Source of the DNA: a bacterium
Lineage (GTDB): Archaea; Thermoproteota; Nitrososphaeria; Nitrososphaerales; Gagatemarchaeaceae
DNA: 45,716 nucleotides
Assembly: GCA_027310575.1 (NCBI GenBank)
Contig: DAIDAO010000031.1
Coordinates: 1 to 45,716, forward strand
Direction: 5' to 3'
The notes beneath the pieces were generated by a model. The model was not told where the DNA came from, did no database searches, and worked only from the letters and a program-made list of their open reading frames with translations. Positions within the stretch are counted from its first letter, which is position 1. Every line of letters begins with the position of its first letter. This document shows, in pieces, positions 1 through 45,716 of this stretch. A program made the translations under genes and the position numbers.

Positions 1-1
1 G

Positions 2-364
2 GAACCGGCCCCGGAGCCGGCAGGCGAGGCCCTTGGGGAGCCGGCGTCGTCCCAGATCCCGATAGTGAGCCTGGAGAAGGGGGACTCGCTTGCTGACGTC
101 ATAGGGAAGTTCTTCTCGGGCCCGTGGGGGAGGGAGAGGCGAAAGCTCTCGGACGTGAGAGAGGCTCTGCAGTCCTATGGCCTCAACTACCCGAAGCAGT
201 CCGTCGCTGTCGCACTCCTCAGGCTGGCCAAGACCACGAAGCTGAGGCGGTTCAAGGCCGAGGACGGGGAGTTCGTCTACACCTCAGCGACGACTCTCCC
301 CAGCACCCTGCAGACTGCCAGCGAGCAGGTTCTGGACGAATTGGCGGGCACCCGGCCAAACTAA
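2..364 (+). CDS. Winged-helix-like DNA-binding protein, 5' end outside window
   Basis: The frame is open from the first bases of the window, so the gene begins upstream and only the C-terminal 120 residues are visible. A GTG at 65 could be an internal start, but the Pro/Glu/Ala-rich stretch before it looks like a linker rather than untranslated DNA. The visible part resembles a winged helix: a leucine-containing helix (LSDVREAL), a second helix (SVAVALLRLAK), then a basic strand ending in EFVYTSA. The same plan is seen in the proteins at 398-922 and 912-1403, so this is probably a third member of one family. Regulatory or chromatin role is inferred; no named family is recognised. Confidence 0.6.
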   Translation, partial: EPAPEPAGEALGEPASSQIPIVSLEKGDSLADVIGKFFSGPWGRERRKLSDVREALQSYGLNYPKQSVAVALLRLAKTTKLRRFKAEDGEFVYTSATTLPSTLQTASEQVLDELAGTRPN

Positions 365-370
365 TTTAAG
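363..370 (+). promoter_or_regulatory. TATA-like box for the gene at 398
   Basis: AATTTAAG lies at 363-370, overlapping the stop codon of the preceding gene. By archaeal spacing (about 26 nt) transcription would start near 392-394, just before the proposed CTG start at 398. This supports translation of the region upstream of the first GTG (485). Confidence 0.4.
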
Positions 371-397
371 CAGACCGGAAATCGGTGGGCGGCGGAG

Positions 398-922
398 CTG
401 CAAACGGACCTGTCAAGTGAAAGAGAACTTCGTGTTTCAGCAAGCTACGGCGAAGAGAAGGTCGACTTCTCTGGGTCCCCCGAGGTGGTCATGCGTTCCC
501 TCCATGAATACGTGTCCAAATGGATACCCAACATGGACCTGGCCAGAGTCATAAGTGTGAACTATTCCCTGAACGACCTGATACAGTTGTTCAAAGAATA
601 CGTCCGGGTCACTCCCGAAGGCCCGAGAGTCTGGGCACAGGACAAGAAGCTGAGTGATAGGGATGTCATCATGTTGCAGCTTGTCGCAGCGAGAATAGCG
701 AGCCTCAGCGGCAAGGCAAGCTCCGACGCCATGGGGGTGTCGGAGATAGAGGCGGCCACGGGGCTCTACCCAAAGACGATAAGCTCGCGGCTGAGCGAAC
801 TTACGAAGTCAGCCAACGTTGAGCGCGTGGACTCGGAACAGGGAGGGAAGTACAGGATAACGACCGTGGGGACGAACCGCCTCGGCGAGCAGCTCTCGAA
901 GAAGTTCAGGCCTACCCCTTGA
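398..922 (+). CDS. Two-domain DNA-binding protein with winged helix; start uncertain
   Basis: The first conventional start is GTG 485, but the frame is open from 365 and the residues before 485 read like protein (ELRVSASYGEEKVDFSG, then SPEVVMRSLHEYV). They match the N-terminal domain of the neighbour at 912-1403 (SVTIRLKRGAWEVEITT). No ATG, GTG or TTG exists in frame between 365 and 485, so I propose CTG 398 or 410, or an indel. The C-terminal half is a winged helix (VSEIEAATGLYPKTISSRLSEL, then a basic wing with GGKYRIT). The 3' end overlaps the convergent gene by 11 bp. A transcription regulator is inferred; the target is unknown. Confidence 0.55.
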   Translation: MQTDLSSERELRVSASYGEEKVDFSGSPEVVMRSLHEYVSKWIPNMDLARVISVNYSLNDLIQLFKEYVRVTPEGPRVWAQDKKLSDRDVIMLQLVAARIASLSGKASSDAMGVSEIEAATGLYPKTISSRLSELTKSANVERVDSEQGGKYRITTVGTNRLGEQLSKKFRPTP

Positions 923-1403
923 AGGGGTACTTCTGGACGTACATGTAGTTCCTCATGCTCCCGTCCCGGAAGAGCGAACCCTCTCGCACCAGGTCCACCA
1001 AGGTGTGTGACACCGCGGTCCTGTCGTAGTGGTATCCCCTCCGGCTCATCTCTTCGTGTACCTCCGACAGGGCCCTCGGCGTGGCGAACCAACCCTCCTT
1101 CCACATTGCCGTGATTACGCTCCTGCTCGTCTCGCCCTTCCTGTCGCCTGGGCCGGGTTCCTGAGAATCAACCAGGACTGGCTCCTTCGACGCCATCCCT
1201 GCGAGAACGCTTTCCACGGCCTGCTGAACCCTATCTTCCCGAGTGGTGATCTCCACCTCCCATGCCCCACGCTTGAGCCTGATGGTCACACTGGAGGGCT
1301 TCTCGGTCTCGGACAACTCGATCTTGTTGCGCTTGTTGTCCAAGATGCCATTATTTGAATTGGAGACTGCATCCGCCGAACGCAGCAGGACTGTGCTCTC
1401 CAA
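912..1403 (-). CDS. Two-domain winged-helix DNA-binding protein, divergent from nurA
   Basis: 163 residues from a TTG start at 1403. A short N-terminal beta domain (SVTIRLKRGAWEVEITT followed by a helix) is joined by a polar linker to a winged-helix domain (TPRALSEVHEEMSRRG, then a helix TAVSHTLVDLVREG and a wing ending in MYVQKYPFKG). The architecture matches the gene at 398-922. It is transcribed away from nurA-herA and shares a 90-bp promoter region containing three ATGTTGCGCA motifs, so autoregulation and control of nurA-herA are reasonable inferences. A TATA box at 1430-1437 sits about 30 nt before the TTG, in keeping with a leaderless message. The DNA target is not proven. Confidence 0.65.
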   Translation of the reverse strand: MESTVLLRSADAVSNSNNGILDNKRNKIELSETEKPSSVTIRLKRGAWEVEITTREDRVQQAVESVLAGMASKEPVLVDSQEPGPGDRKGETSRSVITAMWKEGWFATPRALSEVHEEMSRRGYHYDRTAVSHTLVDLVREGSLFRDGSMRNYMYVQKYPFKG

Positions 1404-1429
1404 GGCGTGCCGTGCTCGCTCCCGCGGCC

Positions 1430-1437
1430 TTTATAAT
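1430..1437 (-). promoter_or_regulatory. TATA box of the minus-strand regulator gene
   Basis: The minus strand reads ATTATAAA at 1430-1437. Its centre lies about 30 nt upstream of the TTG at 1403, the spacing expected for a leaderless or nearly leaderless transcript. Confidence 0.55.
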
Positions 1438-1445
1438 GATTGTGC

Positions 1446-1510
1446 ATGTTGCGCATATGTTGCGCAATCCTTATGTACCTAGGTGACAATAGCCCATGTT
1501 GCGCAACATG
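1446..1510. promoter_or_regulatory. Three-copy ATGTTGCGCA operator array upstream of nurA
   Basis: The 10-mer ATGTTGCGCA occurs exactly at 1446-1455, 1457-1466 and 1496-1505. The first two are 11 bp apart (one helical turn) and lie between the divergent TATA boxes. The third is half of a perfect 16-bp palindrome CATGTTGCGCAACATG (1495-1510) that covers the nurA start codons. This arrangement is typical of a repressor operator. The divergent winged-helix protein is the obvious candidate ligand, by inference. Confidence 0.7.
1471..1477 (+). promoter_or_regulatory. TATA-like box of nurA-herA
   Basis: TTATGTA at 1471-1477 lies directly after the second operator copy and 22 nt (centre) before ATG 1496, or 34 nt before ATG 1508. 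Repressor bound to the flanking repeats would block both this box and the transcription start. Confidence 0.5.
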
Positions 1511-2497
1511 GCCATAGCAGCACTTCCCGTGGAGGACGGACAGCTCGGCTTCTTCGACGCGCTCGCAAGAGAGTTCGAAGAGGCGTTCGCTGAGCTCACC
1601 GAGAGCGCCGAAAGGGAGCTCGCAGGCAGGGCGTTCGTCTTCAGCCGCTACGGGAGGGAGCTCTATCCGTACTTCGAGGCGACAGACGCCGACCTGGTCC
1701 CTGGGTGCATAATTCCCATAAAAGAAGGGCGACCGGTCGCGTCCGTCGACTCGACGTGCGTCCTCGTGGGCGAGACGTCACAGGGCGCCCTGTACGCAGC
1801 AAGGACAGCGGTCGGGGTCTCCTACGAAGGTTCCCTGCGCCGCTTCTTCAGGCTCGGGCCGATACTCGTGTACGCGAACGCGGGGGGGCTCAGCGGGCTC
1901 ACCTCTCACATTCCGTCGTCCGAGCTCGACCTCCTCCTCTCCGACCGCGCGGTCGCCGAGAGGTTCATCCGCAACACGGTCGAGCACAGGGTGATCGAGG
2001 CGATGGCGTCAGGCGCAGGCGAGACCATAGTCATGGCCGACGGCTCCCTCAAGCACCCCATGGGCCAGCTCGCGAGCTCGTTACTGCGCCGCGGTGCGGC
2101 TGGGAGGTCGATGGTCGGCTTCTCAAAGTCGAGCAACCTCATCCTCTCCGAAGACGTGATGGGCGCGCTTTCGCGTACCCGCGAGCCCTCATTCCATGTC
2201 CTCGACCACGGCCCTGTGAGCACCGTGCTCGCCAAGTTCACCCCAGACGGGCTCGTCTTCCGGCTCGACATAGCCGCCCCGGAGTCCCCCGAGGCGACCC
2301 TCGGAAGGATAATGTGGAACGACGCGTTCGCCTCCGGCTATCCCGACTCCCTGAAGGTGGCCCACCACCTCTCGATCTTTTCGAAGGCCGACGACCAGGC
2401 GCTCAAGGCGTTCGTGGCGAAGCGCTTCAGGGTCCGCCAGCTCCATGCCTTCCCTCTGAGGAAGATCGCCCTCGGGAGCTTCAGGGGGGCGGCGTAG
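1496..2497 (+). CDS. nurA: NurA 5'-3' nuclease
   Basis: 333 residues, within the usual NurA size range. NurA is a toroidal dimeric 5'-3' nuclease that works with the HerA translocase in DNA end resection. Two acidic metal-binding motifs are visible: the Asp of ASVDST (about residue 85) and that of VMADGSL (about residue 182), with late conserved histidines (KVAHHL, LHAFPL). ATG 1496 overlaps the operator palindrome; ATG 1508 is an alternative start. The next frame, in the same phase, is herA, immediately after the TAG stop. No mre11 or rad50 is present in the window. The nuclease family call is confident; a specific role in repair or defence is inference. Confidence 0.9.
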   Translation: MLRNMAIAALPVEDGQLGFFDALAREFEEAFAELTESAERELAGRAFVFSRYGRELYPYFEATDADLVPGCIIPIKEGRPVASVDSTCVLVGETSQGALYAARTAVGVSYEGSLRRFFRLGPILVYANAGGLSGLTSHIPSSELDLLLSDRAVAERFIRNTVEHRVIEAMASGAGETIVMADGSLKHPMGQLASSLLRRGAAGRSMVGFSKSSNLILSEDVMGALSRTREPSFHVLDHGPVSTVLAKFTPDGLVFRLDIAAPESPEATLGRIMWNDAFASGYPDSLKVAHHLSIFSKADDQALKAFVAKRFRVRQLHAFPLRKIALGSFRGAA

Positions 2498-3988
2498 ACG
2501 AAGATCCTCAAGAAGGAGTCGGACGACATCCTGGTCATCGCCTCCCCGCACGAGCGAGTGCGCGTCGGGGACTACCTCGTGGTCTCGGAGCCCCAGAGGA
2601 GCCTCGTCCTCCAGGTCTACGACGAGCGGTATCTCGACGTCGAGGGGATAGAGGAGGAGATAGCGAGGGAGGAGGTCCTTTCGGCCTCGGCCCCGGGGGT
2701 GACGTCCGACCCGACAGAGCTCACGACGATCTCGACCCTGATACGCGACATGAGGATACTGCTCTGCAAGGCCCGCGGGACGATCTCTGACGGGAGGCTC
2801 ACGCCGAGGGCGAACTGGATGCCGTCGCGGACCAGCTCGGCAGTGAAGCGGCTGATGATAGAGGACCTGGCCGGGGCGGTCGCGCCCCTAGGGGTGAGGG
2901 ACATCCGCCTAGGCACTGTCGACGGCGAGTCCGCCTTCGCGATACCCGCCGAAGCGCTCGACGGGAGGATAACCGTCATCACGGGCCGGAAGGAGTCGGG
3001 GAAGTCCCACCTCGCGAAGATCCTGCTGAGGGGGCTCATGGCCAACGAGGCGTACTCCGTGATATTCGACCTCAACGACGAATACGGGACGGTCGGGATG
3101 AGGGAGGACGGGTCCGACGCCGGAGACGGCCGGAAGGTGAAGGTGCTCCGCCCGGGGAGGGAGCTGAAGTTCTCCCTCGCGTCTGTCGGGCTCAGGCCCA
3201 TCACCAGCCTGCTGTCGCACTCCCTCGAGATGCCCGGGACCTCGCTCAGGGAGTTCGTGAAGATCTGGGAGCAGCTGGACAACAGGGACGAGCTGTCCCT
3301 GGCCTCCCTCGAGTCTGCGATACAGCAGTGGAGGTGCAACGAGTTCGTCCGGGACGCCCTCTTCGCGAGGTATAACACGATCGCCTCCTGCGGGCTCTTC
3401 ACCGACTCGCCTCACCAGCAGTTCGACCTCCAGGACTTCTTCTCGCTGAACAGGTCCGGGGGCGCGCTGGTGGTCTCGCTCAGCGGCGTCTCGCCGCTCA
3501 ACAGGAAGATGGTTGTGGAGCTGATACTCTCGAAGCTCGTCGAGCTGCTGGAGCGGAGGAAGATACCGCCGGTCTTCCTCTTCGCTGAGGAGGCGCACCT
3601 GTACCTCAGGGACACGTACTGGGAGGACCTCATCACCAGGATGCGTCACTTCGGCGTGTTCACGGTCTTCGTGACCAACCAGCCCGACGCCATCGACCAG
3701 AAGATCTACCGCCAGGTGGACAACATATTCCTCTACAACTTCAGCAGCGACTCGGACCTCAACCTCGTAGCGCAGGCCTCGATGGCAGACTCGGACACGG
3801 TGAGGGCGATAGTGAGGACCCTCCCGCCGAGGATGTGCCTCCTCCTCGGGTACGCGGTGAGGAACCTCCCGGTGGTCGTCGGCGTCGACCCCATCGACGC
3901 CCCTGCGTCAGGGCTGACCAGGCGCTTCTTCCGCGAACCCCTGGCCAGGGCGGCCGCCGAGCCTGCGTCCCAGACCTACGGCTCGTAG
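2498..3988 (+). CDS. herA: HerA-like DNA translocase ATPase; no canonical start for full-length form
   Basis: Hexameric FtsK/HerA-family ATPase, partner of NurA. Walker A is GRKESGKS (about 163-170 counting from 2498), Walker B VFLFAEEAHL (about 359-368), and the C-terminal part has FVTNQPDAID and DNIFLYNF. The first conventional start is GTG 2558, but this would cut into the N-terminal HAS-barrel. The 20 codons from 2498 (KILKKESDDILVIASPHERV) fit the missing barrel strands and are in frame right after the nurA TAG. The candidates are ACG 2498, ATC 2504, stop read-through giving a NurA-HerA fusion, or a truncated protein. The 3' end overlaps the convergent pilin-like gene by 13 bp. Confidence 0.85.
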   Translation, partial: TKILKKESDDILVIASPHERVRVGDYLVVSEPQRSLVLQVYDERYLDVEGIEEEIAREEVLSASAPGVTSDPTELTTISTLIRDMRILLCKARGTISDGRLTPRANWMPSRTSSAVKRLMIEDLAGAVAPLGVRDIRLGTVDGESAFAIPAEALDGRITVITGRKESGKSHLAKILLRGLMANEAYSVIFDLNDEYGTVGMREDGSDAGDGRKVKVLRPGRELKFSLASVGLRPITSLLSHSLEMPGTSLREFVKIWEQLDNRDELSLASLESAIQQWRCNEFVRDALFARYNTIASCGLFTDSPHQQFDLQDFFSLNRSGGALVVSLSGVSPLNRKMVVELILSKLVELLERRKIPPVFLFAEEAHLYLRDTYWEDLITRMRHFGVFTVFVTNQPDAIDQKIYRQVDNIFLYNFSSDSDLNLVAQASMADSDTVRAIVRTLPPRMCLLLGYAVRNLPVVVGVDPIDAPASGLTRRFFREPLARAAAEPASQTYGS

Positions 3989-5298
3989 TAGACGACGACC
4001 TGGCCGGAACCCCCGCTCCCCCCTGCGGCTCCGCTTCGCGTGGAGCACGCGGACGTCGGCGAGTACGACCCCCCGGCCCCTCCCCCGCCGGCGCCAGTGT
4101 TCGGAGGCGCGCTCCCTCCGGGCATCCCAGACCCGCAGGAGGTCGCCGCGCTTCCTCCGCTCCCGCCGTTGGAGAACGGCGAGGCGGAGCCTCCCCCGCC
4201 CCCCAGCGCGCACGCACCCGACGCTCCGGCAGAGCTTGTGAACAGGCCCCCGGAGGCGAACGACCCGCTCCAGCTCCCGGCCCCTGGCGGGGTCGCGAGC
4301 GAGCTCCCCCCGCCTCCTCCCCCGCCGTAGAGCGTCTGCCGCATCGCGTTCGCCGGGGAGCCGGCAGCGGACGAGGTCCCGCCTGGGATGCCGTCCCCGC
4401 TCCCACCCGCGGCAGCCTCGCTCGGGCCGCAGGAGCTCCCGCTCCCCCCGTTGTAGTTGTAGTAGCTCCCCCCTCCGCCCTGCCCTCCCCCGCACGCCAT
4501 GAGGCTCCCGAAGGAGCTCGCGCCCCCGTCGCCCCCCTTTCCTCCGCTCGTGACGTACCCGCCTGCGGAGCCGCCTGCCCCGCCCTGGCCGACTGTCACG
4601 GACACCGACGCAGCCCCTCCGAGGCTCACGAAACCCTGCACGAGGCTCCCCACCCCTCCGCCTCCCCCGCCTCCGTTCCCAGAGGGCCCGGTGCTGTAGG
4701 TCGCGCTGCCGCTCCCCCCTCCTCCCCCGCCCCCGCCCACGCAGACGACGTAGGCGTAGGCGACGCCGCTGGGGACGTTCCAGGTCACCGAGCCGGAGAA
4801 CCTGACCTGCACCCAGCCCGCCGACCCCCCGCCTGCGGTGTACCAGAACACGCTCCCCATGGTCGTGACCAGACCGACGGACGCCCCGCTGGGGCTCCCA
4901 GCCAGTATCTGGTCGAACTTCGAAGCGCAGGTCGCGGCCCCGGGCGTGCATATCTGGGACGGGATCAGGGCGCCGACCGACACCCTTCCACCCGTCGGGA
5001 CTTCGGCTGACGCTGCGAGCGGGTACGCGGTCCCGTTCGGGTAGAGCAGGACGACGTACGCGATCGCGACCGACGGCCCCTCGTCCGTGGCCTCGAGCCC
5101 GGACGGCCCCGTGCTGAACGTCATCGACTCGGCCCCCCGCCGGGAGGCTGCGGCCTGCGCCTCCTGCTCCGCCTGTGAAGTCTGGGCCTGGAGGCCGGAG
5201 ACGTACGCCATGGAACCGAGCGCCAGGAGGAAGACGACCACGAAGAAGACAGTCCCGACCACCGAAGCGACCCCCCTGCGGCCCGTCTGGAGCCTCAT
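3976..5298 (-). CDS. Pilin-like protein fused to a glycine-rich domain
   Basis: 440 residues. The N-terminus is a type IV pilin (class III) signal: basic GRRG, then VASVVGTVFFVVVFLLALGS, so cleavage after the Gly of RRG is likely. About residues 45-165 form a polar domain. From about 166 (VRFSGSVTWNVPSGVAY) the protein switches to a very glycine-rich region that ends in GQVVVYYEP. This is the layout of glycine-rich domains in phage tail-fibre and surface proteins, where the ending forms a beta strand. It is the last gene of the pilin cluster and overlaps herA tail-to-tail by 13 bp. Role as a minor pilin or tip adhesin is inferred. The low-complexity DNA produces long spurious frames on the other strand. 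Confidence 0.75.
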   Translation of the reverse strand: MRLQTGRRGVASVVGTVFFVVVFLLALGSMAYVSGLQAQTSQAEQEAQAAASRRGAESMTFSTGPSGLEATDEGPSVAIAYVVLLYPNGTAYPLAASAEVPTGGRVSVGALIPSQICTPGAATCASKFDQILAGSPSGASVGLVTTMGSVFWYTAGGGSAGWVQVRFSGSVTWNVPSGVAYAYVVCVGGGGGGGGSGSATYSTGPSGNGGGGGGGVGSLVQGFVSLGGAASVSVTVGQGGAGGSAGGYVTSGGKGGDGGASSFGSLMACGGGQGGGGSYYNYNGGSGSSCGPSEAAAGGSGDGIPGGTSSAAGSPANAMRQTLYGGGGGGGSSLATPPGAGSWSGSFASGGLFTSSAGASGACALGGGGGSASPFSNGGSGGSAATSCGSGMPGGSAPPNTGAGGGGAGGSYSPTSACSTRSGAAGGSGGSGQVVVYYEP

Positions 5299-5310
5299 CC
5301 CGCCACCCTG

Positions 5311-5811
5311 CTACGCGGGCACGACCTCGACCGCCAGGGTCTGCTGGGCCCCGTCCGAGGCGGTCACGGTCACCTGGCAGACTCCCCCGGGCTGGAAGGA
5401 AGCCCCCTGGATCACGAGGGTCACCACGACCCCTGCCCCTGGGGCGAGCGTCTCCCCTATCGCGACCGAGCCCGGACCTGCGCTCATGGATGGGCAGGTC
5501 GAGGTGAGCACTGCGCGTCCCAGTGGGTCGTAGACAGTGTAGCAGTAGGTCGCGGCCGGCTGGACCGCCGAGGTGGAGATGACGAAGGAGCCCAGCGGCG
5601 CGCTCCCGCTGTCGTACACCGTCAGGCTCTCCACTGCGACGAGCTCCCCCTGGCGTATCGTGGCTCCTGCCACGTAGACTGCGGGTCCTCCGCCGGGCGA
5701 GACGATGTCCGCCGCCCCCCTGTACACGAGCCCTGAGCCCCCGACCGCCACCCCGATCAGCACGAAGACCTCGAGGTAGGCCGAGACCCCTCTGCGCCGC
5801 TCAGGTCTCAA
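5311..5811 (-). CDS. Type IV pilin-like protein
   Basis: 166 residues from TTG 5811. The N-terminus ERRRG followed by VSAYLEVFVLIGVAVGGSGL is a class III signal with a predicted prepilin-peptidase cut after Gly. The mature part is a small beta-rich, Ser/Thr/Ala-rich domain with two cysteines in the middle (near TYCYTVYD and TSTCPS) and one near the end (GVCQVTV). It overlaps the end of the preceding pilin gene by 11 bp and is separated from the glycine-rich pilin gene by 12 bp, so the genes are probably cotranscribed. Major or minor pilin status cannot be told from sequence. Confidence 0.7.
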   Translation of the reverse strand: MRPERRRGVSAYLEVFVLIGVAVGGSGLVYRGAADIVSPGGGPAVYVAGATIRQGELVAVESLTVYDSGSAPLGSFVISTSAVQPAATYCYTVYDPLGRAVLTSTCPSMSAGPGSVAIGETLAPGAGVVVTLVIQGASFQPGGVCQVTVTASDGAQQTLAVEVVPA

Positions 5812-6263
5812 TCTGCACCTCGGCCCCTCCGGAGTCGACAGCGAAGACGACGAGGCCCGGGCTGTGGGCGCAGGATCCCAGGCTGATCTGGAACTGCGCC
5901 ATCGTCCCCGGAGTAACGACCGGGTAGCTCGCGGCGTACATGGTCGAGTTGACTATGACCTCGGCGGGGGCGAAGGGGGTGGTCCCGTAGTCGAAGAGCG
6001 ACAGCGTCAGGAGCGTCCCTTCCCCTGTCCCCTGGTACGTCGGACACGACCCGGACGGCGCGACCGTGGCGTAGATCATGCTGAGCTGCACGCCTGACGC
6101 GGCGCCCTGCGCAGACGCTGCGAGTGCCGCGGACCCGTCCCCCTGGTTGATCGTCCCGACCGCCGCTGCTACGACCGCTCCGCCCAGCGAGAGCGTCACG
6201 CCTACCATGAGCATCGAAGCGTAGAGCTCGCTTACTCCGCGTCGCCCTGCGCGCCTTGAACAA
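5801..6263 (-). CDS. Type IV pilin-like protein, start obscured
   Basis: The first ATG (6214) lies inside the hydrophobic helix, so a product from there would lack a pilin signal. The frame is open upstream to 6292 and encodes RRAGRRGVSELYASMLMVGV, the same RRG-V cleavage motif as its neighbours, but no ATG, GTG or TTG occurs in that frame. A TTG at 6263 in the next frame would give an N-terminus beginning with FKARR if a single base in the GGG run at 6245-6247 were extra. So either a non-canonical start or a one-base indel is present. The mature domain is short, with cysteines in GSCPTYQ and LGSCAHS. Confidence 0.55.
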
Positions 6264-6292
6264 AACGGGGGAAGGGCCGTGGCCGGGCCCTC

Positions 6293-6814
6293 CTACTGGG
6301 ATATCACGGTGACCTGCGCCGAGGCTGAGCCGAAGAGCACGTTGATGGTGACCGGCTGGCCCGCTGACCAGTAGGTACCCGACGGCAAGGGTCCGTTCAC
6401 GACGAAGGAGGTCTCCGCCCCCGGCGCGAGCGGGCTGGCGCCCGTCGCATAGAAGGTGAGGGGACCGGTGGTGGTGCTGACAGCCCAGCTCAGGGTGCCG
6501 CCGTACGCTATGCAGGAGCCGGAACACGATGGCGTTGTCACGCTGGTCCCGGCGATCACCACCTGGCAGGACTGGGCAGTGCAGGTGATCGGGCTCCCCC
6601 CGTTGTTCTTCACAGACACAGTTATCGCGGCGGGGGCCGGTGATCCTGCTCTGAGAGAGGCTCCTACGACTGTGATGCTCGTGTTCGCCGTGGCGCTGTT
6701 GACGAGGTTGTAGACCGAGGCGCTGACCACGCCTCCAACGCCCAGGACGGCCGCGATGATGATGAAGAGGTCCATGCTCTGTGATATCGCGCTGCGGCGT
6801 CTGCTGATTTTCAT
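6293..6814 (-). CDS. Type IV pilin-like protein, first of the pilin cluster
   Basis: 173 residues from ATG 6814. The basic N-terminus KISRRRSAIS is followed by a hydrophobic helix DLFIIIAAVLGVGGVVSASV, as in archaeal pilins. The mature domain is an immunoglobulin-like beta sandwich by appearance, with repeated Val/Thr strands and four cysteines (TCTAQSC, SCSGSC) that could form disulfides outside the cell. A TATA box at 6835-6842 places the transcription start near the ATG. The pilin cluster can therefore be transcribed apart from the ATPase and platform genes upstream. Confidence 0.75.
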   Translation of the reverse strand: MKISRRRSAISQSMDLFIIIAAVLGVGGVVSASVYNLVNSATANTSITVVGASLRAGSPAPAAITVSVKNNGGSPITCTAQSCQVVIAGTSVTTPSCSGSCIAYGGTLSWAVSTTTGPLTFYATGASPLAPGAETSFVVNGPLPSGTYWSAGQPVTINVLFGSASAQVTVISQ

Positions 6815-6834
6815 GCCGAACGACCCCCGGGCCC

Positions 6835-6842
6835 CATTTAAC
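6835..6842 (-). promoter_or_regulatory. TATA box of the pilin cluster
   Basis: The minus strand reads GTTAAATG at 6835-6842, about 24 nt before ATG 6814. It lies in the 44-bp gap after the platform gene, giving the four pilin genes their own leaderless promoter. Confidence 0.55.
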
Positions 6843-6858
6843 GCCCCACCCGCGCCGC

Positions 6859-8499
6859 CTATGCCGACAGAAGCTGGGCCAGCGAATGTGAGCTCAGCAG
6901 GGCCATGGCCGCGATTGCAGAGGCGGCAAGCGCGACGTTCAGCGACGCTCTGAGGGTGTTCTTCACAGTGAGGTCCGTGATCTTCGCGCCGATGAGCCCG
7001 AGGGAAGCGGCAGACACGACGATCAGCAGGTCGGCGACCTGCGTCAGCCCGGGGGGCACAGCCCCGAGCTGGAACCCGTTGACGTGCAGGGTCGAGAAGC
7101 CCGGGGCGACCCTGCTGCTGAAGGACGAGAGCACCCCCTCCACGAACGACACGCCGAACGCGAGCAGGAGCGGGGAGATGTACGACAGGATGAGGTAGGG
7201 CTTCATCTCTGCGCTCGAGCTCTGCCTCATGCCCGTGAGCCGGGTCGCGAAGCTCGAGATCTGGTACACAGTGTCGACAGTGCCTCCCCCGGAGCGGCTC
7301 ATCTGCCCCAGGAGCAGGAACGTCAGCTTCCCGAGCCTGCTCCTGCACTCCACCCTGACCTCGTCGAGCGGGACCCCGGCCCTCAGCTGGGCGGCCACCT
7401 TCGACATGACGCGCCCGAAGCGCGGGTTGTGCTGCCCGGCTGCCTCCAGGGACATCACCGCCCTCGCCAGGTCGTATTCCTGCCTCTTGTACTCGAGCAG
7501 GTCCCTGAGGAACCTCGACACCCCCTCGTCGACATCCTTCGTCTCCGTGAGCTGCTCCCTCACCGAGAGCCCGTACAGCACGAAGAAGATGAAGAGCGCA
7601 CCCGCTATCCCGACCCAGGCCAGGCCAGCCGCGACCCCTGCCAGCGCTGGGGGTACCGCCAGCGCGACCGCCCTCCATGCCTTCCCCGCGACTGCCTCCT
7701 CGCGGGAGGGCTGCATCCTCCCAGCCAGGTAGAGCAGGAATATGGTGAACAGCGGGACTCCGAGCCCGGTGAACACCACGAGCCCCACTATCGATAGCCC
7801 GGGCGAGAAGACCCCCACGACCATGAGCAGGAGCGGGACCACGCCGAAGACTGTGATCATCATGCTCCCGATTATCCCGACCCTCCCGACGTACCTCGTC
7901 CACCGGTCCTCGAGGTCCTTCAGCAGGGCGCCGCTCTCTCCGACGAGGTAGAACGGGACGTCCCCGCCGCTCCTCGCCTTGCTCGTGTACCCCAGCAGGA
8001 ACTCGCTGAACCTCCTGGAGGGGTGGCTCGACGCGAGCCTTTCGAGCGCGTCGTTCGCGTTCATCCCCAGTATCTCGACGTCCCTCTTCACGAGCAGCGC
8101 CTCCTTCCCTATGTGCTCGAAGACGTCCCTCCCCGCGAGGTCCCTGAACACGGAGTAGAGCGGCACCCCCGCGCCCCCCAGGACGCTGACCAGCATGGCG
8201 AAGAACGGGAGCTCCCTCTCCACCCCCTCCCCTCTCTGCGCCACGCTGTCCCTGAGCTTCAGCTCCGGTCCCAGGAAGAAAGCGAGAGGGGCGGCGCCCG
8301 CAAGGAAGAGCCACGGCGAGACGAGCGCCCCGCCCGCGACTGCAGCCGGGGCGGCAATCAGCGCGGAAGCGAACGTCCTCCTTACTGACTCTCCCGCGAT
8401 CGCAGCCGGGTTCCCGATCTTCCCTGCGCGCCTGAGGAGGCCGGCGTACTTCGCGGACCTGGCCCGGACCAGCCTTGCCGAAGGCCGGGAGCGCATCAA
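6859..8499 (-). CDS. Type IV pilus/Tad platform membrane protein (TadC/FlaJ family)
   Basis: 546 residues with two T2SSF-type units. Each has a cytoplasmic helical part (about 75-190 and 320-450) followed by pairs of transmembrane helices (for example GIIGSMMITVFGVVPLLLMV and YLILSYISPLLLAFGVSF). This is the inner-membrane platform that couples the secretion ATPase to pilin assembly. TTG 8499 is directly followed by ATG 8496, so either could be the start. Only 5 bp separate it from the ATPase gene, so the two form an operon. Closest functional class: archaeal adhesion pilus or Tad-like, because the archaellum accessory genes are missing. Confidence 0.88.
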   Translation of the reverse strand: MMRSRPSARLVRARSAKYAGLLRRAGKIGNPAAIAGESVRRTFASALIAAPAAVAGGALVSPWLFLAGAAPLAFFLGPELKLRDSVAQRGEGVERELPFFAMLVSVLGGAGVPLYSVFRDLAGRDVFEHIGKEALLVKRDVEILGMNANDALERLASSHPSRRFSEFLLGYTSKARSGGDVPFYLVGESGALLKDLEDRWTRYVGRVGIIGSMMITVFGVVPLLLMVVGVFSPGLSIVGLVVFTGLGVPLFTIFLLYLAGRMQPSREEAVAGKAWRAVALAVPPALAGVAAGLAWVGIAGALFIFFVLYGLSVREQLTETKDVDEGVSRFLRDLLEYKRQEYDLARAVMSLEAAGQHNPRFGRVMSKVAAQLRAGVPLDEVRVECRSRLGKLTFLLLGQMSRSGGGTVDTVYQISSFATRLTGMRQSSSAEMKPYLILSYISPLLLAFGVSFVEGVLSSFSSRVAPGFSTLHVNGFQLGAVPPGLTQVADLLIVVSAASLGLIGAKITDLTVKNTLRASLNVALAASAIAAMALLSSHSLAQLLSA

Positions 8500-8504
8500 T
8501 GCAG

Positions 8505-10193
8505 CTAGGACTTCCAGCCCGTCTCCCCTCGGTGCCCCGACTCCTCGACCGAGAACTCCCTGACCATCTTCGAAAGGGCGAGGGGGGTGAGCCCGCCGGC
8601 AGCTATCTGCCCGGAGATCCGTGCCGCCCTGACCGAGAGGCTCCTCTGCACCGCGGCCGGGGTCCAGCCGAAGCTCTCGGCGATCTCGTTGAGCCGGAAC
8701 GACTTGTCCAGCACCTCCGCAGGCGTCGTCGGGGAGAACGAGTCGGACGCGGGGTCATACCGGAACACGTTCAGTATCTCGTGGCCGTCCGGCCCGCCCG
8801 GCCTGACCTCGTCGACGCTGACGACCCTCCTGACAACCCTGCCGTCCTGGAGGACCACCTTCCTCATCGTGGCTATCGCTGTGATGTCTCGGACGTGCCC
8901 GGTCGAGAAGCGCATGGGAGGGGTCGTCAGCCGCTGGACGCACCTCTCGGCGTTCTCTGCGTGGATCGTGGTCATGGTCGAGAACCCGAGGGTGATGGCC
9001 GCGGCAACGGTCTCCGACTCCTCCCCCCGCATCTCCCCCAGGCTGAGTATCGTCGGAGAGAACCGCAGGGCGAGCTTCAGCAGTTCGGGGAGCCCGTATT
9101 CGTACCGTCCCGCAGTCGGCGAGAGCCCCGCCCTGAAGGGCCTTGTCTTGAGCCGCTGCCAGTGGAGGTGGTCCGGGAGGCTGATCTCGAGCACGTCCTC
9201 AGCCGTGACTATCTTGCACTTCGGGTTCGCCATTGCGAGTATCGCGTTCATCAGCGTGGTCTTCCCCGAGTTCGTCTCGCCAGCGATGAGCACGTTGGTG
9301 GTCCTTTCGAGCAGGAGCCAGAAGTAGGCGGCCATGAGCACGGACAGGGTCTTGTGCGCGTGCACCTCCTCGTAGGAGGCTGCCAGCTCAGGGAGCCCCT
9401 GCAGCGAAAGGGCTGGCCAGCGGGCGTGCTCCTGGGCGGCCAGCTGCGCGAGCGTGATCGGGCTCTCCTTCTGCTTCCTTATGGTGAACGTGGACCCGGG
9501 CCTCGATATCTCGTCCCCGAGCGTGGCTGTCACCCTCCTGTCAGCGCGTCCGTGGAGCGTGACCTCGAGCGACGGCTGGGCAAGGGACACGGTGGTGCCG
9601 CCGAGCTGCGCGAGCCTCCTGACGAAGGCCTGCAGCCGCTCTTCCGAGGGATAGACCACGTCTGTCTCCATGAACATGTACTGGCTGAAGTCCCTGTGGA
9701 GGACCCGGACCGGGCGGTCGAAGCGGCAGCAGGAGATCTCCTCAAGGCAGTCGTCGTTCACCAGGGGGTCCGCCTCCCAGAAGCCCGAGAACTCCCTCAT
9801 CAGGTAGTAGAGGAGCTTCTCGTGCGAGCCGTCGACCACGTCCGCGATCCCCAGCCCCTCGGCCGTCCTCGTGACGTAGTCCGAGACTACCTCGCGCGGG
9901 TCCCCCGCCGCTTCCGCAGGTATCGAGTCGAGCAGGTTCGCGCGGAGGAGCTCGAGCGCCTTCAGCTCTTCGGGGTCGAGCTTCGGGAGCCTGACGAGGT
10001 ACCTGCCGAGCCCGTCCTCGTCGACCACGAACACCTGCGCTGACGAGTCGGGGCTCCCTCCGGAAGGGACGCGGTAGGTGTCGAGCACCCCTGAGATCTG
10101 GTCCGGGGGAGGCACGGCAGCGGGGGCGGGCGCCTTCTCGAACGCGCCGTCTCGGGCTTCCCCCCTCCTGAAGAGCTGCCACACCCTGGACAT
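8505..10193 (-). CDS. Type II/IV secretion ATPase (TadA/VirB11/PilT family)
   Basis: 562 residues. Walker A is GETNSGKTT (about 304-312), followed by an Asp box (TAEDVLEISLP), a Walker B-like ILSLGEMRGEE and the His box TTIHAE, all in the order expected for assembly ATPases. The N-terminal 150 residues are a variable extension, and the C-terminus adds a helical tail after the core. The open frame runs further upstream, but ATG 10193 is chosen because a strong TATA box is centred 26 nt before it. It powers assembly of the pilins encoded downstream. A prepilin peptidase gene is not in the window. Confidence 0.92.
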   Translation of the reverse strand: MSRVWQLFRRGEARDGAFEKAPAPAAVPPPDQISGVLDTYRVPSGGSPDSSAQVFVVDEDGLGRYLVRLPKLDPEELKALELLRANLLDSIPAEAAGDPREVVSDYVTRTAEGLGIADVVDGSHEKLLYYLMREFSGFWEADPLVNDDCLEEISCCRFDRPVRVLHRDFSQYMFMETDVVYPSEERLQAFVRRLAQLGGTTVSLAQPSLEVTLHGRADRRVTATLGDEISRPGSTFTIRKQKESPITLAQLAAQEHARWPALSLQGLPELAASYEEVHAHKTLSVLMAAYFWLLLERTTNVLIAGETNSGKTTLMNAILAMANPKCKIVTAEDVLEISLPDHLHWQRLKTRPFRAGLSPTAGRYEYGLPELLKLALRFSPTILSLGEMRGEESETVAAAITLGFSTMTTIHAENAERCVQRLTTPPMRFSTGHVRDITAIATMRKVVLQDGRVVRRVVSVDEVRPGGPDGHEILNVFRYDPASDSFSPTTPAEVLDKSFRLNEIAESFGWTPAAVQRSLSVRAARISGQIAAGGLTPLALSKMVREFSVEESGHRGETGWKS

Positions 10194-10215
10194 CCCCACA
10201 TCAGGATTTGTCCGG

Positions 10216-10224
10216 CTTATAACG
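10216..10224 (-). promoter_or_regulatory. TATA box of the secretion ATPase-platform operon
   Basis: The minus strand reads CGTTATAAG at 10216-10224, with its centre 26-27 nt before ATG 10193. It decides the start codon of the ATPase gene and implies a leaderless mRNA. Confidence 0.65.
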
Positions 10225-10295
10225 CGCCAGCCCCGGACGCCGCTGCGTCTGCGGACGGCAAAGGATTTGACAGCGGCCCGCAGGCTCCCCTGCCG

Positions 10296-10778
10296 TTGAA
10301 GACGCTGGAGGTCGACCTCGACGTCCCGGAGGGGGACCAGCTGATCATCGGACAGGCACACTTTATCAAGACCGTGGAGGACCTGTACGAGGCGCTCGCT
10401 ACCGCAGTCCCGGGCCTGAAGTTCGGGCTCGCGTTCTGCGAGGCTTCGGGGAAGGCCCTTGTCCGGTCGGAGGGCTCGGACGGGGAGCTGGAGAAGCTCG
10501 CCAGCGGCTACGCGGCCCGGATTGGCGCCGGCCACTCCTTCGTGGTCCTGCTCAGGGGGGCGTTCCCGATCAACGTGATGAACAGGATGAAGTCCGTCGA
10601 GGAGGTCGCCGGGGTCTTCTGCGCCACCTCCAACCCGGTCACTGTCATCGTAGCCGAGACCGGGAGGGGGCGTGGTGTCCTGGGGGTCGTGGACGGCGTC
10701 TCCCCCAAGGGGGTCGAGGGCCCTGCTGACCGGGCGGAAAGGCGGGAGTTCCTCAGGAAGATAGGGTACAAGCGCTAG
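10296..10778 (+). CDS. Adenosine-specific kinase-like family protein
   Basis: 160 residues, the full length of the archaeal family named adenosine-specific kinase (Pfam PF04008). The diagnostic conserved blocks are all present: HFIKTVEDLYEAL, KFGLAFCEASGK, FPINVMNRMK, CATSNPVTVIVAETGRGRG and a C-terminal FLRKIGYKR. The family binds adenosine nucleotides; its physiological substrate is poorly settled. TTG 10296 is the start, giving the expected MKTLEVDLDVPEG beginning. The gene is divergent from the pilus operon and stands alone; no functional link with its neighbours is evident. Confidence 0.85.
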   Translation: MKTLEVDLDVPEGDQLIIGQAHFIKTVEDLYEALATAVPGLKFGLAFCEASGKALVRSEGSDGELEKLASGYAARIGAGHSFVVLLRGAFPINVMNRMKSVEEVAGVFCATSNPVTVIVAETGRGRGVLGVVDGVSPKGVEGPADRAERREFLRKIGYKR

Positions 10779-10872
10779 ACCGGGCGTTCGGAGCTATTCA
10801 CGTGGCATATGGTGAGAAGTGAAGAACAGTTTCACATATCCCCCACAATATTGACTGAAAATTTGATACATT

Positions 10873-10882
10873 CCCTTAATAG
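10873..10882 (+). promoter_or_regulatory. TATA box of the zinc-finger gene
   Basis: CCCTTAATAG at 10873-10882 is centred about 26 nt before TTG 10903. The 124-bp gap before the gene is AT-rich compared with the surroundings and holds no other signal I recognise. Confidence 0.5.
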
Positions 10883-10902
10883 GAGGCGCCCTACTCTCAT
10901 CA

Positions 10903-11100
10903 TTGGTGGTCAGAGGCATGTACACCAGCGCGGAACAGACGGCTGCACCGACCTGCGGGGTCTGCGGCCGGAAACTGGAGGTCGGTTTCCACTTCACATG
11001 CCACATCTGCGGCGCCAGCTACTGCTACGCCCACGCTCCGCAGAAGTGCGACCACGCGAAGCTGAGGCAGGCCCCCAGGAAAGCCCCTCTGGTCAGATAG
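10903..11100 (+). CDS. Small AN1-like zinc-finger protein
   Basis: 65 residues from TTG 10903; ATG 10918 is an alternative. Eight potential zinc ligands are spaced C18-x2-C21-x11-C33-x2-C36-x4-C41-x2-H44-x4-C49-x-H51. This closely follows the AN1 zinc-finger layout, except that the last two ligands are Cys-His instead of His-Cys. Almost the whole protein is the finger, with a basic tail. AN1 fingers mediate protein or ubiquitin-like interactions in eukaryotes; in archaea the role is unknown. The gene has its own promoter and no clear operon partner. Confidence 0.75.
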   Translation: MVVRGMYTSAEQTAAPTCGVCGRKLEVGFHFTCHICGASYCYAHAPQKCDHAKLRQAPRKAPLVR

Positions 11101-11132
11101 GGATAATTCCGCTCCAGCCGTGACCCCTGTCG

Positions 11133-11543
11133 TTGAAAGCCTACCTTTCCGTGCCCATGATCGCCAACCGCGCACTGGAGAGGGCGCAGCTCATGGCCAA
11201 AGCCATTAGGGAGTCGGGATACGAGATCTCCTCGCCGTGGGTCCTCGGCCCCATCGAGCACCAGGGCCCGTCTGCAGTGAACGTCTTCCGCCGCGACACC
11301 GAAGGCGCGGAGCGGTGCGACGTGCTCGTGGCCGACGTCACAGAGCCGAGCATAGGCGTGGGGATGGAGATCATGGCAGCATACAAGGCCGGGCGAAGGA
11401 TCATACTCGTCGGGAAGAGAGGAAAGGTCACCTCCCGGATGCTCGCCCACATGGACCGGAAGGAGACCGTCGAGTACGACAGGGACGAAGAGGCGTATGA
11501 GGGACTGAGGCGCATCCTCGGCCGCGGGGAAAAACCGATTTAA
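11133..11543 (+). CDS. Nucleoside 2-deoxyribosyltransferase-like protein
   Basis: 136 residues. It carries the family's hallmarks: an N-terminal strand with YLSVPMIANR, the substrate-side motif VLVADVTEPSIGVGMEIMAAYKAG and a strand IILVGKRG. The Glu of GVGMEI matches the catalytic nucleophile of nucleoside 2-deoxyribosyltransferases and DNPH1-type nucleotide hydrolases. TTG 11133 is chosen because a TATA-like ATAATT at 11102-11108 sits 27 nt upstream. The exact reaction (base exchange or 5'-monophosphate hydrolysis) cannot be decided from sequence. A house-cleaning role in nucleotide pools is a reasonable inference. Confidence 0.75.
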   Translation: MKAYLSVPMIANRALERAQLMAKAIRESGYEISSPWVLGPIEHQGPSAVNVFRRDTEGAERCDVLVADVTEPSIGVGMEIMAAYKAGRRIILVGKRGKVTSRMLAHMDRKETVEYDRDEEAYEGLRRILGRGEKPI

Positions 11544-11569
11544 CCCCCGGCGCAGCCGCAGCCCGCACA

Positions 11570-11941
11570 TTGAAATCCGAAGTGAGGTCGAAATCTGCGC
11601 CTGCTCCCGTCGGGCCCTACTCGCAGGCGGTCGACGCAGGGGCAGTCTACTGCGCAGGCCAGGCAGGCATCGACCCCTCTAGCGGTAACCTCGAGCAGGG
11701 GGTCGTCGCCCAGACCGCACGGGCTCTCTCCAACCTCGACGCGGTGCTGTCTGCGGCAGGGCTCGGGCTCAGGAACGTGGTCAAGACCACTGTGTTCATG
11801 ACCGACCTCGGCGAGTTCGCTTCGATGAACGAGGAGTACGCCAGGCACTTCGCCCCTCCCTACCCCGCGAGGTCCACGGTCCAGGTCACTGCGCTCCCGA
11901 AGGGCGCGAAGGTCGAGATAGAAGCGATAGCCGTCCGGTGA
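11570..11941 (+). CDS. ridA: RidA family enamine/imine deaminase
   Basis: 123 residues, the usual size for RidA/YjgF proteins, which form trimers and hydrolyse reactive 2-aminoacrylate and related enamines to ketoacids. Conserved features are PVGPYSQAV near the start, the catalytic Arg in PPYPARSTVQV (R101) and the terminal VEIEAIAV. TTG 11570 is used because a TATA box (GATTTAAC, 11537-11544) lies about 29 nt before it. The stop is one base from the end of the convergent 33-codon gene. Confidence 0.92.
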   Translation: MKSEVRSKSAPAPVGPYSQAVDAGAVYCAGQAGIDPSSGNLEQGVVAQTARALSNLDAVLSAAGLGLRNVVKTTVFMTDLGEFASMNEEYARHFAPPYPARSTVQVTALPKGAKVEIEAIAVR

Positions 11942-11942
11942 C

Positions 11943-12044
11943 CTACTTGGGCGACCAGGACTTCCTGTACGGCCCGCGCCTGCGCCTGCGGGACTTCCTC
12001 TTCCGCTCCGCCCTGTTCAGCAGCCTGTCCTGATCCTGGCTCAT
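11943..12044 (-). CDS. 33-residue Arg/Lys-rich protein coupled to Mrp
   Basis: A short frame of 33 codons starts at ATG 12044, overlapping the TGA stop of the mrp gene as ATGA, the classic arrangement for translational coupling. The product has an N-terminal polar helix (SQDQDRLLNRAERKRK) followed by SRRRRRGPYRKSWSPK, so about 40 percent of residues are Arg or Lys. The stop at 11943 is one base from the convergent ridA stop, so the coding space is filled exactly. Charge and size suggest RNA or DNA binding. No family is recognised, and function is unknown. Confidence 0.55.
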   Translation of the reverse strand: MSQDQDRLLNRAERKRKSRRRRRGPYRKSWSPK

Positions 12045-13096
12045 TTCTTCATCTTCGAGAAGGCCACGATGCTGACCATCCCAGCGACCCTGAAGGCCAG
12101 CTCCTTGTAGACGAGCGACTCTCGGGAGTCTGGCATGGCCGCGACTATGGGGGTGCCTGCGTCCGAGTGCTCCCTCACAGCTATGCCAAGGGGTATCTCG
12201 CCGAGGAAGTCCACGTCCCTCTCAGCCGCGATCTTCCTCCCACCCCCCTTCGAGAAGATGTACGACTTCTCTCCGCAGTGCGGGCATACGAAGTAGCTCA
12301 TGTTCTCCACCACCCCGAGTATGGGGACGTTGAGCCGCCTGAACATCGCCAGAGCCTTCGCGGCTATGTTGAGGGCTGCGTCCTGGGGGGTGGTGACGAT
12401 CAGGACCCCTCCGAGCGGTACCGTCTGGGCCAGCGTGAGCGCCGAATCGCCGGTCCCAGGAGGAAGGTCCACCACCAGGTAGTCGAGCTCCCCCCACTCG
12501 ACCTGGGTGAGCAGCTGGCGGACGGCCCCGGCCACGAGCGGCCCCCTCCAGATGACGGGGGTCTCTTCATTGTAGAAGAAGCCCAGGGACGCGACCTTCG
12601 CCCCGTGAGCCACCGGGGGTATCACCCTCTCGTCCCTCACCTCGGGGGGCGCCCTTATCCCCATCATCAGCGGTATGTTGGGCCCGTAGACGTCTGCGTC
12701 GAGGATCCCGACCTTCGCCCCGGAAGCAGCTAGGGCGACCGCCAGGTTCACGGCGATGGTCGACTTCCCTACCCCACCTTTTCCGCTGGCCACCGCGATG
12801 ATGTTCTTGACCCCCATGAGCATCTCGGCGTCGGAGTAGTCTCTCGTGGCGAAGACGACCGACCCTGTCTTCATCTCGACCTGCTTCACGCCAGGGATCC
12901 CCTCGACTGCGCTGCGGGCCGACTCCTCGAGCCTTGTCCTGAGGGGGCACGCGGGGGTCGTGAGGTTCAGGACGAAGGTCACCCTGCCCCCTTCCACCTT
13001 CACCCCTTCGACCATGTGCAGCGAGACTATGTCCCTCCCCAGCTCGGGGTCCTTCACGCCCGCAAGTGCCTTCAGGACGTCAGCTTCGGTCGCCAT
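12041..13096 (-). CDS. Mrp/NBP35-type Fe-S cluster carrier ATPase with N-terminal MIP18 domain
   Basis: 351 residues. The N-terminal 85 or so residues are a MIP18/DUF59 domain (VKDPELGRDIVSLHMVEG and TTPACPLR), followed by the P-loop ATPase. The deviant Walker A is GKGGVGKST (about 105), switch motif ILDADVYGPN, and VDLPPGTGDSAL follows. The CxxC of YFVCPHCGEKS bridges a Fe-S cluster at the dimer interface in this family. It assembles or transfers Fe-S clusters to apoproteins in the cytoplasm. A TATA-like box at 13122-13129 precedes the ATG. The downstream 33-codon gene is coupled by ATGA. Confidence 0.93.
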   Translation of the reverse strand: MATEADVLKALAGVKDPELGRDIVSLHMVEGVKVEGGRVTFVLNLTTPACPLRTRLEESARSAVEGIPGVKQVEMKTGSVVFATRDYSDAEMLMGVKNIIAVASGKGGVGKSTIAVNLAVALAASGAKVGILDADVYGPNIPLMMGIRAPPEVRDERVIPPVAHGAKVASLGFFYNEETPVIWRGPLVAGAVRQLLTQVEWGELDYLVVDLPPGTGDSALTLAQTVPLGGVLIVTTPQDAALNIAAKALAMFRRLNVPILGVVENMSYFVCPHCGEKSYIFSKGGGRKIAAERDVDFLGEIPLGIAVREHSDAGTPIVAAMPDSRESLVYKELAFRVAGMVSIVAFSKMKK

Positions 13097-13121
13097 CTTG
13101 TCCGGAGCCTCCGTAGCGGCC

Positions 13122-13129
13122 TTAAAATT
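13122..13129 (-). promoter_or_regulatory. TATA box of mrp
   Basis: TTAAAATT on the plus strand (AATTTTAA on the minus strand) at 13122-13129 is centred about 29 nt from ATG 13096. A second box, CTTTATT near 13148-13154, points the other way toward cofE. Confidence 0.5.
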
Positions 13130-13181
13130 CTAGCCCCTATCAGGAGTCTTTATTCTGTCCTTGAAGGTGGCGTCAGCCGGA

Positions 13182-13931
13182 TTGCGAAAGGTCGAGGTCA
13201 TCCCGCTGGCTGGCATCCCTGAAGTCGAGGAGGGGGCGGACCTCGGGAAGCTCATCCTGTCGTCGGCGAGGAAGAACGCGCTCGACCTCCTCGACGGGGA
13301 CGTGCTCGTGGTGAAGCAGAAGATCGTGTCGAAGGCCGAAGGACGCCTCGTCAGGCTGGACGGCGTGACCCCAGGCCCGGAGGCGAAGCTCCTGGCGGGG
13401 GAGCAGGGGAAGGACCCGAAGCAGGTGGAGCTGATCCTGCGCGAGTCTGTCAGGGTGGTGAGGGCGGGGCACGGCGTGATAATCACAGAAACCAAGCACG
13501 GATTCGTCTGCGCCAACTCGGGCATAGACCAGTCCAACGTAGGGAAGGGGTACGTGGCTCTGCTCCCGCTCGACCCGGACAAGAGCGCAAGGCGGATCAG
13601 GCACACCCTCGAAGGAGCGACTGGGAAGGCGCTGGCTGTCCTCGTGACCGACACATTCGGACGGCCGTGGAGGATCGGCCAGACCGACGTCGCGATCGGC
13701 TGCTCCGGGATCGCGCCCCTCGTGAGCTACGCGGGCAAGAAGGACAAGTTCGGCTACGAGCTCAGGGTCACGGAGCCGTCGGTCGTGGACGAGATAGCTG
13801 GGGCTGCGGAGCTCGCCCTCGGGAAGCTCGCCGGGATGCCTGTCGCTGTCGTGCGCGGGGTGGGCTACAAGCCAGGGGAGGGAGGGGTCCGCTCGATGAT
13901 CATGCCCAGCGAAAGAGACCTCTTCAGGTGA
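13182..13931 (+). CDS. cofE: Coenzyme F420:L-glutamate ligase CofE
   Basis: CofE adds glutamates to F420-0 using GTP, the last step of F420 synthesis. Typical blocks are present: VEVIPLAGIPEVEEGADL, GDVLVVKQKIVSKAEG, GHGVIITETKHGFVCANSGID, VTDTFGRPWRIGQTDVAIGCSGI and the terminal MIMPSERDLFR. Length (249 residues) matches single-domain archaeal enzymes. TTG 13182 gives the standard N-terminus and lies about 30 nt after a TATA-like CTTTATT; TTG 13161 in the same frame is an alternative. It is the first gene of the operon with cofD four bases after its stop, then cofC and an amidohydrolase. Confidence 0.94.
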   Translation: MRKVEVIPLAGIPEVEEGADLGKLILSSARKNALDLLDGDVLVVKQKIVSKAEGRLVRLDGVTPGPEAKLLAGEQGKDPKQVELILRESVRVVRAGHGVIITETKHGFVCANSGIDQSNVGKGYVALLPLDPDKSARRIRHTLEGATGKALAVLVTDTFGRPWRIGQTDVAIGCSGIAPLVSYAGKKDKFGYELRVTEPSVVDEIAGAAELALGKLAGMPVAVVRGVGYKPGEGGVRSMIMPSERDLFR

Positions 13932-13935
13932 GAGC

Positions 13936-14850
13936 GTGAAGGTGGTCGCACTCGCCGGAGGGACTGGATCTGCGAAGCTGCTCCGGGGGCTCCAGGGGCT
14001 CTCCGTCAGGCTCACGGCGGTCGTGAACGTGGGGGACAACGCCTGGATGTACGGGGTGTACGTCTGCCCGGACGTAGACGTGGCGACCTACGCGCTCGCG
14101 GGGATAGCGAGCAGGGCGACGGGGTGGGGGATAGAGGGCGACTCGTTCGAGGCGCTGGATGAGCTGGCGAAGCTCGGCGAAGAGACCTGGTTCAGGCTGG
14201 GGGACAGGGACCTGGCGGTGTGCCTCCTCCGCACGCAGATGCTCAGAGAAGGGGCTACGCTGACCGAGGCGACCGACCGGATACGCCGAGGGCTGGGGGT
14301 GAAGAGCAGGGTCCTCCCTGCGACCGACTCCGGGGTCGAGACCTGGATCGCGACCTCGAAGGGGGAGATGCACCTCCAGGAGTTCTGGGTGAAGGAGAAG
14401 GGGGAGCCGCGGGTGAAGGGGGTGAGCTACAGGGGGGCGCGGACCGCGGACGCGACCCCGCAGGTCCGGTCCGCGATACTCTCGGCCGACAGGGTGGTCG
14501 TCTGCCCAGCCAATCCGGTCACGAGCATCGGGCCGATGCTGGCGCTCCGCGGGTTCGCCGGCCTCCTTTCCGAGACGAGCGCGCGCGTGGTCGCAGTCTC
14601 GCCGATGGTGGGGCGCGCGCCGATCAGCGGCCCTGCCGGGAAGTTCATGAGGGCCATGGGCATGGTCCCTGACTCTTCCGCCGTGGCCAGGCTCTATTCG
14701 AAGTTCCTCGACTGCATGCTGATCTCCGAGCAGGACCGGGCGATGAAAAGCAGCATCGAGTCTCTCGGCCTGCGATGCGTCACCTCCGATACGATGATGG
14801 CTGGCCCCGCCGACGAGGCGCGTCTCGCAGCGGAGGCGCTCGAGATATGA
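13936..14850 (+). CDS. cofD: 2-phospho-L-lactate transferase CofD
   Basis: 304 residues. CofD transfers the phospholactate-like group from its GDP-activated form to the flavin Fo. The N-terminal nucleotide-binding loop VALAGGTGSAKLLRGL is followed by VVNVGDNAWMYGVYVCPDVD, RLGDRDLAVCLLRT and later CPANPVTSIGPMLAL, all diagnostic. GTG 13936 starts four bases after the cofE stop, and the 3' end overlaps cofC as ATGA, so the three genes should be translated together. Confidence 0.95.
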   Translation: MKVVALAGGTGSAKLLRGLQGLSVRLTAVVNVGDNAWMYGVYVCPDVDVATYALAGIASRATGWGIEGDSFEALDELAKLGEETWFRLGDRDLAVCLLRTQMLREGATLTEATDRIRRGLGVKSRVLPATDSGVETWIATSKGEMHLQEFWVKEKGEPRVKGVSYRGARTADATPQVRSAILSADRVVVCPANPVTSIGPMLALRGFAGLLSETSARVVAVSPMVGRAPISGPAGKFMRAMGMVPDSSAVARLYSKFLDCMLISEQDRAMKSSIESLGLRCVTSDTMMAGPADEARLAAEALEI

Positions 14851-15479
14851 ACCCGGTAGCAGTGATCGTCCCGGTCAAGTCCGCTGGCAGGAAGTCCAGG
14901 CTCTCCGGCCTGCTCGGGAAGGCCGAGAGAGAGGAGTTCGCGCGCCTCCTGCTGGCTGACGTCCTGCACGCCCTGCGGGGGGCGGGCATGCTGGAGTCGT
15001 GCTATGTCGTGTCCCCGGACGCCGAGATGCTCTCCCTGGCCGCCGGATGCGGCGCGCAGAACGTGACCGAGCCAGGGGACGAGGGGGTGAACTCGGCGGT
15101 CGCCAGGGGGCTCAGAGCCGTCCGCGGGCCCTCGAGCGTCCTGGTCCTCCCGTCCGACCTCCCCCTGCTCGAGGCCCCGGAGCTGAGGCGCCTCCTTGGC
15201 GCGGGCCCGCCGGCCGTGGGCGCTGTGATAGCCCCCTCACGCGGGTTCGACGGCACCAACGCCCTGCTCTTTTCGCTGGCTTCGCCCCTCCCGCTCAGCT
15301 ACGACGACAACAGCTTCTGGAACCACCTTGCGGGCGCGGCTCGCAGAGGGCTCTCCGTCCGGGTCTGCACGGAGCCGGGCCTGATGTTCGACGTCGATTC
15401 TGCCGAAGACTTCTCTGCCCTCGCGCGCTCGGACTCCGCAAGGCCTTCGGCCAGGTTCGCCCGGAGGGTGCTCCGGTGA
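14847..15479 (+). CDS. cofC: 2-phospho-L-lactate guanylyltransferase CofC
   Basis: 210 residues. CofC activates the 2-phospholactate (or related C3 acid) with GTP to supply CofD. It is a small Rossmann-like nucleotidyltransferase: NPVAVIVPVKSAGRKSRLSGLL at the start, VLVLPSDLPLLEAPEL (Asp metal ligand) and APSRGFDGTNALLF, then LMFDVDSAEDF near the end. ATG 14847 overlaps the cofD stop by four bases; earlier in-frame codons belong to the cofD coding region. The stop overlaps the GTG of the following amidohydrolase. Confidence 0.93.
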   Translation: MNPVAVIVPVKSAGRKSRLSGLLGKAEREEFARLLLADVLHALRGAGMLESCYVVSPDAEMLSLAAGCGAQNVTEPGDEGVNSAVARGLRAVRGPSSVLVLPSDLPLLEAPELRRLLGAGPPAVGAVIAPSRGFDGTNALLFSLASPLPLSYDDNSFWNHLAGAARRGLSVRVCTEPGLMFDVDSAEDFSALARSDSARPSARFARRVLR

Positions 15480-16999
15480 CCAGCCTCCTCATACGGGACT
15501 GCACGGTCGCTGGTGTGCCGTCATCTTCAGTCTACATGGCCGGTGGGAAGGTCGCGCGGATCTCGAAGGGGGAAGTCTCTGTCCCGGAGGGGACGGAGGT
15601 CGTGGAGGCGAACGGCGGGACCCTCCTCCCAGGCATGATCGACTCCCACTGCCACCCATTCGAGTACGGATGGCTGAAGAGGAGCGTCGACCTCAGGGGC
15701 GTGAGCAACGTGACTGGGATCCGCCTCAGGCTCCAGGCAGGGGTGCTGAGGTCCAGGCCCGGGGAGTGGGTGTTCGGGATGGGATGGAACCAGGAGGACT
15801 TCCCAGGGAGGAAGATGCCGCACCGCGCCGACATAGACGAAGTGAGCCCCTCGAACCCGGTCGTGCTGACCAGGGTCTGCGGGCACATCGCAGTGATCAA
15901 CAGCAGGGCGGTCGAGGAGCTCGGGTTCGGCTCCAGGGAGGGGGCGGAGTACGAGCGCGACTCCGGGGGCCTGACCGGGATAGTGAAGGAGGGCGCCCTG
16001 GTCGAAGCGTACAGGCGTATCCCACGCAGCGCCGAGAGGTGTGCGGCCGACCTGCAGGCTGTCGAGGCCGAGGCAGCGAGGGCTGGCCTTACCGCCCTCC
16101 ACTGCGTCGTCTCCCCCGAAGGGTACCGCGAGGAGCTGGCCGCCCTGCTGCAGCTCGAATCTGCAGGCTCCCTCTCCCTGCGGTACAGGGTCTACTTCCC
16201 CCCGGAGGCCATGGAGTTCGTGGAGGCGGAGAAGCTGGCCGCGGCGCCCAGGGGCCAGAGGGTGCGCCTGAACGGCGTGAAGATCTTCGCAGACGGGTCG
16301 CTGGGCGCAAGGACGGCCGCCCTCCGCGAGCCCTACGCCGACGACCCGTCGAACTCCGGGATCCTTCGCATGACGGACGAGGATCTGTCCGCGCTCGTCG
16401 AGCGCGTCGACGCGAAGGGGTTCCAGGCGATAATCCACGCGATAGGCGACAGGGCTGTCGAGCAGGCGGTCGACGCGCTGGCCAGGGTCACGGGGACGAA
16501 GAACCCGAGGCGTCACAGGATCGAGCATGCGGCCGTCCTCCCGAAGGACCTGCGAGACAGGATGGCGAGGCACGGGATCCGCGCGGCCGTCCAGCCGCTC
16601 TTCGTCACCTCAGACACCTGGGCTGTCGACCGGCTGGGAGAGGAGAGGGTGAGGGACCTCTACCCCTTCAGGTCGATGCTCGAAAGCGGGATCCTGGCCT
16701 CTGGGAGCTCGGACTCCCCTGTGGAGTCGATGAGCCCGATCCTCGGAATCTGGGCGTCCATGACGCGGGGCGGGGCGGCCCCGGAAGAGTCGCTAAGCCT
16801 GGACCAGGCGCTTGCCATCTACACGTCGAATGCCGCTTCGAACGGGTTCGACGAGGCGGCCATCTCCGAGGGAGGGCCGGCCTGCATGACGCTCCTCGAC
16901 TCGGACATCGCGGGGATGCACCCTGCGCTGCTGAGGAAGGTGGGGGTCCTCGCGACTGTCGTGGACGGGGCGCTCGTCCACTCCTACGGCTCAGGCTAG
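15476..16999 (+). CDS. Metal-dependent amidohydrolase (Amidohydro_3/YtcJ-like) in the F420 operon
   Basis: 507 residues. Typical marks are the HxH metal motif in GMIDSHCHPFEYG, the block NGVKIFADGSLGARTAAL, HAIGDRAVEQAVDAL and RHRIEHAAVL, and the C-terminal TSNAASNGF. This family includes exoenzymes and N-acyl or formamide hydrolases acting on unknown amides. GTG 15476 overlaps the cofC stop (GTGA), so it is tightly tied to F420 synthesis, but no amidohydrolase step is part of the textbook pathway. It may salvage or trim an F420-related compound, which is pure inference. The stop shares the bases CTAG with the convergent gene. Confidence 0.85.
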   Translation: MTSLLIRDCTVAGVPSSSVYMAGGKVARISKGEVSVPEGTEVVEANGGTLLPGMIDSHCHPFEYGWLKRSVDLRGVSNVTGIRLRLQAGVLRSRPGEWVFGMGWNQEDFPGRKMPHRADIDEVSPSNPVVLTRVCGHIAVINSRAVEELGFGSREGAEYERDSGGLTGIVKEGALVEAYRRIPRSAERCAADLQAVEAEAARAGLTALHCVVSPEGYREELAALLQLESAGSLSLRYRVYFPPEAMEFVEAEKLAAAPRGQRVRLNGVKIFADGSLGARTAALREPYADDPSNSGILRMTDEDLSALVERVDAKGFQAIIHAIGDRAVEQAVDALARVTGTKNPRRHRIEHAAVLPKDLRDRMARHGIRAAVQPLFVTSDTWAVDRLGEERVRDLYPFRSMLESGILASGSSDSPVESMSPILGIWASMTRGGAAPEESLSLDQALAIYTSNAASNGFDEAAISEGGPACMTLLDSDIAGMHPALLRKVGVLATVVDGALVHSYGSG

Positions 17000-17505
17000 G
17001 CCTTCTGGAACTTCCCCGACTTCCCGTCGTACCTGAGGAGCCCCGCGTAGATGGCCCAGTGGATGAGGAGCGTCCGTATGAGCGACTCGTTCATCTCCGG
17101 CTGGTAGTGCCACTTCAGCCCGATTTCGTTCAGGCTATCTGCCACCTGCGACGCAGTGATCGGCCTCCCCTTGGAGGCGAGCTCGAGCGCTGTCCGGAAG
17201 GGCTCGATCCCCGCTATCCTGTCCTTCAGCATCTTCAGCTTGTTCTTCGACGTCTTCTGGAACTTCAGGCCGAGCTCAGTCAGGTGCACGTCCCCCTTCT
17301 CCGTCCGCACGAGCCCGAGCATCTCGGCCGCGTCCAGGACCGGGAGGAGGACTGCGATGTCTGCGCCCATCTCGTCGGCCAGCTTGGGCGCGTCGACCTT
17401 CCCACCGATGCTCCCGGTTATCTCGACCAGGCTGATCACCTGTCCGCCTCTGACGTTGCCAGGCATTATCAGGGCAGTGGGGAGCGGCCTGTGGGGCTCA
17501 GCCAA
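16996..17505 (-). CDS. AAA-associated domain protein of nitrate/sulfonate-type ABC transporter
   Basis: 169 residues from TTG 17505. It resembles the AAA-associated C-terminal domain (Pfam PF09821) that in many species is fused behind the ATPase of nitrate/sulfonate/bicarbonate ABC transporters: GKVDAPKLADEMGADIAVLLPVLDAAEMLGLV, then DVHLTELGLKF, and IEPFRTALELA. Here it is a separate gene behind the ATPase with its own TATA-like box at 17537-17543. The domain likely regulates ATPase activity or senses a ligand. The stop shares CTAG with the amidohydrolase. Confidence 0.75.
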   Translation of the reverse strand: MAEPHRPLPTALIMPGNVRGGQVISLVEITGSIGGKVDAPKLADEMGADIAVLLPVLDAAEMLGLVRTEKGDVHLTELGLKFQKTSKNKLKMLKDRIAGIEPFRTALELASKGRPITASQVADSLNEIGLKWHYQPEMNESLIRTLLIHWAIYAGLLRYDGKSGKFQKA

Positions 17506-17536
17506 CTAGCTCGTCCCCCAGCCGGCCGGCCTCCAC

Positions 17537-17543
17537 GATTTAA
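17537..17543 (-). promoter_or_regulatory. TATA-like box of the AAA-associated gene
   Basis: The minus strand reads TTAAATC at 17537-17543 in the 53-bp gap between the ATPase and the AAA-associated protein. TTG 17505 is about 35 nt away, leaving a leader of some eight bases. This allows independent expression of the regulator-like domain. Confidence 0.4.
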
Positions 17544-17558
17544 GCAGGTGAGAGCCCC

Positions 17559-18362
17559 TCATGATAGCAGAGAATACACCCTGTCCACCCACTGAAAGAA
17601 CTCGTCGGACTTCTTGTTCCTCGGCCTCGGAAGGTCGACCTTCAGCTCGCCCACGACGTGGGCGGGCCTGGACGAAAGGACGATGACCTTGTCAGCGAGC
17701 TCGATTATCTCCTCCACGTTGTGGCTGACGAGTATCACAGACTGCACGGAGGTCTGCGGGCTGATCAGGAGCGTGTGCATCTCCCTCCGCAGCCTCTCGG
17801 CCGTGAGGTCGTCCAGGGAGCTGAAAGGCTCGTCGAGAAGCATCACCCTCGGGTCCCCAGCCAGGGCCCTGGCCACCCCCACCCTCTGCTTCATGCCGCC
17901 GGACAGCTCGCCGGGGTAGACGCTCTCGAACCCCTGGAGGCCGGCTATCTCCAGCGCGCTCTCCGCCTTCCTGTTCTTCTGCTCGTCAGTCAGGTCCTTC
18001 CGGGAGCTCAGGCCGAAGAGCACGTTCTCGAGCGCGGTCCTCCATGGGAGGAGGACGAAGTTCTGGAACACGATGGAGATGTCATCCCTGGGACCCTTCA
18101 CCTCCGAGTCGAGGACCCTGACTCTCCCTGAAGTGGGCTTGACGAGCCCGGAGATGATCCTGAGGAGGGTGGACTTCCCGCACCCCGAGGGACCCGTTAT
18201 CGCCACGAGCTGGTCCTTCACGGCAGTGAGCGAGACGTCGGTCAGGACCGGGAGCGGCTCCTTCTCCTTGTGATAGTCGAGGTTGACGTGGTCGACCGTC
18301 ACCACGACCGTGCCAGCCGCGACCTCGACCTGGCGTTCTGACAAGGCCGTCTTCCCCTTCAA
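17559..18362 (-). CDS. ABC transporter ATPase, nitrate/sulfonate/taurine type
   Basis: 267 residues with all ABC ATPase motifs: Walker A GPSGCGKST, Q-loop SIVFQNFVLLPW, signature LSGGMKQRVGVARAL, Walker B VMLLDEPFSSLD and the switch His in ILVSHNVEE. The Q-loop and the overall sequence match the SsuB/TauB/NrtD group. The TTG start at 18362 directly abuts the permease stop, so the two are cotranscribed. The AAA-associated domain that often follows the ATPase is encoded by a separate downstream gene. The substrate (nitrate, sulfonate, taurine, cyanate, thiamine precursor) cannot be told from sequence. Confidence 0.92.
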   Translation of the reverse strand: MKGKTALSERQVEVAAGTVVVTVDHVNLDYHKEKEPLPVLTDVSLTAVKDQLVAITGPSGCGKSTLLRIISGLVKPTSGRVRVLDSEVKGPRDDISIVFQNFVLLPWRTALENVLFGLSSRKDLTDEQKNRKAESALEIAGLQGFESVYPGELSGGMKQRVGVARALAGDPRVMLLDEPFSSLDDLTAERLRREMHTLLISPQTSVQSVILVSHNVEEIIELADKVIVLSSRPAHVVGELKVDLPRPRNKKSDEFFQWVDRVYSLLS

Positions 18363-19958
18363 CTACCTGTTATACGTATACCGTTTCGTCACGCGGTTGT
18401 AGAGCCTGCGCCAGACGACCAGGTTGAAGCCGACTATGAGCGCAGTCATGGATGCCACGGCCAGGGTCAGGGTGAGATAATCGGCACTGTTCGTCGCGAT
18501 GGCTATGGCCTTCCCTATCCCTGATCCCACTTCGGTCAGCGGCACCGACGAGCCGAGCGGGTTGAAGTACTCGGCGATGATTAGGGCGTTCCAGGCCCCC
18601 CCGATGGCTGTGATCGAGCCAGTCACGAACCCGGTCAGGGCGCCAGGGAGGTAGACGTTCCGCCAGGCCGCGAGCCTCCCTGTGCGGTAGACGTTGGGGA
18701 GGTCCTTCAGATCTGCGGGCAGTGTCCTCACGCCCGCCATGACGTTGAATATGATGTACCAGATTATCGCCAACATGATCACCAGGGCCGCCACCGCCTC
18801 GGACGAGCCTCCGAGGACCGGGATGAGCACAATCACGGGGAGGAGGATGGGCGCAGGGACCGACGATATCACCTCGAGCACGGGCGAGACGGCGTCGTAG
18901 AGCTTGAAGTTGAGGGAGATCGCGATTCCGAGGGGGAGGCCGATCGCGACGCAGATGGCGTATACGTACCAGACCCTGACGAAGGAGACCCCTAAGGCGT
19001 AAAGTATCCCGAGCTCGTCAGTCACCACTTCAGACCACGATGGCAGGCCGCCGAGGTTCACTCCTCCGGCGTGCGAAAGGGCGCTGAGCAGCAGAAGCGC
19101 GATGAGGAGGAGGAAGATCAGGACTGCATACTTGAGCCCCCTCCTGAACCGCGTGATGGTCGAAGTGAACCTGCTCACCCCCATGCCATGGGCGATGAGG
19201 AAGAGCTTCGAGACCGCCCTGTGGTTCACGTACGAATAGAACCTGGTTATGGGGTCTCTGTGGACGTCCCTCGGCTCTTCCATCATCTTGAACTTCTCAG
19301 ACCAGAGGGCGAACGCCCTGAGGAAGAGGTACCGCCATATGACGACGGCCACGACTATCCCTGCTATGAGGAGCGCATAGTCGGCCGAGGCGGGAGGGAA
19401 CGCGGCAGCGCCCACCCCTATTCCGTATGGGATCGGTATCTGCTCGCCCGCACCTCCCTGCCCCTCAGAGATGATCTCGCTCGCAGCCAGGAAGAAGAGC
19501 CCGACAGCCCAAGAGATCTGCGTGTTGTACGCCACCCGGCTCATCGAAGCAGGTATGTACAGGGACCTTATCCTCTGCCACGAGCTGGCCTGCGTGACGC
19601 TGAGCAGATCGATGTAGTCCTGAGGAATCGCCTTCACGGCCTCGTAGACCCCGAAAGCTATGTTCCACGACATGCTGGTGAAGATCAGGATGATGACCGC
19701 GAGGTTGGCGCCGACGAAGTTGTGCAGGACGGAGCCGGGGAGGCCGTAGATGGCGAAGATTACGAACGGGAAGAAGGCGAGTATGGGGATGGACTGGAAG
19801 ATGTCAAGCAGCGGGAGTATGACCGCCTCCGCCCTCTTGCTCCTGGCTGCCCAGATGCCGACTGCCAGGGCGAATAGTATGCTCAGTACGAGGGCGAGGA
19901 TCATCCTGATCCAAGAGGAGATGATATCTAGGGCGACCAGGCCGAAATCCAGAGTCAC
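18363..19958 (-). CDS. ABC transporter permease with two fused permease domains
   Basis: 531 residues from GTG 19958. Two BPD_transp_1 units are joined in one chain: the first spans about 5-235, with an EAA-like loop near YEAVKAIPQDYIDLLSVTQA, and the second about 280-520, with GVRTLPADLKDLPNVYRTG. Each has five or so membrane helices. A single chain can therefore form the whole transmembrane channel. The arrangement is known in several archaea. No periplasmic binding protein gene is adjacent, so it must be elsewhere or absent. A TATA-like GTAAATAC at 19993-20000 lies upstream. Confidence 0.9.
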   Translation of the reverse strand: MTLDFGLVALDIISSWIRMILALVLSILFALAVGIWAARSKRAEAVILPLLDIFQSIPILAFFPFVIFAIYGLPGSVLHNFVGANLAVIILIFTSMSWNIAFGVYEAVKAIPQDYIDLLSVTQASSWQRIRSLYIPASMSRVAYNTQISWAVGLFFLAASEIISEGQGGAGEQIPIPYGIGVGAAAFPPASADYALLIAGIVVAVVIWRYLFLRAFALWSEKFKMMEEPRDVHRDPITRFYSYVNHRAVSKLFLIAHGMGVSRFTSTITRFRRGLKYAVLIFLLLIALLLLSALSHAGGVNLGGLPSWSEVVTDELGILYALGVSFVRVWYVYAICVAIGLPLGIAISLNFKLYDAVSPVLEVISSVPAPILLPVIVLIPVLGGSSEAVAALVIMLAIIWYIIFNVMAGVRTLPADLKDLPNVYRTGRLAAWRNVYLPGALTGFVTGSITAIGGAWNALIIAEYFNPLGSSVPLTEVGSGIGKAIAIATNSADYLTLTLAVASMTALIVGFNLVVWRRLYNRVTKRYTYNR

Positions 19959-20010
19959 TATAGGCCTTCGGAACGCCGCGCTGCCCTATGTCGTATTTAC
20001 AGTTATCAGG

Positions 20011-20505
20011 TCAGCCTATGTATGGGGTGCTGGACGAGTCGAACTTGCGGACTGTCTGATACTCCCCCTTGTCCCGGAAGGCGGCGAGCTTCCCGAGGTC
20101 GGGGAAGAACTGGTCGAGGGGGCGGACCGCCATCTCGGCCGCCATGTGCCTCCTCCCGAGGAACTCGTCCGCGATCTGCTTCGTCAGGGCCCTCACCTTC
20201 CTGTCGCTCGCGAACCCGAGGCTGTGCAGGTACTCGTGGAGGAGGATCATGAAGACGTACGAGTTGCGCTTCGCCCTCGCGCTCGAGAGGCTCTCCACTA
20301 TCCTGAGGAGGTTGCGGTTCATCACTATGGCGTTGGAGCCCATCTCGTGATACGCCCCCACGCTGTTGGGGATGTCCCCCAGCACGAGCGTCAGCCCCGC
20401 CCTGTGCATCCCAAGCGTCCTCTCCGTGGCTGCCTTCACCATCTCGAAGATCGAGTCAAAGCCCTCGGCCGAGGAGAGCGCGCGCCTGTTGCCGACGACT
20501 GTCAC
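20011..20505 (-). CDS. Small HExxH metallopeptidase-like protein
   Basis: 164 residues from GTG 20505. The centre carries LLHEYLHSLGF, an HExxH zinc motif (H90, E91, H94), within a helix, followed by a second helix with conserved-looking acidic and histidine residues (IADEFLGRRHMA). The upstream part (TLGMHRAGLTLVLGDIP and GAYHEMGSNAIVMN) resembles the beta strands and edge loop of gluzincin folds. No signal peptide is visible, so it is cytoplasmic. Catalysis is inferred from the motif only; substrate unknown. A TATA box at 20528-20536 sits 27 nt before the GTG. Confidence 0.65.
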   Translation of the reverse strand: MTVVGNRRALSSAEGFDSIFEMVKAATERTLGMHRAGLTLVLGDIPNSVGAYHEMGSNAIVMNRNLLRIVESLSSARAKRNSYVFMILLHEYLHSLGFASDRKVRALTKQIADEFLGRRHMAAEMAVRPLDQFFPDLGKLAAFRDKGEYQTVRKFDSSSTPYIG

Positions 20506-20527
20506 GGAGCGACTATGGGGCCGGAGG

Positions 20528-20536
20528 TAATTAAAA
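20528..20536 (-). promoter_or_regulatory. TATA box of the HExxH protein gene
   Basis: The minus strand reads TTTTAATTA at 20528-20536, centred 27 nt before GTG 20505. It fits a leaderless message and confirms the GTG start. Confidence 0.6.
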
Positions 20537-20551
20537 CCCGCGCGGGAGCTC

Positions 20552-20951
20552 TCACAGCTTCTTCGCGATCTTCACGCTGAGCACGCCGTTGCGGTAGTCG
20601 GTCCTGACCCCGGCCGGGTCCACGCCGCACCCGAGGGTCCTCGTGACCTCGAAGTCGGGCGCGTCGACCCTGAGCTCGTCCCTCACGACCTTCACCTTGA
20701 AGTCCCTGATGCAGTAGCCGGGCGCCATCATGATGAACGACATGAAGCCAGACCTTTCGACCAGCTCCCCCCTGTCGTCCGACTCGGGGAGCTCCATCCT
20801 CGCCGCGCCGTCAAGGTCCTGCTGGGCCGCTCGCACGAGGTCCCTGAGCGCGTCCTCGAGGGGGTCCGGCTCGCTAGAGTCTGCCGTCTGCTTCCCGCTC
20901 CATGTCGTAGAGTTCGATACCGACGTCTTCCCAACGGAACGGCTTGGCCAT
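20552..20951 (-). CDS. Hsp20/alpha-crystallin-like protein with N-terminal frameshift
   Basis: The C-terminal half is an alpha-crystallin-type beta domain: MMAPGYCIRDFKVKVVRDEL, then VTRTLGCGVDPAGVRTDYRNGVLSVKIAKK, where the GVL strand pattern is typical of small heat-shock proteins. The same frame can be followed up to ATG 20989, but those residues look non-coding (Pro/Arg/Ser-rich). The next frame, from ATG 20951, encodes a natural start (AKPFRWEDVGIELYDMERE) that stops at 20874. Joining the two requires skipping one base near 20885-20892, where GCAGAC is repeated around a single G. So a sequencing indel, a recent mutation or programmed frameshifting is likely. Confidence 0.6.
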
Positions 20952-20992
20952 GATCGGTGCGGCCTGAGCCTGGGAGGACACGTTATCATCTG

Positions 20993-21088
20993 CGTAATAA
21001 CCTAGATGATATATCAACTACGAGGGAATTCATTTGACTTCCGCTGTCCTGGAATTTGACTAACCTAGGCTTAAATCTACGTAATAAC
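20993..21088. promoter_or_regulatory. Divergent promoter region with three pairs of short repeats
   Basis: Between the Hsp20-like gene and the AbrB-like gene are three exact repeat pairs: CGTAATAAC at 20993-21001 and 21080-21088; TAACCTAG at 20998-21005 and 21061-21068; ATTTGACT at 21032-21039 and 21054-21061. TATA-like boxes are GATATATC (21009-21016, minus) and CTTAAATC (21070-21077, plus). Each CGTAATAAC copy lies between a TATA box and the start it serves. Regulation by the AbrB-like protein is an inference. Confidence 0.5.
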
Positions 21089-21099
21089 TGGCCATTCTG

Positions 21100-21282
21100 G
21101 TGCCGCTCATCTTCCGGGTGATACTCGGCAAGACAGGGAACAGCCTCAGGGTCACGCTCCCGCGCCCGATCGTCGAGGGCTTCGACTGGAAGAAGGGGGA
21201 CGAAATAGTCCTGTACGTCACCGAAGGGGAGGTCATCCTGAAGAAGGAGAAAGCCGTCCCCAAGGCGAAGAAGCAGGCCTAG
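21100..21282 (+). CDS. AbrB/SpoVT-like DNA-binding protein
   Basis: 60 residues from GTG 21100. The swapped-hairpin AbrB fold is recognisable: IFRVILGKTGNSLRVTLPRPIVEGFDWKKGDEIVLYVTEGEVILKKE, i.e. a strand, a short helix after LPRPIVEGF, then the KKGDEI turn and two strands. A basic tail (KAVPKAKKQA) follows. It probably acts as a dimeric transcription regulator or an antitoxin-type DNA binder; no toxin gene is adjacent. Its TATA box is centred 27 nt upstream, so the GTG is the first transcribed codon. The stop shares CTAG with convergent tatC. Confidence 0.8.
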   Translation: MPLIFRVILGKTGNSLRVTLPRPIVEGFDWKKGDEIVLYVTEGEVILKKEKAVPKAKKQA

Positions 21283-22154
21283 GCTATCGACTTCCCGCAC
21301 TTCTCGCAGAACAGCCTGGGCGGGTCCATGCGGTGGCCGCAGAACGGGCATTCCACCCCACGAGGGGGCTCCGCCCGCTCCTCCCCGCCGCCGACGGAGC
21401 GCCTCCCAAGGAAGACGCCCAGCTCGAGGAGGGCGATCACTGGCACGAAGAGTATCACGTCGAGTATCGGCCCGCCGTCCGGGGTCACGAGCGCGGTGAC
21501 GACGTACGTCCCGATCCAGATCCACACCCGGTACCTAGAGAAGAGGCTCGCCGAAACCACCCTGAATCTGATGAGGAGGTAGACGAACACGGGCGCTGTG
21601 AACGCCACAGCGCTGAAGAACACTGTAAGGAAGATTATCGTGTAGAAGTCGAACGCCTCTATCAGGTAGGGGGGCGCGATCCCGACAGCCGAGTAGAAGG
21701 GGGACATCGCAATGAACACGAACTTGGCGAGGATGAAGTACCCGAAGGCGAGGCCGACGAGGAAGAGGCCGGTGGTCGCTGCGATCACAGGGTACACCAT
21801 GCGCCTTTCTTCGCTCCTGAGCGCCGGGTCGATGAACCTGTACGTCTCGTAGGTGATCAGCGGCATGTCCACTGCAACGCTCAGCACGAACGAAGCCAGA
21901 AGCAGGATTTCGAGCGGCGCAGCCACGTGGAAGGGTATCAGGACCCAGCCCGAGGGGAGCGTCGTCCTGACCACGCCCTGGAGGAACACTGCGACAGGGG
22001 TGGTGTAGTAGACCGAGTTCAGGTTGAGGAGCTGCGAAGGGTCGAGGGGGAGAAGGAACACCAGGATTATCGTGACAACGAAGGCTGTGGCGACCACCTT
22101 CAGCCTGCGCCTGAGCTCAGCGATGTGGTCCCTGAATTTGAAGCCCTCTGACAA
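21279..22154 (-). CDS. tatC: TatC protein translocase with C-terminal zinc ribbon
   Basis: 291 residues from TTG 22154. TatC binds twin-arginine signals and forms the core of the Tat translocon in the membrane. Typical features are HIAELRRRLK at the start, the FxxPLIxYExYRFIxPALxxEERR block near 98-118 and six membrane helices. Unusually, after the last helix the chain continues through a Gly/Glu-rich linker to a zinc-ribbon tail with C269-x2-C272-x10-C283-x2-C286. The tail should be cytoplasmic. TatA is encoded 44 bp upstream on the same strand. Confidence 0.92.
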   Translation of the reverse strand: MSEGFKFRDHIAELRRRLKVVATAFVVTIILVFLLPLDPSQLLNLNSVYYTTPVAVFLQGVVRTTLPSGWVLIPFHVAAPLEILLLASFVLSVAVDMPLITYETYRFIDPALRSEERRMVYPVIAATTGLFLVGLAFGYFILAKFVFIAMSPFYSAVGIAPPYLIEAFDFYTIIFLTVFFSAVAFTAPVFVYLLIRFRVVSASLFSRYRVWIWIGTYVVTALVTPDGGPILDVILFVPVIALLELGVFLGRRSVGGGEERAEPPRGVECPFCGHRMDPPRLFCEKCGKSIA

Positions 22155-22198
22155 CTATGCGCCAGCGCCCGGGAAGGGCAGATAACGGTTCCGCAGGA

Positions 22199-22489
22199 CT
22201 ACTTCGAACCCTTGGCGACGATCTCTTCGGATATCTGCTCTCTCGTCTTCCCTTCGGTCGAGATGCCGAGCTGCCTCGCTGTCCTGATCAGGAGCTCGTC
22301 CCCGGAAAGGGCGGCAGTCGGGGCAGGCGAAGTCGTAGCGCCAGCCGTGATCTCCTTCGAGGCCATGTCGAACTCCCTCTTCGCCCTCCCCAGCCCCCGC
22401 GCGAGCTCGGGTATCTTCTGCGGGCCCCAGAGGAAGATCACGACGGCTATGACAGCGATGACCAGAAGCTCGGTCGCATCAAGAGCCAT
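22199..22489 (-). CDS. tatA: TatA/TatB-type translocase subunit
   Basis: 96 residues. One N-terminal membrane helix (ATELLVIAVIAVVIFLWGP) is followed by the hinge KIPELARGLGRAKREFD and an amphipathic helix, the standard TatA plan. TatA oligomers open the path for folded Tat substrates. The frame is open further upstream, but ATG 22489 is preferred because the TATA box TTAAATAAA (22517-22526 region, minus) is about 30 nt away. The C-terminal 35 residues (ISTEGKTREQISEEIVAK) are polar and family-variable. tatC follows. Confidence 0.92.
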   Translation of the reverse strand: MALDATELLVIAVIAVVIFLWGPQKIPELARGLGRAKREFDMASKEITAGATTSPAPTAALSGDELLIRTARQLGISTEGKTREQISEEIVAKGSK

Positions 22490-22516
22490 GAGGTTCGAGC
22501 CCTGACCCACCTTTCC

Positions 22517-22526
22517 TTTATTTAAG
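22517..22526 (-). promoter_or_regulatory. TATA box of tatA
   Basis: The plus strand TTTATTTAAG at 22517-22526 reads CTTAAATAAA on the minus strand, about 31 nt from ATG 22489. It sets the tatA start and probably drives tatA-tatC together. Confidence 0.55.
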
Positions 22527-22613
22527 TATTCGACTTTTCTAACAGACTCAAGCGCAACCGAGGCGACGTGGAGCGGACGCACCTCCAGACGAGCGAACGG
22601 GGGGCGCGCTAAC

Positions 22614-22622
22614 GTTTTATCC
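22614..22622 (+). promoter_or_regulatory. TATA box of the heme O synthase gene
   Basis: GTTTTATCC at 22614-22622 is centred 27 nt before GTG 22645. This argues that GTG 22645 is the start and the first transcribed codon. Confidence 0.55.
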
Positions 22623-22644
22623 ATGACTCAGGTCAGGTCGCTTC

Positions 22645-23526
22645 GTGGCGGCGAAGCTCGAGGACTACTGGAGGCTGACGAAGCCCAGGATCTGGGGCCT
22701 GCTGGTGTTCACCGGCCTCGTTGCCATGCTGGTGGCCTTCAAGCAGACGCCTGGCTCTTCTCTGACCCCCGGCCTCTTCGCTACGGGCGCAGCCGCGCTC
22801 GTGCTGGGCAGCGCAGGCGCCGAGGTGCTGACGAACTACCACGACAGGGACATCGACGGGGTCATGAAGCGCACGATGAAGCGCGCCCTTCCGTCGGGGA
22901 GGATAAAGCCGGCGAACGCGCTCGCCTTCGGCATGGCAATGGCAGTGCTCTCCGTGCTGATCCCGCTGCTCCTGATCAACGCCATCTCGGCTGGGTTCAT
23001 GCTTCTCGGGCTCCTCGACAACGTGGTTGTGTACTCCCTGCTCACCAAGCGCCGGAGCTGGCTGAACATCATCCTCGGGGGCATATCCGGCGGGATGCCC
23101 GTGCTCGTCGGGTACACGGCAGTCGCGGGAGCGGTCACCCCCCTTGCTCTCTACATGTCCGCGCTCGTGATCGTCTGGATCCCCACCCACATCTGGAGCC
23201 TCGCCATCTTCAACAGGAAGGACTACGAAGCTGCGAACGTGCCGATGCTCCCCATCGTCTTCGGCGACAGGGTGGCGTCGGTCTGCATCGCCGGGACGAG
23301 CGCGCTCCTGGCCGTCTTCTCCGTGGCGATCTTCCTCTTCACCCCTAACGTCAGCATATTCTACACCCTGACCGCGATAGTGCTCGGCGGCGTCGTCCTC
23401 GCCTACAGTACGAAGCTGGCGCTGACCCAGAACAACAGGACCGCGTGGACCCTCTTCAAGCTGACGAGCCCGTACCTTGCGGTCATCTTCTTCGTCCTGG
23501 GGCTGACCGTCTGGGTCACCCAGTGA
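22645..23526 (+). CDS. ctaB: Heme O synthase (protoheme IX farnesyltransferase, UbiA family)
   Basis: 293 residues with eight or nine membrane helices. The first Asp-rich motif NYHDRDIDGVMKRTMKRALPSG is the heme O synthase form of the UbiA N/DxxxD motif, and the second region reads WIPTHIWSLAIFNRKDYEAANVPMLPIVFG, matching the same subfamily. The enzyme farnesylates protoheme to heme O, a precursor of heme A for terminal oxidases, so a heme-copper respiratory chain is expected. It is transcribed divergently from tatA; other UbiA substrates are less likely given these motifs. Confidence 0.9.
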   Translation: MAAKLEDYWRLTKPRIWGLLVFTGLVAMLVAFKQTPGSSLTPGLFATGAAALVLGSAGAEVLTNYHDRDIDGVMKRTMKRALPSGRIKPANALAFGMAMAVLSVLIPLLLINAISAGFMLLGLLDNVVVYSLLTKRRSWLNIILGGISGGMPVLVGYTAVAGAVTPLALYMSALVIVWIPTHIWSLAIFNRKDYEAANVPMLPIVFGDRVASVCIAGTSALLAVFSVAIFLFTPNVSIFYTLTAIVLGGVVLAYSTKLALTQNNRTAWTLFKLTSPYLAVIFFVLGLTVWVTQ

Positions 23527-23616
23527 CTTTCCCCTGATGTAATTCGGTTCATCACACCATTAACCACTTTTGAGCACCCTTCTTCTAAGCCGCCAACCCG
23601 GTTTCAGGGCGGCAGA

Positions 23617-24336
23617 ATGGAGTCCGTAGGACAGCTGCGACGGTCACTGGAAGTGGTGTCCAGCGTCAAGCAGTACACCCTCGTCGCCAGCCTGCCGAAG
23701 AACAGCACCTCCCTCGCGGTGCAGGCGGTCGAAGGGGGTGCGGACGCCCTGCTGCTGAACATCGACGGGGATGAAGGCTCGTCCCCGAATCACTTCGGGA
23801 GCTACGACCTTCACGACGCCTACATCAACGACGTCATCTCCACGGTCTCCATCCCCTGCGGGATCTTCATCGGGGGCGCCAAGCTCCTCACCGAGGACTA
23901 CTGGGAGAGGATAATGTCCAGCGCCTTCGGCTTCGTCGAGATGTACGCCCACCAGATGCCCACGTTCGTCCTTACCGACGACAGGGTGAAGAAGCTCACG
24001 GCGATATCGACCGGCTACATCCTCGAACAGGTCAAGCAGCTCTCCGGGATGGACGGCGTCGAGGCCATAGACGTCGCCACGGTCCCGCACCAGGCGAGGG
24101 GCGGGCCCTTCAGCGTCCTCGACTACGCCACCCTCGGCGTGATAGCGAACCTGTCGACGAAGCCGATTTTGCTGCGGACCCAGAAGAAGCTCACCCAGTC
24201 CGACATCGCCAGGGTCATGGAGCTCGGGGTGAAGGGGCTCGTCGTCGACCCCTGCATCCTCTCGGGAACCGATGAGGCCTATAAGGACGAGATAGCCAGC
24301 CTCGGCCCAAGGCGAGGTCCGGCTGAGCAAGCGTAG
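23617..24336 (+). CDS. TIM-barrel protein of unknown function, first in a sugar-nucleotide operon
   Basis: 239 residues. The pattern of strands and glycines looks like a (beta/alpha)8 phosphate-binding barrel: VEGGADALLLNIDG, SIPCGIFIGGAKLL, EAIDVATVPHQARGG, KPILLRTQKKL and LGVKGLVVDPCIL. These echo enzymes of the HisA/NanE/aldolase superfamily, but I do not recognise a specific family. The overlapping downstream genes handle sugar nucleotides, so a phosphosugar substrate (epimerase or aldolase) is likely by context only. ATG 23617 is the start. The 3' end overlaps the proposed CTG start of the nucleotidyltransferase by 14 bp. Confidence 0.65.
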   Translation: MESVGQLRRSLEVVSSVKQYTLVASLPKNSTSLAVQAVEGGADALLLNIDGDEGSSPNHFGSYDLHDAYINDVISTVSIPCGIFIGGAKLLTEDYWERIMSSAFGFVEMYAHQMPTFVLTDDRVKKLTAISTGYILEQVKQLSGMDGVEAIDVATVPHQARGGPFSVLDYATLGVIANLSTKPILLRTQKKLTQSDIARVMELGVKGLVVDPCILSGTDEAYKDEIASLGPRRGPAEQA

Positions 24337-25057
24337 AATCCAGGCCGTAATCCTGGCTGGCGGTCTCGGGACGAGGCTGAGGCCGTACACCTTCCTCCTT
24401 CCGAAGCCCATGCTCCCCGTAGGGCCTAAGCCGATAATGGAGCACCTGCTGGAGTGGCTGAAGAGCTGGGGGATAACGGACGTCGTGGTCTCGACAGGCT
24501 ACCTCGGCAAGATGCTCCAGGAGTACTTCGGGGATGGGAAGGAGTGGGGGACGAGCATATCGTACGCGACGTCACCGCACCCCCTCGGGACCGCGGGGCA
24601 GCTGAAGGCAGCGGAGGAGAAGGTCCGCGGGAGGTTCGTCTGCCTGTACGGCGACCAGCTGCTCGACTTCGACCTCGGCAAGGCGATCGCGTTCCACGAA
24701 GCGAAGAAGGCGACGGCCACGATGGTGCTGATGAAGTACCAGACCGAGCTGAAGTACGGCTTCATGGAGACGGACGCAGACGGGAGGCTCACCGAATGGA
24801 AGGAGAAGCCGACCATCACGGGGTACATCAACGTCGGGTGCTACGTGATGGAGAGGAGCTTCCTAAGGTTCATCAGGAGCGGGACGGTCTACGAGATGAA
24901 CGAGGCCTTCAACGAGGCCAGGGCGAAAGGCGCAAAGCTCTACGCAGTCAAGGTCGACGGCACGTTCCTCGACATCGGGGACAGGAAGTCGTACAGGGAC
25001 GCGAACGAGCTGTTCACGAAGCACATGGGGCAGGGTGGCATCCCGAAACGAAAGTAG
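24323..25057 (+). CDS. Sugar-1-phosphate nucleotidyltransferase, probable CTG start
   Basis: The catalytic loop AVILAGGLGTRLRPYTFLLPKPMLPVG is complete, but the first ATG (24410) lies inside it, so a product from there would be inactive. The frame is open from 24296 and holds no ATG, GTG or TTG before the loop, nor do the other plus frames. CTG 24323 has a GAGGT ribosome-binding sequence four bases upstream (24314-24318) and gives 244 residues, normal for the family. Later motifs are CLYGDQLLDFD (metal Asp) and EWKEKPTITGYINVGCYVM. It makes an NDP-sugar (GDP-mannose, UDP- or dTDP-glucose). The 3' end overlaps the next gene by one base. Confidence 0.88.
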   Translation: MSKRRIQAVILAGGLGTRLRPYTFLLPKPMLPVGPKPIMEHLLEWLKSWGITDVVVSTGYLGKMLQEYFGDGKEWGTSISYATSPHPLGTAGQLKAAEEKVRGRFVCLYGDQLLDFDLGKAIAFHEAKKATATMVLMKYQTELKYGFMETDADGRLTEWKEKPTITGYINVGCYVMERSFLRFIRSGTVYEMNEAFNEARAKGAKLYAVKVDGTFLDIGDRKSYRDANELFTKHMGQGGIPKRK

Positions 25058-26292
25058 TGGTCTTCGAGGACGGGGGCCTGTCAGGGTTCGGGCCGCTGAC
25101 CCTCCTGAGGCACGCCAGCCTCCTCAGGTGGGGGACGAAGAGCATCATCGACTCGCTAATCGCGAAGATCCCGGACGCGACTGACGTAGGGATCTGGGGC
25201 AGGCCGGAGCTCTCTGCGGTCACGAAGGACACCACAGGGCGGCCTTACAACGAGAACGTCCACGGCGCGGCCTTCTTCGTCAACGCGAGGGCGAAGCCGA
25301 CCGAGGGGCTCCTTTCGCTGGCCTCGAGGCAGGGGGAGTTCGTCGCCCTCGCCGGCGGCGACCTTGTGGCTGCGAAGCTCGGCCCCGGGCTGCTGCGCCC
25401 CGGGGTCCTCCCACGGCGTGAGACGGCCAGGCTGGCCAGGAGGGTCGAAGGCGTCGCGCTCGCGCCGGACGCGCTCTTTCGCGGGTACTGGGACCTGATC
25501 CAGAGCAACGGGCTGGCCATAGCGGAGCAGGCGAGGCACTTCGAAGAGTCGCTCCAGCCTCAACGCGCAGTCGAGGTGAGGGGGCCGTCATCCAACGTGA
25601 TGGTCGCGGCAGGCGCGGACATAGAAGGGCACGTCACCCTGGACGCCAGGCTTGGCCCGATAATAATCGAGGCCGGGGCCGCAGTCGAGAGCTTCAGCCG
25701 GGTCATGGGCCCGTGCTTCATCGGCGCCAGGACGAGGGTCTACTCGGCCCAGATCGGCGGGGGGACCTCCATCTTCGAGTCCTGCAAGGTCGGGGGCCAG
25801 GTGGAGAACTCCGTGATAATGCCGTACACGAACAAGGCGCACCACGGGTACGTCGGCGACTCGTACGTCGGCTCGTGGGTGAACCTGGGGGCCGGGTGCG
25901 ACTTCAGCAACCTGAAGAACACCTACGGCAACGTAAGGCTCACCGCCGGGGGCAAGAAGGTCGACACGGGGATGCTGAAGCTCGGGCCCGCGATCGGGGA
26001 CATGGCCAAGCTCTCCATCGGGTCCCTCGTGTACGCGGGCAAGGCTGTGGGAGCCGGGACCCATGTGTCTGGCCTCGCGGGCGTCGACCTTCCCAGCTTC
26101 ACCTTCTTCGACTCCGGGTCGCACCGGATGGTGGAGCTCCTGCTCGAGTCGGTGCTTGAGACGCAGAGGCGGATGATGGAGAGGCGCGGGATGACCTTGA
26201 CGAGGAACGAGGAGGCCCTGATAAGGCGGGCCTTCGCCTCGACGGTCAAGGAGCGCAGGAAGGCTGGCGCGAAGAAGGGGCGCATTCGCTAG
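25057..26292 (+). CDS. GlmU-like protein: nucleotidyltransferase-like N-domain plus left-handed beta-helix
   Basis: 411 residues from GTG 25057, overlapping the previous stop (TAGTG). The N-terminal 180 residues resemble the atypical sugar nucleotidyltransferase domain of the GlmU-like family of Bacteroidetes and some archaea (FEDGGLSGFGPLTLLRHASLLRWGTKSIID) and lack the usual GGxGTR loop. From about 190 hexapeptide repeats follow: GHVTLDARLGPIIIEAGAAV, CFIGARTRVY, SVIMPYTNKAHHGYVGDSYVGSWVNLGAG. A Glc-1-P or GlcN-1-P acyl/uridylyltransferase role in activated sugar supply is likely by context. The basic C-terminal tail is unusual. Confidence 0.78.
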   Translation: MVFEDGGLSGFGPLTLLRHASLLRWGTKSIIDSLIAKIPDATDVGIWGRPELSAVTKDTTGRPYNENVHGAAFFVNARAKPTEGLLSLASRQGEFVALAGGDLVAAKLGPGLLRPGVLPRRETARLARRVEGVALAPDALFRGYWDLIQSNGLAIAEQARHFEESLQPQRAVEVRGPSSNVMVAAGADIEGHVTLDARLGPIIIEAGAAVESFSRVMGPCFIGARTRVYSAQIGGGTSIFESCKVGGQVENSVIMPYTNKAHHGYVGDSYVGSWVNLGAGCDFSNLKNTYGNVRLTAGGKKVDTGMLKLGPAIGDMAKLSIGSLVYAGKAVGAGTHVSGLAGVDLPSFTFFDSGSHRMVELLLESVLETQRRMMERRGMTLTRNEEALIRRAFASTVKERRKAGAKKGRIR

Positions 26293-26305
26293 GGGAGGGG
26301 CGGGC

Positions 26306-26650
26306 ATGAGGTCCAAGGTGGTCAGGAGGCCCTGGGGGACATACGAGCTCGTCGGGCAGTGGTCAGGGAAGATCACAGTCAAGATCCTCACCGTGAACCC
26401 CCGCTCAAGGCTGAGCCTCCAGCGTCACACGCGCCGCGAGGAAGAGTGGCTCTGCCTGAAGGGGAGCGCTGAAGTCCGCGTCGGCGACAGGACTTTCAGG
26501 ATGGAGCCAGGGGACAGGACCCTGGTCAGGAAGAACGAGCTCCACAGGATCCACTCCGAACGAGGCGCAGAGTTCCTGGAGATCTCCTTCGGAAGGTTCT
26601 CGGAGAAGGACATAGTCCGCGTCGAGGACGACTACGGCCGCGCCAGCTGA
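26306..26650 (+). CDS. Cupin, mannose-6-phosphate isomerase type II-like
   Basis: 114 residues forming one cupin barrel. It matches the C-terminal isomerase domain of bifunctional mannose-1-phosphate guanylyltransferase/isomerases: RPWGTYELVG, VKILTVNPRSRLSLQRHTRREEEWLCLKGSAEV and RMEPGDRTLVRKNELHRIHS. The metal-binding histidine and glutamates of the QxHxxREExW-like motif are present. It likely converts fructose-6-P and mannose-6-P next to the nucleotidyltransferase of the same operon, which would supply GDP-mannose. 13 bp separate it from the GlmU-like gene, and its stop is four bases from the convergent zwf stop. Confidence 0.8.
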   Translation: MRSKVVRRPWGTYELVGQWSGKITVKILTVNPRSRLSLQRHTRREEEWLCLKGSAEVRVGDRTFRMEPGDRTLVRKNELHRIHSERGAEFLEISFGRFSEKDIVRVEDDYGRAS

Positions 26651-26654
26651 CCGC

Positions 26655-27938
26655 CTACCGGGCGCGTCCGTCCAGCCAAGAGCGGCCGTCGGCGGCGAGG
26701 AGCGCGTCTGATCCGGCCGGCCCCCACGAGCCTGGCTCGTAGGCGTTTGGCTCCATCCTCCGCCTCTCCAGCCCCTTCAGCAGCGGGTCGAAAGCCCGCC
26801 ACGCCAGCTCGTTGAACCCTGCACCCACGAAAAGAGTCTGGTCCCCCCTCGAGGCTGCGAGCAGGAGCCTCTCGTATTCGTCCTCGCCCTTCGCCCCCGG
26901 CGGGTCGACGCTGAACCTGACCGGGCGCAGCCTGGCCCCCTCGGACCCGGCCGCATGCTCCTTGAACGCCACGACGACCTCGGTCGCGGTCCTTGCGAGC
27001 CGCCTGCCGCTCCTCACGTAGAACGGGACCCCTAGCCACCTGTCGTCGGCGAGAGAGATCTTGAGCGCCACGAAGGTGGGGGTCCTCGAGCCGCTCTTCA
27101 CCCCTCTGACCCTGTCGTACCCTGGGTACTGCCCCCACACCGCCCCCTCTGCAGGAGGGAGGCGCAGCCCGCGCAGCACGCGCGCCTTCTCCCTGGCCCA
27201 CGCCAGGGGGTCGTCGGACGCAGGGCGTTCCATTGCCACGAGGCAGAGGAGCTGGAGGAGATGGTTCTGGATCATGTCCCTGACCACCCCTATGGTATCG
27301 TAGAAGTCCCCGCGCCCCTCGACCCCCGCCTCCTCGTCTGCCATGATCTGGACGTGGTCGACGCTTCGCCTGTCCCACCCCCTTTCTGCCCCGACTTCTC
27401 CGGACCTGGGCAGCGCCATTCTGAGCGCCCCCTGCTTCCCAAGGAAGTGGTCCATCCTGAAGACGTCGCCGCTGCGGAAGGAGGAGCGGAGCCTCCCCTC
27501 GAGCAGCCTCGCGCTCCTGAGGTCGACCCCGAACGGCTTCTCTACCACGATCCTGGTCCGCCCCCTCCCCCCGCCGTTCAGGCCCGCAGAGCTGAGCCGG
27601 GAGACTATCTGGGGGAAGAGCTGCGGCTTCGTCGCCAGGTAGAGCAGGACGTCCGCGCTCCCTTCGCCCGCGACCCCCAGGACCTTCGCCGCGAGATCCG
27701 AATACGTCCCCTGGTCTTCGAGGTCCCCCCTGACGAACCCGTCGAGCGCGGGCCCTCCCCTGCGGCTACTCCTGTCGACCCCGACTGTGAGCGCCCTCCC
27801 AGGAAGCGCCCCCTTCTCTTGCAGGCTCCTGATGGCGGGGATCAGCCTCGTCGTCGCAAGGTTCCCTGAGGAGCCGAAGATGACGAAGACTGTGCTGGTC
27901 CCTCCCGAGCGCCCGCCTGCCCTCCGGGCCCGCTTCAT
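26655..27938 (-). CDS. zwf: Glucose-6-phosphate 1-dehydrogenase
   Basis: 427 residues, slightly short against about 490 in bacteria. The family's blocks are all present: cofactor loop GSSGNL (22-27; usual form GASGDL, so D to N), EKPFG (133-137), DHFLGK (163-168), the catalytic His in RDMIQNHLLQL (H226) and PFYVRSGRRLARTATEVVV; it ends with SWGPAGSDALL. The Lys that normally follows the GDLA loop is Arg. The enzyme oxidises glucose-6-P to 6-phosphogluconolactone with NAD(P). Bacterial-type G6PD is rare in archaea. The ATG overlaps the galT stop (ATGA), so the two genes are coupled. Confidence 0.9.
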   Translation of the reverse strand: MKRARRAGGRSGGTSTVFVIFGSSGNLATTRLIPAIRSLQEKGALPGRALTVGVDRSSRRGGPALDGFVRGDLEDQGTYSDLAAKVLGVAGEGSADVLLYLATKPQLFPQIVSRLSSAGLNGGGRGRTRIVVEKPFGVDLRSARLLEGRLRSSFRSGDVFRMDHFLGKQGALRMALPRSGEVGAERGWDRRSVDHVQIMADEEAGVEGRGDFYDTIGVVRDMIQNHLLQLLCLVAMERPASDDPLAWAREKARVLRGLRLPPAEGAVWGQYPGYDRVRGVKSGSRTPTFVALKISLADDRWLGVPFYVRSGRRLARTATEVVVAFKEHAAGSEGARLRPVRFSVDPPGAKGEDEYERLLLAASRGDQTLFVGAGFNELAWRAFDPLLKGLERRRMEPNAYEPGSWGPAGSDALLAADGRSWLDGRAR

Positions 27939-28969
27939 CTGATGCCCACTAGCTGCGCAAGCTCCTTCCGGGAGCTCGCTCCGAGGACCTGGGCCGCGCC
28001 CTCTGGTGAGACGTCGTTGACGTAGATCCCTCCTCCCAGCTCGAGCCCTGTCCATTGCGGCTTCTTCGGGTACACCTCTATGTGCCAGTGGATCTGCTTG
28101 GTGGTCTTCTTCTCCGACGAGCTGTGGAAGACCATCGTGAAGCTCGGGGCGTCCAGCGCCTTCGCCATCCCTCCGAGTGTGGACCTCAGCATCAGCGCCA
28201 GGTCCATCATCTCCTTCTGCGAGAGCTTCAGCAGGCTGGTCATGTGCCGCTTCGGGTAGACCCAGAACTCGAACGCGTGGGTGGACACCCACGGGGAGAA
28301 CGCGAGGAAGAAGTCGGTCGCCAGTATCTGCCTCGGCCCTCCGGTCTCCGTAGCCACGACCTGGCACATGGGGCAGACGCCGAGGTCGTTGAGCGACGTC
28401 TGGACCGTGTCAGCCTCCTCCTCCACCGCCGGTGGGACCCTCGGCGTCGTGACCATCTGGATGCTCGGGTGCACAGTGGTGGGGGTCCCTTCCCTCTCGC
28501 TGTTGACGTACACAAGGACGTAGCTCACCCCTTTCTGAGAGTAGAGCCACCTGACCTTGTCCTGGAGGGAGGCGAGGATGTTCGTCCACTGCTCGATGTC
28601 GATCTTCGAGAACGTCTGTTCGTGCTTGGGGCTCGCCACCAGCACGTAGTGGTACCCCACGGCCGGCTCGCTGTAGTGAGGGGGCTCGCCGTAGGAGGGT
28701 GGGGCGTTCGGGGTGACGACCGGGCTCTTGGCCGGGAAGATCCTCACGGCCCAGTTCTTCACGACGTCCCCTTCAGAGTCCGTCTGCTTCAGGAGGGTGT
28801 CCCCCCGCTTGACCAGCACGAGGTCAGCCGGCGGGGTCATCTCTTCGTTGCCTGCGCAGTAGTTGCACTTCTCCGACTTCTGCGGAATCACCTGGCCGGG
28901 CTTGAGCCCCCGGTCCGGGAGTATGATCGAGAGCTTCTCGGTAAAGTAGTCCTTCCTGATCTCGACCAT
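27935..28969 (-). CDS. galT: Galactose-1-phosphate uridylyltransferase (HIT superfamily)
   Basis: 344 residues. Diagnostic features are CNYCAGNE and GVCPMCQVV zinc-type pairs, AVGYHYVLVASPKHEQTF, HPSIQMVTTPRVPP and the catalytic HWHIEVYP (active-site His accepting UMP). It interconverts UDP-glucose and galactose-1-phosphate. A TATA-like box (CTAATACC on the minus strand, 28996-29003) lies about 30 nt before ATG 28969. The stop is coupled to zwf. Glucose-1-P released here could, after mutation to glucose-6-P, feed the G6PD. Other nucleoside-phosphate transferase activities of the superfamily are possible. Confidence 0.88.
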   Translation of the reverse strand: MVEIRKDYFTEKLSIILPDRGLKPGQVIPQKSEKCNYCAGNEEMTPPADLVLVKRGDTLLKQTDSEGDVVKNWAVRIFPAKSPVVTPNAPPSYGEPPHYSEPAVGYHYVLVASPKHEQTFSKIDIEQWTNILASLQDKVRWLYSQKGVSYVLVYVNSEREGTPTTVHPSIQMVTTPRVPPAVEEEADTVQTSLNDLGVCPMCQVVATETGGPRQILATDFFLAFSPWVSTHAFEFWVYPKRHMTSLLKLSQKEMMDLALMLRSTLGGMAKALDAPSFTMVFHSSSEKKTTKQIHWHIEVYPKKPQWTGLELGGGIYVNDVSPEGAAQVLGASSRKELAQLVGIR

Positions 28970-29059
28970 GGGCGGACGCCTTCGCCTAGGTCATGGTATT
29001 AGACTTTCGAGTCACGCGAAAGGGAGAAATGCACTCCCTCGCCTCCCCCTGTGCGGAGT

Positions 29060-30313
29060 TTGAAGGTCGGTTACGTGCTGCTAGACGGGTGCGGCGACAG
29101 GCCCGCTCCCGAGCTGAACTACACCACCCCCCTCGAGGCTGCGTACACCCCATACCTCGACGGGATCGCCGGCAGGTCGGCGCTCGGCCGCGTGACCACA
29201 GTCGGCAGGGGGATCGCCCCCGAGTCCGACATCGCGGTCTTCAACATGCTCGGCTACTCCTTCGGCAGGGACTATCCTGGGCGGGGGGTCATCGAAGCGG
29301 TCGGGGCCGGGCTGCGGATGAGGGACGGGGACCTAGCGCTCAGGGCGAACCTCGCCTCCGCGAGAGGGGGGAGGATCGTCGACAGGAGGGCCGGGCGGGA
29401 CCTGACCCAGGAGGAGGCCGAAGCCCTAGCGGAGGACCTGAAGCAGGTCAGGCTCACGGGCGCAGAGTTCGAGTTCAAGGCGACCGTATCCTACAGGGGC
29501 GTCCTCCTCATCAGGGCAGACACCCCCCTCTCAGCCGCCATCTCGAACACCGACCCGGCGTACGCCCGCGTCGGGGGGTTCGGCGCTGCGAAGGTGCAGT
29601 CGGGGCCCGAGTCGGTCGCGAAGTCTGTCCCCGAATCCAAGAGCGAACCCGCGGTCAGGGCGTCGAGGCTCGTCAACGAGTTCACATCGAAGGCGCAGCG
29701 CGTCCTCGACTCGAGCAGGGTCAACGCGGAGAGGGTGAGCGCAGGCAGGCTCCCGGCGAACCTCGTCCTGCTGCGCGACGCGGGGGACCACCTCCCGGTG
29801 CTCCCTTCGTTCGAGGAGAAGTACGGCATGAAGGGGACGGCCCTCGTCGAGATGCCAGCCGAGGTCGGGATCGCAAGGCTGCTGGGGATGAAGATGGTGC
29901 CCATAAAGGACAGGAAGGACGTGGGGGAGAAGGCGAGGCTCTTCTCGGCCGAGCTCAGGGACGGGAACGTCGTCTACGTCCACATCAAGGGACCGGACGA
30001 ATTCGGGCACGACGGGGACGCGAAGGGGAAGAAGAAGAACATCGAGCTCATCGACAGGGAGTTCTTCTCTTCCGTCGGGGGCGCCGTCGACGACGTCAGG
30101 CTGGGGGTGTCCTGCGACCACGCCACCCCGTGCACGCTGAAGCGGCACTCGGCCGATCCTGTCCCGCTGCTCATCACCTCAGAGAAGGGAGACGGCAGGA
30201 GGTTCAACGAGCCGAATTCGCTGCTCGGTTCGCTGGGGCACCTCCGCGGGAGCGAGGTCCTGGCCAGGGTGGTCGGGTCGACGCCTAGAGGCCGTACTTC
30301 TTCAGGCGCCTGA
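29060..30313 (+). CDS. apgM: 2,3-bisphosphoglycerate-independent phosphoglycerate mutase, archaeal type
   Basis: 417 residues. The ApgM blocks are visible: KVGYVLLDGCGDRPAPELNYTTPLEAA, then GIAPESDIAVFNMLGYS with the active-site Ser, GRGVIEAVGAGL, VYVHIKGPDEFGHDGD and SCDHATPCTLKRHSADPVPLLI, whose His and Asp residues bind the two metal ions. It interconverts 3- and 2-phosphoglycerate in glycolysis and gluconeogenesis. TTG 29060 gives the expected N-terminus; GTG 29051 is the alternative, three codons earlier. The 3' end overlaps the convergent phosphorylase by 29 bp. Confidence 0.93.
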   Translation: MKVGYVLLDGCGDRPAPELNYTTPLEAAYTPYLDGIAGRSALGRVTTVGRGIAPESDIAVFNMLGYSFGRDYPGRGVIEAVGAGLRMRDGDLALRANLASARGGRIVDRRAGRDLTQEEAEALAEDLKQVRLTGAEFEFKATVSYRGVLLIRADTPLSAAISNTDPAYARVGGFGAAKVQSGPESVAKSVPESKSEPAVRASRLVNEFTSKAQRVLDSSRVNAERVSAGRLPANLVLLRDAGDHLPVLPSFEEKYGMKGTALVEMPAEVGIARLLGMKMVPIKDRKDVGEKARLFSAELRDGNVVYVHIKGPDEFGHDGDAKGKKKNIELIDREFFSSVGGAVDDVRLGVSCDHATPCTLKRHSADPVPLLITSEKGDGRRFNEPNSLLGSLGHLRGSEVLARVVGSTPRGRTSSGA

Positions 30314-31055
30314 CGCTCTCCACGGCGACGTCGATTGCCGCATCGACGCCGGCCTCCAGCTTGAATGCGTCTGTCGCGCGGTTGGCTACGACGGCGAAGA
30401 TGGCCCCGGTCTTGAGGCCGAAGACCCTCCCCAGAGTGAAGAGCGTCGCAGCCTCCATCTCGAAGCAGAGCACCTTCGCGGCCCGCATGTCATCCACCAG
30501 GTGGGCCTTGCCGGGTGGAAGGAAGCCGCCGAAGGACGCCCTTCCCTGCCCGACGTAGAACGCGTCCGTCGAGGCCGTTATCCCCACCGCGGCCTTCTTT
30601 CCCAGCGCCGCGGCAGCGTCCTGCAGGGCCATCACCACCTCGGGCGTCGCAGCCGCGGGGTATTCCGGCGGGACGTACTGGGCGCTCGCGCCGTCCATCC
30701 TGACGGCCGCGTCCGCGATGATGACAGAGCCGACCTTGACGTCGGGCGCTATCGCGCCGCACGTCCCGACCCTGATCATCACCTTCACCCCGAGCCTCGC
30801 GAGCTCCTCGATTGCTATGGCCGCGGCCGGGCCCCCGATCCCAGTGCTCACCGCGACTACCTTCTCGGCCCCGATCCTCCCCCCGTACGCCCGGTACTCC
30901 CTGTGGGACCCGAGGTCCCGCGCGTCCTTGAACCTCTCCGCTATCATGGGGACCCTCCCTGGGTCGCCGGGGAGGAGCGCTATGCGCCCGACGTCCTTCT
31001 TCGACAGCCGAATGTGATACGGCCTCCCCACGTCGTCCTTCGGTTCCAGTGCCAA
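30285..31055 (-). CDS. Nucleoside phosphorylase (uridine phosphorylase-like)
   Basis: 256 residues from TTG 31055. Blocks typical of the PNP_UDP_1 family: IALLPGDPGRVPMIAERF (phosphate site), STGIGGPAAAIAIEELARLG, IRVGTCGAI and the ribose-binding CFEMEAATLFTLGRVFG. The sequence is nearer uridine phosphorylases than purine ones by the FEMEA/TLF block, but specificity cannot be fixed. It cleaves nucleosides with phosphate to base and ribose-1-P, and with thymidine kinase next door forms a nucleoside salvage pair. The 29-bp overlap with apgM means both reading frames use the same DNA at their ends. Confidence 0.88.
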   Translation of the reverse strand: MALEPKDDVGRPYHIRLSKKDVGRIALLPGDPGRVPMIAERFKDARDLGSHREYRAYGGRIGAEKVVAVSTGIGGPAAAIAIEELARLGVKVMIRVGTCGAIAPDVKVGSVIIADAAVRMDGASAQYVPPEYPAAATPEVVMALQDAAAALGKKAAVGITASTDAFYVGQGRASFGGFLPPGKAHLVDDMRAAKVLCFEMEAATLFTLGRVFGLKTGAIFAVVANRATDAFKLEAGVDAAIDVAVESVRRLKKYGL

Positions 31056-31116
31056 CTAGCCGACTTCCCCCGCTGCCCACGCGCAGGTGGTTATCAACGA
31101 TTGCCGGGAGCCTCCG

Positions 31117-31683
31117 TCACTCCGGCGGGGCGTAGCAGTTCCTGCACCGCGGCTCGTACATCTCCTTCCCGCCGACGACGATGGTCGGGGAGTCGCGCGG
31201 GGCGGGCTTGCCGCCTATGAGCCTCTGGGTCCTCGTGGCCTCCCGGCCGCAGACGACGCAGACCGCGCTCAGGTACCTCACGCTGTCCGCCCTCGCTGCC
31301 AGCTCCATCGTGGTCGGGAAGGGCTCGGCCCGGAAGTTCAGGTTGAGGCCGCAGGCGATCACCTTCTTCGTGTCCGCGAGCCTGTCGAGCACGTCCACGA
31401 CGGCGTCCGGGAAGAAGTTGACTTCGTCGACCCCGATGGCGTCGAGGCCGTTGGACTTCGCGACCTGCCTGATCTTGTCCAGCCCCTCGTCCGAGGACGC
31501 CACGGTGTAGGCGTCGTAGCGGAGGCCGTTGTGCGTCACCACCTGGGTCGCGCTGTACCGCTTGTCGAACGCGATCTTGAATATCGCCCCCTTCTTCTTC
31601 GCGTAGACCTCGCGCTCGACCAACCTGATCAGCTCGGAGGTCTTGCCGGAGAACATTGGGCCGATGATAACTTCGAGGGTCAA
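31117..31683 (-). CDS. tdk: Thymidine kinase (type II)
   Basis: 188 residues from TTG 31683. Walker A GPMFSGKT (8-15), the second acidic motif AIGVDEVNFFPD, the substrate lasso RAEPFPTTMELAARADSV and the structural zinc site (CVVCG and CRNCY) identify a type II thymidine kinase. It phosphorylates thymidine for dTTP salvage. A TATA-like GATAAATCC (31708-31716, minus) is 28 nt before the TTG and overlaps the stop of the GNAT gene, so the gene has its own leaderless promoter. Length is normal. Confidence 0.95.
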   Translation of the reverse strand: MTLEVIIGPMFSGKTSELIRLVEREVYAKKKGAIFKIAFDKRYSATQVVTHNGLRYDAYTVASSDEGLDKIRQVAKSNGLDAIGVDEVNFFPDAVVDVLDRLADTKKVIACGLNLNFRAEPFPTTMELAARADSVRYLSAVCVVCGREATRTQRLIGGKPAPRDSPTIVVGGKEMYEPRCRNCYAPPE

Positions 31684-31710
31684 CTTTCGCCGCCGCCCGC
31701 CGCGGTGGAT

Positions 31711-32286
31711 TTATCGCTTCCTGAGGTCGGCGTACATCACCACCTCGTCGAAGTGCCTGTCCCCCCGCACGACCTTTTCGGGGACCACCCCGACACGCCT
31801 GAAACCGAGCTTCTCGTAGAGGTGAACAGCGCGCGCGTTTGTCGCAAACACGGTCAGCTCGACTAGCCAGATGCCCCTCTTCGCCGACTCGTGGAGCACG
31901 GCTGACATCAGCCTCTCGCCGATGCCGACGTCCCTGTATCCCTCGCGAATGATGATCCCGAACACCCCGGTATGGTGCACGTCGCGCGGCGTCCGCCTCC
32001 AGACGTCGGCGTGACCGACGATCTCGCCGTCGACGACAGCGGCGAGGCTGACCTCGTTCCCCTTCTTCGCCTCCCTGAGGATCCTGTTCAGGAAGAGCCG
32101 CTCGTCCGCCCTGGTGATCCGGCCGTCGAGAGCGACGATGCCGAGCTCACGGTTGACCGCCTTCTCCCTGGACACGGCGTTGGCAAACCTGACGAGCCCG
32201 TCGAGGTCGCCCCTCTTGAGAGCGCGCAGGGTGACGAGCCTCCCGTCCTTGGATTCGAACTGCGCCTTCGCTCCGCCCTGCCTCAA
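31711..32286 (-). CDS. GNAT family N-acetyltransferase
   Basis: 191 residues from TTG 32286. The acetyl-CoA binding motif A is GIIIREGYRDVGIGERLM (R-x-x-G-x-G), followed by ELTVFATNARAVHLYEKLGFRRVG, which closes the fold. The pattern resembles RimI/RimL and L-amino acid N-acetyltransferase-type enzymes; the acceptor could be a protein N-terminus or a small amine. It lies 35 bp after the decarboxylase on the same strand, so cotranscription is likely. A product amine of that decarboxylase is a possible substrate, by inference only. Confidence 0.85.
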   Translation of the reverse strand: MRQGGAKAQFESKDGRLVTLRALKRGDLDGLVRFANAVSREKAVNRELGIVALDGRITRADERLFLNRILREAKKGNEVSLAAVVDGEIVGHADVWRRTPRDVHHTGVFGIIIREGYRDVGIGERLMSAVLHESAKRGIWLVELTVFATNARAVHLYEKLGFRRVGVVPEKVVRGDRHFDEVVMYADLRKR

Positions 32287-32321
32287 CGCGCCAGCGACGG
32301 TCGGCGCCCGCTTGAAGGTTT

Positions 32322-33644
32322 CTAGGCAGCCGCCAGGCAGTCCCCGCCCTCTTCGTCGTAGAGGCGGTCAACGCTCTGCCCCTTCCGGGCCACGACGTAG
32401 CTCCCCTGGCCGTTCCTCATCAGCACGTACGGCCTCGGCTGGCTGTGGAATGGCATGTTCATGACGAGCGAGTACGCGCCGACGTCCCTGAAGACCACGA
32501 GCTTGCCCGGCTCCGCACCGCCGAGCTTCGACCTGACAGACGTGGGGAACACGTCGAGCGGGTCGCAGAGCCTCCCTACGAGCACGACCTTCTGAGGCGA
32601 CGGCTTGCCGCCAGGGACCACTTCCACAGGGTACTCGTGCCTCAGCAGCGCGGAGTCGAGGAGGACGTGGTACCCCGCGTCCACGTACACGTACTTCCCT
32701 TCCCCGAAGCTCTTCGTGTTGACCACCCGCGATACCATGACGGTCGACTCCGCGGTCAGGAACCTCCCGCTCTCGGCCACAAGCGTGAACCTGTCTCCGA
32801 TGCTCTCCACCAGGCTGTTGAGCTGCCCCACGATCTTGTTGCCCATGTCCTTCGGGCTCGGGACCTTCCTCCCGTAAGGAGCCGGCAGCCCCCCTCCGAT
32901 GTCCAGCGTCTTGACGTGGAAGTCCCCGAACTGCCTCCTCGCGTCTAGGATGAACGCCTCGAGCTTCTCTATCGCCTCCGCGTAGCAGGACGGGTCCTCG
33001 ATCTGGCTCCCCAGGTGGAAGTGGAACCCTTCGAACTCCAGCCCAGGGGTCGCGAGTACCTTCTTCAGGACGCTGAACGCGCTGTCCTGGCTTCCGCCGT
33101 TGAACTGAAGCCCGAACTTGCCGTGCCCCATGGAGCCTCGGAGCTCTGCGTGCACATGGACCTCTGGGTTCACCCTGACCATTGTCTTGACTGTCACGTT
33201 CGTCCTCACGGCGGCCTCGATGAGGTTCATCAGCCCGTTGTGGCTGGCCACGACGATCTTCCTGACCCCAGTCCTCAGGACCTCCTCGTACTCGGCTTCG
33301 GTCTCGGTGATGCTCGTGTACATCACGTCCCCTGCCGAGCCGCCCGACTTCAGCACGAACGTGAGCTCGCTAGGAGCGGTGAGGTCGAAGAGTATCCCTT
33401 CGCTCGCGAACGTCCTGATGACTGACGGGTTGAAGTTGGCCTTCACCGAGTACGCCACCCTGAAGACCCCCCTGAACTCGGAGAAGCCCTGCTCCATCTC
33501 GGAGACCTTCCTCCTCAGCGTAGCTTCGTCTATCAGAAAGTACGGTGTGCCGTACTTTTCTGCTAGGCCGTAAAGATCCTTTTCTGTAAACCTCGGCGCC
33601 GCAACACCCGCTCGTGATACGGGCTGCGTGCGAGTGTCCACCAA
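32322..33644 (-). CDS. PLP-dependent decarboxylase, fold type III (diaminopimelate or related)
   Basis: 440 residues from TTG 33644. The PLP lysine is in YSVKAN (about 69), the sheet motifs FHFHLGSQIEDP and DIGGGLPAPYG bind the phosphate, and AESGRFLTAES precedes the C-terminal barrel. The cysteine loop reads GRLCDPLDVF; diaminopimelate decarboxylases usually have C-E-S-x-D here and ornithine/lysine-type enzymes C-D-x-x-D, so the substrate is uncertain. The start is supported by a strong TATA box (33670-33677) 27-30 nt upstream. Downstream GNAT is probably cotranscribed. Confidence 0.85.
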   Translation of the reverse strand: MVDTRTQPVSRAGVAAPRFTEKDLYGLAEKYGTPYFLIDEATLRRKVSEMEQGFSEFRGVFRVAYSVKANFNPSVIRTFASEGILFDLTAPSELTFVLKSGGSAGDVMYTSITETEAEYEEVLRTGVRKIVVASHNGLMNLIEAAVRTNVTVKTMVRVNPEVHVHAELRGSMGHGKFGLQFNGGSQDSAFSVLKKVLATPGLEFEGFHFHLGSQIEDPSCYAEAIEKLEAFILDARRQFGDFHVKTLDIGGGLPAPYGRKVPSPKDMGNKIVGQLNSLVESIGDRFTLVAESGRFLTAESTVMVSRVVNTKSFGEGKYVYVDAGYHVLLDSALLRHEYPVEVVPGGKPSPQKVVLVGRLCDPLDVFPTSVRSKLGGAEPGKLVVFRDVGAYSLVMNMPFHSQPRPYVLMRNGQGSYVVARKGQSVDRLYDEEGGDCLAAA

Positions 33645-33669
33645 CTTTGTGTTGTTTTGTGCCCGCCGA

Positions 33670-33677
33670 TTTTTATC
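33670..33677 (-). promoter_or_regulatory. TATA box of the PLP decarboxylase gene
   Basis: The minus strand reads GATAAAAA at 33670-33677, about 29 nt before TTG 33644. Beside it on the plus strand is CTTATAACC (33677-33685), which could start a transcript near 33707 into the gene-poor stretch. Confidence 0.6.
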
Positions 33678-33689
33678 TTATAACCTTAT

Positions 33690-34065
33690 CCCCGCCGCGC
33701 GAACTTTCTTGCGGACGTCGTGTCAAAGTCCGTGGTTCGGTTTTCCGCGCGTACTGTCAGAGCCGTAGAAAATCCCGAGCGGAGGAAGCGGCCGAGCAGA
33801 CGAGCTCGAAGTCCACCGGGACTGTTGCGATGGCAGACACGTCGGGGCGATACTCCCCTGCGTCGGTGGCCCTTCCAGCGCTACCGGGGTCCCTCTGCGC
33901 CATCAGCGTGGAGAGAGGCAATCTCTGGCCGGAGATGAGGCAGAAGGCTGCAGGGCCGTGACCCGGGAAAAGGATGTCCGCCGGCCACTTCATGAAGCGT
34001 TTCGACACGAACGCCCAGAGACCTCCGCCACGTCCAGAAGACGACTGCCCCTTCGCTCCGAAAAC
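33690..34065. other. Stretch of about 375 bp without a convincing gene
   Basis: Frames here are short, start poorly and have codon use unlike the neighbours. A minus-strand frame 33757-34008 (83 codons) has fair GC at third positions but no promoter and no recognisable motif. Several hairpins can be drawn on the plus strand: GGGG-CCCC around 33852-33866, AGAGA-TCTCT around 33913-33929 and GCAG-CTGC around 33940-33951. A plus-strand TATA-like box lies upstream (33677-33685). I compared it by eye with SRP and RNase P RNA and found no match to the conserved cores. A structured RNA remains possible. Confidence 0.3.
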
Positions 34066-34095
34066 GTTCTATCCTCCCGGCGAAGCGACCCGCCG

Positions 34096-34350
34096 TTGGC
34101 CTGGTGGGTCTACATCGTAGAGTGCTCCGACGGCACCCTCTACGCGGGCTCGACGACGGACGTCGCCAAGAGAATCGTCGCGCACAACGCAGGCAGGGGG
34201 GCGAAATACACGCGGGCGCGGCGTCCGGTAGTCCTCCGTTACCTGGAGCGGACTCCTGACCGGGGCAGCGCGCTCCGACGAGAGCTGGAGGTAAAGAGAC
34301 TGGGCAGGGCCGAGAAGCTCCGCCTGTTCAAATCACAAAAAGGGGCCTAG
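34096..34350 (+). CDS. GIY-YIG nuclease-superfamily protein (UPF0213-like)
   Basis: 84 residues. The whole protein is one GIY-YIG fold: WWVYIVECSDGTLYAGSTTDVAKRIVAHN carries the two strand tyrosines and the helix Arg, then GAKYTRARRPVVLRYLE and a Glu in the last helix (RRELEVKRL). Short stand-alone members are common in bacteria and archaea and their in vivo substrate is largely unknown. The frame is open further upstream, but TTG 34096 is chosen because a TATA-like GTTCTATC (34066-34073) is 27 nt before it. Confidence 0.85.
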   Translation: MAWWVYIVECSDGTLYAGSTTDVAKRIVAHNAGRGAKYTRARRPVVLRYLERTPDRGSALRRELEVKRLGRAEKLRLFKSQKGA

Positions 34351-34404
34351 CGGCTCAGCCTCCGCTAGCCTCCCGGAATCATCGGATGTCGCTGTGTACT
34401 GTGC

Positions 34405-34770
34405 TTACTTTCCGACGACTATTTCGATCGAGGAGATGTTCCTCTGCTCTGGGCCTTCGCCAACGACCTCGGTGTTGATGCCGATGTCCTTGACCTTGAA
34501 CTGACCGTTGCCCAGCCTCTTTGTGACGATTTCTGCGACGTCCACCGCTCTGCTGATGGCCATCCCTCTTGCCTTCACGACAACTTCGCCCGCCTGGGTG
34601 AGCTGGATGAGCGCGCTCATGGCGTAGTTCATCACAGGCTTCTGGCCGACGAAGATGTGGTTGTAGGGTGCTGACCTCTGCGCGGGTGCGTTCTGCTGTG
34701 CTGGTGCTGTGGCCTGTTCAGCGGCCTTCTGTCCCTCTGACTCGTTTGTGTCGGATTTCTTTCTTGGCAT
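34405..34770 (-). CDS. albA: Alba chromatin protein with acidic-polar N-terminal extension
   Basis: 121 residues from ATG 34770. The Alba domain starts near NHIFVGQKPVMNYAMSALIQL and continues AGEVVVKARGMAISRAVDVAEIVTKR, then the beta hairpin ending ISSIEIVVGK. It binds DNA and RNA as a dimer. The N-terminal 35 residues are Gln/Ala/Pro-rich and specific to this lineage. GTG 34791 in the same frame is too close to the TATA box (34806-34814) to be transcribed, so ATG 34770 is preferred. Confidence 0.93.
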   Translation of the reverse strand: MPRKKSDTNESEGQKAAEQATAPAQQNAPAQRSAPYNHIFVGQKPVMNYAMSALIQLTQAGEVVVKARGMAISRAVDVAEIVTKRLGNGQFKVKDIGINTEVVGEGPEQRNISSIEIVVGK

Positions 34771-34838
34771 TTCTGTGACCTTGTTCGGCACGGCCGCCTC
34801 GCCGCGTATTTAACCCCTCTGGGGTTTGCGCCCAGTTT

Positions 34839-35753
34839 TCATCGATATTCAGCGACGTCGACGTGGTTGAGCGCGTTCCCTGTCTCGAAGTAGCGCTTCA
34901 CGTTCCAGGCCGCTGCGACCTTCACCTTTGACATGTCCTCGCCGAGCGGGACCCCGGAGTTGTGCAGGGTGCCTGCGAAGTTCGGGAGGTCCCAGGCGGG
35001 GGTGGAGAAGTCCTCCCTCCCGTCCTTCTTCCAGAAGACGTCCGTCGCGAACCTGGCCTCCGGCCGCTCCTTCAGCCAGCGGAGCAGCCCTCCCTCGTCG
35101 AAGGTCTCCCCTCTCCCTATGTTGACTATGATCACTGCGTCTCTCGCCTTCGAAAGGAGGCCGTAGTCGAGCAGCCCTTTCGTGCCATGGGTCAGCGGGA
35201 GGGTGACGACTATCGCGTCCGCGGACCCGATGATCGTCGGGAGGGCGGCGACCGGGTGCCTCTCGTCGAAGAGCTCCGGGGACTTGAACGACCTGGAGAC
35301 CCCCACCGTCCGCATCGCGATCGACTTCGACAGCCTGGCCACCTCCGAGCCGATGGACCCGCACCCTACCACGAGCAGCGTCTTCTCACGAAGCATCCTC
35401 GGGACGGTGCTGGCGTTGCGGAGGTGCACCCCCTTCGCCACCCCGAGCAGCATCCCCCAGGCGTGCTCCCCCACGGACTCGGTGAACGACCCGGCGTTCG
35501 AGAAGACCTGGGCGTCAGGTGGGAGCGAGGCGAAGTCCAGCCCGTCGACCCCTGCGGACATGGTCTGCACCATCCGGAGGCCCTTCATCTTCCGCAGCGT
35601 CTCCCCGCGCAGCCTGCCCGGCCAGCACATCAGTGCCTGGCACCGCTCCAGCACCGCGTCTTCTGCCTTGGTTTCGTACAGCTCGAAGCCTGACAGTATC
35701 TCCCTCGCGTCGGAAGGCAGAGAATCGTTGACGAAGAGCGCGGGCCTGGGCAA
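34839..35753 (-). CDS. D-isomer-specific 2-hydroxyacid dehydrogenase
   Basis: 304 residues from TTG 35753. The NAD(P) loop is VVGCGSIGSEVA, with catalytic Arg in IVNIGRGETFDEGGLL and catalytic His in AGTLHNSGVPLG. After the second strand comes SRSFKSPE, where an Arg instead of an Asp suggests NADPH preference. The family reduces 2-ketoacids (glyoxylate, hydroxypyruvate, phosphoglycerate-type); the exact substrate is not evident. It starts 11 bp after rpoK on the same strand, so the genes are probably cotranscribed, which does not by itself imply a shared function. Confidence 0.88.
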   Translation of the reverse strand: MPRPALFVNDSLPSDAREILSGFELYETKAEDAVLERCQALMCWPGRLRGETLRKMKGLRMVQTMSAGVDGLDFASLPPDAQVFSNAGSFTESVGEHAWGMLLGVAKGVHLRNASTVPRMLREKTLLVVGCGSIGSEVARLSKSIAMRTVGVSRSFKSPELFDERHPVAALPTIIGSADAIVVTLPLTHGTKGLLDYGLLSKARDAVIIVNIGRGETFDEGGLLRWLKERPEARFATDVFWKKDGREDFSTPAWDLPNFAGTLHNSGVPLGEDMSKVKVAAAWNVKRYFETGNALNHVDVAEYR

Positions 35754-35764
35754 GGCGAGACCTG

Positions 35765-36055
35765 CTACTTCGCGAGGGCCTTGATCGGTATGTCCTGCGT
35801 TATGCCGTTGGGGAGCGAGCGCCTGATGGATATCGGGAGCGCGTCCGCCTCCATCTCCGCCATCGCCGTGTCTATCGGCCCCTTGTACGGCCCTTCCATG
35901 GGGATGAACGCAGGCGCGCCCATGGCGATCTGGAGGGACCTGGCGCCCACTATTCGCGCCCTCTCAAAGCGCGTCAGCTTCGGCGGGCCGATCTTGACCT
36001 CGAACTCGGTCATAGAAGGCTGCTTCGCTTTCCTAACGGTCTTCGCGGGGGACAT
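35765..36055 (-). CDS. rpoK: DNA-directed RNA polymerase subunit K (Rpb6-like)
   Basis: 96 residues from ATG 36055. The RpoK/Rpb6 core is unmistakable: IGPPKLTRFERARIVGARSLQIAMGAPAFI, then LPISIRRSLPNGITQDIPI. It stabilises the polymerase clamp. A basic N-terminal tail precedes the core. A TATA-like box (ACTTATC, minus, 36096-36102) leaves a 15-20-nt leader. An insertion between the two conserved blocks (PMEGPYKGPIDTAMAEMEAD) is similar to TACK relatives by general appearance. The 2-hydroxyacid dehydrogenase gene follows. Confidence 0.93.
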   Translation of the reverse strand: MSPAKTVRKAKQPSMTEFEVKIGPPKLTRFERARIVGARSLQIAMGAPAFIPMEGPYKGPIDTAMAEMEADALPISIRRSLPNGITQDIPIKALAK

Positions 36056-36127
36056 CAGGGGGCCTCGGGGTCTGCTTCGCCCACTGGGGTCGGCAGATAA
36101 GTCTTTTCGCTGAATGTGCGAAAAACG

Positions 36128-36137
36128 GTTTAATTTC
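36128..36137 (+). promoter_or_regulatory. TATA box of the cyclophilin-like gene
   Basis: GTTTAATTTC at 36128-36137 is centred 26 nt before TTG 36158, which makes the TTG the first transcribed codon. Confidence 0.55.
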
Positions 36138-36157
36138 CCTCGCACGGAGCGTCCCCG

Positions 36158-36559
36158 TTGTCATCCGGAGCGCCCGCGCCTGCCGGCTCGGTCTCAAAGG
36201 TCGAGTGCCTGGCCTCTGTCAACGGCAAGGGGGAGGGGACCATCTCGCTCTTCCGCCACCTCGCGCCCCTGACCGTGAACGCCGTGCTCAGGAGCCTCCC
36301 CTTCGACAGCAGGGTGTCCCTCCAGCCCGCCATGGTCTGCCTCTTCACCCAGCTCAGGGTCGGGGTCGAGAAACCCAGGACCCAGTTCACCAGGGGGGAT
36401 GTCGCTTTCCTCCCGTCCGGGGGGCTGATCTGTGTGTTCCTGGGGGACGCCAGGAGCGACCGCCCTCTGAACCCGATCGGAAAGGTCGAGAAGGGGATGG
36501 AGTCCTTCGACGCCATAAGGCCCGGGGACGTCGTCAGCCTGAAGGCTGTGCCGGCCTAG
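36158..36559 (+). CDS. Cyclophilin-like fold protein (PF04126-type)
   Basis: 133 residues from TTG 36158. The pattern SLFRHLAPLTVNAVLRSLPF, then GVEKPRTQFTRGDVAFLPSGGLICVFLGD and NPIGKVEKGMESFDAIRPGD fits the small cyclophilin-like beta-barrel family found in archaea and some bacteria. Prolyl isomerase activity has not been shown for the family as far as I know, and the substrate is unknown. The stop shares CTAG with the convergent S25e gene. Confidence 0.72.
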   Translation: MSSGAPAPAGSVSKVECLASVNGKGEGTISLFRHLAPLTVNAVLRSLPFDSRVSLQPAMVCLFTQLRVGVEKPRTQFTRGDVAFLPSGGLICVFLGDARSDRPLNPIGKVEKGMESFDAIRPGDVVSLKAVPA

Positions 36560-36897
36560 CTCTTTACAGCCCAGACGCCGTGGCCGCTGAACCCGCCCGC
36601 CCTCCTGAGCACCTGCTTGGCCTCGAGATCTCTCAGGACAGCGGTCGCCACGGACGCGTTGACGCCCAGCGCCCGCGACGCAGAGTTGACGGTGATAGCC
36701 TTCAGCGGGGTGAGGCTCTTGATCATCTCGGCCTCAGACATCTTCGGCGGGAGGAAAGCCAGCTGCCGTTTCTGCTGCGGCCCTGCCTTCTGCTCCTTCG
36801 TCTTCTTTGCCTTGGCCGGCGCCTGCTCCTGGCCGGCTTCCTGGGAGTCCTGCGACTTCTCCATCGAAGCCATCGACTTCTTCTTCACTCCGCCCAT
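36556..36897 (-). CDS. rps25e: 30S ribosomal protein S25e
   Basis: 113 residues from ATG 36897. The C-terminal winged helix matches S25e: TPLKAITVNSASRALGVNASVATAVLRDLEAKQVLRRAG, then GHGVW. The N-terminal 50 residues are a Lys/Gln/Ala-rich tail, as usual. S25e is found in TACK archaea and eukaryotes and not in most euryarchaea, so it is a useful lineage marker. A TATA box CAATTAAGG (36928-36936) lies close by and may also serve the divergent ligase gene. Confidence 0.88.
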   Translation of the reverse strand: MGGVKKKSMASMEKSQDSQEAGQEQAPAKAKKTKEQKAGPQQKRQLAFLPPKMSEAEMIKSLTPLKAITVNSASRALGVNASVATAVLRDLEAKQVLRRAGGFSGHGVWAVKS

Positions 36898-37001
36898 GAG
36901 ATTTCATGCCCGACGTTCTGCATGCGCAATTAAGGTTTTCCAAGCGGGCTCTGCCTCTGGCGGAAAAGGAGATTAGACCCGGCGGGTGCGGCTGGGGCCA
37001 G

Positions 37002-38765
37002 TTGGAGTATTCGGAGGTCGCTGAGAAGTACGCTGAGCTGGAGGGGATATCGGGGAGGAACGAGATGACCCGGGTCCTCGCGGAGCTCCTCGAGCATACG
37101 CCGAAGTCCGAGCTCCCTCTCCTCGTGTACATGACCCAAGGGAAGCTGAGGCCGGACTACGAGGGGGTGGAGCTGGGGCTCGCGGAGAAGCTGGCGCTCA
37201 GGGCGCTCGTTTCGGCCTCTGGGCTGTCCCAGGAGAAGGTGTACTCCACCTACGTCAAGCTTGGGGACCTCGGGTCCGCAGCCGAGGAGCTTCTGAAGAA
37301 CAAGAGCCAGGGGACCTTGTTCAGCGAGGGGCTCACCCTGAAGAGGGTCTACGACACGCTCCTGAGGGTCGCAAGGCAGAGCGGGTCGGGCTCAGTGGAC
37401 GCGAAGCTCAGGGAGCTCGCCTCCCTCCTCAACGACGCCACCCCGCTGGAGGCCAGGTTCATCATGCGGACGGTCACGGGGGAGCTCAGGCTCGGCGTGG
37501 CCGACTACACGGTCCTCGACGCCGCTGCCACGGCCTTCCTGGGCGGGAAGCAGGCCAGGGGCCCGCTCGAGAGGGCGTACAACGTCCACCCGGACCTCGG
37601 GTTCGTCGTGGCGAGCGTCGCCTCCAAGGGCGCGAAGGGGATCGAAGGGGTGGGGGTCGAGGTAGGGGTCCCGATCAGGCCCATGCTCGCCGAGAGGCTG
37701 AGCTCCGCAGACGCGATAGTGAAGAAGATGGGGGACAAGCGGGTCACTGCCGAGTACAAGCTCGACGGGGAGCGGCTTCAGATACACAAGGAGGGGGGCA
37801 AGGTGAGCCTCTTTTCCAGGAGGCTGGAGGTGATCACTTCTCACTATCCCGACGCGACCGAGCTGGTGGCGAAGCACGTCAGGGCGAGGAGGGCGATCCT
37901 GGAGGCAGAGGTGGTAGCCATCAACGAGGACACAGGGGAGTATCTCCCCTTCCAGGAGCTCATGCACAGGAGGCGCAAGTACGGAATCGAGCAGGCGATC
38001 GCCGACTATCCGGTGGCCCTGAACTTCTTCGACATACTTCTCGCAGGCAGCGCCGACCTCACAGGGAAGCCCTACACCTTCAGGAGGAAGAAGCTCGTCG
38101 AGCTGGTGGAGGCCACCGAGCGGACGCGGCTGGTTCCTGCCACGACCACCTCCGATCCCAAGGAGATAGAGCAGTTCATGGAGGAGGCCATAGAGAACGG
38201 GTGCGAAGGGCTCGTCGTCAAGGACCCGGGCTCGTCTTACCGGGCCGGCGCCAGGGAGTTCGCCTGGATCAAGCTGAAGCGGGAGTACAGGAGCGAGCTC
38301 ACAGACACGATCGACCTCGTAGTGGTCGGCGCCTTCCACGGCAGGGGGAGGAGGGCCGGGAGATACGGGACCTACCTGCTTGCGACCAGGGACGAGGCGC
38401 GCGACGTCTTCACCAGCGTGGCGAAGGTGGGGACGGGCTTCTCGGACCAGGACCTGGAGAAGATCCCCAAGCTGCTGAAGCCGTACGAGAGCAGCGTGAA
38501 ACCTCCCGGGGTCGAGTCGAACATGGTCCCAGACGTCTGGTTCAGGCCGCACATGGTCATCGAGATAATCGCTGCCGAGCTGACACTCTCCCCGATACAC
38601 ACTGCCGCGATGGGGCGGATCCGCCCGGGCGCCGGGATATCACTGAGGTTCCCGAAGTTCACGGGCAAGGTCAGGGGCGACAAGGGCCCGGAGGACGCGA
38701 CGACCGTCGAGGAGATCGTCGGCATGTACAACCGGCAGCTGAAGAAAGTGGAAGCCGTTCAGTGA
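37002..38765 (+). CDS. lig: ATP-dependent DNA ligase
   Basis: 587 residues from TTG 37002. The N-terminal DNA-binding domain is followed by the adenylation domain with the nucleotidyl motif AEYKLDGERLQIHK (catalytic K253), SRRLEVIT, EAEVVAIN, GCEGLVVKDP and AWIKLKREY, then the OB domain. It seals nicks in Okazaki-fragment joining and repair. The frame stays open upstream to 36906, but TTG 37002 gives the family's EYSEVAEKYAELEGISGR start and a TATA-like GATTAGA (36970s) is about 27 nt upstream. It overlaps the convergent upp stop by 7 bp. Confidence 0.96.
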   Translation: MEYSEVAEKYAELEGISGRNEMTRVLAELLEHTPKSELPLLVYMTQGKLRPDYEGVELGLAEKLALRALVSASGLSQEKVYSTYVKLGDLGSAAEELLKNKSQGTLFSEGLTLKRVYDTLLRVARQSGSGSVDAKLRELASLLNDATPLEARFIMRTVTGELRLGVADYTVLDAAATAFLGGKQARGPLERAYNVHPDLGFVVASVASKGAKGIEGVGVEVGVPIRPMLAERLSSADAIVKKMGDKRVTAEYKLDGERLQIHKEGGKVSLFSRRLEVITSHYPDATELVAKHVRARRAILEAEVVAINEDTGEYLPFQELMHRRRKYGIEQAIADYPVALNFFDILLAGSADLTGKPYTFRRKKLVELVEATERTRLVPATTTSDPKEIEQFMEEAIENGCEGLVVKDPGSSYRAGAREFAWIKLKREYRSELTDTIDLVVVGAFHGRGRRAGRYGTYLLATRDEARDVFTSVAKVGTGFSDQDLEKIPKLLKPYESSVKPPGVESNMVPDVWFRPHMVIEIIAAELTLSPIHTAAMGRIRPGAGISLRFPKFTGKVRGDKGPEDATTVEEIVGMYNRQLKKVEAVQ

Positions 38766-39451
38766 GGAGCGCCGAAGGCGCGGTCCCCGGCGTCCCCCAG
38801 CCCTGGGACGATGTACCCATGGTCGTCGAGCGCGGGGTCCACGGCGCACGTGTAGAACTCGGCCGCCGGGAAGTCCTTCGCGACGTAGTCTATCCCCTGC
38901 TTCGTCGATATCACCGAAAAGAACACGAGCCTCTTCGGGCGCCCCTGGCCGACCACCCGCTTTGCGACCTCCCTCAGGGTGTGGCCCGTCGCGAGCATCG
39001 GGTCCGCGATGACGACCACGTCGTCGCTCGCTATCTTGGGGATCTTCGCGTAGTTCACCTCGATTGGGAAGTCGGGCGGCTTCCCTCTCCACGCGCTGAT
39101 GACCCCGGTCCGCGCCATCGGGAAGTTCTTGTACATCCCTTCGACGAAAGGAATGGCGGCCCTCAGCACGAGTATGATCACTATCTTGTCGTTCCCCTTC
39201 ACCCTCCCCCCCTTCGACGGGCCGAGCGGGGTCTCTACTGTGAACTGCTGGACGTCGAGGGTCCTCAGGAACTCGTACGCCATGAACCTCCCGAGTCTGT
39301 AGATCGCCTTCCTGAACGCGACCTGGTTCGTGTGCTTGTCGCGGACGAGTGAAAGCTGCTCCATAACCATGGGGTGGTCCATTACCGTGACCTTGGGCTT
39401 CACCTGAGCGACCTTCTTGGGCTTGCGCGGGACACTATGTAAGGTTGACAT
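38759..39451 (-). CDS. upp: Uracil phosphoribosyltransferase
   Basis: 230 residues from ATG 39451. The PRPP loop VVVIADPMLATGHTLREVAKRV, the substrate block LVLRAAIPFVEGMYKNFP and the C-terminal IVPGLGDAGDRAFG are typical. It makes UMP from uracil and PRPP for pyrimidine salvage. The frame is open to further ATGs (39535), and TATA CTTAAG at 39553-39558 would fit either start, so the N-terminus is uncertain: the extra residues are Pro/Arg/Leu-rich. It ends overlapping the ligase stop. Confidence 0.93.
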   Translation of the reverse strand: MSTLHSVPRKPKKVAQVKPKVTVMDHPMVMEQLSLVRDKHTNQVAFRKAIYRLGRFMAYEFLRTLDVQQFTVETPLGPSKGGRVKGNDKIVIILVLRAAIPFVEGMYKNFPMARTGVISAWRGKPPDFPIEVNYAKIPKIASDDVVVIADPMLATGHTLREVAKRVVGQGRPKRLVFFSVISTKQGIDYVAKDFPAAEFYTCAVDPALDDHGYIVPGLGDAGDRAFGAPH

Positions 39452-39582
39452 GGGAGCCGGGAGGAGGAGGGAGCTTCTGGCGCGGCAAACCCCCCGCGGA
39501 GGGCTGCCGCCGACCTCCGTCCGATTCTCATCCATGACAAGTGTCTCCTTCACTTAAGTAGCGTCCGCCGGGCGAGCCGGGC

Positions 39583-40869
39583 ATGGACTGCAGGCGCAGG
39601 GGGACCAGCGCCAGCACTGCGGCTGCCATAGTGGCTGCGGTCGTCCTGTTCGCTGCAGGGGGGAGCTACGTCTTCTTCGTCGGCTTCCCCGAGTCGCCTT
39701 CGAGCGTCACCACCTCCCCGACCTCCTGGACGTCGTCGGGGGGCACCTCAGCCTCGACCTCGGGGTCCCACTCGTCGTCTTACGCCACCTCGGTCACGAC
39801 CACCACCGCGACCACCACGGCGACGACGACCGTGCAGAACGCCCTGTCCCTCGCTGTCAACGGGGACTACGTGGTTCGGCTGAACGGGACCCACTACCTC
39901 CACCTCGTCAACGTCACGATGACCAACGTCAGCCCCTGGAACATGTCCGTGCCCTGGGCCATCAAGGACGCAACGCCGGGCGGCAATGCGATCGACTACA
40001 GCAACAGACACCAGACCGCCTATCCTTCCTGCTGGGACAAGGACTCGTGGGGCGGGTTCAGCGTGGTGACAGGCGAGGGGAGCGGCGTGTGCGTCCGCAC
40101 GGTCGCCACCCTGTCCAACCTGTCGCTCCAGTCCGCGCAGTTCTCTGCCATAATCAACGGCCACGACGAGCTGAGGACCGGGCAGAGCCTGGTGCAGCTT
40201 CTCGGGTTCGTGACTGCTTCGCAGGACCCCCCGTCGAGGCTGCAGTATTCGTGCACGCCCCACATCGACCCGCAGTACGGCCCCCAGTTCGACCCCCAGT
40301 ACGGCTATGTGATCACATGCGTGGATGGGGAGGAGCTGACGGCTCCTGAGAGCTCGTGCGGCTCGGGGTACGGGATGGTACAGGGACAGTCCTGCGGCCC
40401 TGCGTTCTCCGCCTCGACCTCCACATTCCCGGCCCATCCTGTCGCAGTTTCAGTGGTCAACGCTTCGAGCTACACGTCGACCGTCGCGCTCCCGTCCGGC
40501 AGCACAGCTTCCTACGTCACGACGCCAGACGTACCCTGGCTTGACGAAGACCTGGTCGACAGCGAGCTCGCCCCCTCGATCGACCATGTCAGCGGCTGTC
40601 AGACGACGTGCAGCTACGTCCACGCGGGGCAGACCATTGAGGACTTCACGCTCGTGGTCGGCTTGGCGTCGCTCTTCACGATCGACTCGGTGCAGAGCGT
40701 CAACCCAGAATTCGCGATCGTCAGCCAGTCGACATGGACCGCCAGCTACTGCACAGCGGGAGCGTCCCGATGGTACGTGACGTTCACGATACCCCAGACC
40801 CTCTACGGCTCGGTCGATTCGCCGTACAGCATACAGTTCTCAGCTTCATTCGGCTTCAGCTGCCCTTGA
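39583..40869 (+). CDS. Secreted or membrane-anchored Thr/Ser-rich protein, unknown function
   Basis: 428 residues. A basic start is followed by one membrane helix (AAAIVAAVVLFAAGGSYVFFV), then a Ser/Thr-rich linker of about 50 residues and a large extracellular domain with several NxS/T glycosylation sequons (NGT, NVT, NVS, NMS, NLS, NAS) and cysteines probably in disulfides. A short internal imperfect repeat reads HIDPQYGPQFDPQYG. No family is recognised. The gene has its own promoter (CTTAAG, 39553-39558) and lies before the NfeD-slipin pair without overlap. An S-layer- or surface-associated protein is a fair guess. Confidence 0.6.
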   Translation: MDCRRRGTSASTAAAIVAAVVLFAAGGSYVFFVGFPESPSSVTTSPTSWTSSGGTSASTSGSHSSSYATSVTTTTATTTATTTVQNALSLAVNGDYVVRLNGTHYLHLVNVTMTNVSPWNMSVPWAIKDATPGGNAIDYSNRHQTAYPSCWDKDSWGGFSVVTGEGSGVCVRTVATLSNLSLQSAQFSAIINGHDELRTGQSLVQLLGFVTASQDPPSRLQYSCTPHIDPQYGPQFDPQYGYVITCVDGEELTAPESSCGSGYGMVQGQSCGPAFSASTSTFPAHPVAVSVVNASSYTSTVALPSGSTASYVTTPDVPWLDEDLVDSELAPSIDHVSGCQTTCSYVHAGQTIEDFTLVVGLASLFTIDSVQSVNPEFAIVSQSTWTASYCTAGASRWYVTFTIPQTLYGSVDSPYSIQFSASFGFSCP

Positions 40870-40917
40870 CCAGCGTGGGCCATCGATGCCAGGTCGGGCA
40901 CTGTTTATGAGAGGGCG

Positions 40918-42270
40918 ATGGGCACGACTCCCGGGTTGAAGCATCTCAGGCTCCTCCTGGCCGTGTCCCTCTTAGTGGCGCTAGCGGCCCAGCTGGCGCC
41001 GGCCCACGCCCAGGCCTGCGGCCCCACCCCCGGGACGTACTACGTCGCCTCCCTGAACGCAGACATCGACCCAGGGTCCGCGGACTTCATGGCGACGACC
41101 GTCAGCAACGCCGAGTCCATGTGCGCAGCCAACATCGTCTTCGTCCTCACCACCAACGGCGGGGACGGCGCGAGCATGCAGTCGATGATACGGTCGATCG
41201 CCAGCTATCAGGAGTGGGGGGGCAACTTCGTGACAGTCATAGCCCCGCAGGGGGCGTACGCCTTCTCCGCAGGGTCGTACATCGCCGAAGCATCGAGCAA
41301 GATCTACATGGAGCCGGGGACCACCATCGGCTCGGCGACCCCGATAGTCTCAGGCATACCGACTGGGGAGGAGAACACCACCCTGACCAAGGACATCAAC
41401 GCCTTCACGTCCTACATGATGACCCTGACCCACTCGAACGGGAGGAACGACACAGCGGCAGGGCTCATGGTCACGAAGGGGGTGTCGTACCCCTACGACA
41501 GCGCCCTCAGGCTGCACGTCGTCGACGGGGTGATCAACTCGACCACCGTAGCGGGGGCGCTGGCATTCCTGCAGGTGCCCGCGTCTGCTCCGATCAACAC
41601 GCCGGACGTGAGGGCGTCCCTGATATCCGTCCTCAGCAACCCCAACGTGTCGAGCCTGCTCTTCCTGCTCGGCGTCTTCGCCATCCTCGCGGACATCTAC
41701 CACCCGACGATAGTCCTCTCTGTCGTGGGGGTCGTCGTCGTGGCCCTGTCCCTCTTCGGCCTCGGCGTGTTCGGCGCCTCGCCCCTGGCGGTGCTGCTGA
41801 TGGTGATAGGCGTCGCTTTTATCTTCCTGGAAGTGAAGACTGCCCACGGCATATCCGCCACGATCGGGGTGGTCATCTTCATCCTGGGGTTCTTCTTGAT
41901 CTATCAGTTCCCGCCCGCGTCTGCGCCCGGCCCAGGCGGCAACCAGCTGCCAGCCGTGAACTTCTCCTCGATCCCGGACATCACCTACGGCCTCCTCGTC
42001 GCTCTGGGGGCGCTCATAGTGATAGGGAGCATCTACCTCCGCTCGATCCGGGAGGCGCTGAAGAACAGGCCGAAGGTGAACGAGCCTTCGGTCCTCGTCG
42101 GCAGGGAGGGGACGATGAAGTCGGACCTGAAGCCGGGGGGGAGGGGGGTCGCCCAGGTCGCCTCGGAAGAATGGAGCGCGACGTCGGACCAGGAGTTGAG
42201 GCAGGGAGACCGGATAAGGGTTAAAGGCGTGAGCGGGCAGACGCTCGCGGTAGAGAAGGTGGAGGGTTGA
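40918..42270 (+). CDS. NfeD-type membrane serine protease
   Basis: 450 residues. A signal peptide (LLLAVSLLVALAAQLAPAHA) precedes a ClpP-like protease domain with catalytic Ser in AYAFSAGSYIAEA (S117) and a Lys at 158; the 41-residue spacing equals that of the Ser-Lys dyad in the Pyrococcus NfeD homologue PH1510. Then come about four membrane helices and a C-terminal OB-like domain (VLVGREGTMKSDLKPGGRG). It cleaves stomatin-family partners. The stop overlaps the downstream slipin start as TTGA, so the pair is coupled, as in other genomes. Confidence 0.9.
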   Translation: MGTTPGLKHLRLLLAVSLLVALAAQLAPAHAQACGPTPGTYYVASLNADIDPGSADFMATTVSNAESMCAANIVFVLTTNGGDGASMQSMIRSIASYQEWGGNFVTVIAPQGAYAFSAGSYIAEASSKIYMEPGTTIGSATPIVSGIPTGEENTTLTKDINAFTSYMMTLTHSNGRNDTAAGLMVTKGVSYPYDSALRLHVVDGVINSTTVAGALAFLQVPASAPINTPDVRASLISVLSNPNVSSLLFLLGVFAILADIYHPTIVLSVVGVVVVALSLFGLGVFGASPLAVLLMVIGVAFIFLEVKTAHGISATIGVVIFILGFFLIYQFPPASAPGPGGNQLPAVNFSSIPDITYGLLVALGALIVIGSIYLRSIREALKNRPKVNEPSVLVGREGTMKSDLKPGGRGVAQVASEEWSATSDQELRQGDRIRVKGVSGQTLAVEKVEG

Positions 42271-43172
42271 CCCTGCTATTTCCTGTCTCTCTCCAGACGA
42301 CCGGGGACCTGATCAACTACTCCCTGTACATCATAGTCGCAGTCGTGATCCTGGTCCTCCTCGCGGCCACGATCAAGGTCATCCGGGAGTACGAGAGGCT
42401 TGTGGTGTTCAGGCTGGGTCGGCTGATCGGCGCCAGGGGGCCCGGCGTGGTCTTCATCATCCCGATCATCAACCGGTTCAACAAGATCGACCTCAGGGAG
42501 CGGTACCTGGAGGTGCCCCACCAGACCTGCATCACGAAGGACAACGCGCCCACAGACATCGACTTCCTGATCTACTACAAGGTCACGGAGGCAACGCAGA
42601 GCGTGGTCCAGGTCCAGAACTTCGAGGGCGCGTCCATAGGCATCGCGACCACCACGCTCAGGGCCGTGGTCGGCGACATACCGCTCGACGAGCTCCTGGC
42701 GAAGAGGGAGCAGATCAACCAGGTGCTCAGGACGAAGCTGGACGAGGTGACGGAAAGGTGGGGGATCAAGGTGACGAACGTCGAGATCAGGGAGATCAGG
42801 CCGCCGCAGGACGTGCAGGAGGCGATGGTCCGCCAGATGTCAGCAGAAAGGACCAGGCGGGCCACTGTGACCGAAGCAGACGGGAAGCGCGAGGCCTCCA
42901 TACTCGTCGCGGAAGGGGAGAAGAAGTCCAACATCCTCCGCGCGGAGGGGGACAAGCAGGCCGCAGTCCTGAGGGCCGAGGGGTACGCCGGGGCGCTCAA
43001 CCAGATATTCTCCGCAGCCAAAGGCATCGACTCGAAGACCATGACCCTCCAGTACCTCGACACGCTGAAGGCGCTCGGGGCGTCGCCCTCGACGAAGTAC
43101 ATCTTCCCGATGGAGTTCACCAACCTGATAGCGCCCTTGAGAGAGTACGCGAAGGAAAGCGAGAAGAAATAG
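42267..43172 (+). CDS. Slipin (stomatin/SPFH family) membrane protein
   Basis: 301 residues from TTG 42267. An N-terminal membrane helix (LYIIVAVVILVLLAATIKVI) is followed by the SPFH band: EYERLVVFRLGRLIGARGPGVVFIIPIINR, then DLRERYLEVPHQTCITKDN, and a coiled-coil region with Ala/Glu-rich repeats (EADGKREASILVAEGEKKSNILRAEG). Slipins form membrane ring-like scaffolds and are substrates of NfeD proteases such as PH1510. The gene is coupled to the NfeD gene by the TTGA overlap. Function in membrane organisation is inferred. Confidence 0.9.
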   Translation: MTLLFPVSLQTTGDLINYSLYIIVAVVILVLLAATIKVIREYERLVVFRLGRLIGARGPGVVFIIPIINRFNKIDLRERYLEVPHQTCITKDNAPTDIDFLIYYKVTEATQSVVQVQNFEGASIGIATTTLRAVVGDIPLDELLAKREQINQVLRTKLDEVTERWGIKVTNVEIREIRPPQDVQEAMVRQMSAERTRRATVTEADGKREASILVAEGEKKSNILRAEGDKQAAVLRAEGYAGALNQIFSAAKGIDSKTMTLQYLDTLKALGASPSTKYIFPMEFTNLIAPLREYAKESEKK

Positions 43173-43269
43173 CTGACCGGGCCCAGATAACCCGAAATCC
43201 TCCAGAAACCGGTCGTGTTTCCTCAGTTTTAAATCCGAATCATTTCATGGGTTGGAGCGAGCGAGTCTA

Positions 43270-43923
43270 GTGTCTGGGCAAGAGGGGGAAACCCAAGCAA
43301 GAAGGCGGACTGTAGTAGTTCTTCAGGACGAAATGAGGCGCGTCCTAGACGCCACCAGGGTGCTCCTCGAAGAGTTCAACGGGCTCGCCAAAGGGGATAG
43401 GAACGAGGTCTCGGCCGCCCTCGAACGGGTCAAGCAGGCGGAGGCCGACGTCATGACCCTCCGGACGGCGCTGATACGCGAGCTGTCCCAGGTCGGGACC
43501 CTGCTGGTCAACAGGGAGGACCTGCTCAGGGCAGCGTTCGCAGTCGAAGACATCTTCGGCCACATCAACGGCGTGGCGTTCAAGATGTCGCAAATGGCGA
43601 AGTCGTCGGCCAAGAACAAGAAGTACAGGGACGCCATCACGCAGCTGCTCGGGCTGCTGATAGACGGCATCTCGAAGCTCAACGAAAGCATCAGGGCGCT
43701 CTCGATAAACCCCGACCAATCCATCCAGATGTCTGCCCAGGTGCAGCAGATAGAGAGCTCCATGGACAGCGACTACCGGGAGGCGGTCGCGATGGTGATG
43801 AAGACCGCAGCCAACGTGAAGGAGCTGATCACAGTAAAGGAAGTCGTCGAGGCGATCGAGAACTGCGCAGACGCGATGCTCGACGCAGCAGACGCAAGCA
43901 CAATCTTGGCACTGGGCCTGTAG
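43270..43923 (+). CDS. DUF47/PhoU-like family protein
   Basis: About 217 residues from GTG 43270; TTG 43252 is an alternative, but a TATA box at 43226-43235 would place the transcript start after it. The protein is all helical: long amphipathic helices such as EFNGLAKGDRNEVSAALERVKQAEADV, then LLVNREDLLRAAFAVEDIFGHI and a helical end with EAIENCADAMLDAADA. This matches the DUF47 (PhoU-related) family, associated with phosphate transporters or unknown partners. It is followed at 2-3 bp by endA and trmI, so it is probably the first gene of a three-gene operon. Phosphate transporter genes are not in the window. Confidence 0.75.
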   Translation: MSGQEGETQARRRTVVVLQDEMRRVLDATRVLLEEFNGLAKGDRNEVSAALERVKQAEADVMTLRTALIRELSQVGTLLVNREDLLRAAFAVEDIFGHINGVAFKMSQMAKSSAKNKKYRDAITQLLGLLIDGISKLNESIRALSINPDQSIQMSAQVQQIESSMDSDYREAVAMVMKTAANVKELITVKEVVEAIENCADAMLDAADASTILALGL

Positions 43924-43925
43924 CC

Positions 43926-44480
43926 ATGCCGAAGCGGGCGAAGGGGCGGCTCTTCGAGAACAGGATCGTCGTCTGGGACATTGACGCCTCCAGGCGGCTG
44001 TTCAAGGACGGCTACTACGGCAAGCCCCTCGGGATCCCGAAGCCGAAGGACTTTCAGTTCGACGCGCCGCTCATCCTCGACCTGATGGAGGGGTACTACC
44101 TGGCCACGAAGAAGGTGGTCGAAGTCGAGGACGAGGGGGGGAAGGAGCTCACCCCCAGGCAGCTCCGAGACGTATGCGAGGCGTCCTACACCGACTTCGG
44201 GGAGAAGTTCCAGGTCTACAGGAAGCTCAGGGAGGACGGCTTCGTCGTCACCCCTGGGATAAAGTTCGGCTCGGACTTCGCGGTGTACGAGCACGGGCCG
44301 GGCATCGACCACGCCCCCTACATCGTCCAGGTGGTGTCCCCTGACTCCAAGATGACAGCCACATCCATGGTGAGGTCAGGAAGGCTGGCCACGACCGTCC
44401 GGAAGCAGTTCATCATAGCCATATCCGACGAGGAGAAGAAGACGATAGAGTTCCTCAGGTACGACTGGTGGCGGGCATAG
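43926..44480 (+). CDS. endA: tRNA-splicing endonuclease
   Basis: 184 residues, typical of the homodimeric archaeal enzyme. The C-terminal nuclease domain shows the catalytic triad: Tyr in FAVYEHGPG, His in GIDHAPYIVQV and Lys in TTVRKQFIIAI. The N-terminal half (KGRLFENRIVVWDIDASRRLF) is the structural domain. It cuts introns at bulge-helix-bulge motifs in pre-tRNA. Its ATG lies two bases after the previous stop and trmI begins three bases after its own, so the genes are cotranscribed. Confidence 0.95.
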   Translation: MPKRAKGRLFENRIVVWDIDASRRLFKDGYYGKPLGIPKPKDFQFDAPLILDLMEGYYLATKKVVEVEDEGGKELTPRQLRDVCEASYTDFGEKFQVYRKLREDGFVVTPGIKFGSDFAVYEHGPGIDHAPYIVQVVSPDSKMTATSMVRSGRLATTVRKQFIIAISDEEKKTIEFLRYDWWRA

Positions 44481-44483
44481 CCG

Positions 44484-45260
44484 TTGAGCGCCATAACCGA
44501 GGACTCCTTCGTCCTGGTCTACAGGGACAGGAGGCGGAGGTGGCTCGTCCGTCCCAGAGACACCCCCAAGCTGCACACCCACCTCGGGATACTCGACGTG
44601 TCCGCGCTCGTAGGGAAGGAGTTCGGCGTGGTCGCGACCACCACCATGGGGGACGAGCTGACCATCCTGCGCCCCACGATCGAAGACCTGGTCATGAAGC
44701 TGGCCAGGAAGACGCAGGTGATCTACCCGAAGGACCTGGGACTCATGGCCGTCAAGCTCGGGGTCCATGCGGGCTCGAAGGTGATAGAGACCGGGACCGG
44801 GAGCGGGGCGACGACCGCGCTGATGGCGTACCTCGTGCAGCCGACCGGGATGGTCTACACCTACGACCTCAACCCCGAGTTCCAGGAAGTCGCGAAGAAG
44901 AACATCGAGCGGCTGGGGCTGTCGGAGTTCGTCACGTTCAGGATCGGGGACTCGCGTCAGGGGTTCCAGGAGAAGGGGATGGACGCAGGCATACTCGACG
45001 TCGGCGACCCCTGGGAGGTCGTCCGCAGCATGAGGGTCAGCCTGAAACCCTCGGCGCCGATGGCGGCGGTCACCCCCACGACCAACCAGGCCGAGAAGCT
45101 CGTCGCGAAGATGAGGGAGGAAGGCTTCGTCAACGTGGAGACGATGGAGATCCTGCTGCGCAACCTCGAAGCGCGGGTCGGGATGACCCGGCCCTCGAAT
45201 ATTATGGTCGGGCACACCGCGTACCTCACGTTCGGCAGAAGCACTTTCATAGAGTCGTGA
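44484..45260 (+). CDS. trmI: tRNA (adenine-N1)-methyltransferase TrmI
   Basis: 258 residues from TTG 44484. The AdoMet loop is VIETGTGSGATT (101-112) preceded by the family block QVIYPKDLGLMAVKLGVHAGSKV, with DAGILDVGDPWEV as the second motif. TrmI methylates A57/A58 of the T-loop of tRNA, as a tetramer. It follows endA by three bases, so two tRNA-processing enzymes share an operon with a DUF47 gene. Confidence 0.93.
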   Translation: MSAITEDSFVLVYRDRRRRWLVRPRDTPKLHTHLGILDVSALVGKEFGVVATTTMGDELTILRPTIEDLVMKLARKTQVIYPKDLGLMAVKLGVHAGSKVIETGTGSGATTALMAYLVQPTGMVYTYDLNPEFQEVAKKNIERLGLSEFVTFRIGDSRQGFQEKGMDAGILDVGDPWEVVRSMRVSLKPSAPMAAVTPTTNQAEKLVAKMREEGFVNVETMEILLRNLEARVGMTRPSNIMVGHTAYLTFGRSTFIES

Positions 45261-45365
45261 CCCTCAACCCGAACCACGCCCGCCCAACCTGTTTGGAGGG
45301 CAGTCGGACCCGGGCATGATGTGAGCGACGTTATTAGCGCCAGAATCCCCGCCAGAGAGGGGAGC

Positions 45366-45528
45366 ATGGGCGTCATCCGCACTCGGCGCCTCTTCGGCAT
45401 CCCATTTCCGTGCCTGGGCCCGGCACGGCCACGTCTACTGCCTGAACTGCGGCTTCTGCATCAACGTCGAGCGGAGCGTCCAGGTCGACCCCGCCAGGCG
45501 GAAGGCAAACCCGAAGGTCCGGCCCTGA
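45366..45528 (+). CDS. Small zinc-ribbon-like protein, apparent frameshift
   Basis: A TATA-like TTATTA (45331-45336) and GGGGAGC sequence precede ATG 45366, which encodes GVIRTRRLFGIPFPCLG. That frame continues without sense, while the next frame carries YCLNCGFCINVERSVQVDPARRKANPKVRP to a TGA at 45526 and has no start of its own. Joining them by dropping one C in 45419-45421 gives a plausible 53-residue protein with CxxC-type cysteines. A perfect hairpin (arms CCGTGCC 45408-45414 and GGCACGG 45422-45428) sits at the junction, which could cause a sequencing error or promote slippage. Confidence 0.4.
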
Positions 45529-45547
45529 GGGCGCCCCGCCCACAACG

Positions 45548-45556
45548 GTTTTAAGG
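45548..45556 (+). promoter_or_regulatory. TATA box of the last gene
   Basis: GTTTTAAGG at 45548-45556 is centred about 30 nt before TTG 45582, supporting a nearly leaderless transcript for the truncated gene. Confidence 0.5.
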
Positions 45557-45581
45557 CCAATTCAGTCGCGCTGGTCAAGAA

Positions 45582-45716
45582 TTGAGCGCCAGAGCGCGAT
45601 ACGAAGACCTCTCGACCGTGCTGTACATGGTCCCGTTCATCGGGGGGATCGGCTACGCCATCGCCCTCTGGGTGCAGAACGGCGCATCCCTCATCCTTCC
45701 CAGCTCAGTCTACCTG
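45582..45716 (+). CDS. Membrane protein, 3' end outside window
   Basis: The 45 visible residues start at TTG 45582 (SARARYEDLSTVLYM) and lead into a hydrophobic segment (VPFIGGIGYAIALWV) likely to be a membrane helix. The gene runs off the window end. Nothing else can be said; no family is recognised from this fragment. Confidence 0.55.
   Translation, partial: MSARARYEDLSTVLYMVPFIGGIGYAIALWVQNGASLILPSSVYL

Follow-up and report, generated by a model that had tools for sequence, protein, structure and literature searches.

Conserved TGNNCA operators and a divergent winged-helix protein as the probable local control of archaeal nurA-herA

Introduction

Local autoregulated repressors of the Lrp, MarR or BlaI kind are found in archaea. 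They are small winged helix-turn-helix (wHTH) proteins with palindromic operators at the BRE, the TATA box or the transcription start, and act on a divergent promoter or on their own. In bacteria, the control of repair genes by a repressor is represented by LexA and the SOS response. EarA, which activates the Methanococcus fla operon, has four 6-bp sites directly upstream of the BRE (PMC5512572). Repressors in archaea bind in the promoter or close to the start site and there block TFB/TBP or the polymerase (PMC5512572). In Pyrobaculum, a CRISPR-associated cluster, nurA-csm6-herA, is described, for which extra roles are proposed (PMC3396285).

The locus described here resembles the EarA system in that an archaeal regulator is accompanied by repeated 6-bp sites directly upstream of BRE and TATA. 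Unlike in the case of this activator, palindromic TGNNCA sequences also lie over the predicted start codon, and regulator and target are encoded divergently. The plan of a small wHTH protein, a palindromic operator and a divergent promoter is shared with repressors of the Lrp, MarR and BlaI kind, but the regulator falls below the Pfam cut-off for each of these families, and the operon it targets serves DNA-end resection. As with LexA, a repressor-like operator is present on a recombination and repair operon; in contrast to LexA, no LexA-like match is seen here and the site is essentially confined to one locus, so there is no LexA-type regulon. The clustering of nurA with herA is common to this locus and Pyrobaculum, whereas a dedicated regulator or operator is not described in the passages of that report consulted here (PMC3396285). 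A literature search on NurA-HerA regulation in these archaea, with subscription papers outside its scope, returned gene inventory, biochemistry and CRISPR association only, and no published description of an operator and regulator system like this one. The mode of working of a local wHTH autoregulator is known; what appears to be new is the regulator family, the genes it targets and how deeply the operator is conserved.

Results

The window, that is, the whole analysed stretch of 45,716 nucleotides (contig DAIDAO010000031.1), contains five genes that are kept together as a cluster in most loci of the class. g2 (2–364, plus strand), cut by the contig edge, and g3 (485–922, plus strand), a neighbour kept across the cluster, both encode wHTH-like proteins; the relatives of g2 elsewhere are distantly paralogous to the regulator. 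The regulator gene (912–1403, minus strand) is divergent from nurA (1508–2497, plus strand), the likely start of which is placed by comparison with relatives. The nurA product matches the NurA domain PF09376 with an E-value of 6.4e-5, at 23 bits against a gathering score of 21. The adjoining herA (2498–3988, plus strand) contains the HerA central domain PF01935 (E 4.5e-9) and follows nurA in relatives as well; its start is uncertain, with an in-frame GTG at 2558. When the locus is compared with defence models, only HerA itself resembles any of them, and the locus is not marked as a defence locus. The regulator-nurA-herA module is an old chromosomal one. Further along, the minus strand of 3976–10535 carries a glycine-rich pilin-like ORF and then ORFs which, judged by eye, resemble a Tad-like pilus cluster.

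The regulator is predicted to consist of a beta-beta-alpha N-terminal part and a wHTH. The window protein finds no significant family in Pfam or NCBIfam, and its weak Pfam matches are mostly to wHTH families. Among 13 members of the regulator family, the best match to BlaI/MecI (Penicillinase_R, PF03965) has an E-value of 0.0031, below the gathering score, and the window regulator itself has no match to this model at E 0.05. The best matches to MarR models among the same number of members are also below the gathering scores (E 0.014 for MarR_2 and 0.037 for MarR). With the curated NCBIfam cut-offs, no family is assigned to the window protein, and the 13 members yield a single chance-level match (E 0.048). 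A PDB profile search with the regulator gave one chance-level match (E 0.81). The AlphaFold model has the order E-E-H then H-H-H at low confidence (mean pLDDT 57), and Foldseek with this weak model returned nothing significant (best E 1.3).

The regulator and nurA are distributed together. Among 200 genomes of the class, a strong regulator match is present in 78, a nurA match in 77, both in 76, and neither in 121. In 75 of the 76 genomes with both, the two genes are adjacent and head-to-head, the divergent arrangement of autoregulated local wHTH repressors; the exception has them on different contigs. Only one weak nurA match occurs without the regulator (G103), and it is not confirmed by the Pfam NurA profile. 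The regulator is found without a nurA match in two reduced genomes (G174 and G187). At two loci in genomes of 0.8–1.0 Mb (L070 and L078), the regulator and both operators are present and NurA is not recognised; the short ORF after operator 2 is possibly a remnant of nurA. Family f2 and three genera of family f4 (g15, g22 and g35) have neither the regulator nor a solid nurA match, which suggests a joint loss of both. Among 300 genomes of the phylum, the regulator is seen in 82. In families outside the class, the NurA gene is divergent from the regulator and is followed by HerA where the sequence covers it, and operator 1 is mostly the same.

The intergenic region of the window contains the decamer ATGTTGCGCA as exact copies at 1446–1455, 1457–1466 and 1496–1505 on the plus strand, and at 1500–1509 on the minus strand. 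The three occurrences within 60 bp noted earlier are thus real, and the minus-strand copy is an addition to them. As was also noted, the first two copies are one helical turn apart (11 bp) between divergent TATA boxes. The TATA-like box of the regulator, at about 1430–1437, reads ATTATAAAGG on the minus strand and is about 30 bp upstream of the TTG at 1403. The TATA-like box of nurA is TTATGTA at 1471–1477 on the plus strand, a position kept in relatives. A palindrome on the nurA start codon had been given as 16 bp long; it does lie in the start region, but CCATGTTGCGCAACATGG extends over 18 bp (1494–1511).

To speak of a three-copy array is an understatement, as five TGNNCA hexamers, starting at 1441, 1450, 1461, 1500 and 1509, are arranged in two operators around the nurA TATA box. 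Operator 1 (1441–1466), between the two TATA boxes, includes TGTGCA (1441–1446) and two TGCGCA (1450–1455 and 1461–1466). Operator 2 (1494–1514), in and beside the 18-bp palindrome, includes TGCGCA (1500–1505) and TGGCCA (1509–1514) with a spacing of 9 bp. Judged from the alignments, TGNNCA is the conserved unit, usually repeated at 9-bp spacing, and the decamers at 11 bp in the window are a local variant.

The start of nurA is more likely the ATG at 1508 than the ATG at 1496 used earlier. At the position matching 1496, L016 has ATC and several relatives and other families lack ATG, and the distance from the TATA box also points to 1508. From the same TATA-to-start distance, transcription of nurA is inferred to begin near 1500, inside operator 2. 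Operator 2 is therefore predicted to cover both the transcription start and the start codon.

The 1.58-Mb genome contains a single further exact copy of ATGTTGCGCA, at C59:5181 within an unrelated ORF; no further array was found, and the exact motif is not scattered. The occurrence of only one additional copy, together with the cluster at nurA, indicates that the clustering of ATGTTGCGCA is not due to chance. With one mismatch allowed, the decamer is at background over the whole genome, with 52 matches compared with 60 for the reversed control. Where a genome has the regulator, the exact pattern of operator 1 plus TATA is found at nurA, and one other site (G001:C3:280505) is among the matches listed. 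The additional matches obtained without the TATA box are scattered single ones away from nurA. The genome of the window misses the strict pattern because its hexamer spacing differs. The one-mismatch decamers at background, the scattered patterns away from nurA and the extra exact copy inside an unrelated gene lead us to reject a genome-wide regulon. An SOS-like damage regulon was likewise not found, as operator 1 plus TATA is seen essentially only at nurA among the matches listed. Such a near-exclusive site, as far as pattern matching can tell, fits a dedicated local regulator.

Upstream regions of nurA were aligned on the TATA box for the close relatives, which are uncultured archaea (L006–L019), and for class-wide relatives (L020–L049 and later loci). 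The 49 distinct loci of the class are related to each other and represent about 13 families. These regions are alignable even where NurA identity is only 25–30%. In all 49 promoters, a TGNNCAA directly before the nurA TATA box closes operator 1, and operator 2 starts with TGNNCA 34–39 bp downstream of this TATA-proximal TGNNCAA; as the alignment is anchored on TGNNCA, it follows from the method that TG and CA never vary in the two anchor hexamers. Informative despite the anchoring are the absence of any locus without the pair, the A following the first anchor (49/49), and the second TG of operator 2, which is unanchored (49/49). In these promoters palindromic operators lie at the BRE, the TATA box or the transcription start, the last placed by its distance from the TATA box, as expected for an autoregulated local wHTH repressor. 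At four loci of one family (f11; L029, L032, L033 and L038), a further TGTTCA is seen near the start codon of the regulator itself, possibly a third operator.

Hexamers paired at 9 bp are present in 51 of 52 class loci and in 23 of 28 loci outside the class that have the regulator. Such pairs occur in 0.4% of shuffled sequences and in none of 30 NurA promoters from genomes without the regulator; these 30 are from other lineages, so that regulator presence is confounded with shared ancestry, which may account for part of the contrast. In the sequences compared, the operator and the regulator are co-conserved across more than 20 families.

In four families (f12, f24, f29 and f37), the two genes are still paired but the canonical pair of sites is missing. 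In f12 (L145–L148 and L152), the regulator and nurA are divergent and the operator is a different repeat, TTCATGAA / ATTCAATA; the regulator is more diverged, and its putative recognition helix has S at a position where D is nearly invariant. In the other three families, NurA is of another subtype and the sites are TTGTTGATTGAACAATCAACAACA-like. The regulator and the site appear to change together, which supports direct recognition, in a few clades.

Discussion

A small DNA-binding protein encoded by the neighbouring gene very probably controls nurA-herA and itself through an ancient switch, as far as comparison of genomes can indicate. The preliminary claim that the divergent protein binds an operator array at nurA-herA gains strong comparative support from the co-conservation across families and from the lack of the element in NurA promoters of genomes without the regulator. 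Induction by DNA damage or virus attack, proposed earlier from the tightness of the operator, is a guess that finds no support in these comparisons. The array probably serves as operator for a dedicated local regulator that also controls its own gene and most likely represses nurA-herA. The sequence, its conservation, the gene linkage and the near-exclusivity of the site are observed here, whereas binding by this protein, repression, autoregulation and any inducing signal are what we infer. On either side of the nurA TATA box, the winged-helix protein of the divergent gene would bind TGNNCA palindromes in pairs. Its sites would be operator 1, which lies between the divergent promoters at the BRE, and operator 2, over the predicted transcription start and start codon of nurA. 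Occupied operators would most likely block TFB/TBP and RNA polymerase, and nurA-herA would be kept low. Bound operator 1 would also block the BRE of the regulator itself, resulting in autoregulation. Repression, and for operator 1 autoregulation, are favoured since the operators are in the BRE region and the start region, where archaeal repressors act (PMC5512572). The repressor model is limited in that a site just upstream of the BRE could also serve activation, as with EarA, that the g2 paralog could bind as well, and that f12, f24, f29 and f37 have the gene pair but not the canonical sites.

It would be rather surprising if the divergent protein bound these sites mainly to activate nurA-herA, with operator 1 recruiting TFB at a weak BRE, like EarA, TFB-RF1 and the ara-box factor, and operator 2 serving as feedback. 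The four 6-bp sites of EarA lie directly upstream of the BRE (PMC5512572), which is also the position of operator 1, but operator 2, no less conserved than operator 1, covers the predicted start of transcription and the start codon, a placement that fits repression better. Binding by another factor, such as the g2 paralog, g3 or a global regulator, with the adjoining wHTH gene linked for another reason, is doubtful to a greater degree. Both g3 and g2, the latter distantly paralogous to the regulator, are likewise conserved as neighbours; yet six loci of family f15 (L040–L042, L066, L073 and L075) keep the operators while g2 and g3 are undetected in the flanks fetched. Among the matches listed, the site also lacks the genome-wide distribution expected of a global regulator, and the presence of the operator tracks that of the regulator.

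Part of operator 2 is inside the nurA coding region, and the palindrome at the start codon could in principle be a by-product of a conserved NurA N-terminus, the upstream repeats being due to chance. This is extremely improbable. The second codon of nurA, inside operator 2, has C as the third base in 46 of 49 loci, while its first two bases vary. Because the third base is fixed and the first two are variable, the reverse of protein constraint, operator 2 is constrained as DNA, and protein constraint behind the palindrome is rejected. Operator 1, moreover, is non-coding and yet kept over many families.

As to the significance of a dedicated local repressor, little is known of how archaea control recombination and end resection, and HerA-NurA is mostly regarded as a housekeeping pair. 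The retention of the regulator and operator with nurA-herA in many families, inside and outside the class, implies that the dose must be controlled. The operator is unusual in that its core is legible over very large distances, where NurA is only about 25–30% identical. The locus offers a defined protein, a DNA fragment of 90 bp and an obvious target for mutation. It can be speculated, tentatively, that this wHTH family senses DNA breaks, the state of replication or invading DNA, and derepresses nurA-herA. If this is true, HerA-NurA would be under inducible control in organisms without LexA.
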